Of a DNA stretch of 64,000 bases, positions 1 through 64,000 are shown piece after piece. The position numbers and the translations under genes were made by a program. The DNA is from Streptococcus pneumoniae (GTDB lineage Bacteria; Bacillota; Bacilli; Lactobacillales; Streptococcaceae). A model generated the notes under the pieces. It saw nothing but the letters and a program-made list of their open reading frames with translations, did not search any database and was not told the DNA's origin. Numbering within the stretch: the first letter of the stretch is position 1; each line of letters starts with the position of its first letter. The DNA lies in contig NZ_LN831051.1 in assembly GCF_001457635.1 (NCBI RefSeq), forward strand, positions 1,860,001-1,924,000. The letters are read 5' to 3'.

Positions 1-329
1 TTCAATCTTTGCAAAATACCGTCTACTGATTTTATAATATAGTCCTTAGAAAAATCAAAATAGGTAAATTCTTCAATGCGAATGCCACATTTGGACTGAA
101 TCCACATCTTTTCTCTTAAATCTGGACGATTTTTTAGGACAAGACCTAACAGTTCTTCACAACGACCACGACCATAAATATCAGCCAAGTCGAAGGCATT
201 GATTCCAACAGAAAGTGCTGTTTCTACAAGCTCTTCAACTTCTTTTACAGACTTATCTTTTATTCTCATCATTCCGAGAACAATTTCTGATAATTCTTTG
301 TCATCTTGACCAAGAGTTATGTATCTCAT
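1..329 (-). CDS. Aldo/keto reductase family oxidoreductase (partial, N-terminal part)
   Basis: Reading from 329 toward the window edge gives MRYITLGQDDKELSEIVLGM and then a typical (beta/alpha)8 aldo/keto reductase N-terminus. Three members of the family's catalytic tetrad are visible: Asp47 and Tyr52 in NAFDLADIYGRG, and the Lys in IQSKCGI. These enzymes reduce carbonyls with NADPH in the cytosol. The ATG at 327-329 is preceded by AAAGGAG, a good ribosome binding site. The gene runs off the left edge, so the C-terminus and the catalytic His are not visible. The substrate cannot be inferred. Confidence 0.85.
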   Translation of the reverse strand, partial: MRYITLGQDDKELSEIVLGMMRIKDKSVKEVEELVETALSVGINAFDLADIYGRGRCEELLGLVLKNRPDLREKMWIQSKCGIRIEEFTYFDFSKDYIIKSVDGILQRL

Positions 330-373
330 CAAATTTTTCTCCTTTAATTTCTAACATTCTTCCCTTCATTATA

Positions 374-403
374 ACAAAAAACCGCTTTGCAACGGCTTTT
401 TGA
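374..403 (-). terminator. Rho-independent terminator after the PadR operon
   Basis: The hairpin AGCCGT-tgcaaa-GCGGTT (minus strand) is followed by a T run, just after the stop codon at 404. It separates the padR/membrane-protein operon from the aldo/keto reductase. Confidence 0.7.
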
Positions 404-1219
404 CTATACTTCACTCCATTTTATCTTCTTAAACCCACGGAACAAGACAAAGATTCCAATAAAGAGGACAGCTAAAGGAATAACTTTTGTAAGGAAAACA
501 TTTGAAATTCCCATCCACTCATAATAACGGAGCAGAGAACCCACCACAAGATGGGCAATAATCATACTGACAAATGGACGAAAGACCGCTTCTTTCCAAT
601 TCCAAATACAGATAACTAGCGAAATCGTAAAGACAGACAAACTATCCCAGGGAGCCGGAATATAAAAGGCTCCTTCTTGTATGAAGCTTGCCATTCCTAC
701 ATATCCTAAAACAACTAAAAGAACTATAGTCCCAACAACAATGTAAGTGCCAATTTTCATTTTAGGAGAATCTTGGACTAAACTTCTTCGTAAAATTGTG
801 GCCACAAGTCCAAATCCAATCAGAAAAATAAGAAGTTGCCCTAAAAATGTGAGCAAATTGACTGTTAAGAGAGGACCTTTAGAAAAATCACTTAGTAGTT
901 GATAATAACGTAATACCGCCAGGACAAGAATTGGCGTCAAAAGGGACTCTTTGATAGAACTGCGAGGTGCTCCCTTGAGAATCTCTTTCATTATTTTTTT
1001 AGGATTCTTACCTAGATAATCCTCTGCACTCATGCCATCTCGTTCTGCTTCTGAGAAATCTAGCATCATCAAATAGATCTGCTCTCTGAGATAGTCTTCA
1101 TCATAGAGAAATCCAGCAAGATTAAAACTTTCCCACAACTCCTCAAAATACTTTTGATTCTCCTCAGAAAACTCATGTAGCAAAGCGCTTGTTTCTTCGT
1201 AATACTTCATTTTCTTCAT
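404..1219 (-). CDS. Multi-pass membrane protein encoded with a PadR regulator
   Basis: This 271-residue protein has a soluble, acidic N-terminal part of about 85 residues followed by roughly six hydrophobic helices. The last of these (IPLAVLFIGIFVLF) ends near a basic C-terminus. It starts 3 bp after the padR stop and is almost certainly co-transcribed. Pairs of a PadR repressor and a small multi-pass membrane protein are common in Firmicutes, where they often respond to membrane-active compounds. That role is inference here. I do not recognise a catalytic motif. The N-terminal region with its GKNP segment resembles the DUF1129/DUF1700 type, without certainty. Confidence 0.75.
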   Translation of the reverse strand: MKKMKYYEETSALLHEFSEENQKYFEELWESFNLAGFLYDEDYLREQIYLMMLDFSEAERDGMSAEDYLGKNPKKIMKEILKGAPRSSIKESLLTPILVLAVLRYYQLLSDFSKGPLLTVNLLTFLGQLLIFLIGFGLVATILRRSLVQDSPKMKIGTYIVVGTIVLLVVLGYVGMASFIQEGAFYIPAPWDSLSVFTISLVICIWNWKEAVFRPFVSMIIAHLVVGSLLRYYEWMGISNVFLTKVIPLAVLFIGIFVLFRGFKKIKWSEV

Positions 1220-1222
1220 GGT

Positions 1223-1546
1223 TTAACCCCCATTCTTAATCCCTTCTACTTTTTGACTCAAATCGTCCCATTGTTGCCAAAAGACTGAGACACGCTCTTC
1301 TCCTTCTTTCATTAATGAAAAATACTTCCGATCTGGACCATCTGGCGACGGGCGCATGTCGCCTCTTATCCATTGATTTTTTTCTAACTTTTGCAACAAA
1401 GGATAAATAGTTCCTGGAACGATAGTATCAAATCCAGCCTCTCGCAAAGTCTGAACCAACTCATAACCATACCGCTCTTTTTGACCAATCATATCCAAGA
1501 CACAACCTTCAAGAACACCTTTTAATAGCTGAGTTTCTTTCATCAC
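1223..1546 (-). CDS. PadR-family transcriptional regulator
   Basis: This 107-residue winged-helix protein has the PadR hallmarks: RYGYELVQTLREAGF for the first helices, GTIYPLLQKLEKNQWI for the recognition helix (about residues 45-60) and the wing GPDRKYFSLMKEG. The short C-terminal helix is the dimerisation region of PadR subfamily 2. It is the first gene of a two-gene operon with the membrane protein at 404-1219. PadR proteins usually repress their own operon. A sigma-70 promoter with dyad-like ACTAGT half-sites lies directly upstream. Confidence 0.9.
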   Translation of the reverse strand: MMKETQLLKGVLEGCVLDMIGQKERYGYELVQTLREAGFDTIVPGTIYPLLQKLEKNQWIRGDMRPSPDGPDRKYFSLMKEGEERVSVFWQQWDDLSQKVEGIKNGG

Positions 1547-1570
1547 TTCTCCCTTCTAATCTATTTTGTA

Positions 1571-1623
1571 ATACCTACTAGTAACTTCACCTATAGTATA
1601 TCACTTCTACACTAGTTTGTAAA
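1571..1623 (-). promoter_or_regulatory. Promoter and possible PadR operator
   Basis: On the minus strand -35 TTTACA (1618-1623) and -10 TATACT (1595-1600) are separated by 17 bp. ACTAGT occurs twice, once in the spacer near the -35 and once about 30 bp downstream past the -10, giving a loose inverted repeat that could bind the PadR dimer. The operator assignment is inference. Confidence 0.6.
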
Positions 1624-1635
1624 GCATAATAGTTA

Positions 1636-1921
1636 ATACTCTTCGAAAATCTCTTCAAACCACGTCAGCGTCGCCCTACCGTATGTATGGTTACTGACTT
1701 CGTCAGTTTCATCTACAACCTCAAAACAGTGTTTTGAGCTGACTTCGTCAGTTTCATCTACAACCTCAAAACAGTGTTTTGAGCTGACTTCGTCAGTTTC
1801 ATCTACAACCTCAAAAACATGTTTTGAGCTGACTTCGTCAGTTCTATCTACAACCTCAAAGCAGTGCTTTGATCAACCCGCGGCTAGCTTCCTAGTTTGC
1901 TCTTTGATTTTCATTGAGTAT
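1636..1921. repeat. BOX element, boxA-(boxB)4-boxC
   Basis: This 286-bp repeat starts with ATACTCTTCGAAAATCTC and ends with TTTTCATTGAGTAT. It includes the sequence used for BOX-PCR (CGTCAGCGTCGCC...). The boxB unit (TCATCTACAACCTCAAAAC...) is present in four tandem 45-bp copies. The element is exactly 135 bp (3 x 45) longer than the single-boxB copy at 9629-9779. Later boxB copies are slightly diverged. It lies between the terminator of metG and the promoter of the PadR operon. Confidence 0.95.
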
Positions 1922-1928
1922 AAATAAA

Positions 1929-1957
1929 AAAACAGAACTAGTCTGAACTAGTCCTGT
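1929..1957 (-). terminator. Terminator of metG
   Basis: The minus-strand hairpin ACAGGACTAGT-tcag-ACTAGTTCTGT is followed by seven Ts, shortly after the metG stop. Confidence 0.85.
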
Positions 1958-1963
1958 CTACTT

Positions 1964-3961
1964 TTACCCAATCACACTTCCATTTGGTACAGCTGGATCA
2001 ACTGTGAGAAGGGTTAATTTGCCATCATGTTCAGCTGATAGAATCATACCCTGGCTGACATATTTTTTCATCATTTTACGTGGTTTGAGGTTAGCAACGA
2101 TTTGAACTTTCTTGCCGACCAATTCTTGTTCATTTGGATAGTATTTTGCAATTCCTGAAAGAATCTGACGATCTTCTCCATCACCAGCATCCAAGCGGAA
2201 TTGAAGCAACTTATCTGAACCTTCTACTTTAGACACTTCTTTGACTTCTGCGACACGGATTTCAACCTTGTCAAAGTCTTCAAACTTGATTTCATCCTTG
2301 TTTAGTTTGAGCTCAACTTCGTCCGGATTCCATTCTTTTTCGACTGCTGGTTTATTGCCTTCCATTTGTTCCTTGATATAGGTGATTTCTTCTTCCATAT
2401 TTAGACGTGGAAAGATAGGTGTTCCTTTGGCAACTACAGTCACATCTGCTGGGAAGTCAGCCAAACTCAAGTTTTCAAGACTAGAAACTTCTTCCAAACC
2501 AAGTTGAGTCAAAACTGCACGACTAGTTTCCATCATAAATGGTTCAATCAAGTGAGCAACTACACGAATGCTGGCTGCCAAGTGGCTCATGACACTTGCC
2601 AATTGGTCACGAAGAGCTTCATCCTTGGCCAAGACCCATGGTGCGGTCTCATCGATGTATTTATTGGTACGAGAGATCAGAGTCCAGACTGCTTCAAGCG
2701 CACGTGGATAGTCAACTGCTTCCATGTGTGTATGGAAGTCTGCGATTGATTGTTCTGCAACCTCAGCAAGAACATGATCAAATTCAGTCACACCTTCTAC
2801 ATAGGCAGGGATTTGTCCATCAAAGTACTTATTAATCATGGAAACCGTACGGTTAAGGAGGTTCCCAAGGTCATTAGCCAATTCATAGTTGATACGGCCG
2901 ACATAGTCTTCAGGAGTAAAGGTTCCGTCTGAACCAACTGGAAGGTTACGCATGAGGTAGTAACGAAGTGGATCTAGTCCATAACGCTCTACCAACATTT
3001 CAGGGTAAACGACATTCCCTTTTGACTTAGACATTTTTCCGTCTTTCATGACAAACCAACCATGGGCAATCAAACGATCAGGTAATTTAACATCCAACAT
3101 CATAAGAAGGATTGGCCAGTAGATAGAGTGGAAGCGAAGGATATCTTTTCCTACCATATGGAAGACTGTTCCATTCCAGAACTTGTCAAAGTTACCATGT
3201 TCGTCTTGAGCGTAGCCAAGAGCTGTCGCATAGTTAAGAAGGGCATCAATCCAAACGTAGACAACGTGTTTTGGATTTGATGGGACAGGCACTCCCCATG
3301 TAAAGGTTGTACGAGATACCGCCAAATCTTCCAAACCTGGCTCGATGAAGTTGCGTAGCATTTCATTAAGGCGACCATCTGGCGTGATAAATTCAGGATG
3401 AGCTTTGAAAAATTCGACCAAACGGTCTTGGTATTTGCTAAGGCGAAGAAAGTATGATTCTTCAGAAACCCATTCAACCTCATGGCCTGATGGAGCAATA
3501 CCACCAGTCACATTTCCAGCTTCATCACGGAAAACTTCTGCCAGCTGGCTTTCTGTAAAGAATTCTTCGTCTGATACTGAATACCAACCAGAGTATTCAC
3601 CCAAGTAGATATCATCTTGAGCAAGTAAGCGTTCAAAGACTTGTGCGACAACTTTTTCATGGTAGTCATCAGTTGTACGGATAAATTTATCGTATGAGAT
3701 ATCTAGTAATTGCCAGAGTTCTTTAACTCCAACCGCCATTCCATCAACATAGGCTTGAGGTGTAATACCAGCTTCTTCCGCTTTCTGCTGGATTTTCTGA
3801 CCATGTTCATCAAGACCTGTCAGATAAAATACATCGTAGCCCATCAGGCGTTTGTAACGTGCTAGGACATCACATGCGATAGTTGTGTAGGCAGAACCGA
3901 TATGAAGTTTCCCAGATGGATAGTAAATCGGCGTTGTAATATAAAAATTTTTTTCAGACAT
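1964..3961 (-). CDS. metG: Methionine-tRNA ligase
   Basis: This is cytosolic MetRS, which charges tRNA(Met) with methionine. The class I signature HIGS lies at residues 20-23 ([11 protein letters not shown]) and KMSKS near residue 300 ([11 protein letters not shown]). The C-terminal ~110 residues ([20 protein letters not shown]...) form the tRNA-binding OB fold that dimerises MetRS. I chose the ATG at 3959-3961 ([14 protein letters not shown], 665 aa) because AAAGGAAA precedes it. The longer in-frame start at 4003 adds 14 residues not expected in the family. No T-box leader is visible in the short upstream gap. It is transcribed alone. Confidence 0.97.
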
Positions 3962-4048
3962 AATTTTTCCTTTCCAGGCAAATGAAACCTGTTTTTCTAA
4001 CACTTCATTATATCACATTTTTAATGAATTTCGATAGGGAAATCCATA

Positions 4049-4080
4049 CAAAAACAAGATAGACGAGTGTCCATCTTGTT
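4049..4080 (-). terminator. Terminator of the macAB-like operon
   Basis: The minus-strand hairpin ACAAGATGGAC-actc-GTCTATCTTGT is followed by TTTTTG, downstream of the permease stop at 4085. Confidence 0.85.
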
Positions 4081-4084
4081 GATC

Positions 4085-5344
4085 TCATTCATAACGAAGG
4101 GCTTCAATTGGATCAAGTTTCGATGCCTTGTTGGCTGGCAAGACTCCAAAAATCATACCAACACTAGCCGAAACTGCAAGACTAAATAGGGCAACTGGGA
4201 TTGATACTCCAACTTCTATACCTTCTATTAAACCTTGCAGTAACAAACCTGCTAAGGCAGTTAAACCACTTGCAATTGTCAAGCCAATTAAGCCACCTAA
4301 CAAGGTCAAAATCATGGATTCAATCAAAAACTGAATTAAAATATTGGCACGTGTTGCGCCCAAAGCCTTACGAAGACCAATCTCACGAGTGCGCTCTGTC
4401 ACCGAAACCAGCATGATGTTCATGACACCAGTTCCTCCAACAAAGAGAGAAATCCCTGCGATGGAACTAATAATCGTCGTCATAAAACTAAACGATTGTT
4501 GAATTTCTGCAAATACAACGGACTCATCTGCCACCTGGTATTCTCCCTGTTGTAAGCCTGCAAGCTCTGTCATTTTTCGTGCCAGTTCTGGACCCAGAGT
4601 TGGGGTTAAACTGGTATCATTCACTCGAAAGACAATACTAGCTATTTCATCTATATTAAAATTCGCAGCAAGGGAGATATTGGTAGTAATAGGCAAGCCA
4701 CCAAACCCATATATTTTTGACCTTTTAGCCTCCGGACTAGTATAAACCCCAATGACCCGGTAACTAAATCCATTGACTTCTACAACCTTGTTAATAGCCT
4801 CTTGAGGAGATTCAAATAAACTAATGGACAATTCCTCATCTAGCAAAATAACACTTGCAAACTCTTTGAAATCTTGCTCTCTCAGACTACGACCTGCAAT
4901 AATTTCATTCTTAACAGCGTCCATGTAAGTTCTGTTTCCACCTGTCAAATTAGCATTCTCAACCTTTTTATCTTGATAGGTCAAGATGGCATTCGTTGAA
5001 TTGGTTACATAGTAACTATCCACTCCCTTCAGTTTAGCTGCCTCTTGAACCCAGGATTCTTGCGGTTTTGGCGGTTCAACAGGAACTTCCTCTTCCTTTC
5101 CAGAAACCGTAAAAGCTGATTGTTTCTGAGTAAAAGACCCATCTTTACTTTTTTTAGGAGAGAAAAAGACGCTAATATTTTTCTGAGATTTAGTCATATC
5201 TTTATTGACTTGACGAGATAGGGAATCACCCAAAGCCATAATCACAACAACTGATGAAACACCGATAATAATCCCAATCATAGTAAGCAAAGAACGCATC
5301 TTGTGAGCCATGATAGATGAAAAGGCAAATTTCAGATTCTGCAT
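4085..5344 (-). CDS. MacB-like ABC transporter permease
   Basis: This 419-residue permease has the MacB/FtsX architecture. One N-terminal membrane helix is followed by a large extracytoplasmic domain (about residues 40-280), then three C-terminal helices including ISLFVGGTGVMNIMLVSVTERTREIGLRKALG, which is diagnostic for this family. It is third in a three-gene operon with a MacA/HlyD-like adaptor and an ATPase. Related pneumococcal loci have been linked to antimicrobial peptide tolerance; I infer export or sensing of an amphipathic compound. The start at 5342-5344 follows an AGGAGG-like site overlapping the ATPase stop. Confidence 0.9.
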   Translation of the reverse strand: MQNLKFAFSSIMAHKMRSLLTMIGIIIGVSSVVVIMALGDSLSRQVNKDMTKSQKNISVFFSPKKSKDGSFTQKQSAFTVSGKEEEVPVEPPKPQESWVQEAAKLKGVDSYYVTNSTNAILTYQDKKVENANLTGGNRTYMDAVKNEIIAGRSLREQDFKEFASVILLDEELSISLFESPQEAINKVVEVNGFSYRVIGVYTSPEAKRSKIYGFGGLPITTNISLAANFNIDEIASIVFRVNDTSLTPTLGPELARKMTELAGLQQGEYQVADESVVFAEIQQSFSFMTTIISSIAGISLFVGGTGVMNIMLVSVTERTREIGLRKALGATRANILIQFLIESMILTLLGGLIGLTIASGLTALAGLLLQGLIEGIEVGVSIPVALFSLAVSASVGMIFGVLPANKASKLDPIEALRYE

Positions 5345-5345
5345 C

Positions 5346-6047
5346 TTAGTTTTCCTCCTTTCCTAACTGAGCACTGTCAGACGAAATGACCCCATCCCGA
5401 ATGACAATCTGACGTTTGGCATAGGCAGCAATCTCAGGCTCATGCGTTACCATGATAATGGTTTTTCCTTCTTTATTCAAATCAACCAATAATTGCATAA
5501 TTTGGTTACCTGTTTTGGTATCCAAGGCTCCTGTCGGTTCATCCGCTAGGATAATAGAAGGATTGTTTACCAAGGCACGCGCAATGGCTACACGTTGCTT
5601 TTGACCACCAGATAATTCTGAAGGTAAATGGTGACTACGTTCTGTCAATTCAACCTTGTCTAAATATTCCTCAGCCAACTTGCGACGTTTTGAAGACGAA
5701 ACTCCTGCGTAAATCAAGGGCAATTCTACATTTTGCAGAGCATTGAGCTTCGATAGAAGAAAGAACTGCTGAAAGACAAAACCGATTTGTTGGTTACGAA
5801 CCTTAGCTAGTTGTTTTTCACCAAGCCCAGCCACTTCTTGACCTTCAAGATAATATTCTCCACTGGTTGGTGTATCCAACATGCCAATCGTATTCATCAG
5901 AGTGGACTTACCAGAACCAGATGGCCCCATGATGGCTACAAATTCACCCTCATTCACTTCTAGATTGATATTTTTGAGAACCTGCAGTTCTTGGTCACCA
6001 TTACGGTAGCTTCTGAAGATATTTTTTAGACTAATTAGTTGCTTCAT
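5346..6047 (-). CDS. MacB-type ABC transporter ATPase
   Basis: This 233-residue nucleotide-binding protein has Walker A GPSGSGKS (residues 41-48), signature LSGGQKQRVAIARAL, Walker B ILADEPTGALD and H-loop MVTHEPE. It is LolD/MacB subfamily by sequence. Its start overlaps the 3' end of the adaptor gene by 17 bp and its stop is 1 bp from the permease start, so the three proteins are translated as a unit. It powers the permease at 4085-5344. Confidence 0.95.
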   Translation of the reverse strand: MKQLISLKNIFRSYRNGDQELQVLKNINLEVNEGEFVAIMGPSGSGKSTLMNTIGMLDTPTSGEYYLEGQEVAGLGEKQLAKVRNQQIGFVFQQFFLLSKLNALQNVELPLIYAGVSSSKRRKLAEEYLDKVELTERSHHLPSELSGGQKQRVAIARALVNNPSIILADEPTGALDTKTGNQIMQLLVDLNKEGKTIIMVTHEPEIAAYAKRQIVIRDGVISSDSAQLGKEEN

Positions 6048-7230
6048 CAGCCTTCACCTCTTTTCCTTCTTCCAAGGAAGATGTTGGATTACTGATGACC
6101 TTAGCACCATTTGTCAAACCAGAAGTGATTTCTTGATTTTCTGCGTCAGCATTTCCCAATGAAACCTCAACTTTTTTAGCCTTTTGTTGTTCATCCACAA
6201 TCCAGACATAATTTTTACTATCATCCATTACTAGACTGCTAACAGGAACAAGAATAGCCTTAGTTTTGCTTTTAACCTCAATGTTGACAGAAAAACCTTG
6301 TTTCAAATCACCAACCTCGCCTGTCACATCAATAGTATAAGGGTATTTAGAACCTGTATTATTCCCGGCTGCTGGACTAGCTGCTTCACCATTGTTTTTA
6401 GGATAGTCAGAAATATAGCTTAATTTCCCAGTCCATTTTTTATCAGGATACACTTTAGAAGTAAAGCTTACTTCTTGACCTACAGAAAGGTTGGCTAGAT
6501 TGTACTCAGACAATTCTCCCTTGACTTGTAAATTTTCATTGCTGACAATATGAACCATAACTTGACTCGCCCCTGTTGGAGATTTAGAAACATTGCTATT
6601 GACTTCGACTACAGTTCCCTCTAGGGTACTGAGAACAGTTGTTGCATCCAATTGACTTTGAGCCTTGCTTAATTGCGCTGCAGCATCTGCACGCGCATCA
6701 CGGGCATCACCCAATTGAGCATCAATAGAAGCAACAGAATTTCCAGCCACTGGAGTTGGGCTTTGCACCGTTGCATCTTCTCCTCCTACTGGCGCTGGTA
6801 ACTGTGGAGCCTGAGCTGAAGCGGCTTCATTTCGTGCTTGATTGAGTTCATTGATATGACGATCTGCCTTAGCTACTGCTCGACTAGCTGAATCATAGGC
6901 CGCCTGCGCTTCTGAACTACTGTACTTGACTAAAGCCTGCCCTTCGCTGACCTTATCGCCCACAGAAACAAGGATTTCGTCTAAATCACCCTTACTAGCA
7001 TCAAAATAAACATATTGTTCATTTTTTGCTGTTACTGTCCCTGACAATAAAACAGAGGATGCCACGCTTCCTTCCTTGGCAACAACAAGATGAGTAGGCT
7101 CATCTTTTACAGCAGTCTGAGAAGGTTGTCTAAAAAGTAAAATCCCCCCGGCACCCAATACAACTACACTCGCAGCACCGATTGCTGCATACAGTTGCCA
7201 CTTTTTAGCTTTACCATTCTTTTTCTTCAT
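6031..7230 (-). CDS. MacA/HlyD-like periplasmic-adaptor-type protein
   Basis: This 399-residue protein has one N-terminal membrane helix (about residues 13-31, AAIGAASVVVLGAGGILLF). A lipoyl/barrel-sandwich region follows (VSVGDKVSEGQALVKY...), then a coiled-coil hairpin rich in Ala/Gln and a beta-barrel domain (LKQGFSVNIEVKSKTKAILVPVSSLV). In Gram-positive bacteria such adaptors sit on the outer face of the membrane beside a MacB-like permease. It is first in the operon, behind a strong promoter. Confidence 0.9.
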   Translation of the reverse strand: MKKKNGKAKKWQLYAAIGAASVVVLGAGGILLFRQPSQTAVKDEPTHLVVAKEGSVASSVLLSGTVTAKNEQYVYFDASKGDLDEILVSVGDKVSEGQALVKYSSSEAQAAYDSASRAVAKADRHINELNQARNEAASAQAPQLPAPVGGEDATVQSPTPVAGNSVASIDAQLGDARDARADAAAQLSKAQSQLDATTVLSTLEGTVVEVNSNVSKSPTGASQVMVHIVSNENLQVKGELSEYNLANLSVGQEVSFTSKVYPDKKWTGKLSYISDYPKNNGEAASPAAGNNTGSKYPYTIDVTGEVGDLKQGFSVNIEVKSKTKAILVPVSSLVMDDSKNYVWIVDEQQKAKKVEVSLGNADAENQEITSGLTNGAKVISNPTSSLEEGKEVKADEATN

Positions 7231-7265
7231 AATGAAACTCCTTTTCTTTTTTACAATACTTTGCT

Positions 7266-7294
7266 ATTATACCAAATTTCCCTCCAGCAAACAA
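7266..7294 (-). promoter_or_regulatory. Promoter of the macAB-like operon
   Basis: On the minus strand -35 TTGTTT (7289-7294) and -10 TATAAT (7266-7271) are separated by 17 bp. The start codon lies about 36 bp downstream of the -10. Confidence 0.75.
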
Positions 7295-7494
7295 TACAGT
7301 TCAGGATTAAGCAATCGTTCGGAATTTTTCTTTTCTATTGTACTAGATATATAATACACTATCTTGACTTATTTGGCAAGCTTTTTTGCAATTTTTTGTG
7401 CGTAGCAGATTTTTGCAATCAAATCAAAAAAAGAATAAAATATAACTATCAAAAAAGACGCTCTACTATTTAAAAGATTACAAAGGAGTTTTCA

Positions 7495-8841
7495 ATGAGA
7501 GAATATGATATCATTGCTATCGGTGGAGGTAGCGGAGGAATCGCTACCATGAACCGTGCTGGTGAACATGGAGCCAAAGCAGCCGTTATTGAGGAAAAGA
7601 AATTAGGTGGAACCTGTGTCAACGTCGGTTGTGTTCCTAAAAAAATCATGTGGTACGGGGCGCAAATCGCTGAGACTTTCCATCAATTTGGAGAAGACTA
7701 CGGCTTTAAGACTACTGATCTTAACTTTGACTTTGCAACCCTACGTCGCAATCGTGAAGCCTACATTGATCGCGCTCGTTCTTCTTATGATAGTAGTTTT
7801 AAACGCAACGGTGTAGACTTGATTGAAGGTCATGCTGAATTTGTAGATTCTCATACTGTAAGCGTAAATGGTGAACTGATTCGTGCTAAACATATCGTGA
7901 TTGCTACAGGTGCCCATCCAAGTATTCCTAATATTCCTGGTGCTGAGCTAGGTGGCTCTTCTGATGATGTATTTGCCTGGGAAGAACTTCCAGAGTCAGT
8001 TGCCATTCTAGGCGCTGGTTATATCGCCGTTGAATTAGCTGGCGTACTCCACACTTTTGGTGTCAAGACAGATCTCTTTGTTCGCCGCGATCGTCCTTTA
8101 CGTGGTTTTGATTCCTACATCGTTGAAGGTTTGGTCAAGGAAATGGAAAGAATAAACTTGCCACTTCATACTCACAAAGTCCCTGCCAAGTTAGAAAAAA
8201 CTGCTAAAGGCATTACCATTCATTTCGAGGATGGTACCAGTCACACAGCTAGCCAAGTTATCTGGGCTACAGGTCGCCGTCCAAACGTTAAGAGCTTGCA
8301 ACTTGAAAAAGCTGGAGTGACTCTGAATGAACGTGGCTTTATCCAAGTAGATGAATACCAAAATACTGTTGTTGAGGGAATCTATGCTCTAGGTGATGTA
8401 ACAGGTGAAAAAGAACTGACTCCAGTTGCAATCAAGGCTGGGCGTACCCTATCAGAACGTCTCTTTAACGGAAAAACAACTGCAAAAATGGATTACTCAA
8501 CTATTCCAACTGTTGTCTTTTCACACCCTGCTATCGGAACTGTTGGTTTGACAGAAGAACAAGCTATTAAAGAATACGGTCAAGACCAAATCAAGGTTTA
8601 CAAATCAAGCTTTACTTCTATGTACTCTGCTTGCACTTGCAACCGTCAAGAAACTCGTTTCAAATTGATCACAGCTGGTTCAGAAGAAAAAGTTGTCGGA
8701 CTTCACGGAATTGGCTACGGCGTTGATGAAATGATTCAAGGATTTGCTGTTGCTATCAAAATGAGAGCAACCAAGGCTGACTTTGACGCAACTGTAGCGA
8801 TTCACCCAACTTCATCTGAAGAATTTGTAACCATGCGTTAA
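7495..8841 (+). CDS. gor: Glutathione-disulfide reductase
   Basis: This flavoenzyme of 448 residues reduces glutathione disulfide with NADPH in the cytosol. The FAD-binding GGGSGGIA (near residue 10) is followed by the redox pair Cys41/Cys46 in [13 protein letters not shown]. An NADPH-binding [11 protein letters not shown] is followed by a basic patch ([12 protein letters not shown]). The second FAD motif is [10 protein letters not shown], and the C-terminal [10 protein letters not shown] contains the catalytic base His. Full length for the family. Pneumococci import glutathione, so this enzyme supports peroxide resistance, relevant because SpxB in the same window makes H2O2. AAAGGAG precedes the ATG. 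Confidence 0.96.
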
Positions 8842-8850
8842 TCGAAACAA

Positions 8851-8884
8851 AAGAAGCTGATATAAATATGTCTGCTTCTTTTTT
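8851..8884 (+). terminator. Terminator of gor
   Basis: AAGAAGC and GCTTCTT arms flank an 18-20 nt loop, followed by a T run. Confidence 0.75.
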
Positions 8885-8975
8885 AATGATTTTCGAATCA
8901 ACAAAAAATTATCCAACTTGACTAGTCACGAAAATCGGCTGTTACAGTTTTTGTTACCTTGTTTTTAAAAAATGG

Positions 8976-9036
8976 TTGACATCGACTCCTATATGAGTAT
9001 AATAGTTACTATACATTAGAAAAGAGGTTAACTATT
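8976..9036 (+). promoter_or_regulatory. bioY promoter with BirA-like operator
   Basis: -35 TTGACA (8976-8981) and -10 TATAAT (8998-9003) are 16 bp apart. An inverted repeat AATAGTTAC (9001-9009) / GTTAACTATT (9027-9036) overlaps the -10 and the ribosome binding site. It resembles the Firmicute biotin-repressor (BirA) site, two GTTAAC half-sites about 15-17 bp apart. Regulator assignment is inferred from known BirA motifs and from the target gene. Confidence 0.65.
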
Positions 9037-9573
9037 TTGAAAAAAGCTCACGTTTATGCTATCCCTGCTATTGGGGCTGCTCTCATTGCTGTTTTGGCAC
9101 AAATCAGTCTTCCAATTGGACCTGTTCCCTTCACTCTGCAAAACTTTGCAATCGGCTTGATTGCTACTGTCTTTAGACCTAGAGAGGCTGTACTTTCTGC
9201 TGGACTCTATCTTCTTCTAGGTGCTATCGGTCTTCCTGTCTTTGCAGGAGGTGGAGCTGGTTTTCAGGCTTTAGTTGGCCCTACTGCAGGCTATCTTTGG
9301 TTTTATCTCGTTTACTCTGGACTTACTTCCTCTCTAACCAACAGCAAGAGTGGTGTTGTTAAGATTTTTCTTGCAAACCTCTTGGGTGATGCCCTTGTCT
9401 TTGTCGGCGGGATTCTCAGCTTGCATTTCCTAGCTGGAATGGCATTTGAAAAAGCTCTTGCTGTGGGGGTTCTTCCCTTTATCATTCCAGACCTTGGCAA
9501 ACTTCTGGCTATTAGTTTTATTAGCCGTCCCCTACTTCAACGCCTTAAAAATCAGGCTTACTTTACTAACTAA
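9037..9573 (+). CDS. bioY: Biotin ECF transporter substrate-binding subunit
   Basis: This 178-residue, six-helix membrane protein binds biotin and delivers it to a shared EcfA/EcfT energy module. The BioY signature is clear: QISLPIGPVPFTLQ at the N-terminus and LGAIGLPVFAGGGAG in the middle. No energising genes are adjacent, as usual for group II ECF systems. The start is a TTG at 9037-9039, with GAGG about 11 bp upstream inside the operator. No in-frame ATG occurs nearby. The organism appears to depend on imported biotin. Confidence 0.94.
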   Translation: MKKAHVYAIPAIGAALIAVLAQISLPIGPVPFTLQNFAIGLIATVFRPREAVLSAGLYLLLGAIGLPVFAGGGAGFQALVGPTAGYLWFYLVYSGLTSSLTNSKSGVVKIFLANLLGDALVFVGGILSLHFLAGMAFEKALAVGVLPFIIPDLGKLLAISFISRPLLQRLKNQAYFTN

Positions 9574-9612
9574 AAAAGGATATCGAGTTATCATGACTCA
9601 ATATCCTTTTCT
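9574..9612 (+). terminator. Terminator of bioY
   Basis: The hairpin AAAAGGATAT...ATATCCTTTT ends in a T-rich tail directly after the stop codon. Confidence 0.85.
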
Positions 9613-9628
9613 TTTATTTTGAAAACTT

Positions 9629-9779
9629 ATACTCAATGAAAATCAAAGAGCAAACTAGAAAGCTAGCCGCAGGCTGCTCAAAACACTGTTTTGAGGTTGT
9701 GGATGAAACTGACGAAGTCAGTAACCATACATACGGCAAGGCAAAGCTGACGCGGTTTGAAGAGATTTTCGAAGAGTAT
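9629..9779. repeat. BOX element, single boxB
   Basis: This 151-bp BOX runs from ATACTCAATGAAAATC to TTTTCGAAGAGTAT and contains the ACGGCAAGGC...GACGC core of boxA. It has one boxB unit, oriented opposite to the copy at 1636. Its last base is the first base of the (minus-strand) stop codon of the gene at 9779-9994. Confidence 0.95.
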
Positions 9780-9994
9780 TAGTTGCCTTTAAAGGCATCC
9801 ACCATCGTTTGAAATTCTTCATTTGAGAGAGTAATCCCTTTGCCCATTTTAGTATGGTCTGGACTCCAAGCACGAATATCAAACTTTGCAGGGGCACCAT
9901 TAAAGCTCACACGGTTAATTTCCTTGGTCCAACCTTTTTCGTTTTCAGAAAGAGTCAACAAGTGCTCTTCGATTTCAAATGTAAATTCTGCCAT
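9779..9994 (-). CDS. PC4/YdbC-like single-stranded nucleic-acid-binding protein
   Basis: This 71-residue protein, MAEFTFEIEEHLLTL..., has the beta-strand pattern and FDIRAWSPDHTKMGKGITLS core of the YdbC family. YdbC is the bacterial relative of the PC4 coactivator, and the Lactococcus protein binds single-stranded DNA. The ATG at 9992-9994 is preceded by AAGGAGAAGAA. An upstream ATG at 10018 would add eight Lys-rich residues with no better ribosome binding site. The BOX repeat abuts the 3' end so closely that it contributes to the stop codon. Confidence 0.85.
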   Translation of the reverse strand: MAEFTFEIEEHLLTLSENEKGWTKEINRVSFNGAPAKFDIRAWSPDHTKMGKGITLSNEEFQTMVDAFKGN

Positions 9995-10091
9995 TTTCTT
10001 CTCCTTTTTTAGTTTCATTAGTTTATTCGTAAAATCTTGTAGATTTTAGGAAAATTTTATATAATATTGATATAAAAGAAGGGAGGCCAAT

Positions 10092-10412
10092 ATGAGACAT
10101 AAATTCCAGCAAGTTCTAAATAAAATACATGATTTTTTAAATGGATATGACCAACCTGACCAGACTGAAACCAACTCCCTTACAGCCACTATTGAAGAGG
10201 CTATCCAGAAACAAACCGCTGTTCACCTTATCTTGTCTGAGACAAGTTTTACAGGTGATATCATCAAATATGATCAGCAAGGCCAGCAAATTATCGTGAA
10301 AAATTTTGCCAAAAATGTGAGCCGGATTATCCGTATAAGCGATATTCAACGCCTGCGATTTGTCCCCTCAACTGTCCAAACAGCCCAAAAAAATAGATTT
10401 AAGAAAGAGTGA
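10092..10412 (+). CDS. Conserved small protein of unknown function
   Basis: This 106-residue protein has a helical N-terminal half and a predicted small beta barrel at residues about 55-95 (FTGDIIKYDQQGQQIIVKNF...IIRISDIQRLRFV). The strand pattern is reminiscent of Sm-like or YolD-like folds, but I cannot assign a family. GGGAGG lies 7 bp upstream of the ATG, so it is well translated. The stop overlaps a strong terminator shared with the convergent ATP-cone gene. Confidence 0.75.
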   Translation: MRHKFQQVLNKIHDFLNGYDQPDQTETNSLTATIEEAIQKQTAVHLILSETSFTGDIIKYDQQGQQIIVKNFAKNVSRIIRISDIQRLRFVPSTVQTAQKNRFKKE

Positions 10413-10441
10413 GATGTAGTTGCTTCATCCCACTCTTTTTT
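10407..10441. terminator. Bidirectional terminator
   Basis: GAGTGAGATG and CATCCCACTC arms are followed by TTTTTTC on the plus strand. It lies between convergent genes ending at 10412 and 10443. Confidence 0.8.
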
Positions 10442-10442
10442 C

Positions 10443-10781
10443 TTAGCGAATTTGTTCAAAATGTAAATGAACTGCAATATGATCTCCATAACCACTTCTT
10501 TCCAAGTCACGTTGTAAACGATAGGAAATGTAGTGTTCTGCAATGGTAATGTAACCTGCGCCCAATAAACGATGTTCAACCATAGATTGAATCATACTGA
10601 TAGTCGCACGTTCCACCTTGGCTTCTTGTAAATCCAAAACTACCTTCTTAGTGACTTGAGCAAGATTTTGACGCAAATCATCTGTCAAAACATAAACAGT
10701 TTGGGCTGCCTTCAAGATGGCTTGGTAAATCTTATCTGGATTAAATTCAGCAATTTCGCCATTACGTTTGATTACTTGCAT
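10443..10781 (-). CDS. Stand-alone ATP-cone domain protein
   Basis: This 112-residue protein consists almost entirely of an ATP-cone: VIKRNGEIAEFNPDKIYQAI at the N-terminus, and VERATISMIQSMVEHRLL and IAEHYISYRLQRD further on. ATP-cones sense ATP/dATP in ribonucleotide reductases and NrdR. Here neither the reductase nor the NrdR zinc ribbon is attached. It lies 11 bp downstream of trmD and is probably co-transcribed with rimM-trmD. Its function is unknown; a nucleotide-responsive regulatory role is inference. Confidence 0.85.
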   Translation of the reverse strand: MQVIKRNGEIAEFNPDKIYQAILKAAQTVYVLTDDLRQNLAQVTKKVVLDLQEAKVERATISMIQSMVEHRLLGAGYITIAEHYISYRLQRDLERSGYGDHIAVHLHFEQIR

Positions 10782-10792
10782 AGGTTTCTCCT

Positions 10793-11512
10793 TTATTCTT
10801 TGTTTTCTTTGATTTCTGCCAGCATTTTTTCTTCTTCTACTGTCAGTTGATAATGTTCAAGTAAATCCGGTCTGCGCTCGTAGGTTTTCTTTAAACTCTC
10901 GTACAATCGCCACTGACGAATCTTTTCATGGTGGCCACTCATCAATACATCTGGCACGACCATGCCTCGATAATCATAGGGACGTGTGTACTGAGGATAT
11001 TCTAAAAGACCTGAAGAAAAACTATCATCTTGGTGGCTAGACTCCTTGCCAATCACTTCTGGAATCAGGCGAACTGTAGCATCAATCATGGTCATAGCTG
11101 CCAATTCTCCACCAGTGAGGACATAGTCGCCTAGGGAAATCTCATCTGTTACCAAGGTCTTAATGCGCTCATCATAACCCTCATAGTGCCCACAGATAAA
11201 GATTAGCTCTTCCTCTTGAGCCAAATCTTCAGCATAAACCTGATCAAACTGCTTTCCAGCAGGATCGAGGAGAATAACGCGCGGATTTTTCTTTTCAATA
11301 GCATCAAAGGAATCGAAAATAGGTTGTGCTCTGAGCAACATGCCCTGACCGCCTCCGTAGGGCTCATCATCTACATGACGGGCCTTTTCAGCATTTTCTC
11401 GAAAATTATGATACTGGATATCCAAGAGCCCTTTTTCTCGAGCCTTTCCAACGATTGAGTGCTCCAGTGGAGAAAACATCTCTGGAAAGAGGGTTAAAAT
11501 ATCAATCTTCAT
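10793..11512 (-). CDS. trmD: tRNA (guanine-N1-)-methyltransferase
   Basis: TrmD methylates G37 of tRNAs reading CNN codons, which prevents +1 frameshifting. The 239-residue protein has the N-terminal SPOUT knot with [11 protein letters not shown] and [17 protein letters not shown], which form the SAM-binding trefoil, and a helical C-terminal domain ([10 protein letters not shown]). Length is normal. Its start overlaps the rimM stop by 11 bp, so translation is probably coupled. RimM-TrmD is a conserved pair. Confidence 0.98.
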
Positions 11513-12020
11513 CGTCTAACCCTTCTAAGATTTCCACATCGACCCGTTTATTTGGAATATCAACATTGAGAACCACTGGTGGGATATAAGGTAAAAGCAA
11601 ATCACGTTTGCCTTTTCGTTTGACCACCCAGACATCATTAGCACCTGGTTGCAGGATTTCCTTGATGGTTCCAACCAAGCTATCACCCTCATAGACTTCC
11701 AAACCGATAATCTCGTGATAGTAAAATTCACCATCGTCTAGGTCATTCAAATCTTCCTCAGCGACCTTGAGACTGTATCCCTTGTACTTTTCGATAGTAT
11801 TGATATGGTACATATCTTTGAATTTAATAATGTCAAAGTTCTTCTGTTTACGGTGGCTAGCGATGGTCACTGTTTGGACAAACTGATCTTTTTCATCAAA
11901 CAAAGCCAGCTCAGCTCCTTTTTTAAACCGTTCTTCTGCAAAATCCGTCACAGACAAGACTCGCATCTCACCCTGTAATCCCTGCGTATTAACGATTTTC
12001 CCAACATTAAAGTAGTTCAT
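11502..12020 (-). CDS. rimM: Ribosome maturation factor RimM
   Basis: This 172-residue protein assists assembly of the 30S head near S19. The N-terminal RimM barrel begins [19 protein letters not shown] and the C-terminal PRC-barrel is [20 protein letters not shown]...[15 protein letters not shown] precedes the ATG. It is the first gene of the rimM-trmD-ATP-cone operon. Confidence 0.97.
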
Positions 12021-12050
12021 CTTGTCTCCTGTAATCTCCTTTTTTCCATC

Positions 12051-12839
12051 TTATTCTGACAATTCTCGAATAATAGCCGCAATTTTTTCCGATTCTGACC
12101 ATTGTAAATAATGGTGATTCCTTCCTAAAATGAGTTTAGTATTGGAAGTCCAATATTCTGATTCTCTGTACTCTTTTTCTCTATAAGTCTGACAAAAAAT
12201 AAATACAGGGACATGAGATTCTATCGACAAATTCTCAAAATCTTCCTCAGTAATCTCTCCAGATATCTGAAATTCTGGATCTTGATTTTCCAACTCTAAG
12301 CCTTTTTCTTGCATTAATTCCCAGATTTTTTTATTCGTTTCAGGACTAAATGTTGCTTGAGTTAAGTTCTTAAAATAAAGTTCAGGACCACACTCGTCAA
12401 TCAGCCTCATCTGCTCTTCCATTTCTGGATAAGGATTTTCTGAAAAATCAGCAAACATGACTTTTTTAGTTGTCGGTTCAATTGCTACTAAAGTCTGACG
12501 CTTAATTGGTTTCTCGAGTAATTTGCAAGCTAAAATTCCACTCCAACTATGTGCACAAAGTATATATTCAGAAATTCCTAATTCTTCAAGTACTTCATAA
12601 ACCGCATCTGCAAGATTATCTAGATTTTTTCCAGCTTGGTCATGAATCGGACTCCTACCTGTGTTCGGAAAATCAATTGTCAAATAACCAATTGTAGGAG
12701 GAGGTTTTTCAAGTATAAGTGAAAAATTTTCATAACTTGGTAGCAAACCTGCTCCGTTTAGACAAACTAGCACTTTCTTTTGCTTTTGATAAGTAACAGA
12801 GAGGCTACCAATTTCTGTAGATACTTCAAACCTCTTCAT
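12051..12839 (-). CDS. Alpha/beta-hydrolase family protein
   Basis: This 262-residue protein has an alpha/beta-hydrolase nucleophile elbow AHSWSG with Ser98. An oxyanion-side motif LNGAGLLPSYENFS is near residue 30, and a late His lies in GRNHHYLQWS. The internal FPNTGRS follows the usual strand-4 position. I chose the ATG at 12839; the GTG at 12851 gives four extra residues without a clear ribosome binding site. The substrate is unknown. It sits upstream of rimM but 30 bp away, and may or may not share its transcript. Confidence 0.8.
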   Translation of the reverse strand: MKRFEVSTEIGSLSVTYQKQKKVLVCLNGAGLLPSYENFSLILEKPPPTIGYLTIDFPNTGRSPIHDQAGKNLDNLADAVYEVLEELGISEYILCAHSWSGILACKLLEKPIKRQTLVAIEPTTKKVMFADFSENPYPEMEEQMRLIDECGPELYFKNLTQATFSPETNKKIWELMQEKGLELENQDPEFQISGEITEEDFENLSIESHVPVFIFCQTYREKEYRESEYWTSNTKLILGRNHHYLQWSESEKIAAIIRELSE

Positions 12840-12942
12840 AAAGAAATCCACTCATTCTATATAATGAATTATTAAAAATCCTTATCCTTTATTTTATCAC
12901 GTTCCAAAGATTTTCTCAAGTTGGAGGAAGGGGACAACATCT

Positions 12943-13264
12943 CTACTTTCCCTTCAAGAATCCTTCCAAATCATGTTTATGTTGGTAATTAACGGCTGCG
13001 GTTTTGTCTTTCTCAAAGATGGTTCTAGTTAGGTCAATATGCTTGATAGCAGCAATAGCGACGGTGTAGTGAATGATATCAGCCAGTTCTATGGCAGGTT
13101 CCTCGTTCGAATCCTATCCCTTCTTTTCGACCAGAGCGCCTATTCAAAACCTCGGCTACTTCTCCGACTTCCTCCACTAACTTCATAAAGAGACCTTCAT
13201 CAGTCCGAGACTGCTGTTAATGTTCGAGTAAGTAGTCTTGGAATTGCCTAAACGTTCAATCTTT
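12943..13264 (-). pseudogene. MazG-like nucleotide pyrophosphohydrolase pseudogene
   Basis: Minus-strand translation gives recognisable MazG-like pieces. First comes QFQDYLLEH, then a stop, then FMKLVEEVGEVAEVLNRRSG with the metal-binding EExxE. After a frameshift comes AIELADIIHYTVAIAAIKHI and a normal-looking C-terminus ending at 12943. At least one stop codon and one frameshift break the frame. A RUP lies immediately at the 5' side (13265), where the N-terminus should begin. It is therefore a dead gene, previously coding a house-cleaning NTP pyrophosphatase. Confidence 0.85.
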
Positions 13265-13371
13265 TATAGTATATTGAAACTAGAATAGTACACCTTTACT
13301 TCTAAAACATTGTTAGAAATCGATTTGACTGTCCTGATCGATTTGTCCTGTTATTATTTCATTTTACTATA
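13265..13371. repeat. RUP element
   Basis: A full 107-bp RUP with TATAG and CTATA ends and the conserved core AAATCGATTTGACTGTCCTG. It is flanked by TA as expected for the IS630/Tc1 target, and adjoins the 5' end of the mazG pseudogene. Confidence 0.92.
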
Positions 13372-13385
13372 TCTTCTATTCCACA

Positions 13386-13410
13386 CAAAAAAGCGAGACA
13401 TCCGTCCCGC
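13386..13410 (-). terminator. Terminator of rpsP-khpA
   Basis: GCGGGAC-ggat-GTCTCGC followed by TTTTTTG on the minus strand, just after the khpA stop. Confidence 0.85.
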
Positions 13411-13415
13411 CCTTC

Positions 13416-13655
13416 TTATTTTTCGTCAATAACGATTCTTACTTTTTTGTATTCAGTTGGGACAGAGTAGACAATCGTTCTTATCGCAGAAATAGTGCGA
13501 CCCTTACGACCGATTACACGACCCACATCGCTTTGATCAAGATTCAAATGATATTCCAAAAATTCTGGTGTATCCTCAATCTTGATAGTTAAGGCATCTG
13601 GTTGTGAAATTAAGGGTTTCACAATCGCAATAATGAGATTTTCAATCGTATCCAT
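13416..13655 (-). CDS. khpA: KH-domain RNA-binding protein KhpA
   Basis: This 79-residue single KH domain has the RNA-binding GxxG loop GRKG at residues 49-52 ([18 protein letters not shown]). In pneumococcus KhpA forms a complex with KhpB/EloR that binds RNA and influences cell division and elongation. It lies 20 bp downstream of rpsP, the usual arrangement in Firmicutes. Confidence 0.95.
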
Positions 13656-13674
13656 CTGTCAACCTACTTTAAAC

Positions 13675-13947
13675 TTATTTTGAGAATTTAGAATCGTGGA
13701 ATTTTTTCAATACGCCTTCTTTTGAAAGGATGTTACGTACTGTGTCTGAAGGTTGAGCTCCATTAGCCAACCATGCAAGAACGCGGTCTTCTTTCAAAGT
13801 TACTTGGTTTTCAGCAACAAGTGGGTTGTAAGTTCCAACTGTTTCGATGAAACGTCCGTCACGTGGTGAACGTGAATCTGCTACGTTGATACGGTAGAAA
13901 GGTTTTTTCTTAGAACCCATACGAGTCAAACGGATTTTAACTGCCAT
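13675..13947 (-). CDS. rpsP: 30S ribosomal protein S16
   Basis: A 90-residue S16 beginning [20 protein letters not shown], with [18 protein letters not shown]. Full length. It is first in the rpsP-khpA operon, with a strong promoter and a short leader that contains a perfect palindrome. Confidence 0.99.
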
Positions 13948-13984
13948 TTTTAAAGTCTCATTTCTTTAATTTTTTATTTCGGTG

Positions 13985-14041
13985 AAATAGCTGAGCTATT
14001 TAGCACATGTTCTATTATAGCAGATTTCTGGCATGTGTCAA
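13985..14041 (-). promoter_or_regulatory. rpsP promoter and leader palindrome
   Basis: On the minus strand -35 TTGACA (14036-14041) and -10 TATAAT (14014-14019) are 16 bp apart. The 5' leader contains the palindrome AAATAGCT-c-AGCTATTT (13985-14001), close to the expected transcript start. This could fold into a 5' hairpin that stabilises the mRNA or binds a regulator. Confidence 0.75.
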
Positions 14042-14116
14042 GAAAAAAACTTGACAGACTATAAATTTCTTAAAGTATTTAGAAATTTGTTAGAATAGGA
14101 AATAAATGTTTGAAAG

Positions 14117-14325
14117 ATGCTATCCGTGAATACTATTTTAGAAAAATTTTATAAAGAACACCAAGTCAAACCCTTCATATCGCCTGAACGAGAGTTGGAT
14201 ACTTGGCTTCTAAGTCCCAAGCCCGTTCCCAAGCGAAATATGGACTTATTAGTAGATGATTCACTAGCAGGAGATATCATTTTACTATGGAGAATCCAGT
14301 TTGGTACTTTTACCACTGAAACATG
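14117..14325 (+). pseudogene. SAP-like hypothetical gene, 5' part (interrupted)
   Basis: The 69-residue reading frame MLSVNTILEKFYKEHQ... ends in ...WRIQFGTFTTET and a stop. Its sense continues 235 bp later in the frame WFPKYFEYTYGIDAPKHLK (14561 onward). The two parts appear to be one gene split by the insertion 14326-14560. The product family is uncertain. It resembles streptococcal proteins with a C-terminal SAP-like domain. Confidence 0.65.
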
Positions 14326-14560
14326 ATTTTAAAAACTCCCATTCGAATATGATTCAAAATTCGCTTAGAATCAATGTTTTCCCGCTTTTTCAAAAAATAA
14401 ATTTTCATCTAATTTAAATAACTTTCAATTAAGTGTGAATTTTGCTTAAAATCATTAAAAAGCACCCCATGGTGTGAACCATGAAGTGTTGTAAATGCTG
14501 TGTTGTAGCTAGTTCTTAGCGTTTAGAGAACTGGCTAGCTTTACGAGCTTTCTTAAGATC
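14326..14560. other. Inserted segment carrying the 3' end of rpsI and its terminator
   Basis: On the minus strand 14516-14566 encodes KPDLKKARKASQFSKR and a stop. This is the C-terminal tail of ribosomal protein S9, whose usual tail is KPGLKKARKASQFSKR. A terminator-like hairpin lies just beyond (CTTCATGG...CCATGGGG plus TTTTT, about 14456-14485). The segment breaks a plus-strand gene whose two halves are intact on each side. The S9 tail and the broken gene share the sequence CTGGTTT at the right junction. The 3' end of rpsI is a known chromosomal target of streptococcal integrative elements, so this may be an attachment-site remnant (inference). Confidence 0.7.
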
Positions 14561-14804
14561 TGGTTTCCAAAATACTTTGAGTACACTTATGGTATTGATG
14601 CCCCTAAACATCTAAAAACTCTGGTAGAAAAAGGGTATGCTCTTGTCGAAACTTCTTTTGACTCACTTGACCATCTAAATAATACCATGAAAAAGAATAT
14701 CCTGAAGAAGAAGGGAGTTACTGGACTTTCTAAAATGAAATCTTGCGACCTGGATCAAGCCCTTCATGAGCATTTTTCAGAAGAAGAATTAGCTGGTCAC
14801 TTTC
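14561..14804 (+). pseudogene. SAP-like hypothetical gene, 3' part (interrupted)
   Basis: The frame reads WFPKYFEYTYGIDAPKHLK, then KGVTGLSKMKSCDLDQALHEH, a pattern resembling a SAP helix-loop-helix, then FSEEELAGHF. At about 14800 the sequence runs into a different gene fragment, so the C-terminus is also lost. It is the continuation of 14117-14325. Confidence 0.65.
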
Positions 14805-15026
14805 ATGTCCTTCTATGGACTTTTTTACAATGGCATTGCTATCACACCCAATACCTATCTAAGCGCCTGGTTCGTAAACTTTATTGCAGCTCTTCCTCTA
14901 AATTTCCTAATTGTTGAACCAATTGCCCGTTTTATACTAAGTTCTTTTCAGAAACCATTTACTGGGGAAGAAGTTGAAGAAGTTGAAGATTTTCAAGATG
15001 ATGATGAAATCCCAACTATTATCTAA
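14805..15026 (+). pseudogene. C-terminal fragment of a DUF2798-like membrane protein
   Basis: Seventy-three residues, with a hydrophobic stretch (FVNFIAALPLNFLIVEPIARFI) and an acidic tail ending DDDEIPTII. The NF...EP.ARF pattern resembles the last helix of DUF2798 membrane proteins. The first two helices are missing and the fragment begins exactly where the preceding frame ends, which indicates a deletion junction. No ribosome binding site precedes the ATG at 14805. Confidence 0.55.
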
Positions 15027-15108
15027 GCCAGTTCTGTAAACTACTAATATTTGAAATCCACTTCTTTTTAGGGTACAATGGTATAAATGAATTTTTGAGA
15101 GGATCAGA

Positions 15109-15912
15109 ATGAAAAAACTAGCAACCCTTCTTTTACTGTCTACTGTAGCCCTAGCTGGGTGTAGCAGCGTCCAACGCAGTCTGCGTGGTGATGATTATGT
15201 TGATTCCAGTCTTGCTGCTGAAGAAAGTTCCAAAGTAGCTGCCCAATCTGCCAAGGAGTTAAACGATGCTTTAACAAACGAAAACGCCAATTTCCCACAA
15301 CTATCTAAGGAAGTTGCTGAAGATGAAGCCGAAGTGATTCTCCACACAAGCCAAGGTGATATTCGCATTAAACTCTTCCCTAAACTCGCTCCTCTAGCGG
15401 TTGAAAATTTCCTCACTCACGCCAAAGAAGGCTACTATAACGGTATTACCTTCCACCGTGTCATCGATGGCTTTATGGTCCAAACTGGAGATCCAAAAGG
15501 GGACGGTACAGGTGGTCAGTCCATCTGGCATGACAAGGATAAGACTAAAGACAAAGGAACTGGTTTCAAGAACGAGATTACTCCTTATTTGTATAACATC
15601 CGTGGTGCTCTTGCTATGGCTAATACTGGTCAACCAAACACCAATGGCAGCCAGTTCTTCATCAACCAAAGCTCTACAGATACCTCTTCTAAACTCCCTA
15701 CAAGCAAGTATCCACAGAAAATTATCGAAGCCTACAAAGAAGGTGGAAACCCTAGTCTAGATGGCAAACACCCAGTCTTTGGTCAAGTGATTGACGGTAT
15801 GGATGTTGTGGATAAGATTGCTAAGGCCGAAAAAGATGAAAAAGACAAGCCAACTACTGCTATCACAATCGACAGCATCGAAGTGGTGAAAGACTACGAT
15901 TTTAAATCTTAA
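15109..15912 (+). CDS. slrA: Streptococcal lipoprotein rotamase A (cyclophilin-type PPIase)
   Basis: This 267-residue surface lipoprotein has a signal peptide ending in the lipobox LAGC with Cys18. A short linker is followed by a full cyclophilin domain (about residues 75-262: [61 protein letters not shown]). It catalyses peptidyl-prolyl isomerisation outside the membrane. In pneumococcus SlrA affects adhesion and early colonisation. GAGAGGA precedes the ATG and a -10-like TACAAT lies at about 15075. Monocistronic. Confidence 0.96.
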
Positions 15913-15920
15913 AAACCAAA

Positions 15921-15955
15921 AAAATACAGTATCCACATTCGGTACTGTATTTCTT
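15921..15955 (+). terminator. Terminator of slrA
   Basis: AAATACAGTA and TACTGTATTT arms are followed by CTTTT. It lies between convergent slrA and the ABC-F gene and may serve both. Confidence 0.8.
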
Positions 15956-15967
15956 TTACTCTCATTC

Positions 15968-17509
15968 TTAAGTTAAATTATTAAAATCCCATATTTGGTC
16001 TATCCAGCCTTCATAAAAGTCTGGCTCGTGGCAGACCATAAGGATAGATCCCCTATATTCTTTGAGAGCGCGTTTGAGCTCATCCTTTGCATCCACATCC
16101 AAATGGTTGGTCGGCTCGTCCAGCACTAAAACGTTGTTTTCACGATTCATCAAGAGACAGAAACGAACCTTGGCTTGCTCTCCCCCTGATAATACTTGAA
16201 TCTGGCTTTCAATATGTTTGGTTGTCAAACCACAACGGGCAAGGGCTGCACGGACTTCTGCTTGATTAAGGGCAGGAAAGGCATTCCAGACAGCTTCAAG
16301 AGGAGTTTGGCGATTACCGCCTTCTACTTCCTGCTCAAAATAACCAAGTTCTAAATAATCTCCACGCTCCACTTCCCCAGCGATTGGCGAGATAATGCCC
16401 AAGAGACTCTTCAAGAGAGTTGTTTTTCCAATACCATTAGCACCAATAATCGCAACCTTTTGATTGCGTTCGAAGGTAAGATTTAAAGGCTTAGTAAGAG
16501 GAAGGTCGTAACCAATTTGCAAGTTCTTGGCTTGGAAGATAAAGCGCCCTGGTGTACGAGCTGGTTTGAAATCAAAGGATGGTTTTGGTTTCTCACTTTG
16601 GAGTTCGATAATATCCATCTTATCCAATTTCTTTTGACGAGACATAGCCATATTACGAGTTGCAACACGGGCTTTATTACGAGCCACAAAGTCCTTGAGG
16701 TCTGCAATCTCTTTCTGCTGGCGTTCGTAGGCTGCCTCTAGCTGAGATTTCTTCATAGCATAAACTTCTTGGAACTGGTAGTAGTCACCAGAGTAACGCG
16801 TCAGCTGTTGATTTTCCACATGATAGACAATATTGATAACGTCATTGAGGAATGGAATATCGTGCGAAATGAGAACAAAGGCATTCTCATAGTTTTGGAG
16901 ATAGCGCTTGAGCCAATCAATATGCTCAGCATCCAAGTAGTTGGTCGGCTCGTCCAACAGCAAGATATCAGGCTTTTCAAGGAGAAGTTTTGCCAAAAGC
17001 ACCTTGGTTCTTTGCCCACCTGACAAAGAAGTTACATCCGTATCCATGCCAAAGTCCATAACACCAAGAGCACGCGCTACTTCGTCAATCTTAGCATCCA
17101 AGGTATAGAAATCACGACTCTCCAGACGGTCTTGAAGTTCTCCTACTTCTTCCATGAGAGCATCAACATCCGCACCGTCTTCAGCCATTTCCATATAGAG
17201 GTCATTGATACGAGCTTCAGCTTTGAAAAGCTCATCAAAAGCCGTACGGAGAACATCACGCACCGACTGTCTTTCAGCAAGGACAGAGTGCTGATCCAAG
17301 TAACCAGCCGTCACATATTTGGACCACTCAACCTTTCCTTCATCTGGCAGCATTTTACCAGTCACGATACTCATAAAGGTTGATTTTCCTTCACCATTGG
17401 CACCGACCAGGCCGATATGTTCCCCCTTGAGGAGACGGAAGGACACATCTTCAAAAATTGCACGGTCACCAAAACCGTGACTCAGATTTTTAACTTCTAA
17501 AATACTCAT
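15968..17509 (-). CDS. ABC-F family ATPase (YkpA/YbiT-like)
   Basis: This soluble protein of 513 residues has two ABC domains and no membrane segment. The Walker A motifs are GANGEGKS and GANGIGKT, the signatures LSGGQRTK and LSGGEQAK, and the Walker B motifs LLLDEPTNYLD and LVLDEPTNHLD. The linker between domains (KSQLEAAYERQQKEIADLKDF...) is the charged helical P-site tRNA-interacting region of ABC-F proteins. These act on the ribosome rather than in transport. The C-terminus is short, unlike antibiotic-resistance ABC-Fs, so a housekeeping translation factor is the likelier role. Confidence 0.9.
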   Translation of the reverse strand: MSILEVKNLSHGFGDRAIFEDVSFRLLKGEHIGLVGANGEGKSTFMSIVTGKMLPDEGKVEWSKYVTAGYLDQHSVLAERQSVRDVLRTAFDELFKAEARINDLYMEMAEDGADVDALMEEVGELQDRLESRDFYTLDAKIDEVARALGVMDFGMDTDVTSLSGGQRTKVLLAKLLLEKPDILLLDEPTNYLDAEHIDWLKRYLQNYENAFVLISHDIPFLNDVINIVYHVENQQLTRYSGDYYQFQEVYAMKKSQLEAAYERQQKEIADLKDFVARNKARVATRNMAMSRQKKLDKMDIIELQSEKPKPSFDFKPARTPGRFIFQAKNLQIGYDLPLTKPLNLTFERNQKVAIIGANGIGKTTLLKSLLGIISPIAGEVERGDYLELGYFEQEVEGGNRQTPLEAVWNAFPALNQAEVRAALARCGLTTKHIESQIQVLSGGEQAKVRFCLLMNRENNVLVLDEPTNHLDVDAKDELKRALKEYRGSILMVCHEPDFYEGWIDQIWDFNNLT

Positions 17510-17510
17510 T

Positions 17511-17993
17511 TTAATTCCTTATCTTGTTTTTATGTAATCGTTTATAAAGGAGCCAAGCCAGATAGCCACCCAAAGTGTTGGTCCACAAATCATCAATCTC
17601 AAAGACGCGATTGAAATCAAAGAAAAAGTCCAAGATTAATTGCGTACACTCGATTCCAAGACTCACAAGAAAACTAAAAAGAAGGACCTTTTTTGTTTTC
17701 CGCAAATTTGGAAATAGATAAAGGAGTTGGAAAATCAGAGGAAAAAACAAGAAGACATTGAGGATATTTTGTAAAACAATCCAACATAATTGTCCAATGT
17801 CACTCACTTCGCCCAGTTTCCAGAGAGAATTGAAAGGAGTCAAAAGAAAAACCAGGCGTCCAAGATGCTGAATATCTGGAGTTCCCACTCCCACGGTAGA
17901 TTGTTCTTGAGGAGTAAAGCAAAAATAGACAATGCAAATGCTATAGAAAATGACTCCCCAGACCAAAATATGATTATAAGTCTTCTTCATCAT
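17511..17993 (-). CDS. VanZ-like family membrane protein
   Basis: This 160-residue protein has about four hydrophobic helices. It shows the VanZ-family pattern of an N-terminal helix, NVFLFFPLIFQLLYLFPNLR, then SLGIECTQLILDFFFDFNRVFEIDDLWTNTLGG with the conserved acidic/Asn residues. Its stop is 1 bp upstream of the ABC-F start and its start overlaps the rlmN stop, so the three form one operon. VanZ proteins of this kind are of uncertain function. There is no van cluster here. Confidence 0.88.
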   Translation of the reverse strand: MMKKTYNHILVWGVIFYSICIVYFCFTPQEQSTVGVGTPDIQHLGRLVFLLTPFNSLWKLGEVSDIGQLCWIVLQNILNVFLFFPLIFQLLYLFPNLRKTKKVLLFSFLVSLGIECTQLILDFFFDFNRVFEIDDLWTNTLGGYLAWLLYKRLHKNKIRN

Positions 17994-19078
17994 TAAGGAT
18001 TTACCGCTGCGACTGCCTTCTGGCGGTCACGTTTCATTGTGTTAAAGAGCAATTGTCCACAAGCTGCGTCAATATCTGTACCATGCTCTTGACGAACCAC
18101 ACAGTTGCCCCCTTTTTTCTTAAGCGTATCATAGAAAGCCAACACGCGCTCTTTGGGACTACGGCTATATTGGTCATGCTCACTAACTGGGTTATAAGGA
18201 ATCAAGTTTACATAAGACGATTTCTTGATGTTCTTGAGCAATTCAGCCAATTCCAAGGCTTGTTCCACACCGTCGTTGACTTCATTAAGCATGATATATT
18301 CAAAGGTTACACGACGGTTTGTTGTCTCAATGTAGTATTCAATAGCAGCAAAGAGTTTTTCAATCGGAAAGGCACGGTTAATCTTCATGATACTTGAACG
18401 AAGTTCATTGTTGGGTGCGTGAAGAGACACGGCAAGATTGACCTGAACCCCTTCATCAGCAAAGTCACGAATTTTATGAGCCAAACCTGAGATTGAAACC
18501 GTGATGTGACGAGCACCGATAGCCATTCCTTTATCATCATTGATAGTACGAAAGAAATTCAAGACATTGTTGTAATTATCAAAGGGCTCACCGATTCCCA
18601 TGACAACGATATGGCTGATGCGTTCATCCTGACCACGCTCATCAAAGTATTTCTGAACCAGCATGATTTGCGCTACGATTTCACCGTTATTGAGGTCACG
18701 CTGCTTCTTAATCAAACCAGAGGCACAGAAGGTACAACCGATATTACAGCCGACCTGAGTGGTCACACAGACAGATAAACCATAGTGTTGACACATGAGT
18801 ACAGTCTCAATTAACATACCGTCAGGCAATTCAAAGAGATATTTGACTGTACCATCAGCAGACTCTTGCACAATACCTTGTTTCAAGGGATTGACCACAA
18901 ACTGGTCATTGAGCTTAGCAATCAAATCCTTGGAAAGGTTGGTCATTTCTTCAAATGACTGCACACGTTTACGGTAGAGCCATTCCCAGATTTGATCTGC
19001 ACGGAATTTCTTTTCTCCCTGCTCCAATACCCATTCCTGCATGGTTTGATGTGCCAAACTATGAATTGAGGGTTTCAT
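17993..19078 (-). CDS. rlmN: Dual-specificity RNA methyltransferase RlmN
   Basis: This radical-SAM enzyme methylates C2 of A2503 in 23S rRNA and A37 in some tRNAs. The 361-residue protein has the CxxxCxxC cluster motif at Cys111, Cys115 and Cys118 ([12 protein letters not shown]). The conserved C-terminal Cys is in [27 protein letters not shown] precedes the ATG. It starts a run with yutD upstream (20 bp away) and vanZ-like and ABC-F genes downstream. Confidence 0.97.
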
Positions 19079-19098
19079 TTCTTCTCCTTATTCTCTAC

Positions 19099-19629
19099 TC
19101 ACTTCTGACGAATGACAAAATGACGTTGTTCCTTGTCCTCTTTCTGAGAATGCTGGTCTTTCTGACGACGTCTATTTTTCTTATCTGCATTCGACTTTCG
19201 TTTAGTTTGAGTCGGTTTCTTTCCTTTTCTAGAAGGTGTTTCTTCTTCCGTCTTACGCATTTTCTTGTCAAATGATGCTCGCTTAGGGGCTTCATTTTCT
19301 AAGACAAAATAGGCACAACCATAACTACAATACTCTAAAAGGTAGTCTTGTAAACGACTGATTTTTTCAAGTTTTTCTTCTGTTCGGTCATCCTTGTAAA
19401 AACCTCGTAGGCGAAGCTGTTCGTTGCTCCAGTCCCCCACGATATAATCAAACTTGGTTAAGACTTCTGAAAAACGCTGATTAAAAGTCGTCACATCAAA
19501 GGCATCCTTGATATTTTCAACCAAGGAAAAAGCTATCCCTTCCGTTTCGACCTTATCCCCGTGTAAATGGAACTCCGGACCAGGAAACTTGTTATAGTTG
19601 TATAATTCAGGTGCAATTTCTTTTCGCAT
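19099..19629 (-). CDS. YutD-like (DUF1027) protein
   Basis: This 176-residue protein has an N-terminal globular region (about 1-110). It includes FDYIVGDWSNEQLRLRGFY, the core of the YutD/DUF1027 family, and YLLEYCSYGCAYFVL. The C-terminal tail, from about residue 120, is very rich in Lys/Arg (KKMRKTEEETPSRKGKKPTQ), disordered and possibly nucleic-acid binding. Function is unknown in the family. It is the first gene of the group running into rlmN. Confidence 0.88.
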   Translation of the reverse strand: MRKEIAPELYNYNKFPGPEFHLHGDKVETEGIAFSLVENIKDAFDVTTFNQRFSEVLTKFDYIVGDWSNEQLRLRGFYKDDRTEEKLEKISRLQDYLLEYCSYGCAYFVLENEAPKRASFDKKMRKTEEETPSRKGKKPTQTKRKSNADKKNRRRQKDQHSQKEDKEQRHFVIRQK

Positions 19630-19700
19630 AGATATCCTTTTTCCACGATTACTTAATACTTTATTCTACCATAATTTCTAGCAGTTAGCACGTTTCTCAT

Positions 19701-19734
19701 AAAAATGAAAAAAGTCTGACGATTTTGTCAGACC
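19701..19734 (-). terminator. Terminator of sodA
   Basis: The minus-strand hairpin GTCTGAC-aaaatc-GTCAGAC is followed by TTTTTTC. Confidence 0.88.
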
Positions 19735-19784
19735 AGAATCTTATAACCTAAAAAGAGAAGAACAATTCTTCCCTCCAACTATCA

Positions 19785-20390
19785 TTATTTAGCAGCTGCG
19801 TACAATTCATCTACTTTATTCCAGTTGATTACTGAAAAGAAAGCTTTGATGTAGTCAGGACGCACGTTGCGGTATTTCACGTAGTAAGCATGTTCCCAAA
19901 CGTCCAAGCCCAAGATTGGTTTTTTACCTTCTGAGATTGGTGTGTCTTGGTTTGCTGTTGAAGTCACTTCAAGTTTCCCTTCTTTGTTGACAACCAACCA
20001 TGCCCAACCTGAACCAAAACGAGTTGTTGCTGCTGCAGTGAAGGCTGCTTGGAATTCTTCAAATGAACCAAATGTTGCATCGATTGCTGCTGCCAGTTCT
20101 GCTGAAGGAGCTGTTTTCTCGGGAGTCATCAATTCCCAGAAAAGAGCGTGGTTCAAGTGTCCGCCACCATTGTTGATAAGTGCTTGACGGATATCAGCTG
20201 GGATAGATTCTACATCAGCAAGCAAGGCTTCAAGGTCTTCACCGATTTCAGGGTGTTTTTCTAAAGCTGCATTGGCATTGTTGACATAAGTTTGATGGTG
20301 TTTGTCATGGTGCAAATGCATTGTTTCCGCATCGATGTATGGTTCCAAAGCGTCGTATGCATATGGAAGTTCTGGTAAGATAATAGCCAT
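19785..20390 (-). CDS. sodA: Superoxide dismutase [Mn]
   Basis: This 201-residue cytosolic SOD converts superoxide to H2O2 and O2. The metal ligands are recognisable: His27 (MHLHHDKHH), His near 81 (LNHALFW), and Asp/His in [14 protein letters not shown]. The GGGHLNH and Gly/Gln pattern fits the Mn/cambialistic group. It is monocistronic with its own promoter and terminator. It works with Gor and the PC4-like/Spx functions in oxidative defence against SpxB-derived peroxide. Confidence 0.97.
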
Positions 20391-20421
20391 CTGTAATACC
20401 TCTTTTTCTTTCTATATGAAA

Positions 20422-20450
20422 ATGATAACGCAAACATTCACTTTTTTCAA
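20422..20450 (-). promoter_or_regulatory. sodA promoter
   Basis: On the minus strand -35 TTGAAA (20445-20450) and -10 TATCAT (20422-20427) are 17 bp apart. GAGG lies 8-9 bp before the ATG. Confidence 0.65.
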
Positions 20451-20562
20451 GTTTTTTGCTTATAGATAAGGAAATCACTGACATACTTTCTAATAAAATA
20501 AGCAAATCAGCAAGAAACCCACGACAAGATAATCCTGACGCGGGTTGTAGTTTCAACAAATG

Positions 20563-21600
20563 TCAATTGACCTGACTAGCAATCTGTAAGAGTGCCTTTT
20601 CAAAAAGGAAACCTTTTTCATAAAGACCTGTCTTAATCTGATAGTCTGTCTCAATCAAATAGGAAATAGCTTGCTTCAGAAAGCTCAAAGAAAGTCCTCT
20701 CGAATCTCTTAATGCAAACTTGATTTGATAAGGATTTGGGTTACGTCCCAGATAACTACCTAAACTACTTGCAATCTGCGATTCTGTTTGGCCAGACTCC
20801 GCCAAAATCTTCACCTGAGTAAAAGTCCGAAATTGTCCCAGCATGACTGCAATCAGTTTGATTTCATCTTCCCCTTGCAAGGTCAAGTCTCTCACCAAAT
20901 CGCGCGCCTGATCCATCTTTTTAGTCAGAATAAACTGAGTTAAATCAAAAATATTGTCCTGCAAGGTCTTGGGAATTGCGTTAACAATATCCTCTTCCTC
21001 AATAACAGAATTCGCCTTATAGGACTGTAAAAAGAGAAGATTTTTCTGGATTTCGCTAAATTGAAACCCCGACTTGATGAGGAGATTTTCAAAAGAATGA
21101 TTGGTAAACTGCAGACCTTGTTTCTGACTCCACTTTTGGAAATACTGGCGCAATTCTTGTTCTTTTACTTCTACTGCATCGAAGACCTTGGCATCACGCT
21201 TAAGTAATTTGACTAACCGTCTTTTGCTATCCAGCTTTCCTTCTGCAAAGATTATCAACTTGGTTGTTGGAGAAGGATTGTCAAGGTATTCCTCAAATGA
21301 CTTAAGCTCATCATCTGTCAAAAAGCGTTTCTTAGCAGTCGTGATATCCATAAAATAATCTAATATCACGATTTTCTCATCCGCAAAGAAAGGAAGGCTG
21401 ACCAACTCCAGTTCCACATCCTTGTAAACTACTTCTTTCATATCAAAGTAGGCAAAGTTGAGGTCAGCAGAATCATACCCAATCTGTTTCAACATTTGAC
21501 TCTTCATCACTTCAAACTGACCCTGATCTGTCCCTGTAAATAGGCTCAGGCTCGGTAAATTTGATAAAGTCAACTTCTGACTTTCTTCAATGGCTAGCAT
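20563..21600 (-). CDS. holA: DNA polymerase III subunit delta
   Basis: This clamp-loader delta subunit of 345 residues opens the beta clamp during replication. It shows the N-terminal LFTGTDQGQFEVMKSQML, a degenerate P-loop position characteristic of delta. The middle contains KLIIFAEGKLDSKRRLVKLLKR, and the C-terminal collar domain is QIKFALRDSRGLSLSFLKQAI...LIETDYQIKTG. The length is typical. It is 33 bp downstream of pyrDA and presumably co-transcribed. Confidence 0.94.
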   Translation of the reverse strand: MLAIEESQKLTLSNLPSLSLFTGTDQGQFEVMKSQMLKQIGYDSADLNFAYFDMKEVVYKDVELELVSLPFFADEKIVILDYFMDITTAKKRFLTDDELKSFEEYLDNPSPTTKLIIFAEGKLDSKRRLVKLLKRDAKVFDAVEVKEQELRQYFQKWSQKQGLQFTNHSFENLLIKSGFQFSEIQKNLLFLQSYKANSVIEEEDIVNAIPKTLQDNIFDLTQFILTKKMDQARDLVRDLTLQGEDEIKLIAVMLGQFRTFTQVKILAESGQTESQIASSLGSYLGRNPNPYQIKFALRDSRGLSLSFLKQAISYLIETDYQIKTGLYEKGFLFEKALLQIASQVN

Positions 21601-21633
21601 CGTCTCTCCTTTCTTCAGATTTTTTGATTTAAT

Positions 21634-22569
21634 TTAGTCAATATAGCGCAATTTCCCACGGAAATCTTCTAAGCTCTCGTAGCCTTTTTCCACCATGATT
21701 GCTTTCAGTTCATTGGTAATGCGGTCAAAAGCACTGACGCCTTCTTTGTGAAGGGTCGTTCCCACCTGCACCATACTTGCTCCACAGAGGATGTGTTCAA
21801 AGGCATCTCGACCAGTCAGAACGCCACCTGTTCCGATAATTTGGATTTGAGGATTTAAACGTTGATAAAAGGCGTGAACATTGGCTAGAGCAGTCGGTTT
21901 GATGTATTCTCCACCAATTCCACCAAAACCATTCTTAGGCCGAATAACGACAGATTCGTCTTCTATATAGAGGCCGTTTCCGATAGAGTTAACGCAGTTG
22001 ACAAACTTGAGCGGATATTTGTTGAAAATAGCTGCCGCTTGATCAAAGTGAACAATATCAAAATAAGGTGGCAATTTAATTCCAAGAGGTTTGGTGAAGT
22101 AAGCAAACACTTCTGCCAAAATCCGGTCTGTTGTCTCAAAATCATAGGCAATCTGAGGTTTACCTGGAACATTTGGACAGGAAAGATTTAGCTCAGTCAG
22201 ACCACGAAAATCACTCTCTTGGACTTTTTTCAAAATAGTATGGGTTTCCTCTGGAGACATGCCGACCAGAGATAAGAAGAAAGTTCGGTTCGACTCTTTT
22301 TCCTGCAAATCTAAAAGATAATCCAAATAATAGTCTAAGCCATTATTTGGCAAGCCCATAGAGTTGATGGAACCAAGTGGAACATCTTGGTAGCGTGGCT
22401 CAGGATTCCCCTGACGGAAGTCCAAGGTCGCTGTCTTAGTAACAAAGGTTCCTGCCGCTGAGTTTTTGACCTCTTCTAACTCCTCTATCGTCATACAAGC
22501 CACACCTGCTGCATTCATCAAGCAATTGTCAAACTCAAAACCAGCAATTTGTGTTTTCGTTGATACCAT
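21634..22569 (-). CDS. pyrDA: Dihydroorotate dehydrogenase A (class 1A, fumarate-linked)
   Basis: This 311-residue soluble flavoprotein oxidises dihydroorotate to orotate in pyrimidine synthesis, using fumarate. The class 1A catalytic Cys131 lies in [16 protein letters not shown]-binding regions include [21 protein letters not shown]. Class 1A enzymes are homodimers without the PyrK partner, and no pyrK is adjacent. It lies away from the main pyrimidine genes, as is common in streptococci. Confidence 0.96.
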
Positions 22570-22918
22570 GATTCTAATCCTCCAGATTTCTTTTATTGCT
22601 AATATTATACCATAATTTTAATTCTAGGTTTACTAGATTCTGTGGTTCTATCTATTTATTCGGAAAAGAAAGTCTAGTACAGAAGTCATGCTATGGAAAC
22701 AGCTAGTGTATTGGAAGTTTGAACAAGGCTTGGGTAACAGACTTTTGAATGAAGTCCAAGCAACAAGGAGAAATCTCAACCATGAGTCCATTCCATGACT
22801 CTGTTGATCTAGAAAACCTTGCAATAGTCAAGTGATAACGAATAAAACTTTGGCTTGAAATATCCCCATGATTATCTATTACGAGGAGAAATCTCAACCT
22901 TTATCATTTTTAAAGAAA
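22570..22918. other. Gene-free stretch with a 16-bp direct repeat
   Basis: No convincing coding sequence. A minus-strand frame of 64 codons (22703-22897) has no ribosome binding site and no family resemblance that I recognise. The sequence AGGAGAAATCTCAACC occurs at 22766-22781 and 22884-22899, 118 bp apart. It may be a remnant of a mobile element. The stretch ends at a RUP. Confidence 0.5.
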
Positions 22919-23025
22919 TATAGTAAAATGAAACAAGAACAGGAGAAATCGATCAGGACAGTCAAATCGATTTCTAACAATGTTTTAGAAGTTGAGGTGT
23001 ACTATTCTAGTTTCAATCCATTATA
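22919..23025. repeat. RUP element
   Basis: A full 107-bp copy starting TATAGTAAAATGAAAC and ending TTCAATCCATTATA, with the GTCAAATCGATTTC core. It lies between pyrDA and metK. Confidence 0.93.
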
Positions 23026-23121
23026 CATGTAAATCTCTACTTTCGCAAAATGGATTTTCAGAACAGTATCCCAGTATAGTTAAAAACTATAAAAAAGAGA
23101 GGACGTTCCCCTCTTAAAATC

Positions 23122-24312
23122 TTATTTTACTGCTTCTTTCAAAGCATCTACCTTATCCAAACGTTCCCATGGAAGATCAATATCTGTACGTCCCATGTGA
23201 CCGTAAGCCGATGTTTGACGGTAAATTGGACGCTTGAGGTCCAGCATTTGGATAATCCCTGCAGGGCGAAGGTCAAAGATTTGACGAGCCGCTTTTTCAA
23301 GTTGACTTTCAGCTACTGTTCCTGTACCGAAAGTATCGATACGAACAGAAACAGGTTGCGCAACACCGATAGCATAGGCCAACTGCACTTCTGCCTTCTT
23401 AGCAAGGCCTGCTGCAACGATATTCTTGGCAATATAGCGAGCCGCATAAGAGGCTGAACGATCCACCTTAGTCGCATCTTTACCAGAGAAGGCACCACCA
23501 CCATGACGAGAGTAGCCACCATAAGTATCTACAATAATCTTACGACCAGTCAAACCTGAGTCCCCTTGAGGACCACCGATTACAAAACGACCTGTCGGAT
23601 TGATAAAGAATTTTGCCTTATCATCAAGATAAGAAGATGGAATAACTTCTTTGATGACCTTGTCAATCACATCTTGATGGATTTGTTCATTAGTGGCCTC
23701 TGGATCATGCTGAGTAGAAATAACGACTGTATCTACACGTACCGGACGGTCATTTTCATCGTACTCAACTGTAACTTGTGATTTTGCATCTGGACGGAGA
23801 TAGCTAATTTCTCCAGACTTACGAAGTTCTGCCAGACGACGAACCAATTTATGACTGAGTGCAATTGGCAATGGCATGAGCTCTTCTGTTTCATCTACTG
23901 CAAATCCAAACATGAGCCCTTGGTCACCTGCTCCAATCAAGTCCAGTGGATCTTGATCAGCATTTCCACGAACCTCCAAGGCTTCGTTAACACCTTGAGC
24001 GATGTCAGGAGATTGTTCCACCAAAGATGGGTGTACTCCCACCGTCTCAGCAGAAAATCCATATTCTGTATTGGTATAACCAATCTCTGCAATGGTATCA
24101 CGAACCACACGGTTAATATCCACATAGGCATTTGTAGAAATTTCACCAAAAACGTGGACAGAACCAGTATATACAGCTGTTTCAGCAGCAACGTGCGCCT
24201 CTGGATCCTTTGCTAAAATAGCATCCAAAATCGCATCTGAAATTTGGTCTGCAATCTTATCCGGATGCCCCTCAGATACAGATTCAGACGTGAATAATTT
24301 ACGTTCTGACAT
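23122..24312 (-). CDS. metK: S-adenosylmethionine synthetase
   Basis: MetK makes SAM from methionine and ATP. The 396-residue protein shows [13 protein letters not shown] near the N-terminus, [12 protein letters not shown] in the middle and [20 protein letters not shown], the ATP and methionine binding loops. Full length. The start codon is preceded by an unusually long Shine-Dalgarno (GGGGGGAC). Together with the upstream sequence this fits an SMK-box translational riboswitch, so expression is probably repressed by SAM. The leader carries an unusual insertion. Confidence 0.98.
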
Positions 24313-24319
24313 AAAAATG

Positions 24320-24586
24320 TCCCCCCTTAAAAAATATTGTTATAGAGTTACAAAGTACTGATAGGAATTTCCATTATCTAAGAGTTACTAGCTTCAGAAA
24401 TAAAAACGATACTTTTTTATTTCTGAAGCTAGTAAGGCGCATAGGGTGACCGCAGTATGGCGGCAACCGTAGAAAGACGAGCGACCTCGAAGCCGTCATT
24501 CTTTGCGAATTGCAAACTACTGATAGGAAAACTCTTCGTAATAAATACCTACCATCTTATCGGGACTATATAACTTTATCATTATA
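24320..24586 (-). promoter_or_regulatory. metK promoter and SMK-box (SAM-III) riboswitch, split by an insertion
   Basis: On the minus strand -10 TATAAT (24581-24586) lies about 7 nt before GTTATATAG (24566-24574), so transcription should start at the riboswitch. Recognisable parts follow. Anti-Shine-Dalgarno GTCCCG (24561-24566) is complementary to GGGGAC in the metK ribosome binding site (24318-24326). GATGGTAGG pairs by GGUAGG/CCUAUC with the CCTATCAGTA further on. TTTGTAACTCTATAAC pairs with the 5' strand GTTATA. This order matches the Enterococcus SMK box (GUUCCC-GAAAGGAUGGCGG-...-UUGUAAC-...-GGGGGAA). Between the apical helix and the 3' strand about 162 bp are inserted, flanked by 17-bp direct repeats (24351-24367 and 24513-24529). 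Assignment is by eye. Confidence 0.7.
24383..24436. repeat. Perfect long inverted repeat in the metK leader
   Basis: ACTAGCTTCAGAAATAAAAA is followed by a 7-nt spacer and its exact reverse complement, giving a 20-bp stem. It is the core of the extra segment in the metK leader. No T run follows on either strand, so it is not an ordinary terminator. It could fold as an independent hairpin inside the RNA. Confidence 0.85.
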
Positions 24587-24651
24587 CCATTTTTAATCGC
24601 AATTTGCAGTCTTTAATGTAGTGTTTCGGTTTAGATAGTTCGTTCTCATAA

Positions 24652-24681
24652 ATAAAAAAGTTGGAGCTCAGTACTCCAACA
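24652..24681 (-). terminator. Terminator of the DEAD-box helicase gene
   Basis: The minus-strand hairpin GTTGGAG-tactga-GCTCCAAC is followed by TTTTTTAT. Confidence 0.88.
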
Positions 24682-24688
24682 ATTTCTA

Positions 24689-26032
24689 TTAAAATGTTTG
24701 GCGTTTAGCTTTACGCTCTGCACGACCGCGAGCGCGATTTTCAGCACGCTTGGTTTTACGGCGCTTTTCATCAACCGCCCATTGAATTTTCTTCTTATAA
24801 CCCGGTTTGACTTTTTTCTTTTTCTTTTTAACCAAACCAATCATTTCGATATCAAGTTTATCTTGTTTTTTCTCACGGTTGGCACGACGATCACGGTCAT
24901 AGGTATCTTGAAATTCCCCGTCTTTGACCATCTTAGGACTAAACTTGATTCCCAATTTCTCCAACTCACGGATATCCGAGTCATCACTTGGCTGATAAAG
25001 GGTAATAGCTGTACCTGGTAGGCCATTTCGTCCAGTACGACCAACACGGTGAACAAAAAAAGATAAGTCTTGCGGAATGGCATCATTGATGACATGGCTG
25101 ACACCTTCAATGTCAATCCCACGTGCTGCCAAATCTGTTGCGACAATATACTCAAAATCCAGATTTTGCACCTGATTCATGATTCGCTTGCGTTCACGAG
25201 GGGCAATATCGCCATGGATTTTTGCAACCTTCAAGCCTTGAGCAGTCAGATATGAATGCAATTCATCAGCACGCGTTTTAGTGTTAACAAAAATCATTGC
25301 CAAATACGGCTGCATCGACTGAGTCAACTGGTAAATTTGAGCATTCTTATCATGTCCCTTGGTCGAAATCAACCAATTATCAATGGTGTCAGAAATAACC
25401 GTTTTGGTCTTAATTTTCTCCATAACAGGATTTGATAAGTATTTTTTCAAGAATGGTTGCAGTTTTTGTGGGATAGTCGCTGAGAAGACCATGAATTGCA
25501 AGTCTTTTGGAAGACTGTCAGCAATCTTATCAACAGTTTCCAAGAATCCCATATCCAAGGTCATATCTGCTTCATCAACAACAAATGTCTTGGCTTTATG
25601 AATAGCTAAATCACCAGATTTAACCAAGTCGTAGATACGGCCTGGTGTTCCAATAACAATATGAGGCTGATTGCTTTCCAATTTCTCAATCTGGCGAGCC
25701 TTATCCGTACCACCCACATAATTAACCACACGAACTTCGACATCTGAGTGAGCTGAAATCTGACGCGCTACTTGGTAAATTTGAGTAGCCAACTCACGAC
25801 TCGGTGCAGTAATCACTGCTTGTACACTATCGCTAGCTTCATCTAATTGCTGAAAAATCGGTAACAAGAAAGTATGAGTCTTACCTGAACCTGTTTTTGA
25901 TTCTCCTACTAGGTCACGACCTGCCAAAACAATAGGAATCAACTTGTCTTGCACCTCTGTTGGAGTTGTAAATTTTAACTCCTTCAAGGCTTCTCTAATA
26001 TAGTTTTTAAATTGAAATTTCGTAAATGACAT
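24689..26032 (-). CDS. DEAD-box ATP-dependent RNA helicase (CshB-like)
   Basis: This 447-residue protein has the complete DEAD-box set: Q motif FKNYIREALKEL...TPTEVQ, motif I SKTGSGKT, motif II VVDEADM, motif III FSATIP, and motif VI HRVGRTGRNG. The C-terminal ~90 residues are extremely basic (KKKKKKVKPGYKKK...KRAENRARGRAERK), a typical RNA-binding tail of CshB/YqfR-type helicases. It probably acts in rRNA maturation or cold-shock RNA unwinding. Monocistronic. Confidence 0.92.
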   Translation of the reverse strand: MSFTKFQFKNYIREALKELKFTTPTEVQDKLIPIVLAGRDLVGESKTGSGKTHTFLLPIFQQLDEASDSVQAVITAPSRELATQIYQVARQISAHSDVEVRVVNYVGGTDKARQIEKLESNQPHIVIGTPGRIYDLVKSGDLAIHKAKTFVVDEADMTLDMGFLETVDKIADSLPKDLQFMVFSATIPQKLQPFLKKYLSNPVMEKIKTKTVISDTIDNWLISTKGHDKNAQIYQLTQSMQPYLAMIFVNTKTRADELHSYLTAQGLKVAKIHGDIAPRERKRIMNQVQNLDFEYIVATDLAARGIDIEGVSHVINDAIPQDLSFFVHRVGRTGRNGLPGTAITLYQPSDDSDIRELEKLGIKFSPKMVKDGEFQDTYDRDRRANREKKQDKLDIEMIGLVKKKKKKVKPGYKKKIQWAVDEKRRKTKRAENRARGRAERKAKRQTF

Positions 26033-26130
26033 AACATCCTCGATTCTATCTATCTTATCAATTATACCATATTTTATTCCATTACAGTAGTCTCACTTAT
26101 TTAGGCTATTTCCAGTAGCTTCTCTAGTAA

Positions 26131-26160
26131 GAAAAGGCTGGAATTTTATAGTTCCAACCT
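26131..26160 (-). terminator. Terminator of the EEP-family nuclease gene
   Basis: The minus-strand hairpin GGTTGGAAC-tata-aaATTCCAGCC is followed by TTTTC. Confidence 0.75.
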
Positions 26161-26171
26161 CTTTTCAGTTA

Positions 26172-26987
26172 TTATTTCCAGTTTAATATAGCATTCAAGC
26201 CATAGTGATCACTCACTTGTGGACTCTTGTTACCATCAAATACGACATGTAAATTTTCCACCGCTAACTCTTTGGTAGTAAAGACATAATCGATTCGAAG
26301 GGGTTCAGTGTTCCCTTTCCAGCCATCAATTTCAGGCGGAACAGTATAGCTACCACTTTTCTCTTGAGCAACTTCAAATGCGTCTTGTAAGCCTAATGGA
26401 CTAGCTAAAATAGCTTGGTAACCTTCCTGACCTGCTGGGTTGTTAAAATCTCCAGCTAGTAAAAGTGGCTTGTTCAATTTTTTCAAGACAGCCTCAAATC
26501 GTGCCCATTCTTCTTGAAAACCTTTATCCCACCAAGAGAGATGAACACTGGCAACTGCTAGCTCCTTGCCATCGACTACAGTTTCAGCTAGGGCAACACG
26601 GCGAGTATGATAGTCTGTTGGATCATCCACATCTGAAACCAAAATTTCTCTGGCTTCAATAGGTGTTTTAGACAAGATAGCCACACCTTCGTGGTAGCGG
26701 TCATAGCCGATATGGTTATAAGCCCAGGTCCAGTAGTAATTTTTCCCTTGCTCTAACAACTTTTCAACCAAGAGTCTAACATAATGGTCTTGGTGAATAG
26801 GCTCAGCTGCTGGCAAAGCTTGATAAAGGTCATTAACCTCCACCTCTGACGAGGTCATCTCCTGATTGATTTCTTGGAAACAAATCAAATCATAGTCCTT
26901 TTCAAGAATATCTTCAAGCAAAATCTGGAATTTTTCCTCTGCTTCTTTCTCCATCCAACTGTGAGTATTGAGTGTTAAAAATTTCAT
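26172..26987 (-). CDS. Endonuclease/exonuclease/phosphatase family protein
   Basis: A 271-residue EEP-fold phosphodiesterase. Metal and catalytic residues are visible: LTLNTHSW and ICFQEIN near the N-terminus, VASVHLSWW in the middle, LLAGDFNNPAG with Asp-Asn, and VSDHYGLNA with the terminal Asp-His. No signal peptide. Similar proteins hydrolyse nucleic acids or phospholipids; the substrate is not predictable. It directly follows the PTS gene (52 bp) and may be co-expressed. Confidence 0.87.
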   Translation of the reverse strand: MKFLTLNTHSWMEKEAEEKFQILLEDILEKDYDLICFQEINQEMTSSEVEVNDLYQALPAAEPIHQDHYVRLLVEKLLEQGKNYYWTWAYNHIGYDRYHEGVAILSKTPIEAREILVSDVDDPTDYHTRRVALAETVVDGKELAVASVHLSWWDKGFQEEWARFEAVLKKLNKPLLLAGDFNNPAGQEGYQAILASPLGLQDAFEVAQEKSGSYTVPPEIDGWKGNTEPLRIDYVFTTKELAVENLHVVFDGNKSPQVSDHYGLNAILNWK

Positions 26988-27038
26988 TCTTTTCTCCCAA
27001 AATAAGAGGTTGGAATACAGCTTCCAACCTCAAGTATA

Positions 27039-29219
27039 TTACAATTCTACTTTAGCAACTGCTGTTTTAGCTGCAAGAGAACCTGTTTTTTCTAATTTAA
27101 CTGATTTAATTGCATCACCATTTGTGAAGACAACTACTGTTGAAGTTTCACGTCCTGCTGCACGGATAGCATCCAAGTCAGCTGTGACAAGGAGATCTCC
27201 TGCTGCAACTTTTTGTCCTTCAGCAACATGAACTGTAAATGGTTTACCTTCAAGACTTACTGTGTCCAAACCAATGTGAACCAATACTTCAAGACCTGCT
27301 TCCGTCACAATACCAAAAGCATGTTTTGTTGGGAAGATGCTTGACACAGTACCTGAAACTGGAGATACAATGTTTCCATTTGCAGGTTCTACTGCAAATC
27401 CATCACCCATCATTTTTTGAGCAAATACTGGATCCTTTACTTGTTCCAAACCAACAACTTGACCGTCTGCTACTGAGTAAACTTCCTCAGTAAGATTTTT
27501 GAAGTGAACAGTGTTTTGTTGTGCTTCAGTCATTTGGCTTGGAAGAGTTTCAGGAATGATTTCACCTGAATCAAGGATATCTTGGATATCAGATTTCAAA
27601 ATGTCAGCTTTTGGACCGTAGATAGCTTGAACCCCTTGTCCTTTCATCACAAGACCCATAGCTCCTTCTGCTTTCCATTGCTCTGCATTTCCTACTTTAT
27701 CTGCATCTTTAACAGTTACACGAAGACGAGTCATACATGCATCAACATCAACGATGTTTACACGTCCACCAAGAAGGTTGATAATGTTTACAGCTTGAGA
27801 GCCTGCTGCAACTTTCACTTCGCTGCTGGTTTCTTCTGAACCTTCAGCAGTTTCGTAGTTTCCGTTGCGCCCTGGAGTTGCGTAGTTGAATTTTTGAATC
27901 ATGAAGTTTGCGATAAAGTACATGATTACAGCAAAGAGAACAGTTACCCAAACGAAGTTAACGATATCCATACCAATACCAGCACTGATTGCAATAGGTG
28001 TACGAGTCAAGAACTCGATTGAACCGAATGAGTGCATACGTAGGTTTACGACGTCAGCCATAGCGAAGGCAGCACCTTGAACAAGTGAGTAAACAAGATA
28101 CATAGGTGTTGCGATGAACATGAACATGTATTCGATTGGTTCAGTAACCCCTGTCAAGAATGTTGCAAGAGCTGTTGCAATCATCATACCTTTGTATTTA
28201 TGTTTCTTGTCAGCATCAACATTACGGTAGATAGCAACAATCACACCCATCAAGATACCGAATGAACCGATCATTTGTCCAACTTTGAAACGAGCTGGAT
28301 GTACTGTATCTAACAAGTGTTGATATTGACTAGTATCAGTACCTTTAAGGTTTACAAGGTCTGTTACCCATGCAAGCCATAGTGGGTCTTGACCGAATAC
28401 TTGAGTACCTTTAGCTGCACCAGTTAAAATGTCATAAGTACCACCAAGAGCTGTGTAGTTCATTGGGATAGTCAACATGTGGTGAAGACCAAATGGCAAG
28501 AGCAAACGTTCCAAAGTACCATACAAGAATGGTGCAAGAATTGGAGCAGTTTCTTGTGAGTTGGCAATCCAGATACCGAAGTTATTGATACCTGTTTGAA
28601 CTACTGGCCAGAAAGCAGCAAGTAGAATTGCAGCGATTGCTGAACGAAGAATAACTACAAATGGTACGAAACGTTTCCCGTTGAAGAATGAAAGTGCATC
28701 AGGAAGTTTACGGAAGTTGTAGTATTTGTTGTAAGCAGTTGCCCCTACAAAACCTGAGATAATCCCTACGAATACCCCCATGTTCAAGGCTGGAGCTTCA
28801 AGAACACTGATAAAGTAATCAGCAACTTTGATTGAACCACCAAAGAAAGTAGTTACCATAGCATCTGGATTTTTCAACATATCGCCTGATACACCAAAAA
28901 TTGTACCAGTGATACGGTTAATCAAGATGAAGGCAAGACCAGCGGCGAAAGCACCACCAGCACGTTCTTTAGCCCAGCTTCCTCCAATGGCTAGGGCAAA
29001 CAAAATGTGAAGGTTACCGATAACCCCCCAACCGATTTGCTCAAGAATTCCACCTGTGATGACAAGTGGTGTAAAGGTTGGGTTAATCATCACGATAGAC
29101 TTACCGATTGAAATCATCAAACCAGCAGCCGGCATAACCGCGATAACTACCATCAAAGCCTTACCGAATTTTTGCCAAAATTCGAAAGACAAGACATTTT
29201 TGAATGTATCTTTCATCAT
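27039..29219 (-). CDS. Glucose-type PTS transporter subunit EIICBA
   Basis: This 726-residue membrane protein takes up and phosphorylates a sugar at the expense of PEP via HPr. Domain order is EIIC (about 1-440, ten or so helices), EIIB (about 475-560, phospho-Cys in VDVDACMTRLRV) and EIIA (about 590-720, active His in LEVLVHIGLDTV, end motif VVVFTNGDAIKSV). It is a PtsG-type glucose/glucosamine transporter. The upstream palindrome with CRE-like halves suggests CcpA control. Confidence 0.92.
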   Translation of the reverse strand: MMKDTFKNVLSFEFWQKFGKALMVVIAVMPAAGLMISIGKSIVMINPTFTPLVITGGILEQIGWGVIGNLHILFALAIGGSWAKERAGGAFAAGLAFILINRITGTIFGVSGDMLKNPDAMVTTFFGGSIKVADYFISVLEAPALNMGVFVGIISGFVGATAYNKYYNFRKLPDALSFFNGKRFVPFVVILRSAIAAILLAAFWPVVQTGINNFGIWIANSQETAPILAPFLYGTLERLLLPFGLHHMLTIPMNYTALGGTYDILTGAAKGTQVFGQDPLWLAWVTDLVNLKGTDTSQYQHLLDTVHPARFKVGQMIGSFGILMGVIVAIYRNVDADKKHKYKGMMIATALATFLTGVTEPIEYMFMFIATPMYLVYSLVQGAAFAMADVVNLRMHSFGSIEFLTRTPIAISAGIGMDIVNFVWVTVLFAVIMYFIANFMIQKFNYATPGRNGNYETAEGSEETSSEVKVAAGSQAVNIINLLGGRVNIVDVDACMTRLRVTVKDADKVGNAEQWKAEGAMGLVMKGQGVQAIYGPKADILKSDIQDILDSGEIIPETLPSQMTEAQQNTVHFKNLTEEVYSVADGQVVGLEQVKDPVFAQKMMGDGFAVEPANGNIVSPVSGTVSSIFPTKHAFGIVTEAGLEVLVHIGLDTVSLEGKPFTVHVAEGQKVAAGDLLVTADLDAIRAAGRETSTVVVFTNGDAIKSVKLEKTGSLAAKTAVAKVEL

Positions 29220-29244
29220 TCAAATCTCCTTTATTTTTATTTAG

Positions 29245-29312
29245 GCAAACGTTTTACGAAAACGTTTGCACCTTCTATGATTTAATTATACCACTTTAAT
29301 TTTTTTTGTAAA
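29245..29312 (-). promoter_or_regulatory. PTS promoter with 25-bp palindrome (CRE-like)
   Basis: On the minus strand -35 TTTACA (29307-29312) and -10 TATAAT (29285-29290) are 16 bp apart. Downstream of the -10, at 29245-29269, lies the perfect palindrome GCAAACGTTTTCG...CGAAAACGTTTGC with two overlapping CRE-like sites (AAACGTTT cores). CcpA bound there would block elongation. The regulator is inferred from the motif and the PTS target. Confidence 0.7.
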
Positions 29313-29458
29313 GGCTTTTATAAAAAAATTACACTTTTTTCTAAAAAATTTCTAGTGCGCCAAATTTCAAGTTCAAATTAGCCATCAAGAAGTCTTCTCT
29401 GGGGGACTTCTTTGGAAGCTCTTTTCTTCTACGCATCTCTTTTCAAAAACTCTTGTAG

Positions 29459-29485
29459 CAAAAAAGGAGATTTTACAATCTCCTC
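29459..29485 (-). terminator. Terminator of ftsEX
   Basis: The minus-strand hairpin GGAGATT-gtaa-AATCTCC is followed by TTTTTTG. A second inverted repeat (AAGAAGTC...GGACTTCTT, 29389-29412) lies beyond, of unknown role. Confidence 0.85.
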
Positions 29486-29504
29486 ATAAAAGCAGCTATT
29501 TTAC

Positions 29505-30431
29505 CTAAATCTTCAAGAATCGGCGCATGGATATTCCTGATCCCAATGAACCAATGAAAACCCCAATCACAAATAGTAGGGCAATCATCAACGGACTAAA
29601 TAAATCTGGACTAATCATGGATAGATTTTGCCCTACCAACGATTTGTTGACAGATTGGTAAACAATTTGATAAACAATAAAGACCAAAACAGATGGTGCG
29701 ATAGCTCCCAATAAACCGATAAAGGCTCCTTCTAACAAGAACGGTCCACGGATATAACTGTTTTTAGCTCCAACCAAGCGCATGATTTGAATTTCGCGAC
29801 TGCGGGAAATAATGGTAATACGAATGGTATTTGAAATCAAGAAAACTGCGATAAAAATTAACAAAGCAGCAATCCCTAGTCCCCAAACACGGATAAATGA
29901 AGCTAACTTGAAGAGTCTTTCTGTATTGGCACCGCCATCTTGAACCTCAGAGACACCTTCAATTTTTTTAGCATCTTCGGCTATAGTTTTTACATCATTT
30001 GGAGTGTTTGCCTCTACAATATAGGCATCATAGAGAGGATTGGCATCTCCTTCAAAGATTTTCCAGTTATCTCCCATTATCTCGGTTAATTTTTCATATT
30101 GTTCTTCTTTACTTGAAAAGGTAACACTTTTAACCGTAGACATGTTCTTCAAAGAATCATATACCTTGTGGTAGTCATTATTTGTAACAGTTTGACCTTC
30201 TTTTTCAATTGTCTGACTATTATCTTCCACATCCTTTCGGATATAAACTACTACACGGACATTATTTTCAATATCTGTAGCTAGTTTCGCTGTATTGAAA
30301 ATAACAGATGCAAATATTGCCACCAAGGTCAAAGTAATCATGACTGAACTGACAGCAGCTACTGTCATCCAACCATTTCGTTTCAAACTTTTTAAGGCTT
30401 CAAATAAATGGCGAAAAAATCTACTAATCAT
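29505..30431 (-). CDS. ftsX: Cell division protein FtsX
   Basis: This 308-residue permease-like protein, with FtsE, controls peptidoglycan hydrolysis at the septum through PcsB in pneumococcus. One helix near residue 25-50 is followed by a large outside loop (about 50-165). Three further helices include the FtsX/MacB motif RITIISRSREIQIMRLVGAKNSYIRGPFLLEGAFIG. I chose the ATG at 30429-30431 (MISRFFRHLFEALKS). The ATG three codons upstream (30440) sits closer to the AAAGGAG. It overlaps the ftsE stop. Confidence 0.97.
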   Translation of the reverse strand: MISRFFRHLFEALKSLKRNGWMTVAAVSSVMITLTLVAIFASVIFNTAKLATDIENNVRVVVYIRKDVEDNSQTIEKEGQTVTNNDYHKVYDSLKNMSTVKSVTFSSKEEQYEKLTEIMGDNWKIFEGDANPLYDAYIVEANTPNDVKTIAEDAKKIEGVSEVQDGGANTERLFKLASFIRVWGLGIAALLIFIAVFLISNTIRITIISRSREIQIMRLVGAKNSYIRGPFLLEGAFIGLLGAIAPSVLVFIVYQIVYQSVNKSLVGQNLSMISPDLFSPLMIALLFVIGVFIGSLGSGISMRRFLKI

Positions 30432-31116
30432 CGGATCCATACTCTCCTTTTGATTCGTCACGAACGACACGGCCATTTTCAATGGCAATGACACGGTGGC
30501 GCAAGGTATTTACAATCTGGCTATTATGAGTCGCCATCAAAATAGTTGTCCCTTGTAGGTTAATCCGTTCCAAGAGATTCATAATTTCCCATGAATTATC
30601 CGGATCCAGATTTCCTGTTGGCTCATCAGCTATCAATACTTTGGGATTATTTACAATTGCACGCGCAATCGCAATTCGCTGCTGCTCCCCACCTGAGAGT
30701 TCATTTGGGAAAGAACGAACCTTATGCTTCAATCCAACCAAGTCCAAAACTTCCATCACTCGTCTTTTGATATTACGGCGATTTTCCCCGATTACTTCCA
30801 TAGCGTAAGCAATATTTTCATAGACAGTTTTCTTTGGTAACAATTTATAATCTTGGAAGACAACCCCAACACTACGACGTAGAAGCGGGACATCTTTCTT
30901 TTTGATCTTAACCAGATTAAAACCAGCAACTGATAGACTTCCTTTATCGATTTTTACTTCACGATACAGAGAACGAATAAAAGTTGACTTCCCTGCTCCT
31001 GAAGGTCCTACGATGTAAGCAAATTCCCCCGGTTGAACGCTAACCGAAACACCGCGTAGAGCAGTCGTTCCGTTGTCGTATTTTTTAACGACATCTCTCA
31101 TTTCAATAATTGACAT
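30424..31116 (-). CDS. ftsE: Cell division ATP-binding protein FtsE
   Basis: A 230-residue ABC ATPase with Walker A VGPSGAGKS, signature LSGGEQQRIAIARAI and Walker B LIADEPTGNLDP. It forms the FtsEX complex, essential in pneumococcus. Its stop overlaps the ftsX start, ensuring coupled translation. It lies 17 bp downstream of prfB, a gene order conserved in streptococci. Confidence 0.97.
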   Translation of the reverse strand: MSIIEMRDVVKKYDNGTTALRGVSVSVQPGEFAYIVGPSGAGKSTFIRSLYREVKIDKGSLSVAGFNLVKIKKKDVPLLRRSVGVVFQDYKLLPKKTVYENIAYAMEVIGENRRNIKRRVMEVLDLVGLKHKVRSFPNELSGGEQQRIAIARAIVNNPKVLIADEPTGNLDPDNSWEIMNLLERINLQGTTILMATHNSQIVNTLRHRVIAIENGRVVRDESKGEYGSDD

Positions 31117-31133
31117 GTGAGTTCCTTTCTATC

Positions 31134-32229
31134 TTAGCTAATTCGCCACTTGAGATAAGCATCGATAAAACCATCTAGGTCCCCATCCATAACCTTATCT
31201 ACCTGAGCAACCTCAAAGCTAGTTCGGTGATCTTTTACCATAGTATAAGGCGTGAAGACATAAGAACGGATTTGGCTTCCCCAAGTGATCTCCTTTTTCT
31301 CACCTTTGAGAGAATCTACCTCCGCAGCCTTCTTATCTTGCTCCATTTGATAGAGCTTAGCCTGCAACATCTTCATGGCACGATCTCTATTTCCATACTG
31401 GGTACGATCCACTGTTGATTGGACAACAATTCCAGTTGGAATGTGGGTTAAACGTACACCTGTTGAAACCTTATTGACGTTTTGTCCACCGGCACCACCT
31501 GAACGGAAGGTATCCATCTTGATATCATCTTCACGGATTTCCACTTCAATAGTATCATCCAATTCTGGCATCACTTCTACAGATGTGAAAGAGGTATGGC
31601 GACGTTTGGCAGAGTCAAATGGTGAGATTCGCACTAAGCGATGAACACCCATTTCTGACTTGAGGAGACCATAGGCATTAGGCCCTTCAAATGATAAAGT
31701 TACCGACTTAATACCAGCCTCATCACCTGCTTGGTAATCCAACACTTCCACTTTAAAGCCTTTAGCATTACCATAACGAGTATACATACGAAGCAACATA
31801 TCACCCCAGTCCTGCGCCTCAGTACCACCAGAACCTGGATGGATTTCCAAGATGGCATTGTTGTGGTCATAAGGTTCTGACAATAGTAGAGTCATCTCGT
31901 AGCTGGTCATTATCTTATCAAGTTCGGCTAACTGCGCTACCAGTTCATCATGCACTGACTCGTCTTCAGCCAAAAAATCCAATAAAATTTCGACTTCATC
32001 CTGCAACTCTTCCATCTTATGGAAGGTATTGTAAGTGTTTTTTAATTCATTCAATTCTTGCGACGTTTTTTGGGCCGCAATATTATCGTTCCAAAAATCA
32101 GGTTCTGTCATCTTGTTTTCCAAGATGGCAATCTCTTCCTCTAGCCCTTCGAGGTCAAAGAGACCCCCTGAAAGAAGCTAATTTTTCACGATTTGCGTCA
32201 ATTTTCTGACGAATTACTGAAATGTCCAT
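31134..32229 (-). CDS. prfB: Peptide chain release factor 2 (programmed +1 frameshift)
   Basis: RF2 ends translation at UGA and UAA. The gene starts ATG 32227-32229 ([20 protein letters not shown]...). It reads 24 codons and meets an in-frame TGA at 32155-32157 in the context AGGGGGTCTCTTTGAC. A +1 shift at CTT TGA C restores the frame, giving [17 protein letters not shown] and the rest. Sequence 31134-32123 encodes the catalytic GGQ ([12 protein letters not shown]) and the SPF stop-recognition tripeptide ([10 protein letters not shown]). The AGGGGG before the slip site is the usual internal Shine-Dalgarno. It is autoregulated by RF2 level. Confidence 0.97.
32154..32169 (-). promoter_or_regulatory. 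prfB programmed frameshift site
   Basis: The minus-strand AGGGGG-TCT-CTT-TGA-C is a Shine-Dalgarno-like hexamer 3 nt before the slippery CTT, followed by the in-frame UGA. This matches the classic prfB recoding signal. Confidence 0.95.
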
Positions 32230-32309
32230 AAATACTCCTTTTTTACATTATTTCATTATAGCATATTTTATCATTTCTTTCCATCTTTTGCTCTAATCCC
32301 CTTTTCATG

Positions 32310-32336
32310 AAAAAAGAAGCCTTTGGGCTTCCCTTC
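32310..32336 (-). terminator. Terminator of acuB
   Basis: The minus-strand hairpin GAAGCCC-aa-AGGCTTC is followed by TTTTTTC. Confidence 0.85.
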
Positions 32337-32993
32337 TTACAAGACTTTTGCTGAAGTGCGAGCGATTTCTTCCACTTGAATACCATTTGCTTCAAATTTT
32401 TCTTTCAAGGCTGGTAAATCAATTGATCCATCGATTTGCACTTCGATAATCACCTTACCATCCTTACGCGGAATATTGACTGTATGGGAGATATTCAAAT
32501 TTTCTTCTACAATCAAAGAAACAATTTTTCCAAGAACACCAACTTCATCTTCTGTAACAAAGCGTACACGAATCCCTTCTTCGCCATAACCTGCAATTTC
32601 AAGAAAGGCTTGGAAAACGTCACGGTCAGTAATAACTCCGTATACTTGATGGTTATCTACGACAGGGAGAATACTAATCTTATTTTTCAACATCAGATAA
32701 GTTGCATCTTCTAGACTAGCATAGCCTGAGACAGTGACAACATCGCGAATCATGACATCTTTTACTTTTGTCTTATTCAGAAGATAATTCATCTCATAGA
32801 TAGAAAGACTTGTTGCTTTAGATGGACTTGCTTGTGCAATGGTTCCCTCAGTCACCAAACCAACTAATTGATCATTTTCGATAACAGGCAGACGGTGCAA
32901 ACCTTGCTCTCTCATCAAATCTGCTGCATGAGATACTGTTGTATCTGGACTAATATAAACTACCTTGCGGGTCATAAAATCTTTAACTGCCAT
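32337..32993 (-). CDS. CBS-ACT domain protein (AcuB-like)
   Basis: This 218-residue protein has two CBS motifs (about 1-60 and 75-135: VKDFMTRKVVYISPDTTVSHAAD and VKDVMIRDVVTVSGYASLEDA). An ACT-like domain (about 140-215) begins RVRFVTEDEVGVLGKIVSLI. CBS pairs bind adenine nucleotides and ACT domains bind amino acids, so it is likely a sensor. It lies directly downstream, in transcription order, of the branched-chain amino-acid transporter, although separated by about 300 bp and with its own promoter. A link to amino-acid status is inference. Confidence 0.88.
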   Translation of the reverse strand: MAVKDFMTRKVVYISPDTTVSHAADLMREQGLHRLPVIENDQLVGLVTEGTIAQASPSKATSLSIYEMNYLLNKTKVKDVMIRDVVTVSGYASLEDATYLMLKNKISILPVVDNHQVYGVITDRDVFQAFLEIAGYGEEGIRVRFVTEDEVGVLGKIVSLIVEENLNISHTVNIPRKDGKVIIEVQIDGSIDLPALKEKFEANGIQVEEIARTSAKVL

Positions 32994-33022
32994 GAGACTT
33001 CTCCTTTTCTATTCTTATCCCT

Positions 33023-33051
33023 ATTATACAATCTTTTTGTAAATCTATCAA
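33023..33051 (-). promoter_or_regulatory. acuB promoter
   Basis: On the minus strand -35 TTGATA (33046-33051) and -10 TATAAT (33023-33028) are 17 bp apart. GGAG precedes the ATG. Confidence 0.75.
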
Positions 33052-33199
33052 ACGCTTACATTTCTTTTTCGAAATTCAGAAAAGTATGAATAAGCTAGCA
33101 AAAAGAGCTCTGAAATAGAGCTCTGTGAATGAAGGTAAGAAATTTTTCATTCGATTTTTTCAATTATTAGAAATTAAGCTTTCAATGTAGATGCATATT

Positions 33200-33303
33200 T
33201 GTTTGCAATCTCAATCTACCGACTAAAAAGGTCCCCCGGACTATATTGATGATTACTTCGTAATCTTCATCTGCCGACTAAAACAATCCACTGGATTGTT
33301 TTA
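33200..33303 (-). terminator. Inverted repeats at the 3' end of livF
   Basis: TAAAACAATCCA/TGGATTGTTTTA (33279-33303) forms a perfect 12-bp stem that includes the livF stop codon. A short motif CT[AG]CCGACTAAAA occurs twice (at about 33216 and 33271), and GGTCC/GGAC repeats lie between, ending in TTTTTAG on the minus strand. Together this looks like a tandem terminator. Confidence 0.55.
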
Positions 33304-34011
33304 GCCACCTAGATATGCTTTTCTGACTTCTTCTGATGAAGCGAGTTCTTTTCCTGTCCCTGATAGGACGATTTTTCCTGTTTCCAATACATATCCTCGG
33401 TCAGAGATTGCGAGTGCTTTATTGGCATTTTGTTCAATCAAGAGGACGGTTGTTCCTTGCTTCTGAATATCTTGAATGATATCAAAAATCTCTTGGATGA
33501 AGATTGGGGCAAGTCCCATTGATGGTTCATCTAAAAGAAGAAGTTTTGGTGTTGACATAAGAGCGCGTCCCATGGCAAGCATTTGTTGTTCCCCTCCTGA
33601 AAGAGTAGCTGCATCTTGGTTCTTACGTTCTTCAAGACGAGGAAAGCGTGAGAAAACCTTCTTCAAGTTTGCTTGATTTTCTTCACGATTTTTCTTTAAG
33701 AAAGCTCCCATTTCAAGATTTTCCATAACAGTCAAGCCAGGAAAGACGTGGCGTCCTTCTGGAACTTGTGAAAGACCACCTGCCACGATTTTCTGAGCTG
33801 GCATTTTTTGGATTTCTTGACCTAAAAATTCAATCTTTCCTGAACTTGGTCGAACCAAACCTGACAAGGTGCGAAGAATAGTTGTCTTACCTGCACCGTT
33901 GGCACCGATAAGGGAAACAACTTCTCCTTCATTAACTTCAAAGCTTACATCACGGACTGCTTGGATCATACCGTAATGCACAGAAAGATTTTCAACTTTT
34001 AACATAGACAT
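33301..34011 (-). CDS. livF: Branched-chain amino acid ABC transporter ATPase LivF
   Basis: This 236-residue ATPase has GANGAGKTT, LSGGEQQMLAMGRAL and LLLDEPSMGLAP, the last being typical of LivF. It is the last gene of the liv operon and its start overlaps the livG stop. With LivG it energises uptake of Leu/Ile/Val. Confidence 0.96.
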   Translation of the reverse strand: MSMLKVENLSVHYGMIQAVRDVSFEVNEGEVVSLIGANGAGKTTILRTLSGLVRPSSGKIEFLGQEIQKMPAQKIVAGGLSQVPEGRHVFPGLTVMENLEMGAFLKKNREENQANLKKVFSRFPRLEERKNQDAATLSGGEQQMLAMGRALMSTPKLLLLDEPSMGLAPIFIQEIFDIIQDIQKQGTTVLLIEQNANKALAISDRGYVLETGKIVLSGTGKELASSEEVRKAYLGG

Positions 34012-34775
34012 TAGGCTTCACCTCCTAGATAAGCTTCGATAACGCGTTTATTGGTCTTAATTTCGTCTGGAGTTCCTTGAGCAATTAAACGGCCATATTC
34101 AAGTACGTAGATACGTTCTGTTACTTCCATGACCAGATTCATATCGTGTTCAATCAACATGATTGTAATCTTAAATTCATCTTTGATACGACGAATTAAC
34201 TCAGTCAATTCGGCTGTTTCCTGTGGGTTCATACCTGCTGCTGGTTCATCTAAGAAGAGAATTTTAGGTTCCGTAGCAAGGGCACGAACAATTTCCAAAC
34301 GACGTTGTTGTCCGTAGGAAAGATTTTTAGCAAGAGTCTCTGCATCACCATCTAAATCAAAGATTTTCAACAATTCCAAAGCTTTAGCCTTTAATTCTTT
34401 TTCACTCTTGTAAAAAGCTGGTAAGCGTAAGAAACTAGTAAAAACATGCTGTTTGTGATGGTTTCCAAAAGCAATCAAAACATTATCTAAAACTGTTAAA
34501 TCTTTAAAGAGACGGATATTTTGGAAAGTACGTCCAAGTCCCAAAGAGGCAATCTTATAAGGTGATTTCCCATTCAAAAGGTGACCATCTAGGGTTACTG
34601 TTCCCTCGCTTGGTTCATAAACACCGGTCAAAAGGTTGAAAAGGGTGGTTTTCCCAGCTCCGTTTGGACCGATTAATCCAACCAGTTCCCCTTCGTTCAA
34701 TTCAAGAGTCACATCTCCAACAGCTGTTAGACCACCAAAATGTTTGGTTAACTGTTTTACTTCAAGTAATGCCAT
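34011..34775 (-). CDS. livG: Branched-chain amino acid ABC transporter ATPase LivG
   Basis: This 254-residue ATPase has GPNGAGKTT, LSYGQQRRLEIVRAL, the LivG-specific FLDEPAAGMNPQE, and LIEHDMNLVMEVTERI. Both ends overlap or abut its neighbours livM and livF. Confidence 0.96.
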   Translation of the reverse strand: MALLEVKQLTKHFGGLTAVGDVTLELNEGELVGLIGPNGAGKTTLFNLLTGVYEPSEGTVTLDGHLLNGKSPYKIASLGLGRTFQNIRLFKDLTVLDNVLIAFGNHHKQHVFTSFLRLPAFYKSEKELKAKALELLKIFDLDGDAETLAKNLSYGQQRRLEIVRALATEPKILFLDEPAAGMNPQETAELTELIRRIKDEFKITIMLIEHDMNLVMEVTERIYVLEYGRLIAQGTPDEIKTNKRVIEAYLGGEA

Positions 34776-35731
34776 TAGTTTTGTTCCTCCTTCTTAGATT
34801 TTTTAAAGAAACGTGATAGGCTCAGTTCCCACGTTCCAAGGAGTCCACCTGGTCTGAAAATCATTACCAATACCAAGGCCAAAGCGTAAATAATCATACG
34901 CACACTAGCAACATCTTGGAGAAGCATATTTAAAATTCCCAGAACAATAGCCGAAACAATCGCACCTGTAATGGAACCGAGTCCACCAAATACAACAATA
35001 ATCAAAACGTTGATTGAGTTGATGAAGGTGTAATCTTTCGGTACAACAGACCCGATAAATCCTGCCTGAAGTGACCCAGCAATACTTGCAGTAATGGCAC
35101 CAAAGACAAAAGCGATGATTTTAATTTTAGTCGTATTAACCCCAACTGACTCAGCAGCGATTTCATCTTCACGAACAGAGAGGGTTGAACGACCAATTGG
35201 GCTACGCAAGAAGTTCAAGGTTGCAATGGTTGTAATCACGACAAAGAAGTAAACCATTTGCCAAGTTGTAAAGTTAGGAATCCCTAAAATACCTGCCGCA
35301 CCATTTGTAAGGCTTCCACCATTGATGATAAAGATACGGATAATTTCAGAAACACCTAGAGTTGCTACCGCAAGATAGTCCCCCTTCAAGCGCAAGGTTG
35401 GAATGCCGACAAGTAAGGCAACTGCTCCTGAAAGCAAAGCCCCTACAAGCATAGCTCCAAAGAAGGCACCGTAGGTTGGTGATTTAGAACCAATAATAGC
35501 TGCTGCATAGGCACCAATCGCCATGAAACCAGCATGACCAAGTGAAAATTGTCCTGAAAAACCAACGATTAAGTTGAGACCAACAGCCAAAATAATATTA
35601 ATTCCAATTTGTTGTAAAATCTGTACATAGAATAGATTAAGTACTCCGACTGAAACCAGTACACTAATCAAGCTATAGCCAGCTAACAAAAGGAGTAACC
35701 ATAGAATATTAACTTTTAAATTTTCCTTCAT
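34775..35731 (-). CDS. livM: Branched-chain amino acid ABC transporter permease LivM
   Basis: A 318-residue permease with about eight or nine helices and the family motif QFSLGHAGFMAIGAYAAA near residue 60. The coupling region is GRSTLSVREDEIAAESVGVN. It pairs with LivH to form the membrane channel. Confidence 0.95.
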   Translation of the reverse strand: MKENLKVNILWLLLLLAGYSLISVLVSVGVLNLFYVQILQQIGINIILAVGLNLIVGFSGQFSLGHAGFMAIGAYAAAIIGSKSPTYGAFFGAMLVGALLSGAVALLVGIPTLRLKGDYLAVATLGVSEIIRIFIINGGSLTNGAAGILGIPNFTTWQMVYFFVVITTIATLNFLRSPIGRSTLSVREDEIAAESVGVNTTKIKIIAFVFGAITASIAGSLQAGFIGSVVPKDYTFINSINVLIIVVFGGLGSITGAIVSAIVLGILNMLLQDVASVRMIIYALALVLVMIFRPGGLLGTWELSLSRFFKKSKKEEQN

Positions 35732-35734
35732 CGT

Positions 35735-36613
35735 TTACACCTTCTCTTTCACATTCTTACCAAGGATACCAGCTGGGCGGACAATCAAGATCAACAACAA
35801 GATTCCATAAACAATGGCATCACGGAAATCTGACATCCCAAAGGCAGTCGCAAAGGTTTCCAATAGACCAATCACAAAGCCACCAAGAGCCGCACCAGGA
35901 ATAATTCCGATACCACCAAGTACTGCGGCAACGAAAGATTTAAGACCTGGAGTAACCCCCATCAAAGGCTCAAGAGAGTTATAATAAAGAGCAATCAGAA
36001 CACCAGCCGCACCCGCAAGAGCAGAACCCAAAGCGAAGGTAAAGCTAATCGTACGGTTTACATTGATCCCCATCAATTGCGCCGCGTCGCTATCTACTGA
36101 TACTGCACGCATGGCTTTCCCCATCTTAGTCTTTTGGACAATGACTTGTAACAAAATCATCAAAATCAAGGAAATGCCCAAAATCATTAACTGCACATTT
36201 GTTAAGCTAATTGGTCCCAAATCATATCGAACTGTTTGAATCGCTTGAGGGAAGGCACGGGTATTGGCACCAACCAGATAGACCATTCCATACTCCAATA
36301 GGAAAGAAACCCCAATAGCCGTAATCAAAACAGCAATACGAGTAGAGTGGCGCAAAGGTCGGTAAGCAAGAAACTCAATCACGACACCAAGAATAGCTGT
36401 CGCTAGCATAGCTACAATAAGCGCTACAAAGAAATTCATTTGGAAAGAATTGATCAAGAAATAACCGATAAAGGCTCCCATCATATAAATATCACCATGG
36501 GCGAAGTTGATGAGCTTGATAATTCCGTAAACCATGGTATATCCTAGGGCTAACAGCGCGTAAACACTACCTAGAATCAAACCATTTACGAGTTGTTGGA
36601 GCATAAGATTCAC
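35735..36613 (-). CDS. livH: Branched-chain amino acid ABC transporter permease LivH
   Basis: A 292-residue permease with the LivH start LVNGLILGSVYALLALGYTMVYGIIKLINFAHG. GKAMRAVSVDSDAAQLMGIN is the ATPase-coupling loop. It begins the livHMGF part of the operon, 258 bp after livJ, the gap being largely filled by a BOX element. Confidence 0.95.
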   Translation of the reverse strand: MNLMLQQLVNGLILGSVYALLALGYTMVYGIIKLINFAHGDIYMMGAFIGYFLINSFQMNFFVALIVAMLATAILGVVIEFLAYRPLRHSTRIAVLITAIGVSFLLEYGMVYLVGANTRAFPQAIQTVRYDLGPISLTNVQLMILGISLILMILLQVIVQKTKMGKAMRAVSVDSDAAQLMGINVNRTISFTFALGSALAGAAGVLIALYYNSLEPLMGVTPGLKSFVAAVLGGIGIIPGAALGGFVIGLLETFATAFGMSDFRDAIVYGILLLILIVRPAGILGKNVKEKV

Positions 36614-36664
36614 TCTTTCTATTTATAATTCCGAGGGGTTTCCCTCACTTTTTGATAGGTTCTT

Positions 36665-36814
36665 ATACTCAATGAAAATCAAAGAGCAAACTAGGAAACT
36701 AGCCGCAGGTTGCTCAAAGCACTGCTTTGAGGTTGTAGATAAGACTGACGAAGTCAGTCACATATATAATCCAAGGCGACGTTGACGCAGTTTGAAGAGA
36801 TTTTCGAAGAGTAT
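36665..36814. repeat. BOX element between livJ and livH
   Basis: A 150-bp BOX with one boxB, running ATACTCAATG...GAAGAGTAT. It sits inside the liv operon, between the binding-protein gene and the permease/ATPase genes. In RNA it would form a stable stem that could set the ratio of binding protein to transporter. Confidence 0.94.
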
Positions 36815-36871
36815 TAAATATCGAAACAGGGAGTGAGTCAAAGGCTCATTCCCTATTTCAACATTTTTCTA

Positions 36872-38032
36872 TTATGGTTTTACAACTTCTGCTACTTCAA
36901 CTTTACCATTGTTCATGGTCATCATGTAAGCAGTTTTGACTGTGTTGTGGTCTGCATCGAAGCTTGTTTGACCAGTTACACCTTCAAAATCTTTTGTTTT
37001 AGCAAGGTTATCCTTGATTTCACCTGAATTTTTAGCACCTTTTGCTGCGTTTGCTACAAGGTGAACTGAATCATAAGCCAAGGCTGCAAATGTTGAAGGC
37101 TCTTCATTGTACTTAGCACGGTAAGCGTCAAGGAAGGCTTTAGCTTTAGCTGAAACTTCTACAGTAGTTGAGAAGCCTGAGATAAAGTAGATGTTTGATG
37201 CTTTTTCAGCAGTTGCTTGTTGTACAAACTCCTCACCGTTGAATCCATCACCACCAACGATTGGTTTGTCAATTCCCATGCCACGCGCTTGGTTTACAAT
37301 CTTACCAGCCTCATTATAGTAACCAGGAACAACGATAGCATCAAAGTCTTTCCCTTTCATTTTTGTAAGGGCTGCTTGGAAGTCTGTGTCACCTGCTACG
37401 AAAGTTTCATCTGCAACGATTTCACCCTTGTATGACTCGCGGAAAGATTTTGCAATCCCTTTAGCATAGTCACTGGCATTGTCAGTGTAAAGAACAACTT
37501 TCTTAGCATTTAATTTTTCAGAAACATAGTTTGAGATAATTTTTCCTTGGAAGCTATCTTGGAAAGTTCCAATAAAGAGGTAATCTTGACCTTTAGTCAA
37601 TCCATCTTGAGTCGCACTTGGTGAGATCAATGGAACACCTGCTTTTGTAGCGTTCGCTACCGCAGCTGCAGTCGCACCAGATGTCGCAGGTCCTACGACT
37701 GCTGATACTTTAGATTGGGTTACAAGGTTAGTTGTAACTGAAGCAGCCTCAGCTGTTTCAGACTTATTATCTTTATCGACTACTTCGATTTGTTTTCCAT
37801 CGATACCACCTGCGGCATTGATTTCATCAACAGCCAATTGGGCACCTTTTTGTTCAGCTGTTCCGTATGCAGCTAAAGAACCTGATTCTTCAAAGTTAAA
37901 CCCGATTTTAATTGTCTTTTCCTCTACTGAGTTACCAGCAGTGTTGACTGCTCCAGACTTCACTTCTCCACAGGCTGCAAGAAGTGCTACACTTGCAAGC
38001 GCCACAAACGATAGGGCAAATTTTTTCTTCAT
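36872..38032 (-). CDS. livJ: Branched-chain amino acid-binding lipoprotein LivJ
   Basis: This 386-residue surface lipoprotein has a signal peptide ending LLAAC with Cys21. The Leu/Ile/Val-binding fold follows: KIGFNFEESGSLAAYGTAEQKGAQLAVDEIN, VVGPATSGATAAAVANATKAGVPLISPSATQ and LAYDSVHLVANA. It captures the amino acid outside the membrane for LivHMGF. Its promoter contains a near-perfect CodY box, in line with known CodY repression of this operon in pneumococcus. Confidence 0.97.
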   Translation of the reverse strand: MKKKFALSFVALASVALLAACGEVKSGAVNTAGNSVEEKTIKIGFNFEESGSLAAYGTAEQKGAQLAVDEINAAGGIDGKQIEVVDKDNKSETAEAASVTTNLVTQSKVSAVVGPATSGATAAAVANATKAGVPLISPSATQDGLTKGQDYLFIGTFQDSFQGKIISNYVSEKLNAKKVVLYTDNASDYAKGIAKSFRESYKGEIVADETFVAGDTDFQAALTKMKGKDFDAIVVPGYYNEAGKIVNQARGMGIDKPIVGGDGFNGEEFVQQATAEKASNIYFISGFSTTVEVSAKAKAFLDAYRAKYNEEPSTFAALAYDSVHLVANAAKGAKNSGEIKDNLAKTKDFEGVTGQTSFDADHNTVKTAYMMTMNNGKVEVAEVVKP

Positions 38033-38068
38033 CTTTTTGTCTCCTTATTTCTTAAATAGTCTGTTAAG

Positions 38069-38097
38069 AATATACCGAATTATCAGAAAATTGTCAA
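38069..38097 (-). promoter_or_regulatory. livJ promoter with CodY box
   Basis: On the minus strand -35 TTGACA (38092-38097) and -10 TATATT (38069-38074) are 17 bp apart. The spacer contains AATTTTCTGATAATT (38078-38092), a 14 of 15 match to the CodY consensus AATTTTCWGAAAATT. Confidence 0.85.
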
Positions 38098-38132
38098 TGT
38101 TTTCCTTGAACTTTTTCGATGATAACGTTTTC

Positions 38133-38381
38133 CTATCGATAAAGATTGCCCACAAAGGGTGTTTCCAACTCTTGGATATGACAAACCCTAACTTTTTTAA
38201 TAAATTTTTCCTTGCTCAAGCGTCCGACCAATTGCTCCACTTCTTGAGTTGGAACATAGAGTTGTAAGTAACGATGTTTCTTGGAATGATAGGTAATATC
38301 TCCATAATCCTGCAGTTTTTTGGCATCACGATTATAGTAAAGATAGATAATCAAGCCAGAGCGATTGACTTTTTCAAACAT
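38133..38381 (-). CDS. YlbG-like (DUF2129) protein
   Basis: This 82-residue protein, MFEKVNRSGLIIYLYYNRDA..., has KLQDYGDITYHSKKHRYLQLYV, matching the YlbG/UPF0298 family of uncharacterised Firmicute proteins. It lies between clpP and livJ with its own ribosome binding site (AGAGGA). Confidence 0.88.
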   Translation of the reverse strand: MFEKVNRSGLIIYLYYNRDAKKLQDYGDITYHSKKHRYLQLYVPTQEVEQLVGRLSKEKFIKKVRVCHIQELETPFVGNLYR

Positions 38382-38420
38382 GATAAATCCTCTTTCTAAG
38401 AAATCTCTCCCTATTATACC

Positions 38421-38447
38421 AAAAAAAGCAAACCCAGTCGAGTTTGC
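38421..38447 (-). terminator. Terminator of clpP
   Basis: The minus-strand hairpin GCAAACt-cgac-tgGGTTTGC is followed by TTTTTTTGG. Confidence 0.8.
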
Positions 38448-38459
38448 CTTCTATCATCA

Positions 38460-39050
38460 TTAGTTCAATGAATTGTTGGCCATAATTTCATCAATAAAGC
38501 CATATTCAAGTGTTTCATGGGCGCTCATCCAGTTATCACGTTCTGCATCTGCATGGACTTTTTCCATTGACTGACCTGAATTTTCAGCCAAGATTTTTTC
38601 CAAGGTATTACGAGTTTTGAGCAAGTGTTCTGCAGCGATACTCATATCAGTTTGTTGGGTACCACCACCTGTACCGCCCATTGGTTGGTGAATCATGTAT
38701 TCAGCATTTGGAAGCATGAAACGTTTGCCTTTTGCTCCACTTGATGCGATGACAGTCCCCATAGATGCAGCCATTCCCATAACAATGGTTTGGACATCTG
38801 CCTTGATAAAGTTCATGGTATCTACGATTGCCAAACCAGCTGAAACAGAACCACCTGGTGTATTGACATAAAGGTAAATATCTTTTGTACTATCTTGGGC
38901 ATCCAAGAAAAGCAATTGGGCAATAACAGAGTTAGCCATATTGTCTTCAACCGGACCTGTCAGCATAATGATGCGGTCTTTGAGAAGACGTGAGTAAATA
39001 TCGTAAGAACGTTCTCCACGGCTTGTTTGTTCAATAACTACAGGAATCAT
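38460..39050 (-). CDS. clpP: ATP-dependent Clp protease proteolytic subunit
   Basis: This 196-residue serine peptidase assembles as a 14-mer with ClpC/E/X ATPases. The catalytic Ser96 (GMAASMGT) and His121 (YMIHQPMGG) are present. The N-terminal [22 protein letters not shown] is intact. The promoter carries a CtsR operator. GGAGAAAT precedes the ATG. Confidence 0.98.
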
Positions 39051-39080
39051 TCATTTCTCCTTTTGAGTTTTAATTTTGTT

Positions 39081-39134
39081 GGTCAAATGACTGAAGATAA
39101 GACTATTATAATATCTTGGTCAAAAAAGGTCAAA
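39081..39134 (-). promoter_or_regulatory. clpP promoter with CtsR operator
   Basis: On the minus strand -35 TTGACC (39128-39133) and -10 TATAAT (39105-39110) are 17 bp apart. GGTCAAA-AAA-GGTCAAA (39118-39134, plus strand) is an exact CtsR heptad tandem and overlaps the -35. A third single heptad GGTCAAA lies at 39081-39087 in the leader. Confidence 0.92.
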
Positions 39135-39223
39135 TTTTTGCTCTGCTTTCATTAGACAGAAACAAAAACCCAACCTCCTTTCGTGACTGGAAATACTTTT
39201 CCAAGTCATTCTTCTTTTCGATC

Positions 39224-39853
39224 TTATTTTGTACCGAACAAGCGGTCTCCAGCATCTCCAAGACCTGGAACGATATAACCGTGTTCGTTCAAACGTTCAT
39301 CCAAGGCTGCTGTAAAGATTTCTACATCTGGATGAGCTTCTTGAAGGGCTTTTACACCCTCTGGAGCAGATACAAGGCAGACAAATTTGATATTTGATGC
39401 GCCACGTTTTTTAAGAGAATCAACAGCCAAGATTGCTGAGCCACCTGTTGCCAACATTGGGTCTACTACAAAAATTTGACGTTGGTCAATGTCCTCAGGC
39501 AATTTCACCAAGTATTCAACTGGTTGAAGTGTTTCTTCATCACGGTACATACCGATGTGGCCAACTTTAGCAGCTGGAACCAAGCTCAAGAGACCATCAA
39601 CCATCCCGATACCTGCACGCAAGATTGGGACGATGGCCAATTTCTTACCTGCCAATTGTTTTTGAACTGTTTTTGTAATTGGTGTTTCGATTTCCACATC
39701 TTCTAGTGGAAGATCACGAAGTACTTCATACCCCATCAACATTGCAATCTCATCTACTAGCTCACGAAAAGCTTTTGTAGAAGTATCTGTACGACGCAAG
39801 ATTGACAATTTGTGTTGAATCAGTGGGTGATTAATAACTTCAATTTTTCCCAT
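39224..39853 (-). CDS. upp: Uracil phosphoribosyltransferase
   Basis: Upp converts uracil and PRPP to UMP in pyrimidine salvage. The 209-residue protein shows [21 protein letters not shown] and the PRPP-binding [12 protein letters not shown]. The C-terminus is [18 protein letters not shown] chose ATG 39851-39853 ([16 protein letters not shown]) preceded by AAGGAATTCC. A start at 39874 would add seven residues not found in the family. Confidence 0.97.
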
Positions 39854-39894
39854 TTTTGGAATTCCTTCTTTCAATTTATTCTTCTCATTATACC

Positions 39895-39923
39895 AAAAAA
39901 CGGTTTAAAAATCTTTCTAAACC
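39895..39923 (-). terminator. Terminator after the dCMP deaminase gene
   Basis: The minus-strand hairpin GGTTTAGAAAGATTTTTAAACC is followed by GTTTTTTGG. Confidence 0.75.
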
Positions 39924-39941
39924 ATTTATTTTTGATAATTT

Positions 39942-40409
39942 TTACATTAGATCAGCCTCTTTAAGAGCTGTCTGTACTGTCTCAAGTGGTAAATGGGTCA
40001 ATTCTGTCCCTTTTTCTTGATAAAGGTATTGGGCGTAGTCGTCCATTCGGTACTGGTTGATATAAACCACGCGCTTGCAGCCGACCTGAAGCAATTGTTT
40101 TGTACAGTTGAGACAAGGAAAATGGGTTACATAGGCTGTAAAGCCTTTGGGAACACCACGCTCAGCACCTTGAAGGATAGCATTGACCTCAGCGTGAAGG
40201 GTGCGAACACAGTGGCCTTCAATGACCAAACATTCGTGATCAATACAATGCTCAGTCCCTGACACCGAACCATTGTAACCAGTGGAAATAACCTTATTAT
40301 CTTTTACCAGAATCGCGCCCACTTTAGCACGTTTACAAGTGGAACGATTCGCAATTAGTAGGGCTTGGGCTGCAAAATACTCATCCCAGGCCAGTCTTTT
40401 TTCAGTCAT
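39942..40409 (-). CDS. dCMP deaminase (ComEB-like)
   Basis: A 155-residue zinc deaminase that converts dCMP to dUMP for thymidylate synthesis. The zinc ligands are in TLHAEVNAILQ (His and catalytic Glu) and FPCLNCTKQLL (two Cys). N-terminal RLAWDEYFAAQALLIANRSTC is typical. The gene is called comEB in Bacillus, but there is no comEA/comEC here and no evidence of a competence role. Confidence 0.93.
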   Translation of the reverse strand: MTEKRLAWDEYFAAQALLIANRSTCKRAKVGAILVKDNKVISTGYNGSVSGTEHCIDHECLVIEGHCVRTLHAEVNAILQGAERGVPKGFTAYVTHFPCLNCTKQLLQVGCKRVVYINQYRMDDYAQYLYQEKGTELTHLPLETVQTALKEADLM

Positions 40410-40427
40410 CTCTTTTCTCCTTTTTCT

Positions 40428-40985
40428 CTATTTTTTAAAAAATGGTAAACCTAAATCTGCAATCTTTTCAGCTGGTACCTTCATGCCATCCTTGATCCAT
40501 TTTAGAAGGACAGAGACGATGGCTGAGCTCCAGAAGGAATGAAGATAAGAGCTGACACCTTTTGATTTCCCATGGTATTTTTCTAGAAATTCCTGCATGG
40601 CTTGGACAAAGATTTTTTCCAGATGGTAATCCAAGGCCAATTGAATTACTCTAGCTTCCTTTCTGGCCTCCCGGAAAAGGTGAACCCAAACCAAATAAAG
40701 GTCTGTCTTTAAATCGTAATGATGCAGCTGTTCCATAATATTGTGGACAGTTCGTTTAAAGACGCTCTCTAAAATTTCCTCTTTGGAGTCATAATTGCGA
40801 TAAAAGGCCGCACGCGAAACACCTGCACGTTTGACCAATTCAGAAATACTAATCTTGGTCAGCTCCTTTTTTTCCAAGAGTTGCAAGAGAGCTGTTTCAA
40901 TGGCTTCTCTGGTTAATAAATTGGATTCTTGATTTGATTTTCTGAGATTTTCAAGAGACTTTTCAGAGATTCTACGTTCAGACAT
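40428..40985 (-). CDS. TetR-family transcriptional regulator
   Basis: This 185-residue protein has a TetR N-terminal helix-turn-helix (TREAIETALLQLLEKKELTKISISELVKRAGVSRAAFYRNY, about residues 25-65) and a helical ligand domain. It is divergent from the DegV gene at 41110. A palindromic TGACAAAG operator lies in the intergenic region, so it probably controls degV and/or itself. The C-terminal part resembles the TetR_C_8 type. The ligand is unknown. Confidence 0.9.
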   Translation of the reverse strand: MSERRISEKSLENLRKSNQESNLLTREAIETALLQLLEKKELTKISISELVKRAGVSRAAFYRNYDSKEEILESVFKRTVHNIMEQLHHYDLKTDLYLVWVHLFREARKEARVIQLALDYHLEKIFVQAMQEFLEKYHGKSKGVSSYLHSFWSSAIVSVLLKWIKDGMKVPAEKIADLGLPFFKK

Positions 40986-41047
40986 AACATTTTCTTTCTA
41001 CTTGTCACAACAGACGGATGATGCTTTTGTTTCAAGAGTTTTCATGA

Positions 41048-41096
41048 TATAATTGTAAAAAAAGACAGAACCTTTGTCAATGTATAACTGACAAAG
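41048..41096 (+). promoter_or_regulatory. degV promoter and TetR-type operator
   Basis: -10 TATAAT (41048-41053) has a weak -35 TTTTGT 17 bp upstream. The inverted repeat CTTTGTCA (41072-41079) / TGACAAAG (41089-41096), with a 9-bp spacer, lies in the leader and ends at the ribosome binding site (GATGGAG). Position and symmetry suit the divergently encoded TetR repressor (inference). Confidence 0.6.
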
Positions 41097-41109
41097 ATGG
41101 AGAATTTCT

Positions 41110-41955
41110 ATGACTTGGAAGATTATTGCTGACTCTGGTTGTGATTATCGTCAACTGCCAACACCAGCTATTAACACAACCTTTGTAAGTGTCCCCTTAA
41201 CCATTCAAGTAGCTGATCAGGTCTTTGTTGATGACGCCAGTCTCGATATTGACCAAATGATGGAAACCATGTATGCAACTGCAGAAGCTTCAAAATCAGC
41301 TTGTCCAAGCCCAGATGACTATTTGCGAGCATTTGAAGGTGCCGAAAACATTTTCCTAGTAACCATCACAGGTACCCTTTCTGGCAGTCACAATAGTGCT
41401 CAACTAGCAAAGAATATTTATCTGGAAGACCATCCTGACACTAAGATTCATGTGATTGATAGTTTATCTGCTGGTGGTGAAGTTGACCTACTCGTAGAAA
41501 AATTGAATGACTTGATTGACCAAGGCTTGTCTTTTGAAGAAGTGGTTGAAGCTATCACCGCCTATCAAGAAAAAACTAAGTTGCTCTTTGTCCTAGCCAA
41601 AGTCGATAACTTGGTGAAGAACGGCCGTTTGAGCAAGCTTATCGGTACGGTCGTTGGCCTTCTCAACATTCGTATGGTCGGAAAAGCTAGTGAAACTGGA
41701 ACTCTCGAATTGCTACAAAAAGCAAGGGGATCAAAGAAATCAGTTCAAGCTGCCTATGATGAGTTAGTAAAAGCTGGATATGCTGGTGGCCGTATTGTCA
41801 TGGCCCAACGCAATAACGAAAAATGTTGTCAACAGCTCTCAGAGCGAATCCGTGAAACCTTCCCACAAGCGGATATTAAAATTCTACCAACCTCTGGTCT
41901 CTGCAGTTTCTATGCAGAAGAGGGCGGTTTGCTGATGGGCTATGAAATTGATTAA
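41110..41955 (+). CDS. DegV-family fatty-acid-binding protein
   Basis: This 281-residue protein has the DegV start WKIIADSGCDYRQLP and the lipid-binding motif TITGTLSGSHNSAQLA. IHVIDSLSAGGEVDLLV and KARGSKKSV follow later. DegV (FakB) proteins bind a fatty acid and present it to the FakA kinase to make acyl-phosphate. FakA is not in this window. Control by a fatty-acid-responsive TetR regulator is plausible but unproven. Confidence 0.9.
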   Translation: MTWKIIADSGCDYRQLPTPAINTTFVSVPLTIQVADQVFVDDASLDIDQMMETMYATAEASKSACPSPDDYLRAFEGAENIFLVTITGTLSGSHNSAQLAKNIYLEDHPDTKIHVIDSLSAGGEVDLLVEKLNDLIDQGLSFEEVVEAITAYQEKTKLLFVLAKVDNLVKNGRLSKLIGTVVGLLNIRMVGKASETGTLELLQKARGSKKSVQAAYDELVKAGYAGGRIVMAQRNNEKCCQQLSERIRETFPQADIKILPTSGLCSFYAEEGGLLMGYEID

Positions 41956-41961
41956 TTGCAT

Positions 41962-43189
<1,228 letters not shown>

Positions 43190-43208
43190 AGATTAAAGGT
43201 TGTGAAGA

Positions 43209-43664
43209 ATGAACAGAAGAGAGGCAGTCGAATTTGTTAACATGTGTATGATTAAAAACGGAGATAAGGTCCTGGTCCAAGACCGAGTTAGTCCCGACTG
43301 GTCTGGCATTACTTTTCCTGGTGGTCATGTTGAACGTGGCGAATCCTTTGTCGATGCTGTCATTCGTGAAGTGAAAGAAGAAACTGGTCTGATCATTTCC
43401 AAACCCCAACTCTGTGGTATCAAAAACTGGTATGACGACAAGGATTATCGTTATGTCGTCCTTTTTTACAAGACAGAACACTTTACTGGTGAACTCCAGT
43501 CTTCAGACGAAGGGAAAGTTTGGTGGGAGGACTTTGAAAATCTTTCTCATCTAAAACTTGCAACCGATGATATGTCTGATATGCTTCGTGTGTTTCTAGA
43601 AGAAGATCTCAGTGAATTCTTTTACTACAAAAACGGTGACGACTGGCTTTATGATTTGAAGTAA
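43209..43664 (+). CDS. Nudix hydrolase (MutT-like)
   Basis: This 151-residue protein has the Nudix box GGHVERGESFVDAVIREVKEETG, complete with the GX5EX7REUXEEXGU pattern. It cleaves nucleoside diphosphates linked to another moiety. Similar streptococcal proteins act as 8-oxo-dGTPases, useful for a peroxide producer, but the substrate is not provable here. Confidence 0.9.
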   Translation: MNRREAVEFVNMCMIKNGDKVLVQDRVSPDWSGITFPGGHVERGESFVDAVIREVKEETGLIISKPQLCGIKNWYDDKDYRYVVLFYKTEHFTGELQSSDEGKVWWEDFENLSHLKLATDDMSDMLRVFLEEDLSEFFYYKNGDDWLYDLK

Positions 43665-43665
43665 A

Positions 43666-43697
43666 AAATAGGCTAGGAAATTCCTAGCCTATTTATT
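43666..43697. terminator. Bidirectional terminator
   Basis: AAAATAGGCTAGGAA/TTCCTAGCCTATTT is a perfect stem between the convergent Nudix and MerR genes. Confidence 0.88.
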
Positions 43698-44433
43698 CTG
43701 CATTTGTCTGAACGTAAGCCGCAATGGCATCTGACGTGTACTGGGCTGTTTCAGAACCAAACTTGTCAATGTTTTCCTTAAACTCTGGGTTGTAGACGTA
43801 ACCTTTACCGATATGACCGAATACCTCAATAGAGCAGTCAAATCCATAAGTGCGAATGGCTTGCAAGAGCTTGGCTGCTTGCTCCTGGTTTTCGGTTGCT
43901 GTTGCAGGTAAACCAACTTGAAGATTTTGTGCCAAAGTTTGAAAGACTTGGTTAAAGGCGGCCGTAGCCTCGTCTTCGTGACCTTTTTGGCGTTCGAGCG
44001 CTTGTCCCATGACTTCTTGACCATATTTCTCTACCGCTTCTTGGTGGTATTTTTGATTGTCTTGATAGCTAAATCCCGTGAATTTTTCCTCAATGGTCAT
44101 TTTTCTTTCTCCTTTTTGTTCTTGAATAGTTTTTTGCAAGGTGGAAATCAAGGTATCCAGATGTTGCCTTTCGCGAGTTAGATAGTCCAACTGCCTAGTC
44201 AAATGGGGCAATAAATCTGTCCTTTCTTCCTTTAACAGTTCTGCTATTTTCTCTAAAGAAAAGCCTAGATATTTGTAGTAAAGAATGACCTGAAGGCGTT
44301 CCAAATCCTCTTGACTGTAGGTTCGATAGCCGTTTTCCGACTTTAAGGGGACCAAGAGTCCTATCTTGTCATAGTGATGCAGGGTCTTGACAGAGACACC
44401 TGAAAGCTGCGCAGCTTCTTTTATATGGTACAT
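43693..44433 (-). CDS. MerR-family regulator with TipAS domain
   Basis: This 246-residue protein has an N-terminal MerR winged helix (YHIKEAAQLSGVSVKTLHHYDKIGLL) and a coiled-coil (about 75-110). A C-terminal TipAS/Mta-like drug-binding domain (about 115-245: YGQEVMGQALERQKGHEDE...YVYNPEFKENIDKFG) follows. These proteins activate their own promoter, and often an efflux gene, when they bind a hydrophobic drug or peptide. The divergent neighbour is an NSS-family transporter. The promoter upstream has the 19-bp spacer expected for MerR control. Confidence 0.93.
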   Translation of the reverse strand: MYHIKEAAQLSGVSVKTLHHYDKIGLLVPLKSENGYRTYSQEDLERLQVILYYKYLGFSLEKIAELLKEERTDLLPHLTRQLDYLTRERQHLDTLISTLQKTIQEQKGERKMTIEEKFTGFSYQDNQKYHQEAVEKYGQEVMGQALERQKGHEDEATAAFNQVFQTLAQNLQVGLPATATENQEQAAKLLQAIRTYGFDCSIEVFGHIGKGYVYNPEFKENIDKFGSETAQYTSDAIAAYVQTNAE

Positions 44434-44453
44434 GATTTCCTCCTTACAATGAT

Positions 44454-44484
44454 AGTATAACCCCTCCCCTTAGGTCAGAGTCAA
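44454..44484 (-). promoter_or_regulatory. MerR-type promoter, 19-bp spacer
   Basis: On the minus strand -35 TTGACT (44479-44484) and -10 TATACT (44454-44459) are exactly 19 bp apart. The spacer is CTGACCTAAGGGGAGGGGT, a partial dyad. This over-long spacer is the mark of MerR-family activation by DNA distortion. Confidence 0.85.
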
Positions 44485-44660
44485 GCGTTTTTGAGAAAAT
44501 TTTTTAACTTTTTTGAGAAAGGTGTGAAAACTTGAAAATGATTTTCTTGACGGACCTTAGAAAACATAATAGGATAGTCAAGTCTATCAATCAAACAGAA
44601 GGCTATTTGACAACTCAAGTAGCTTTTTCTTATTTTGAAAAAGGAGATCAGAGTTTAACT

Positions 44661-46016
44661 ATGTCAGAAAAATCACAATGGGGGTCGAAACTTGGCTTTA
44701 TTCTAGCATCTGCTGGCTCGGTCATCGGGCTTGGTTCCGTTTGGAAGTTTCCCTACATGACTGCTGCTAATGGCGGTGGAGGCTTTTTACTAATCTTTCT
44801 CATTTCCACTATTTTAATCGGTTTCCCTCTCCTGCTGGCTGAGTTTGCCCTTGGCCGTAGTGCTGGCGTTTCCGCTATCAAAACCTTTGGAAAACTGGGC
44901 AAGAATAACAAGTACAACTTTATCGGTTGGATTGGCGCCTTTGCCCTCTTTATCCTCTTATCTTTTTACAGTGTTATCGGAGGATGGATTCTAGTCTATC
45001 TAGGTATTGAGTTTGGGAAATTGTTCCAACTTGGTGGAACGGGTGATTATGCTCAGTTATTTACTTCAATCATTTCAAATCCAGCCATTGACCTAGGAGC
45101 TCAAGCAGCCTTTATCTTATTAAATATCTTTATTGTATCACGTGGGGTTCAAAAAGGGATTGAAAGAGCTTCGAAAGTCATGATGCCCCTGCTCTTTATC
45201 ATCTTTGTTGTTATCATCGGTCGCTCTCTCAGTTTGCCAAATGCCATGGAAGGGGTTCTTTACTTCCTCAAACCAGACTTTTCAAAACTGACTAGCGCTG
45301 GTCTCCTCTATGCTCTGGGACAATCTTTCTTTGCCCTCTCACTAGGGGTTACAGTCATGTTGACCTATGCTTCTTACTTGGACAAGAAAACCAATCTAGT
45401 CCAGTCAGGAATCTCCATCGTAGCCATGAATATCTCGATATCCATCATGGCAGGTCTAGCCATTTTCCCAGCCATGTCAGCCTTCAATATCCAGTCTGAA
45501 GGGGGACCCAGCCTGCTCTTTATCGTCTTGCCTCAACTCTTTGACAAGATGCCTTTTGGAACCATTTTCTACGTCCTCTTCCTCTTTGCGACTGTCACTT
45601 CTTCTGTCGTGATGCTGGAGATCAATGTGGGCAATGTCACCAACCAGGATAACAGCAAACGTGCCAAATGGAGTGTTATTTTAGGAATTTTGACCTTTGT
45701 CTTTGGCATTCCTTCAGCCCTATCTTACGGTGTCATGGCGGATGTTCACATTTTTGGTAAGACCTTCTTTGACGCTATGGACTTCTTGGTTTCCAATCTC
45801 CTCATGCCATTTGGAGCTCTCTACCTTTCACTTTTTACAGGCTATATCTTTAAAAAGGCTCTTGCAATGGAGGAACTCCATCTCGATGAAAGAGCATGGA
45901 AACAAGGACTGTTCCAAGTCTGGCTCTTCCTTCTTCGTTTCTTCGTTTCGTCATTCCAATCATCATCATTGTGGTCTTCATTGCCCAATTTATGTAATCA
46001 AAAAGAACTTGAGTAG
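44661..46016 (+). CDS. Sodium:neurotransmitter symporter family transporter, C-terminus frameshifted
   Basis: This protein of about 450 residues has the NSS signature WGSKLGFILASAGSVIGLGSVWKFPYMTAANGGGGFLL (helix 1) and about 11-12 helices. It probably takes up an amino acid with Na+. ATG 44661 is preceded by AAGGAG (about 14 bp). An 8-bp tandem duplication (TTCGTTTC twice, 45934-45949) shifts the frame within the last helix. Removing one copy restores RFVIPIIIIVVFIAQFM and a stop at 45997 (442 residues). As it stands the tail reads FQSSSLWSSLPNLCNQ and stops at 46016. Confidence 0.9.
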   Translation: MSEKSQWGSKLGFILASAGSVIGLGSVWKFPYMTAANGGGGFLLIFLISTILIGFPLLLAEFALGRSAGVSAIKTFGKLGKNNKYNFIGWIGAFALFILLSFYSVIGGWILVYLGIEFGKLFQLGGTGDYAQLFTSIISNPAIDLGAQAAFILLNIFIVSRGVQKGIERASKVMMPLLFIIFVVIIGRSLSLPNAMEGVLYFLKPDFSKLTSAGLLYALGQSFFALSLGVTVMLTYASYLDKKTNLVQSGISIVAMNISISIMAGLAIFPAMSAFNIQSEGGPSLLFIVLPQLFDKMPFGTIFYVLFLFATVTSSVVMLEINVGNVTNQDNSKRAKWSVILGILTFVFGIPSALSYGVMADVHIFGKTFFDAMDFLVSNLLMPFGALYLSLFTGYIFKKALAMEELHLDERAWKQGLFQVWLFLLRFFVSSFQSSSLWSSLPNLCNQKELE

Positions 46017-46032
46017 TGAACTCAGGCCCTTT
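46000..46032. terminator. Bidirectional terminator
   Basis: CTTGAGTAGTGAACTCAG forms a stem. The minus strand continues TTCTTTTTG and the plus strand CCCTTTCTTTTT. It lies between the convergent transporter and manA. Confidence 0.75.
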
Positions 46033-46036
46033 CTTT

Positions 46037-46981
46037 TTATGGATGGCTAACAATCAATTCCAAACCTTGCCCTTCCAGAGTCCAAGCTTCAACATCACTT
46101 GGTAGGATAAAGTGGCTGCCTTTTTGAATTGGATAATTTTTCCCGTCAACAGTTAGCTGACCTTGACCAGCTAAGACACTCAATAAACTGTAGTCAGCTG
46201 TCTTTTCAAAGTCAACTTTTCCAGTAATTTCCCACTTGTAAACTGCGAAGAAATCATTAGATACAAGGAGAGTGGAACGCAAATCATCTGCTTTAACAGT
46301 TACAGGACGGCTATTTGCTGGCTCACCAATGTTCAAGACATCGATGGATTTTTCAAGATGAAGTTCACGCAAGTTGCCTTTGTCATCCTTGCGGTCAAAG
46401 TCATAGACGCGATAGGTGGTATCGCTAGACTGCTGGGTTTCAAGGATTAAGATACCCGCCCCGATAGCGTGCATAGTCCCGCTTGGTACATAGAAGAAAT
46501 CTCCAGCCTTAACAGGGACTTTGGTCAACAAGTCATCCCAGTTCTTGTCCTCGATTTGCTGGCGGAGTTCTTCTTTTGACTTGGCATTGTGACCGTAGAT
46601 AATCTCTGAACCTTCATCCGCTGCGATAATGTACCAGCATTCTGTTTTTCCGAGTTCGCCTTCATGCTCGAGTCCATAAGCATCGTCTGGGTGAACTTGG
46701 ACACTGAGCCAGTCGTTGGCATCGAGGATCTTGGTCAAAAGTGGAAATACAGGTTCTGGACGATTGCCAAATAATTCACGGTGTTCCGCATACAAAGTAG
46801 CAAGATCTGTTCCCTCGTAACGACCATTGGCAACTTTAGAGACTCCATTTGGATGGGCTGAGATGGCCCAATATTCTCCGATTTTTTCACTTGGGATGTC
46901 GTAGCCAAACTCATCACGTAGCTTGGCTCCACCCCAGATTTTTTCTTGCATAACTGATTGTAAAAATAATGGTTCTGACAT
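46037..46981 (-). CDS. manA: Mannose-6-phosphate isomerase, class I
   Basis: ManA interconverts mannose-6-P and fructose-6-P. The 314-residue zinc enzyme shows SVQVHPDDAYG and LGKTECWYIIAA near the middle, VPSGTMHAIGAGILILETQQSSD, and a C-terminal cupin (HFILPSDVEAWTLEG). Length is usual for the short Firmicute form. Monocistronic. Confidence 0.96.
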   Translation of the reverse strand: MSEPLFLQSVMQEKIWGGAKLRDEFGYDIPSEKIGEYWAISAHPNGVSKVANGRYEGTDLATLYAEHRELFGNRPEPVFPLLTKILDANDWLSVQVHPDDAYGLEHEGELGKTECWYIIAADEGSEIIYGHNAKSKEELRQQIEDKNWDDLLTKVPVKAGDFFYVPSGTMHAIGAGILILETQQSSDTTYRVYDFDRKDDKGNLRELHLEKSIDVLNIGEPANSRPVTVKADDLRSTLLVSNDFFAVYKWEITGKVDFEKTADYSLLSVLAGQGQLTVDGKNYPIQKGSHFILPSDVEAWTLEGQGLELIVSHP

Positions 46982-47020
46982 GTCGATCTCCTGTCTGATT
47001 TTTCTCCCCTCATTATAGCA

Positions 47021-47050
47021 AAAAAAGAGTTCGAATTGAACTCTTTTTTA
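47021..47050. terminator. Inverted repeat/terminator 5' of manA
   Basis: AAAAAAGAGTTC-gaatt-GAACTCTTTTTT is a near-perfect stem. It would terminate the truncated glucosidase transcript on the minus strand. Confidence 0.8.
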
Positions 47051-47101
47051 CATCTTATAAAGCAGGGAGAAGATTTTATAAAAATAGTAAACAAATGTGC
47101 T

Positions 47102-47432
<331 letters not shown>

Positions 47433-47553
47433 TAAAATCAAAAAGCATTATATAATAGTGATATGAAATCAACTAAAGAAGAAATCCAAGCCATCAAAAC
47501 ACTTTTAAAAGACTCTCGTACAGCTAAATATCATAAACGCCTTCAAATCGTTC

Positions 47554-47660
47554 TATAGTAAAACGAAACAAGAATAGGGCAAATCGATCAGGACAGTCAA
47601 ATCGATTTCTAACAATGTTTTAGAAGTAGAGGTGTACTATTCTAGTTTCAATTTATTATA
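47554..47660. repeat. RUP element inside IS630 transposase
   Basis: A 107-bp copy TATAGTAAAACGAAAC...TTTCAATTTATTATA, well conserved. It is inserted at a TA in the first transposase segment. Confidence 0.93.
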
Positions 47661-47703
47661 TTTCGTCTGATGGGCAAATCTTATAAAGAGATTATAGAAC
47701 TTT

Positions 47704-47810
47704 TATAGTAGTTTGAAATAAGATGTGAACAACTCTATCAGGAAAGTCAAATTAATTTATAGAAATATTTTAACAGCCAAGGTGTACTGTTATAGATTCA
47801 ATACATTATA
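47704..47810. repeat. Second, diverged RUP inside IS630 transposase
   Basis: A 107-bp copy starting TATAGTAGTTTGAAATAAG and ending ATTCAATACATTATA. It is more diverged than its neighbour and lacks the AATCGATTT core (here AATTAATTT), so it is probably older or of another RUP subtype. Confidence 0.82.
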
Positions 47811-47866
47811 GAAGAAGTTAGGTCGTTCCTACACACGTGATGCCTTCTATCAACTGTTGAAGCGCC

Positions 47867-48520
47867 ATGGTTGGCGAAATATTATGCCACGTCCAGAACA
47901 TCCTAAGAAAGCAGACGCTCAAACCATTGTCGCGTCTAAAAATAAAATCTCAATTCAAGAAGACAAGAAAGCGCTTTAAAACCAGTAGACGTTTTCGTAA
48001 GGTTCGCTTGATGTACCAAGATGAGGCTGGTTTCGGTAGAATCAGTAAACTGGGATCTTGTTGGGCTCCAATAGGAGTAGGTCCACATATCCATAGTCAC
48101 TATATACGAGAATTTCGCTATTGTTATGGAGCTGTTGATGCCTATACAGGCGAATCATTTTTCTTAATAGCTGGTAGATGTAATACTGAGTGGATGAACG
48201 CCTTTTTAGAAGAGCTTTCACAAGCTTATCCAGATGATTATCTTTTACTCGTTATGGACAATGCTATATGGCATAAATCAAGTATCTTAAAGATTCCGAC
48301 TAATATTGGTTTTGCATTTATTCCTCCATACACACCAGAGATGAACCCCATTGAACAAGTGTGGAAAGAGATTCGTAAACGTGAATTTAAGAATAAAGCC
48401 TTTCAAACTTTGGAAGATGTCATGAATCAACTCCAAGATGTCATACAAGGATTGGAGAAGGAGGTGATAAAGTCCATCGTTAATCGGAGATGGACTAGAA
48501 TGCTTTTTGAAAGCAGATGA
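47867..48520 (+). pseudogene. IS630-family transposase, C-terminal DDE half
   Basis: This frame encodes KIKSQFKKTRKRFKTSRRF followed by the catalytic core: first Asp in LMYQDEAGFG, second Asp in LLLVMDNAIWH, and Glu in PEMNPIEQVWKEIRKREF. The real product starts in another frame upstream (IS630-Spn1 uses two overlapping frames), so the ATG at 47867 is not a true start. The DDE core itself looks intact. The N-terminal DNA-binding part is broken by two RUPs and possibly a 1-nt insertion near 47820. Confidence 0.88.
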
Positions 48521-48545
48521 GTATTATATGCAATTTCTTTATATA

Positions 48546-48572
48546 AAAAGACCGGATTGCTCCGATCTTTCA
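48546..48572. terminator. Terminator hairpin, copy 1
   Basis: AAAGACCGGATTGCTCCGATCTTT forms a short stem, repeated almost exactly at 49000-49025. It lies 3' of the VOC gene on the minus strand and just outside the IS. Confidence 0.6.
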
Positions 48573-48636
48573 ATAGTTCATATTCTCAATTTCTATTTTA
48601 AAAATAGCTAAGGTTAACGTCAAATGACTACGCGAC

Positions 48637-48984
48637 CTATTTCATACGATAAAAATCAAGCACTAGACCAGCAGGTCCTTGAACTAATAAGGACTCTGTT
48701 CCCCAATCGGTTACAGTTGGTCCGTGTAAAACCTTTATACCAAGCTCGTTCAACCGTTTGTAGTTCTGGTCTACATCCTCAACCTCGATATGAATAATGA
48801 TTCCTGACTGAAAGTTTTCCAAAGGAACCAAATGATTTTGTGACAACATAAGGCAGTGACTACCAATCGTAAACTGAGCAAAACCATCATCAGCATAATC
48901 TGCCTTTTTATCCAAGATATGCTCCAAGTCAGCACAGACTTGGGGAACATTTGAAACGATAATATCTAATTGATTTAAATTCAT
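48637..48984 (-). CDS. VOC-family (glyoxalase/bleomycin resistance-like) protein
   Basis: This 115-residue protein has one VOC unit: MNLNQLDIIVSNVPQVCADLEHIL, then IIIHIEVEDVDQNYKRLNELGIKVLHGP and QGPAGLVLDFYRMK. Such proteins dimerise to bind metals or drugs. The function here is unknown. It is located between spxB and the IS and flanked by two copies of the same hairpin. Confidence 0.85.
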   Translation of the reverse strand: MNLNQLDIIVSNVPQVCADLEHILDKKADYADDGFAQFTIGSHCLMLSQNHLVPLENFQSGIIIHIEVEDVDQNYKRLNELGIKVLHGPTVTDWGTESLLVQGPAGLVLDFYRMK

Positions 48985-48999
48985 TTACTCTCCTCCATA

Positions 49000-49027
49000 A
49001 AAAGACCGGATTGCTCCGATCTTTTAA
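49000..49027 (-). terminator. Terminator hairpin, copy 2 (spxB side)
   Basis: The minus strand GATCGGAG-caa-TCCGGTC is followed by TTTTTATGG. It nearly duplicates the hairpin at 48546-48572. Confidence 0.65.
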
Positions 49028-49094
49028 AGTTCTGCTCTATGAAAATCAAAGAATAAAGTCTACAAGTTTCATATTTGATTTTCGGCGAGAGGAA

Positions 49095-50870
49095 TTATTT
49101 AATTGCGCGTGATTGCAATCCTTCTTCTTCCAAGAAGAGACGGAATGGTACGAGTTCTTCTGCTTCGTATTTTTCCTTGAAGGCTTTGATAGCTTCTTCT
49201 GAGTGAAGTTTTGGATCCAATTCAAGTACTTCTACTGGAAGTGGACGGTGTTGAGTGATGCGAGCATCGATGACAACAGTTTTACCTTCTTTGTTCAATT
49301 TAACAGCTTCTGCAACAACTGCATCGATGTCTTCGATACGGTCAACTGTGAATCCAACAGCTCCTTGAGCTTCCGCAATTTTAGCGTAGTCAGCGTTTGT
49401 GAAGTCTACACCAAACAAGTGTTTGTTTGTATCTTCGTATTTGTTCTTGATGAAGCCGTACTCAGCATTTGAGAAGACAAGGTTGATAACTGGAAGGTCG
49501 TATTGAACGTTTGTGATAACGTCTGGGTAGCACATGTTGAATGCTCCGTCACCCATGATGTTCCATACTTGGCGATCTGGATTGTCTTTCTTAGCAGCGA
49601 TACCACCAGGAAGGGCAATACCCATTGTCGCAAAGAGTGGAGATGTACGCCACATGTTCTTAGGTGTCATGTGAAGGTGACGAGTAGATGTTTGAGTAGT
49701 GTTACCTACGTCGATTGAGTAGATAGCGTCTTGATCAGCATGTTTGTTGATTGCATTGTAAACTTGATACAATTGCAATTCACCCTCAGTTTTACCTTCG
49801 AGTTTGTTCATGTAATCACGCCAGTTTTGGTTGTTCTTAACGTTTGCACGCCACCATGGAGTTGATTCAACTGGGTTTACTTTGTCAAGGATAGCTTTAG
49901 CTGCTTGACCAGCATCACCAAGGATTGAAGCGTCAAGGGCATGACGTTTACCAAGTTTGTAAGGGTCGATATCGACTTGGATGAATTTTTCAGTGTTCTT
50001 GAATGCTTCGTAAACTTCAGCAAATGGGAAGTTTGAACCAAGGAAAAGAACTGTGTCTGCTTCAAAGACCACTTCGTTGGCTGGTTTCCAACCAACACGG
50101 TAAGCAGAACCTGTCAAACCTTCATAGTTCCATTCGAAAGCTTCAAAGTTTTTACCAGTTGTGATGATTGGTGCTTTGATTTTACGTGACAATTCAGTAA
50201 TCACTTCACCAGCTTTAACACCACCAAATCCAGCATAGATAACTGGGCGTTCAGCATTGTTCAAGATTTCAACAGCTTTGTCGATTTCAACTTCGTTCAA
50301 AGCAGGAGCGATGAATGAGCGTTCGTATGAACCTGAACCGTAGTATGAGTTTTCATCGATTTCTTGGAAACCGAAGTTTACTGGAATTTCAACAACAGCT
50401 GGACCTTTTTTAGAAACTGCAGCACGGCAGGCTTCGTCAATTACTTTTGGCAATTGCTCAGCGTAAGCTACACGTTTGTTGTAAACAGCGATACCGTTGT
50501 ACATTGGGTTTTGGTTAAGCTCTTGGAAAGCATCCATGTTCAATTCGTTAACTGGACGTGATCCAAGGATCGCTAGGAATGGAGTGTTATCCATAGCTGC
50601 ATCGTAAACACCGTTAATCAAGTGAGTCGCACCTGGACCACCTGAACCAACTGCAACCCCGATTGAGCCGCCGAATTTAGCTTGCATAACCGCTGCAAGA
50701 GCACCTGTCTCTTCGTGGCGAACTTGTAAGAAGCGGATATCTTTGTCTTCAGCCAAAGCGTCCATCAATGAGCTGAGTGTTCCTGATGGGATACCGTAGA
50801 TTGTATCTACGCCCCATGTTTTCAATACGTTAAGCATTGCTGCAGATGCAGTAATTTTCCCTTGAGTCAT
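49095..50870 (-). CDS. spxB: Pyruvate oxidase
   Basis: SpxB oxidises pyruvate with O2 and phosphate to acetyl-phosphate, CO2 and H2O2. It is the main source of pneumococcal peroxide. The 591-residue protein is a TPP/FAD enzyme with N-terminal TPP-binding [16 protein letters not shown] and [18 protein letters not shown] Rossmann/FAD middle ([12 protein letters not shown]) is followed by the C-terminal TPP pyrophosphate motif [29 protein letters not shown]. It is single-gene with a leader that contains an inverted repeat. Confidence 0.98.
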
Positions 50871-50899
50871 AATGATAACTCTCCTTCAATTTTTTTAGA

Positions 50900-50965
50900 T
50901 TTGGAGAATACGATTACATAGAATTGGAAACGTTCTCCAAATTTTTACTATTCCACTGTATCATA
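50900..50965 (-). promoter_or_regulatory. spxB leader inverted repeat and -10
   Basis: On the minus strand a -10-like TATGAT is at 50960-50965, with a weak -35. Downstream is a 9-bp inverted repeat TTTGGAGAA (50933-50941) / TTCTCCAAA (50900-50908) with GGAAACGTTC at its inner side, resembling half a CRE. It could bind a regulator or fold as an mRNA hairpin. CcpA involvement is inference. Confidence 0.5.
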
Positions 50966-51076
50966 TTTATGCTGACTTTTCTAAAAATCTGCTCAAAACT
51001 CTCTATTCTCTATTCTAATACAGTTTTGAAAGTTCTGTCATTTCTGTTTTATAACAAAGAAATCTAGTCATTACTT

Positions 51077-53320
51077 TTAGTCTATTTTACTAAAATTTAA
51101 CAGAAGGGAACTGGTCAGAACAGATACAGAACTAAAGGCCATGGCTAGACCTGCCAATTCTGGGTTGAGAGCCAGTCCAACACCTGAAAAGACTCCTGCT
51201 GCAATCGGAATTCCGACAACATTGTAGATAAAAGCCCAGAAAAGATTGAGTAGAATTCGATGAAAGGTTTTCTTACTCATATCAAAGGCACGAACCACTC
51301 CTAAAAGATTATTGGTTGTCAACACCAAATCTGCTGACTCGATGGCGATATCTGTTCCAGCTCCCATAGCAATCCCCACATCTGCTACACTAAGGGCAGG
51401 AGCGTCATTGATACCGTCCCCAACAAAGGCTACTTTCCCTGACTGTTGCAGTTTATGGATTTCATGGGCTTTTTCTTCTGGCAAGACGCCTGCAATGACC
51501 TCTTCAATTCCGATTTGATCTGCAATAGCACGCGCCACACCAGCATTGTCTCCTGTCAGCATGACTGTTCGGAGACCACGTTTTTTTAGCTGACTGATGG
51601 CTAGCTTAGCATTTTCCTTAGGAATATCTTGCAAAGCAAGCAAGCCTTTGATTTCATTGTCAACAGCTAAGAACACAACTGTCTTAGCTTCTTTTTCTAG
51701 TTCTTCTAGTTTATCTTGATAAGTATTAGAAATATCCATACCATCCAGCATTTTAGCATTTCCAAGTAAAACTTGTTTTCCATTGATTCGCCCTGAAACA
51801 CCTTTCCCGTGCAAGGACTGAAAATTTTCAACAGTTTGAAACTCAAGTCCAGCTTCACTCGCTCGCTTAACGATAGCCTCAGCCAGTGGGTGTTGAGAAG
51901 CATCTTCCAAGGAGGCTGCCAATCCAAACACTTCTACTTCGTCGCCGATGATATCTGTTACCACAGGTTTCCCTTCCGTCAAAGTCCCGGTCTTATCAAA
52001 GACAAGAGTTTGAACTTTCTGGATTTCCTGTAAGACAGTTCCATTTTTGAGGAGAACCCCCATCTTGGCACTACGTCCTGTCCCCACCATAAGGGCTGTC
52101 GGTGTTGCAAGTCCCAAGGCACAAGGACAGGCGATAATCAAAACCGCCACTCCGTAGAGAAGAGAGGACACAAAGCTAGCTCCAAGCACGACCACACTAT
52201 CCCTGAGCAAGACGAACCAAACCCAAAAGGTCATGATTCCTAAAATGACAACTACTGGGACAAAAATCCCTGAAATCTTATCCGTCAAGTCCTGAATCGG
52301 CGCACGACTTGTCTGAGCTTTCTTCACAAAATCCACAATCTGAGCCAAAACAGTCTCTGAGCCAACTTTTTCTGCTCTAAAGACAAGCGTTCCACTATGA
52401 TTGATGGTTGAGCCAATGACAGTATCTCCAACTGTCTTGTCCACAGGCAGACTCTCACCTGTCACCATGGATTCGTCAATACTAGAGACACCTTCTACTA
52501 CGACACCATCAACAGCAATCTTTTCACCGGGACGCACTCGAATCAGGTCGCCTACCTTGACTTGTTCCAAAGGAACTTGGACATAACTATCATCACTCAA
52601 GACTTCTGCGGTTTTAGCTTGCAAGTCCAGTAATTTCTCCACAGCTTGGGACGTATTTTTTCTCATTTTTTCCTCAAAAACTGCTCCCAAAAGAACGAAA
52701 AAGAGGATAAATCCAGCACTTTCGAAGTAAACAGGGAGACCAGCAAAGAGAGCAACTAGGCTATAGAAATAAGCCACTAGAGTTCCCAGCGCAACCAAGG
52801 TATCCATGTTGGCATTGTGCTTTTTAAAACTGGCCCAAGCACTCTGGATATATGGCTTACCTGCAACTAACATAATAGGCGTTGTTGCTAGAAAGGTTCC
52901 CCAATGCATGACTTGATGACTAATGCTACCTGTCAACATCCCAATCATGAGAATCACAAGAGGCACAGTAAAGATACTAGTAATCCAAAAACGTTGCAGG
53001 AGAGATAGAGATTTTCGAGTCTTCTCAACGACTATATAGCTTCCCTTTTGCATCTTCATGCCACAAGAAAATTCATGTCGCCCTAATTCTTGAGGTGTAA
53101 AACGAATGACTTTCTCCTCATCTACGCCGATTGGTTCCAAGATACCTTCTTCTTCAAACAGAATTTCCTTATAACAGTTTGAAGGAGTAGCACGATGAAA
53201 GGTAATCTCAGCTGGAATTCCCTTTTGAAGCTGGATATGGGCTGGATGATAGCCTTTTTCAGCTCGGATACGGATTTTTTGAATGCCATTTTCTAAGCTT
53301 GCTTTCACAATTTCTGTCAT
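51077..53320 (-). CDS. copA: Copper-exporting P1B-type ATPase CopA
   Basis: This 747-residue membrane protein exports Cu+. It shows CPC in [13 protein letters not shown], phosphorylated Asp in [10 protein letters not shown], phosphatase TGES, ATP-binding HPLAEA and hinge GDGINDAP, and about eight helices. Instead of an HMA domain the N-terminus (about 1-95) is a cupredoxin-like domain ([15 protein letters not shown]...[18 protein letters not shown]) homologous to CupA. I chose ATG 53320, 5 bp after GGTGGAG. A GTG at 53329 would add three residues. Last gene of copY-cupA-copA. Confidence 0.97.
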
Positions 53321-53329
53321 AGTCTCCAC

Positions 53330-53701
53330 CTACTCTACAATCATCTTGCCGTGCATCATGTTCATACCACAAGCAAAGCCAAACTCTCCAACCTGCTCAG
53401 GCGTGATTTCCACTACATACTCTTCCCCCATTGGCAGGTTCGCATGTACACCAAAATCTGGAAAAACAATTTGATCCAGACATGGTGAAGGATCCTTGCG
53501 GTCAAAGACAATGCGTGCTGGCACTGATTTCTTGAGGACAATCAACTCAGGAGTATAGCCTCCCATGACTTCCACTCGAATCTCTTGGTATCCGTTTTTT
53601 TGCTGGGCTTTTTGTCCAGATTTTTCAGGCTTTTTGAAAAACCAAAACAAGATAAACGCGATAAGGGCAATACAAATAATGGTTACAATACTATTTAACA
53701 T
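53330..53701 (-). CDS. cupA: Membrane-anchored copper chaperone CupA
   Basis: A 123-residue protein with one N-terminal membrane helix (TIICIALIAFILFWFF) and a cupredoxin-like domain. The Cu+ ligands lie in RKDPSPCLDQIVF and FACGMNMMHGKM. Established pneumococcal work shows CupA passes Cu+ to CopA. It lies between copY and copA, with 10 bp or less at each end. Confidence 0.96.
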   Translation of the reverse strand: MLNSIVTIICIALIAFILFWFFKKPEKSGQKAQQKNGYQEIRVEVMGGYTPELIVLKKSVPARIVFDRKDPSPCLDQIVFPDFGVHANLPMGEEYVVEITPEQVGEFGFACGMNMMHGKMIVE

Positions 53702-53711
53702 GACGTCTCCT

Positions 53712-54107
53712 TTACATACAATTACATCTTACTTCTGTTACAGCACTTGATTTCTTCTCTGAAATCACAGCTTCCAAGTCTTCCAAGTCAGTCTGAGTAA
53801 ATTCACATTCTACAATCAAGTCAGCCAACAAATTCCTAATCCTACGGGAACAAACCTTGTCTTTGATATCTTGGACAAGTAAATCCCGACTTTGGTCTAG
53901 AGTTAAAAGGGCTGAATAAACAAAGGACTTGCCTTCTTTTTTCCGAGTCAGACACTCTTTCTCAACCAAACGAGCCAAAAGAGTTTGAATGGTCGACTTG
54001 GACCAGTCGAACCGCTCTGCCAAAACCCTAATCAAATCTGTACTGGTCTGCTCCCCCTGCATCCAAATAATCTTCATGACCTGCCATTCTGCATCTGAAA
54101 TCTGCAT
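53712..54107 (-). CDS. copY: Copper-responsive repressor CopY
   Basis: This 131-residue BlaI/CopY winged helix (ISDAEWQVMKIIWMQGEQTSTDLIR, STIQTLLARLVEKECLTRKKEG) represses the cop operon until Cu+ displaces Zn2+. The C-terminus is short and ends RCNCM, so only one CxC is present instead of the usual CxCxxxxCxC. A single further Cys is in VECEF. ATG 54107 lies 7 bp after GGAGG. Other ATGs upstream lie within the operator region and have no such spacing. Confidence 0.93.
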   Translation of the reverse strand: MQISDAEWQVMKIIWMQGEQTSTDLIRVLAERFDWSKSTIQTLLARLVEKECLTRKKEGKSFVYSALLTLDQSRDLLVQDIKDKVCSRRIRNLLADLIVECEFTQTDLEDLEAVISEKKSSAVTEVRCNCM

Positions 54108-54119
54108 TACCATACCTCC

Positions 54120-54180
54120 AAAATCTACATTTGTCAATTACACTCATCAGTATACTCTTAAAATCTACATTTGTCAATTA
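54120..54180 (-). promoter_or_regulatory. cop promoter with two CopY operators
   Basis: Two identical 21-bp copies (54120-54140 and 54160-54180) each contain the CopY core GACAAATGTA. They are spaced 40 bp apart. The upstream copy includes the -35 TTGACA (54172-54177). -10 TATACT (54149-54154) is 17 bp away. The second operator lies just before the ribosome binding site. Confidence 0.93.
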
Positions 54181-54295
54181 TAGAAATAATATTTTCTTCG
54201 AAAAATAGAATTTTAATCATTTGAAAAACGATTTGCAGTCAAATATTACTATATAAACAATAAAAATATGCTATACTAAAGAAAAAAGAAAACAA

Positions 54296-54384
54296 CCACT
54301 AGGGGTGCGTAAAGCTGAGATTAACGACTGTTAGATCCCTCTGACTCAATCTAGGTAATGCTAGCTGATGGAAGTGGAAATGAT
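54296..54384 (+). promoter_or_regulatory. TPP riboswitch upstream of thiD
   Basis: The THI-box elements are in order: CTAGGGGTGC, GCTGAGATTA, ATCCCTCTGACTCAATCTAGGTAATGCTAGC and TGGAAGTGG. This copy is diverged from the two other TPP riboswitches in the window. No strong terminator follows, so control may be translational. Confidence 0.93.
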
Positions 54385-54472
54385 AATGGGGACTAGCAGT
54401 CTTCTATTGCCTTTCTAAAACAGACTAGCTTGTTCTTAAGAATACAAACTTCAGTTGGTTGGGAGGTTTTAG

Positions 54473-55264
54473 ATGACTTATTTACCCGTTGCTTTGACCA
54501 TTGCAGGGACTGACCCTAGTGGTGGTGCTGGCATTATGGCAGATTTAAAGTCATTCCAAGCGAGAGATGTCTATGGAATGGCTGTTGTAACCAGTCTTGT
54601 CGCTCAAAATACCAGAGGTGTTCAGCTAATCGAGCACGTTTCTCCTCAAATGTTGAAAGCCCAATTGGAGAGTGTCTTTTCTGATATTCCACCTCAGGCT
54701 GTAAAAACTGGAATGTTGGCTACTACTGAAATCATGGAAATCATCCAACCCTATCTTAAAAAACTGGATTGTCCCTATGTCCTTGATCCTGTTATGGTTG
54801 CTACAAGTGGAGATGCCTTGATTGACTCAAGTGCTAGAGACTATCTCAAAACAAACTTACTACCTCTAGCAACTATTATTACGCCAAATCTTCCTGAAGC
54901 AGAAGAGATTGTTGGTTTTTCAATCCATGACCCCGAAGGCATGCAGCGTGCTGGTCGCCTGATTTTAAAAGAATTTGGTCCTCAGTCTGTGGTTATCAAA
55001 GGCGGACATCTCAAAGGTGGTGCTAAAGATTTCCTCTTTACCAAGAATGAACAATTTGTCTGGGAAAGCCCACGAATTCAAACCTGTCACACCCATGGTA
55101 CTGGATGTACCTTTGCTGCAGTGATTACTGCTGAACTAGCCAAGGGCAAGAGTCTTTACCAGGCAGTTGATAAGGCCAAGGCCTTTATCACAAAAGCTAT
55201 TCAAGATGCCCCTCAACTCGGTCATGGTTCTGGTCCAGTCAACCATACAACTTTTAAAGATTAA
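54473..55264 (+). CDS. thiD: Hydroxymethylpyrimidine/phosphomethylpyrimidine kinase
   Basis: ThiD phosphorylates HMP to HMP-PP for thiamin synthesis. The 263-residue ribokinase-fold protein shows ALTIAGTDPSGGAGIMADLK, VLDPVMVATSGD, LPEAEEI and the anion hole THGTGCTFAAVITAELAKG. GGGAGG precedes the ATG. Under its own riboswitch, convergent with thiE1. Confidence 0.96.
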   Translation: MTYLPVALTIAGTDPSGGAGIMADLKSFQARDVYGMAVVTSLVAQNTRGVQLIEHVSPQMLKAQLESVFSDIPPQAVKTGMLATTEIMEIIQPYLKKLDCPYVLDPVMVATSGDALIDSSARDYLKTNLLPLATIITPNLPEAEEIVGFSIHDPEGMQRAGRLILKEFGPQSVVIKGGHLKGGAKDFLFTKNEQFVWESPRIQTCHTHGTGCTFAAVITAELAKGKSLYQAVDKAKAFITKAIQDAPQLGHGSGPVNHTTFKD

Positions 55265-55267
55265 GAA

Positions 55268-55310
55268 AAAAACTCTCTAGTTCCCACTTTAAGGGAATTA
55301 GAGAGTTTTT
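55268..55310 (+). terminator. Terminator of thiD
   Basis: AAACTCTCTAGTTCCC-acttta-AGGGAATTAGAGAGTTTTT is a very strong stem, immediately joined to a BOX element. Confidence 0.9.
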
Positions 55311-55469
55311 ATACTCTTCGAAAATCTCTTCAAACTACGTCAGCTTCCATCTGCAACCTCAAAACACTGTTTTGAGCTGACTTCGTCAGTCTTATCTAAA
55401 ACCTCAAGGCAGTACTTTGAGCAACCTGCGACTAGCTTTCTAGTTTACTCTTTGATTTTCATTGAGTAT
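55311..55469. repeat. BOX element, boxA partly deleted
   Basis: This 159-bp element with BOX ends (ATACTCTTCG...TTGAGTAT) and about two boxB-like units lacks the middle of boxA (the GTCGCCTTGCCGTA region). It fills the gap between the thiD terminator and the thiE stop. Confidence 0.88.
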
Positions 55470-55472
55470 TAA

Positions 55473-56105
55473 TTAGGAAAGAATGTCATGCAACTTTGTT
55501 AAAAAGGCTTGCGTTTTTGCCTCAATATCTTCTGCTTGCATCAAATCACGTACAACAGCTACACCAGCTATGCCAGTGCCCATAAGCTGATCAATATTCT
55601 CCGAAGTCAAGCCTCCAATAGCAACTACTGGAATGGCAACCGTTTGGCAAATTGTTTTCAAGGTCGATATCAGAGTAATGGGCGCATTTTCCTTGGTGGT
55701 GGTTGGGAAAATGGCTCCTGTACCCAAGTAATCTGCACCTGATTTCTCCGCTTCCAGAGCTCTTTTAACCGTTTTAGCGGTGACACCGAGGATTTTTTCA
55801 GGACCCAAGACTTTGCGAGCTACCGAAACTGGTAATTCATCATCTCCGATATGCAGACCTGCTGCATCAACCGCAAGACAAACATCCAACCGATCATCGA
55901 TTATCAAGGGGACCTGATAGGCATCTGTTATTTCCTTGACTTGTTTTGCCAGTTGATAATATTGATTGGTTGTGAGATTTTTTTCTCGCAATTGGACTAT
56001 GGTAACCCCTGAACGGCAGGCCGTCTCAACTTTTGCAAGAAAGCTTTCCACGGAATCTTGATAGCGATTGGTTACCAGATATAGTCTAAGTGCTTCTCTA
56101 TTCAT
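55473..56105 (-). CDS. thiE: Thiamin-phosphate synthase (copy 1)
   Basis: ThiE joins HMP-PP and thiazole phosphate to thiamin phosphate. The 210-residue barrel enzyme shows [65 protein letters not shown] and [10 protein letters not shown]. It overlaps thiM1 by 8 bp and is the last gene of the ykoE-led operon. Confidence 0.95.
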
Positions 56106-56904
56106 AAACCTCTCCTTTGATGGTATCTAGCCAATTTTCATCTCTTCTTAGGAGCGAAAGCTGATTGAGTACTTGGTAACGAAATTCTTCCAATCCCATT
56201 CCTTGAACAACTATTTTCTCAGCAGCGATATTGAGATAAGAGACTGCTAAGCAAGAAGCTTCAAAACCAGTCTTTCCTTGGCTGAGAAAAACGGCTGTTA
56301 AGGCTCCAACCAAGTCTCCTGTCCCTGTTATCCAGTCTAATTCAGTACAGCCATTCTCCAGTACAGCAACTTGATTCTCCGAAACAATAAGGTCCTTGGG
56401 GCCAGTAACTAAGAAAGACATACCAGGATAGGTCTGACACCAGTCTTTCAAGACTTGAAGCAAATCCTCCGTTTCTTGATCTTTAGCACTCGCATCGACC
56501 CCAACGCCGTGGTGCTTTAATCCAACAAGACTTCGAATTTCTGACATGTTTCCTTTAAGGACCGTAGGTCTATAGTCTAAAAGGTCTTTAACTAAGCTCT
56601 TACGAATGGATGAAGTCGTTACGCCAACCGCATCTACTACCATCGGGAGAGAAGATTGGTTTGCATACGAAGCTGCCATGCGGATTGCTTTTTCCTTCTC
56701 AGCTGACAAATGCCCCAAATTGATGAAGAGAGCCTGACTTTGCTTAGTAAAATCAAGAACTTCACGGGGATCATCTGCCATGACAGGTTTGCATCCCAGA
56801 GCCAAAATCCCATTTGCCAGCATCTCACAAGAAATCTCATTGGTCATACAGTGAATGAGGGAACTAGAGCCTATAGGAAAAGGATTTGTCAATGCCTGCA
56901 TCAT
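56098..56904 (-). CDS. thiM: Hydroxyethylthiazole kinase (copy 1)
   Basis: ThiM phosphorylates salvaged thiazole alcohol. The 268-residue protein shows [63 protein letters not shown] and the active-site [18 protein letters not shown]. Overlaps thiW by 4 bp. The catalytic Cys often present in VTGTGCxLG is replaced by Asp (TGTGD). Confidence 0.94.
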
Positions 56905-57425
56905 TCTATCCTTTCAGCAAAGAAATATCCTTGCACTTTTTTAAAGAATTCCTGCTTGATTAAAAATCTAAATGCAATAAAGGAAATCGCTGTACCAATC
57001 AAGGTTGCTCCGAAAAATCGAGGAGTGTAGATAAACCAACTAAGCTTAGCAGCCGATCCTGTAAAGAGCACCATAACAGGATAGGAAACAATAGAACCAA
57101 TAATACCTGTTCCCACAATTTCTCCCAAGGCAGAAAAGTAAAATTTTCGACCGTACTTATAAAAGAGACCTGCTAGAAGGGCTCCAAAAGTCGCTCCTGT
57201 GAGAGCTAAAGGCGGAATCCCTTGAGTCGTCATACGGATAAAGGCTGTCACTGTAGCCATAGCCAAGGCATAAACAGGTCCCATCATGATTCCCGCTAGA
57301 ATATTGACTACACTGGACATCGGTGCCATTCCCTCAATCCGAAAGATAGGTGTAAGGACTACATCAAGGGCAATCATCATAGATAAAATGGTCAATTTGT
57401 GAACTTGTAGTTGGTGCTTTCTCAT
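56901..57425 (-). CDS. thiW: Thiazole-specific ECF substrate-binding subunit ThiW
   Basis: This 174-residue membrane protein with about five or six helices has the ThiW/CytX-type pattern [21 protein letters not shown] and [21 protein letters not shown]. It is predicted to import the thiazole moiety of thiamin, consistent with the thiM gene that overlaps its 3' end. It depends on an EcfA/T module, perhaps the one encoded next to it. Confidence 0.9.
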
Positions 57426-57429
57426 GTTT

Positions 57430-58122
57430 CTATTCTTCTCCTTTTTCTAAAGACTGTAAATCGCTCTTCCATGTCTGGTGTTGGTAAGCCATCTCCCAAA
57501 ACTTGGCTTCCATATGAACACTGATGTGGAAGGCATCTAGCATTTTTTGCTTATCTGTCTCATCACTTTCTCGATAAAGCTGATTGACCAGTGCTCCCTC
57601 CTCTCTGATCTGTTGCTCTAACTCATCCGTAATATAAGTTTCAATCCATTGTTGATAGAGAGGATTTGGTGATGGTTTAAGATTAAGTGATTTGCCTATA
57701 TCATGGTATAACCAAGGACAAGGAAGCAAGCTTGCAAAAGCTATGGCTAAGTTCGGTTCTGCAAATTGCCTATAAATATGAGAAATGTAATGATAACAGG
57801 TTGGAGCGATTGGATGTTGCTCCATTTCCTGGTCGTTGATTTCCAATTCCTTGAAAAATTGTTGGCGAATAAATAACTCACCCTCCACTAAACCCTGAGC
57901 ATTTTGTTTCAAGAGTCTTTTCATCTCTTGGTTTGAAGTCTTATCAGCCAAAAGATGATAGATTTCTGAGAAAGCCTTCAGATAGTAGGCATCCTGAATC
58001 AGGTAATAGCGGAAAATGGCAGGTTCTAAATTCCCCTCTTGTAATTGTAAAATAAAGGGATGATGAAAGGAAGCCTGCCAAGCTTTCTTGGATAATTCCA
58101 TCGCAATATCTGTAAATTCCAT
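57430..58122 (-). CDS. tenA: Thiaminase II TenA, Cys-type (TenA_C)
   Basis: TenA hydrolyses aminopyrimidine thiamin breakdown products to HMP. The 230-residue helical protein shows PFILQLQEGNLEPAIFRYYLIQDAYYLKAF (Asp for amine binding), EGELFIRQQF and the nucleophile Cys in LLPCPWLYHDIG. Presence of that Cys puts it in the TenA_C class. It sits between ThiW and EcfT in the operon. Confidence 0.95.
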   Translation of the reverse strand: MEFTDIAMELSKKAWQASFHHPFILQLQEGNLEPAIFRYYLIQDAYYLKAFSEIYHLLADKTSNQEMKRLLKQNAQGLVEGELFIRQQFFKELEINDQEMEQHPIAPTCYHYISHIYRQFAEPNLAIAFASLLPCPWLYHDIGKSLNLKPSPNPLYQQWIETYITDELEQQIREEGALVNQLYRESDETDKQKMLDAFHISVHMEAKFWEMAYQHQTWKSDLQSLEKGEE

Positions 58123-58132
58123 AATAACTCCT

Positions 58133-58783
58133 TTATAAAAATAGACTGGTTTGAAGCAATAAAAAGAAAAGCAGGTAGATTAATTTTGTTTTTTTAGGAA
58201 TATAAAAAGTCCGATAGCTATTCTTCAACTGTGCATGTTCGTCATATCCGTGAGCAGATAGAGCTCTCAGGTAAAGATGGCGCCACCTAAAGACTGTCAT
58301 CAGAACCTTACTGTAAATCAAGGGCGACCAAAAATGTAGTTTTTGACCACGTAATAGGCAAGCTTCTTTGAGGGACTTGATTTCTTGCTGAATGAGAGGA
58401 AAAGAATTGAATACCACAATCAAGGCATAGGACCAAGAGCGTGATAGCCCCTTTTGAGCCAAGTACAAGAGAAGCTCTTTTAGTGAAATAGAGGAAACAA
58501 AGACAAGGCCGATACAAACTGTCACAAAGGCCCTCGTTCCAAGCATGACTGCCTGTGAAGCATCTCCGTGTAACTGAACTGCCCAGTAGTTGGCAAAAGA
58601 TGGTAAAATGGCAAGTATGATCATCCAAGCTAACATTTTAAATCGACGGTAATAGAGCATAAAGAGAATACAAAATGCGACTACCGAAAGATTCAGAGCA
58701 ATCGAAGGAATGAAAGATGTTTCCAAGGATAAAATCAGCAAGAAGAGACTGATAATCGGTGTCTGGGTTGCTACTTTGACCAT
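58133..58783 (-). CDS. ECF transporter transmembrane subunit (EcfT/YkoC-like)
   Basis: This 216-residue membrane protein has five or so helices and the EcfT coupling helices (LKEACLLRGQKLHFWSP and LSAHGYD, the Ala-Arg-Gly-like motifs). It joins the ATPase at 58785 and S components YkoE or ThiW. Its stop and start lie within 10 bp of its neighbours. Confidence 0.9.
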   Translation of the reverse strand: MVKVATQTPIISLFLLILSLETSFIPSIALNLSVVAFCILFMLYYRRFKMLAWMIILAILPSFANYWAVQLHGDASQAVMLGTRAFVTVCIGLVFVSSISLKELLLYLAQKGLSRSWSYALIVVFNSFPLIQQEIKSLKEACLLRGQKLHFWSPLIYSKVLMTVFRWRHLYLRALSAHGYDEHAQLKNSYRTFYIPKKTKLIYLLFFLLLQTSLFL

Positions 58784-58784
58784 A

Positions 58785-60170
58785 CTATCTCACCTCCCCT
58801 TGGGTATTGCTACTCTGAGATGTAAGTGGTTTGGTAATGGTCACTTCTTTCACATGCCGAAGACCCTGACTAGTCATCTCAATCCAATAATCAACCACAG
58901 AAATCAAAGGGTCTAAACGATGACTAATGAGCAGAAAACTTCTTCCTTGATTCCTCTCCTCCACAATCCACTTGCAAAAATAATGGCAGGCTCTATCATC
59001 CAAACCTGCAAAAGGTTCATCTAGCAAGATCACGGAAGCCTTACTGGTCAAGATGGTCAGGAGCTGAAGAATTTTTTGCTGACCACCACTTAATTGATAG
59101 GGACTCTTATCGACTGCCTGCTCCAAATCAAAATATCGTAAAGCTTGAAAAATCCGCTGATTTCTTTCAGAATCAGGTCCATCTAATTGAAGCTCCTCTC
59201 GCAGACTGACTCGGATAAACTGCTTCTCAGCTTCCTGAACAACACCCGTCAGATCACGGTACAAACTCTTTTTCTTTTTCAGGACTGTCCCCTTCCATGC
59301 AATGCGCCCCTTATACTTTTGAAATTGAAGAATAGACCGAAAGAGGGTTGATTTCCCGACACCATTGTCACCCAGGATACAGGAAATCCCTTGATAGAAT
59401 GTGAAATCAGCAATTGAAAAGAGGGGGCGATTACCAAGCTCACCAGTCACACGGTTCATATGGAATAGTTCCGGGCTAGAAGCAACTTCCTTTGAAGCAA
59501 CCTGTGTCATCTCATAGGAAGGGATTTGATTTATTTCCCTTAGTTTTCCGTCTCTTAGCTCAACCATATGGTCGATATAGGCTTTATAGTCAGATAAATC
59601 ATGGTCGCACAAAATAACTGTCTTCCCATCAAGAGCCAACTCTTTTAGAATCTCCAATATCTCGATTCTGCTCTTGCGGTCAATGGAAGCGAAGGGCTCA
59701 TCCAAGAGATATACCCTAGGATTCATGGCAAAGAGGACAGCCAGCGCTGCTTTTTGCTTTTCCCCACCTGATAGGTGATGAATGGGACGGTGTAAGATTG
59801 CCTCGCAACGACATTGCTGGACAACCTCTGCTATTTTAGAATCAATTTCCTGAAGGTGATAGCCGATATTCTCCAAGGTGAAAATCAACTCCTCAAACAA
59901 GTTCTCCATGGTAAATTGATGATTGGGATTTTGCAAGAGAATGCCAACCTTCTGGACACGTGCGATGATAGAAAGCTGACTGACCTCGCTCCCATCTATC
60001 AGGACTTGACCACTATAGGGAAGAGAACTGACTTGGGCAATCATTTGAAAGAGGCTGGATTTTCCTGAACCACTGCTCCCAACTAACAAGGTAAAGGCTT
60101 GCGCATGAAAAGTAAAATCAAACGGCTCAGAGAAGATTGGGGACTGAATCGCTCGTAGTTCCAGACCCAT
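58785..60170 (-). CDS. ECF transporter ATPase with two fused NBDs (YkoD-like)
   Basis: A 461-residue protein with two ABC domains in one chain. Walker A motifs are VGSSGSGKSS and LGDNGVGKST, signatures LSGGEKQKAALAV and LSGGQQKILQLL, Walker B YLLDEPFASID and ILLDEPFAGLDD. This is the YkoD form that serves a thiamin-precursor transporter. It lies directly between ykoE and ecfT. Confidence 0.94.
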   Translation of the reverse strand: MGLELRAIQSPIFSEPFDFTFHAQAFTLLVGSSGSGKSSLFQMIAQVSSLPYSGQVLIDGSEVSQLSIIARVQKVGILLQNPNHQFTMENLFEELIFTLENIGYHLQEIDSKIAEVVQQCRCEAILHRPIHHLSGGEKQKAALAVLFAMNPRVYLLDEPFASIDRKSRIEILEILKELALDGKTVILCDHDLSDYKAYIDHMVELRDGKLREINQIPSYEMTQVASKEVASSPELFHMNRVTGELGNRPLFSIADFTFYQGISCILGDNGVGKSTLFRSILQFQKYKGRIAWKGTVLKKKKSLYRDLTGVVQEAEKQFIRVSLREELQLDGPDSERNQRIFQALRYFDLEQAVDKSPYQLSGGQQKILQLLTILTSKASVILLDEPFAGLDDRACHYFCKWIVEERNQGRSFLLISHRLDPLISVVDYWIEMTSQGLRHVKEVTITKPLTSQSSNTQGEVR

Positions 60171-60731
60171 CTATGCTTTTCCTCCAGTTGCAAACTGATG
60201 ATAGAGTTTGACAATGGCACGAACCAAGATGGTACAGAAGAAATAAACAGAAATAAAACGTACCACAAGCAAGGAAAGGACAAACGGAAGGGAAAAGGCG
60301 TAGTAACCTAACTTAATGTATTCATAGACAAAGCTAACAAGCGTAATCCCAATACTATTAGCAGTTAGAGAGAGCCAACTTTCATAGCGATTCTTAGTTA
60401 CGATAAAACCAAATTCACTTCCCAAACCTTGAACCAAGCCAGACAAAAGAGCTCCTAGACCAAATTGGCTACCATAAAGGACTTCAGCAAGCGCAGCTAG
60501 CACTTCTCCAATCGTTGCACTTCCGACTCTCGGAACAAAGATGGCAGCAATGGGCGCAGCCATACACCAGAGACCGAAGAGGATTTCATTGGCAAAGGCC
60601 TGCAAACCAAGAGGTGTTAAGAGTAGACTGAGAATATTATACACATATCCTGAACCAACGAAAACCCCACCAAAAAAGATAGACAAGAAAGCAAGCAAGA
60701 TAACATCTTTTAACTGCCATTTTTTCAACAT
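60171..60731 (-). CDS. HMP-specific ECF substrate-binding subunit YkoE
   Basis: A 186-residue membrane protein matching YkoE: LKDVILLAFLSIFFGGVFVG near the start, VPRVGSATIGEVLAALAEVLYGSQFGLGALLSG in the middle. YkoEDC is predicted to import hydroxymethylpyrimidine or its precursors. It is the first gene after a TPP riboswitch and terminator, with a RUP between. Confidence 0.92.
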   Translation of the reverse strand: MLKKWQLKDVILLAFLSIFFGGVFVGSGYVYNILSLLLTPLGLQAFANEILFGLWCMAAPIAAIFVPRVGSATIGEVLAALAEVLYGSQFGLGALLSGLVQGLGSEFGFIVTKNRYESWLSLTANSIGITLVSFVYEYIKLGYYAFSLPFVLSLLVVRFISVYFFCTILVRAIVKLYHQFATGGKA

Positions 60732-60791
60732 AAAAAACTCCTTTTTTTAAAGAAAAGTGGGGCACTCAAGAAGACCGACCTAAATACTTTG

Positions 60792-60897
60792 TATAGCAGA
60801 CTGAATTTAGAACAGTACACAAGAACACTAAAATATTTCTAGAAATTAATTTGAATTTTCTAATTGATTTGTTCGCATCTTATTTCAATCTACTATA
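60792..60897. repeat. RUP element between riboswitch and ykoE
   Basis: A 106-bp copy TATAGCAGACTGAATTTAG...TTCAATCTACTATA, diverged (AATTAATTTGAATTTTC core). It lies between the riboswitch terminator and ykoE. Confidence 0.8.
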
Positions 60898-60921
60898 TCA
60901 TCTTCATCCAGTTTCGTAAAA

Positions 60922-60955
60922 GAAAAAACTCTAATTACAGATACGAATTAGAGTT
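60922..60955 (-). terminator. TPP-riboswitch-linked terminator (ykoE operon)
   Basis: The minus-strand AACTCTAATTC-gtatctgt-AATTAGAGTT is followed by TTTTTC, about 50 nt after the riboswitch. It should terminate when TPP is bound. Confidence 0.88.
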
Positions 60956-61002
60956 CAGCTTACAAGATTAGACAGTTCTTTTCGACATACGAAAAAAACA
61001 TT

Positions 61003-61076
61003 TCACATTTCCCTTCGCCAGTCTTAACTGTATCAGGTTCAATGGGTATCATCTCAGCCTAAAGCACCCCAAATGC
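61003..61076 (-). promoter_or_regulatory. TPP riboswitch of the ykoE-ecfA-ecfT-tenA-thiW-thiM-thiE operon
   Basis: On the minus strand: GGGGTGCTTTAGGCTGAGATG, ATACCCATTGAACCTGATACAG, and CTGGCGAAGGGAAATGTG. The order and conserved CUGAGA and ACCUGAU-like segments are those of the THI box. Confidence 0.95.
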
Positions 61077-61080
61077 CTTT

Positions 61081-61289
61081 ATTATTTAATTATGTGATTA
61101 TTATAACACACATTTTATACTAGTTCAAGAAATTGAACTGGAAATACAGCCTTGCACTCACAAAGACAGCAGATCTTTCTTTTGCAAAAAACAAATGACC
61201 TGTTTGATGAATTAGCCATTCAAGCTGAATCTAGACATAGCTTTTTAAAAAAGGAAAATCCTACTTACTTAGAATCCAAGGATAGATAT
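61081..61289. other. Spacer between thiE2 and the ykoE riboswitch
   Basis: I see no gene. A plus-strand frame at 61152 (MHSQRQQIFLLQKTN...) runs into thiE2 antisense and has no ribosome binding site. It may be a small remnant of an older gene. Confidence 0.4.
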
Positions 61290-61919
61290 CTATTGTTCAC
61301 TCATTTCCCGAACAGTTTTTTCTATATTTTTTGCATACGATATTGCTGAAATGATTGAAACACCGTCAACATTGGTCTTCATAATGTCTTTAATATGTTT
61401 CGTCTGTATCCCACCAATTGCAACTAAGGGCATTTGTGGCAACAGTTTTCTCATCAATTTAACACCTTCATAACCTATAGCACCACCAGCATCATCCTTT
61501 GACTGGGTATCAAATACAGGACCAACACCAACATAATCTACATATTCAACTTTTGATTGTTGAAATTCTTCCTCGTTTTTTATAGAAAGACCAATTATTT
61601 TATCTGGCATCAATTTTCTAATTTCATCAACACCAATATCATCTTGACCTACATGTACGCCATCAGCGTCAATTTCCATTGCTAAATCTATATCGTCATT
61701 AACGATAAATGGAACATTGTATTTTTTACAAAGTTCTTTAATTTGGATAGCTAGCTCAAGTTTTTCTAAGCCTTCTAAAGCACCCTCACCTTTTTCTCGA
61801 AATTGAAATAAGGTTATACCACCTTTTAAGGCTTCCTCAACGACTGTATATAGATTTTTTCCTTGGCAAGTAGTCGTTCCACAAATAAAATATAGTTTTA
61901 GTAATTCTTTATGAAACAT
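61290..61919 (-). CDS. thiE: Thiamin-phosphate synthase (copy 2)
   Basis: A 209-residue ThiE with YFICGTTTCQGKNLYTVVEEAL, GITLFQFREKGEG, FIVNDDIDLAMEIDADGVHVGQDDI, YVGVGPVFDTQSKDDAG and VAIGGIQTKHI. It differs in many positions from copy 1, and its codons are clearly more AT-rich, so it is likely acquired or very old. It is 1 bp behind thiM2. A separate set from ykoE-thiE1. Confidence 0.95.
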   Translation of the reverse strand: MFHKELLKLYFICGTTTCQGKNLYTVVEEALKGGITLFQFREKGEGALEGLEKLELAIQIKELCKKYNVPFIVNDDIDLAMEIDADGVHVGQDDIGVDEIRKLMPDKIIGLSIKNEEEFQQSKVEYVDYVGVGPVFDTQSKDDAGGAIGYEGVKLMRKLLPQMPLVAIGGIQTKHIKDIMKTNVDGVSIISAISYAKNIEKTVREMSEQ

Positions 61920-61920
61920 C

Positions 61921-62703
61921 TTACTTCACTCTTTTGAATTCCTTTACATCTTCATCTGTAATCTCGTATAAGGCATTTATAAATTCAACTTTAAATGTCC
62001 CAGGAAGATGTCCATTTGGACGTTTTTCTGCCATTTCTCCAGCGATATTGTAAACTAACATTGCTGTTTCTAATGATTTCAATTCTTGACCTTTTTCTAG
62101 TCCGATAAAGCTTGCTACTACAGCTCCTAATAAGCATCCTGTCCCAATGACTTTCGGCATCATAGCACTACCATTATGAATCGTTACCACTTCTCCATTA
62201 ACAGCAATGGCATCCACTTCACCTGTTACTACTATTGGAATATTGAACTTCTCATTTGCTGCTAGAGCAATTTCGTCAATATTATCTACGCCCGCACTAT
62301 CTACTCCTTTAGATGCCACATCTATTCCTACTAAAGAGGCAATCTCGCCAGCATTTCCTCTAATCGCTGCTAGTTTATAATTGTTGATTAGATCATCTGC
62401 TACTTTTTTTCTATATTCTCCTGCTCCACAGGCTACAGGATCTAAAACTGCTGGGACATTATATTTCTCCGCAATTTTCAGAGCAGCTTGGTATAATTTC
62501 CAATTTTCATCTGTCAATGTTCCTATGTTTATTAATAAACCACCAGCATACTTTAACAAATCCTCTAAATCTGCTGGAAACTCACTCATGGCTGGTGAGA
62601 CGCTCAGTGCTACTAATCCATTTGCTGTGAAATTTTTTACTACATCATTGGTTATACAAATGACCAATGGTGCTTTTTCTTTTAATAATTTTAAACTTGT
62701 CAT
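61921..62703 (-). CDS. thiM: Hydroxyethylthiazole kinase (copy 2)
   Basis: A 260-residue ThiM with [60 protein letters not shown] and catalytic Cys in [17 protein letters not shown]. The classic Cys is kept here while copy 1 has Asp. ATG 62703 is preceded by AAGGAAGG. A GTG at 62724 overlaps that site. AT-rich relative to copy 1. Confidence 0.95.
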
Positions 62704-62797
62704 ATTGAAATCCTTCCTTTTCACTTTATACGATCTACTGATTTCGATTTATTTCTATCTTTCGTTAAGAATTTTTTTCATTTACATTGAATGATTT

Positions 62798-62908
62798 ATA
62801 CTCAATGAAAATCAAAGAGCAAACTAGGAGGCTAACCGCAGGTTGCTCAAAACACTGTTTTGAGGTTGTGGATAGAACTGACGTGGTTTGAAGAGATTTT
62901 CGAAGAGT
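62798..62908. repeat. Short BOX element between tenA2 and thiM2
   Basis: A 111-bp BOX with boxC end (ATACTCAATGAAAATC) and a cut-down boxA (GACGTGGTTTGAAGAGATTTTCGAAGAGT). The central ACGAAGTCAG...CGACGC segment is missing, so it is a deletion derivative. It lies inside the tenA-thiM-thiE operon. Confidence 0.9.
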
Positions 62909-62945
62909 CTTACCTCATCAAATTTGTAAATATCATGAGCTTTCT

Positions 62946-63614
62946 CTAGACATCGTAACCAATATCAAAAAAAGCTAATTCTAAAGCGACTGCTTGATTC
63001 CAGCGTTGCTGAAGTTCTGTCAAATCTTCTCGATTTTTACCGACACGATTGAGTTCGTCAACCAGAAATTGAACCCACTCTGCAAAGAAAGGACCTCTGT
63101 GGAGATTGATCCATTCCGAATGAATATAGACTTCAGGTAGAGCCAAATCTTTAGAACCCCAGTCTAAATAGAGACCTTCTGCAATGACCAGCATAACCAA
63201 AAGATGGGCATAGTCTGATGAAGCCACCGCCGAATACATTAGATCCTGAAAGGCTTTTGTTACAGGGTGCAAAGTCACTTCTAGGTAGTCATTCTCTGCT
63301 ACTTTTAACTCTTTAAAAGCCTTTTGGAAATAACCATCTTCATCTGCTTCAAGAAAGCCTAGTTGCTTGGCAAAACGAAGCTTGGATTCAAGTTTATCTG
63401 CGTGAGCTACGCAGGCACCCAGCATGGATAAGAAGGCATCAAAGAAGTGATAATCTTGAATCAGATAGTCCTTTAAGACCTTATTCTCAATTGTCCCCGC
63501 AAAAAGTTCCTTAACAAAACGATGATTGATTGCAGCCTGCCAATCCTTCTGACTGCTTTTTAATAATTCTCCAACAGTCAAACCTGGCTGAAATGCATAG
63601 TCTTGTGTTTCCAT
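62946..63614 (-). CDS. TenA family protein, Cys-less (TenA_E type)
   Basis: This 222-residue TenA fold starts LTVGELLKSSQKDWQAAINHRFVKELFAGTIENKVLKDYLIQDYHFFDAFLSML. The position of the thiaminase nucleophile reads LLVMLVIAEGLYLDWG, with no Cys but a Glu, which defines TenA_E. TenA_E enzymes act on other thiamin degradation products such as formyl- or deoxy-aminopyrimidines. First gene of the tenA2-thiM2-thiE2 operon. Confidence 0.92.
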   Translation of the reverse strand: METQDYAFQPGLTVGELLKSSQKDWQAAINHRFVKELFAGTIENKVLKDYLIQDYHFFDAFLSMLGACVAHADKLESKLRFAKQLGFLEADEDGYFQKAFKELKVAENDYLEVTLHPVTKAFQDLMYSAVASSDYAHLLVMLVIAEGLYLDWGSKDLALPEVYIHSEWINLHRGPFFAEWVQFLVDELNRVGKNREDLTELQQRWNQAVALELAFFDIGYDV

Positions 63615-63760
63615 ATTTACTTCTCCTCTCTTTACTTGTTAGTAATTAATAAAACACCAAGAAATATCAAGAAAAATCGTAATTCCACTTGATCCTTTTA
63701 AAACACATCGAGAGTATTTGCAGAGAGCTAACTAAACAAGCCTATCCAGTTTATATAAAC

Positions 63761-63793
63761 AAAAAACTCCAATTACAATCAAGAATTAGAGTT
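63761..63793 (-). terminator. TPP-riboswitch-linked terminator (tenA2 operon)
   Basis: The minus-strand AACTCTAATTC-ttgattgt-AATTGGAGTT is followed by TTTTTG. Confidence 0.88.
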
Positions 63794-63837
63794 GACTTAC
63801 AAGATTAGACCGTTCATTTCACCATACGAAAAAACTG

Positions 63838-63912
63838 TTCACATTTCCCTTCGCCAGTCTTAACTGTATCAGGTTCAATGGGTATTATCTCAGCCTAAAG
63901 CACCCCAAATGT
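63838..63912 (-). promoter_or_regulatory. TPP riboswitch of the tenA2-thiM2-thiE2 operon
   Basis: On the minus strand: GGGGTGCTTTAGGCTGAGATA, ATACCCATTGAACCTGATACAG, CTGGCGAAGGGAAATGTG. Almost identical to the copy at 61003-61076, including flanks and terminator, which points to duplication. Confidence 0.95.
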
Positions 63913-64000
63913 CTCTATTATTTAATTACTGAACCAGTATAGCAAAAAATGAAAGCCTTAGCAAGATATTTAACCGAAAAATATCTTTATATATAGTAGA

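Follow-up and report, generated by a model that had tools for sequence, protein, structure and literature searches.

The window, a 64,000-nucleotide stretch of a Streptococcus genome of 2,110,968 bases that looks like S. pneumoniae, carries on its minus strand an open frame for a SAM synthetase of 396 aa (23122..24312, ATG at 24312-24310), which we name metK from a reading of the protein and from a finding of the first-pass annotation. Directly before metK, as expected of an SMK box in Lactobacillales, the minus strand from 24574 to 24310 can be read directly as the parts of an SMK (SAM-III) riboswitch in order, and every element that the annotation had named is present in the order it gave. 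On the 5' side these are GUUAUA, the 5' strand of the SAM-free helix P0 (24569..24574); the anti-Shine-Dalgarno GUCCC, which is also the P1 5' strand (24562..24566); and the 5' side of the SMK core (24548..24558), made up of AAG (P2 5' strand), AU and GGUAGG (P3 5' strand, GGTAGG at 24553-24548). Nearer the gene, also on the minus strand, lie CCTATC, the P3 partner strand (24365-24360), the proximal 3' core AGTACTTTGTAAC (24359-24347), the P0 3' strand UAUAAC (24339..24344; direct reading, fold and conservation), which pairs with GUUAUA in an unconstrained fold, and GGGGGGAC (24319..24326), which comprises the Shine-Dalgarno sequence and the P1 3' strand (GGGAC at 24323-24319).

A large insert lies between the strands of the apical helix, as the first-pass annotation had described, bounded by 17-bp direct repeats (24513-24529 and 24351-24367) that differ at one base and stand 162 bp apart. 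These repeats sit within a longer 78% repeat and are two copies of the riboswitch's own 3' half. The distal one forms the first 17 bases of copy 1 of that half, UUCCUAUCAGUAGUUUGCAAUUC (24507..24529, minus strand), in which core positions are changed; the proximal one is contained in copy 2, which with the stretch before it reads AAUGGAAAUUCCUAUCAGUACUUUGUAACUC (24345..24375, minus strand) and includes the segment AGUACUUUGUAAC. Between them is one copy of a repeat unit of about 130 nt that we call R1 (24383..24513, minus strand), consisting of a three-way junction (P1, HP1, HP2), UUACUAG, a long hairpin HP3 and GUAAC, with HP3 a perfect 22-bp inverted repeat around a 7-nt spacer (24385..24435). 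The earlier description of a 162-bp insertion thus holds for the large interruption and fails for the simple block, as the 162 bp are an R1 unit of about 130 nt plus a duplicated piece of riboswitch; the annotation had foreseen neither a genus-wide repeat in the insert nor a duplicated riboswitch in the direct repeats.

The Rfam SMK model RF01767 found no match in the window at its gathering level, and none at E 10 in 24200-24800. At E <= 0.001, 61 of 147 Streptococcus genomes and none of 14 control genomes gave a full-length match; across the 147, no streptococcal match reached the gathering score of 45, which is a detection rule and not a biological property, and the best relative scored 39.7 bits. 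All 30 loci fetched contain metK (query: the first 60 residues of the window's metK), and in the aligned leaders the match extends to the metK start. In 23 leaders without the insert (alignment A4 leaves out L015, a duplicate, and L026, L027, L049 and L050), P0, P2 and P3 are paired in 97.0% of cells, and double changes occur at 7 of 15 pairs, in 26 cells against 6.6 after shuffling, a level that none of 500 shuffles reached; P3 is among the helices that covary. Because these relatives match RF01767 over its full length and their helices covary, the SMK homology of the window leader is settled. The claim of an SMK-type leader before metK therefore stands, and relatives devoid of an SMK-like fold, one of the outcomes that its author had named as damaging, were looked for and did not appear.

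Longer-loop leaders score lower with RF01767, sequence divergence contributing too: L001, L006, L013, L019, L047 and L049, with leaders of 86, 87, 89, 93, 103 and 129 nt, score 39.7, 38.1, 36.3, 34.8, 30.0 and 27.6 bits, respectively. The window leader, at 265 nt, is therefore likely beyond the reach of the model, and a scan with RF01767 overlooks the pneumococcal metK leader. RF01767 likewise failed to match three insert-bearing loci of other types (L043, L110 and L120) at E 0.5. In L049 and L050 a short stretch in the P3 loop resembles the tail of an R1 unit and, judged by its sequence, looks like a deletion scar. Elsewhere in the window, three TPP riboswitches over the gathering score lie within about 10 kb, at 54291-54389 (+), 60993-61081 (-) and 63829-63917 (-).

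Leaders were collected by their 5' core with up to 3 changes, and those bearing the insert were assigned to types from a reading of their 3' segments. Leaders of the pneumococcus/mitis/oralis type have the 3' half twice, one copy on each side of R1. The 5' core is intact in all 36 such leaders and the gene-proximal AGTACTTTGTAAC is exact in all 36, against 17 of 36 for the distal core (nominal Fisher p 1.5e-7, with related rows); the window leader belongs to the remaining 19, in which the distal copy is lost (11) or has small changes (8). These 36 leaders represent 34 different segment pairs (L071/L073 and L085/L089 share flanks), 15 of them with an exact distal core, and the proximal copy complements the 5' strand of L074 and L084 at all 14 nt tested. 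In the 12 leaders of the sanguinis type the distal copy is exact in 12/12, whereas neither the proximal copy nor UAUAAC is left. Since the sorting read the 3' segments and the collection used the 5' core, the proximal count of 36/36 holds partly by definition, as does the split into types; what remains unforced is the finding that 48/48 leaders of the two types keep at least one exact 3' core. This count leaves out L105 (runs of N) and takes same-flank leaders once except for L071/L073 and L085/L089. In a third type (five loci) the units are placed after a core with a longer P3, which did not fit the pattern and falls outside the scoring, and L117 has no 5' core within the 700 nt examined.

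We folded 27 of the 36 pneumococcal-type leaders, leaving out L094, L106, L042, L088, L089, L041, L076, L074 and L084, most of which hold tandem units. The fold of the window leader beats all 200 shuffles (z -5.29), with much of the energy coming from the insert's own hairpins. Without constraints, 16 of the 27 leaders pair P3 with the proximal copy across the insert, form P0 and leave the Shine-Dalgarno sequence free; in the other 11 the Shine-Dalgarno sequence is paired. For the window, a piece starting at 24576 gave the fold in which P3 pairs with the proximal copy, P0 forms and the ribosome binding site stays open, and a piece that included promoter bases gave a distal-copy fold with the Shine-Dalgarno sequence paired. 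The first-pass suggestion that the two copies of the 3' strand offer the apical helix alternative partners finds support, and ON and OFF states so evenly balanced would agree with the thermodynamic mode of switching that the available text of PMC6152003 gives for SMK.

In the 26 aligned insert-bearing leaders (alignment A3, the 27 folded leaders less L070), P0, with its 5' strand GUUAUA, P1 and P2 are invariant in 26/26, and GUCCC can pair with GGGAC (24319-24323 in the window) in every row. Because these helices never vary, what they demonstrate is conservation, not covariation. P3 and its extension with the proximal copy are paired in 88.8% of cells, with no covariation beyond shuffles in these 26 leaders; by the same counting the distal pairing lies slightly above shuffles, 13-15 of 500 of which came out as high.

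We assign a probability of about 0.75 to the reading of the metK leader as a still working SMK-type SAM switch with R1 in P3 and a duplicated 3' half. The window leader is very probably a real, interrupted and working SMK-type switch, and most likely R1 forms a side domain at the tip of its apical helix; we hold that it works because all 48 insert-bearing leaders keep one exact 3' core. In the proposed mechanism, P3 carries the R1 copy, which abuts the GUAAC strand of the SMK core. In the pneumococcus/mitis group the gene-proximal copy would pair with the 5' half across R1, leaving R1 to hang from the P3 tip as a self-folded side domain, and the window's distal copy would be a decaying remnant. 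At low SAM, P0 (GUUAUA:UAUAAC) would form and the ribosome binding site would be free; with SAM present, the anti-Shine-Dalgarno would pair with the ribosome binding site and metK translation would fall. The leader's anatomy, homology, conservation and predicted folds are what the analysis shows; SAM binding, the regulation of metK and the order of insertion and duplication are what we infer here.

The first-pass annotation had also considered that the insert disabled the switch, which would make metK constitutive and the parts relics. The silence of RF01767 in the window, the changed distal core and the possible local decoy hairpin with the distal copy would all suit such a loss, but 5' and proximal 3' cores that stay exact while distal ones are altered or lost, a complete core in every sanguinis-type leader, and the invariance of P0, P1 and P2 make it unlikely. 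The leaders form a natural series of one riboswitch, with the loop empty, remnant-like, or filled by one to four structured repeats of about 130 nt in two topologies, which allows a direct test of how large a load of folded RNA a single-domain riboswitch tolerates.

The R1 repeat family may be a larger finding than the switch. A DNA search with the insert gave matches in 81 of 284 Streptococcus genomes; all 51 genomes at E <= 9.3e-31 have the insert before metK, as do five with weaker matches (G114, G207, G239, G250 and G126), and tandem units occur there in G034 and G029 (three), G256 (four) and G094, G083, G311 and G323 (two). Weak matches away from metK led to a structural alignment of 20 R1 units, in which double changes are seen at 34 of 39 pairs, a number that none of 500 shuffles attained and that drops to 17-20 in slid controls, for a structure drawn from the same 20 sequences. 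A covariance model built from these rows, the window copy included, has a single window match at E <= 5 (24383-24513, 127.7 bits, model positions 1-133 of 133). R1 copies were found in 105 of 118 sampled Streptococcus genomes, seven of them in the window's genome, and in Streptococcus alone among 48 genera sampled in the order. Over 94 copies, in an alignment fitted to the model, double changes number 1397 cells against 403 after shuffling. A possible outer helix of R1, GUAA:UUAC, is 83.8% paired with no covariation.

The other copies in the window's genome are intergenic: they are located downstream of prfC, downstream of argS as a tandem, in the gap from grpE to dnaK, between two genes of lactose type and next to the gene for PNPase, all genes being named from a reading of their proteins. 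R1 has no Rfam family. The window copy gave sub-threshold hairpin matches only, mostly to miRNA models, which we rejected, and seven further R1 loci gave three sub-threshold matches, none overlapping R1. For the same lack of overlap we rejected SSRC8_2 as R1's family; its sub-threshold matches in the dnaK region (L254 1286-1392, L119 557-649, both on the minus strand) adjoin R1 copies. The literature searches, for which most subscription papers lay outside reach, brought up no description of R1, and boxD, boxE and boxF of S. suis are candidate equivalents of it.

On a metK tree of 94 leaders, drawn from a collection with one genome per species and built without L101 and L105 (too short) and duplicates, parsimony needs 14 gains or losses of the insert, a count that recombination at metK may inflate. 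Well-supported branches force 7 changes when the insert-free label is followed. The rows came partly from insert searches, and their frequencies are not population estimates. All 21 rows of the subclade of the window's genome carry the insert, the pneumococcal and sanguinis leader types fall in different clades, and R1 occurs at metK in 1 to 4 copies. Through the direct repeats the block could be lost precisely. One genome (G061) has two metK loci, L037 (C10) and L126 (C1), one with the insert and one without, reflecting either a real duplication or a mixed assembly.

The pairing of R1 leaves a different mark from that of the SMK helices. Non-Watson-Crick cells in the 94 copies number 65 G-U and 76 A-C (p 0.40), or 53 G-U and 41 A-C when HP3, with its less certain register, is set aside. 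In P3 of the SMK relatives the count is 9 G-U and 0 A-C, as expected of RNA. The R1 units at metK are mixed, with 8 G-U to 1 A-C in HP1 and 2 G-U to 7 A-C in HP2. Because there is no clear G-U preference over the family, the pairing looks kept partly on DNA, and these hints lead us to infer that it is maintained at least in part at that level, through recognition of folded DNA or template-switch correction of near-palindromes. The window's perfect 22-bp HP3 is common to L036, L064 and L107, with other rows ending the right arm differently, and looks like a product of template-switch correction. The near-equal G-U and A-C counts warn that strong covariation need not imply a functional RNA.

These counts bear on a second alternative, that R1 is a regulatory RNA domain used by the metK leader as an attenuator, a second sensor or a protein site. 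Its strong conserved fold, its presence throughout the 21-row subclade, the G-U excess in HP1 of the metK units and a weak terminator-like site of 5 pairs in HP1 (24495-24482) are what such a role would predict. We nevertheless consider it quite unlikely: the insert comes and goes on the tree, the copy number at metK is not fixed, most copies lie elsewhere, with random orientation to the upstream gene in G036 (18 same, 21 opposite in a 40-copy sample), A-C cells are as frequent as G-U over the family and outnumber them in the metK HP2, and no U-rich tail follows HP3.

One genome, G036, contains 53 R1 copies at E <= 1e-8. Among 40 sampled copies, 18 lie inside elements with both BOX-type ends. 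The window has five BOX elements with both ends, at 1636-1921 (+), which contains several tandem internal modules, 9629-9779 (-), 36665-36814 (-), 55311-55469 (+) and 62798-62910 (-), called with end motifs that we take to be those of BOX. Their ends are nearly identical to those around the G036 copies of R1, and for these two reasons R1 is most readily understood as one module of the mosaic repeats of streptococci. The metK locus (L033) and five other loci of the window's genome show neither boxA nor boxC ends. Another R1-bearing repeat type in G036 has GATACTTTC before the unit (L381, L383, L389, L391 and L392), and a further repeat, of GATAC...GTTCAA type, directly precedes the unit in L108, L113, L130, L132 and similar loci, apparently at a site common to several genomes.

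R1 often begins at GTAA or at a stop codon, the opposite strand reading TTAC. A stop-codon rule is not general: in the 40-copy sample of G036, only 1 of the 39 copies that have an upstream frame shows a same-strand stop within 8 nt. At the 3' end of prfC, very divergent R1-type units abut the stop codon in many of 30 loci (L325-L354), often in arrays, and a different palindromic repeat occupies this place in some of the others. In 94,451 bases around 30 Y1 transposase (PF01797) loci R1 has no match at E <= 1, and we dropped an IS200/IS605 origin because R1 is absent from these flanks; we also rejected a phage or plasmid origin, neither collection containing a match at E 1e-5. The flanking direct repeats and the dispersal of R1 could be accounted for by the plain insertion of a transposon or MITE that duplicated a 17-bp target, but this is very unlikely, as the repeats derive from the 3' half of the riboswitch itself and exceed 17 bp in relatives, the metK locus lacks BOX ends and the Y1 transposase flanks lack R1.

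As a broader and tentative proposal, which may well prove wrong, R1 could be an unrecognised Streptococcus-wide palindrome kept as folded DNA that lands at GTAA, including the GUAAC of the SMK core; the damage there would have been escaped through a duplicate 3' half borne on the array, and lineages would have kept one half or the other. If true, these leaders would be natural riboswitch alleles in which an array of 1 to 4 repeats occupies one of two topological positions.

Extragenic palindromes that occur in tandem or dispersed are familiar from REP/BIME repeats and IS200/IS605-related MITEs, and R1 resembles them in these respects and in how often R1-type units abut the stop codon of prfC. 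It differs in that no association with Y1 transposases was found and in its unit, a three-way junction plus hairpin. The leader itself resembles the SMK box of the Enterococcus faecalis metK (RF01767) in its position before metK, its pairing of anti-Shine-Dalgarno with Shine-Dalgarno, its P2/P3 core and its alternative P0 helix, a likeness that extends strand by strand. Fuchs, in the original SMK paper of 2006, reportedly described a variable, dispensable linker at the place of the P3 insert, so long linkers as such may be known already. The window leader departs from the SMK box in holding a repeat of about 130 nt in P3 and in the duplication of its 3' half; SMK is described in the available text of PMC6152003 as a single domain whose ON and OFF states have similar energy. 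BOX elements and the BOX-type families of S. suis, as far as the available text of PMC3049150 describes them, share with R1 a modular interspersed organisation, tandem modules and strong folds, and in the trp leader of the pneumococcus the same text describes a BOX element flanked by two T boxes. It also describes BOX, RUP and SPRITE as almost entirely absent from S. sanguinis, whereas R1 occurs in S. sanguinis 2908 (G104).
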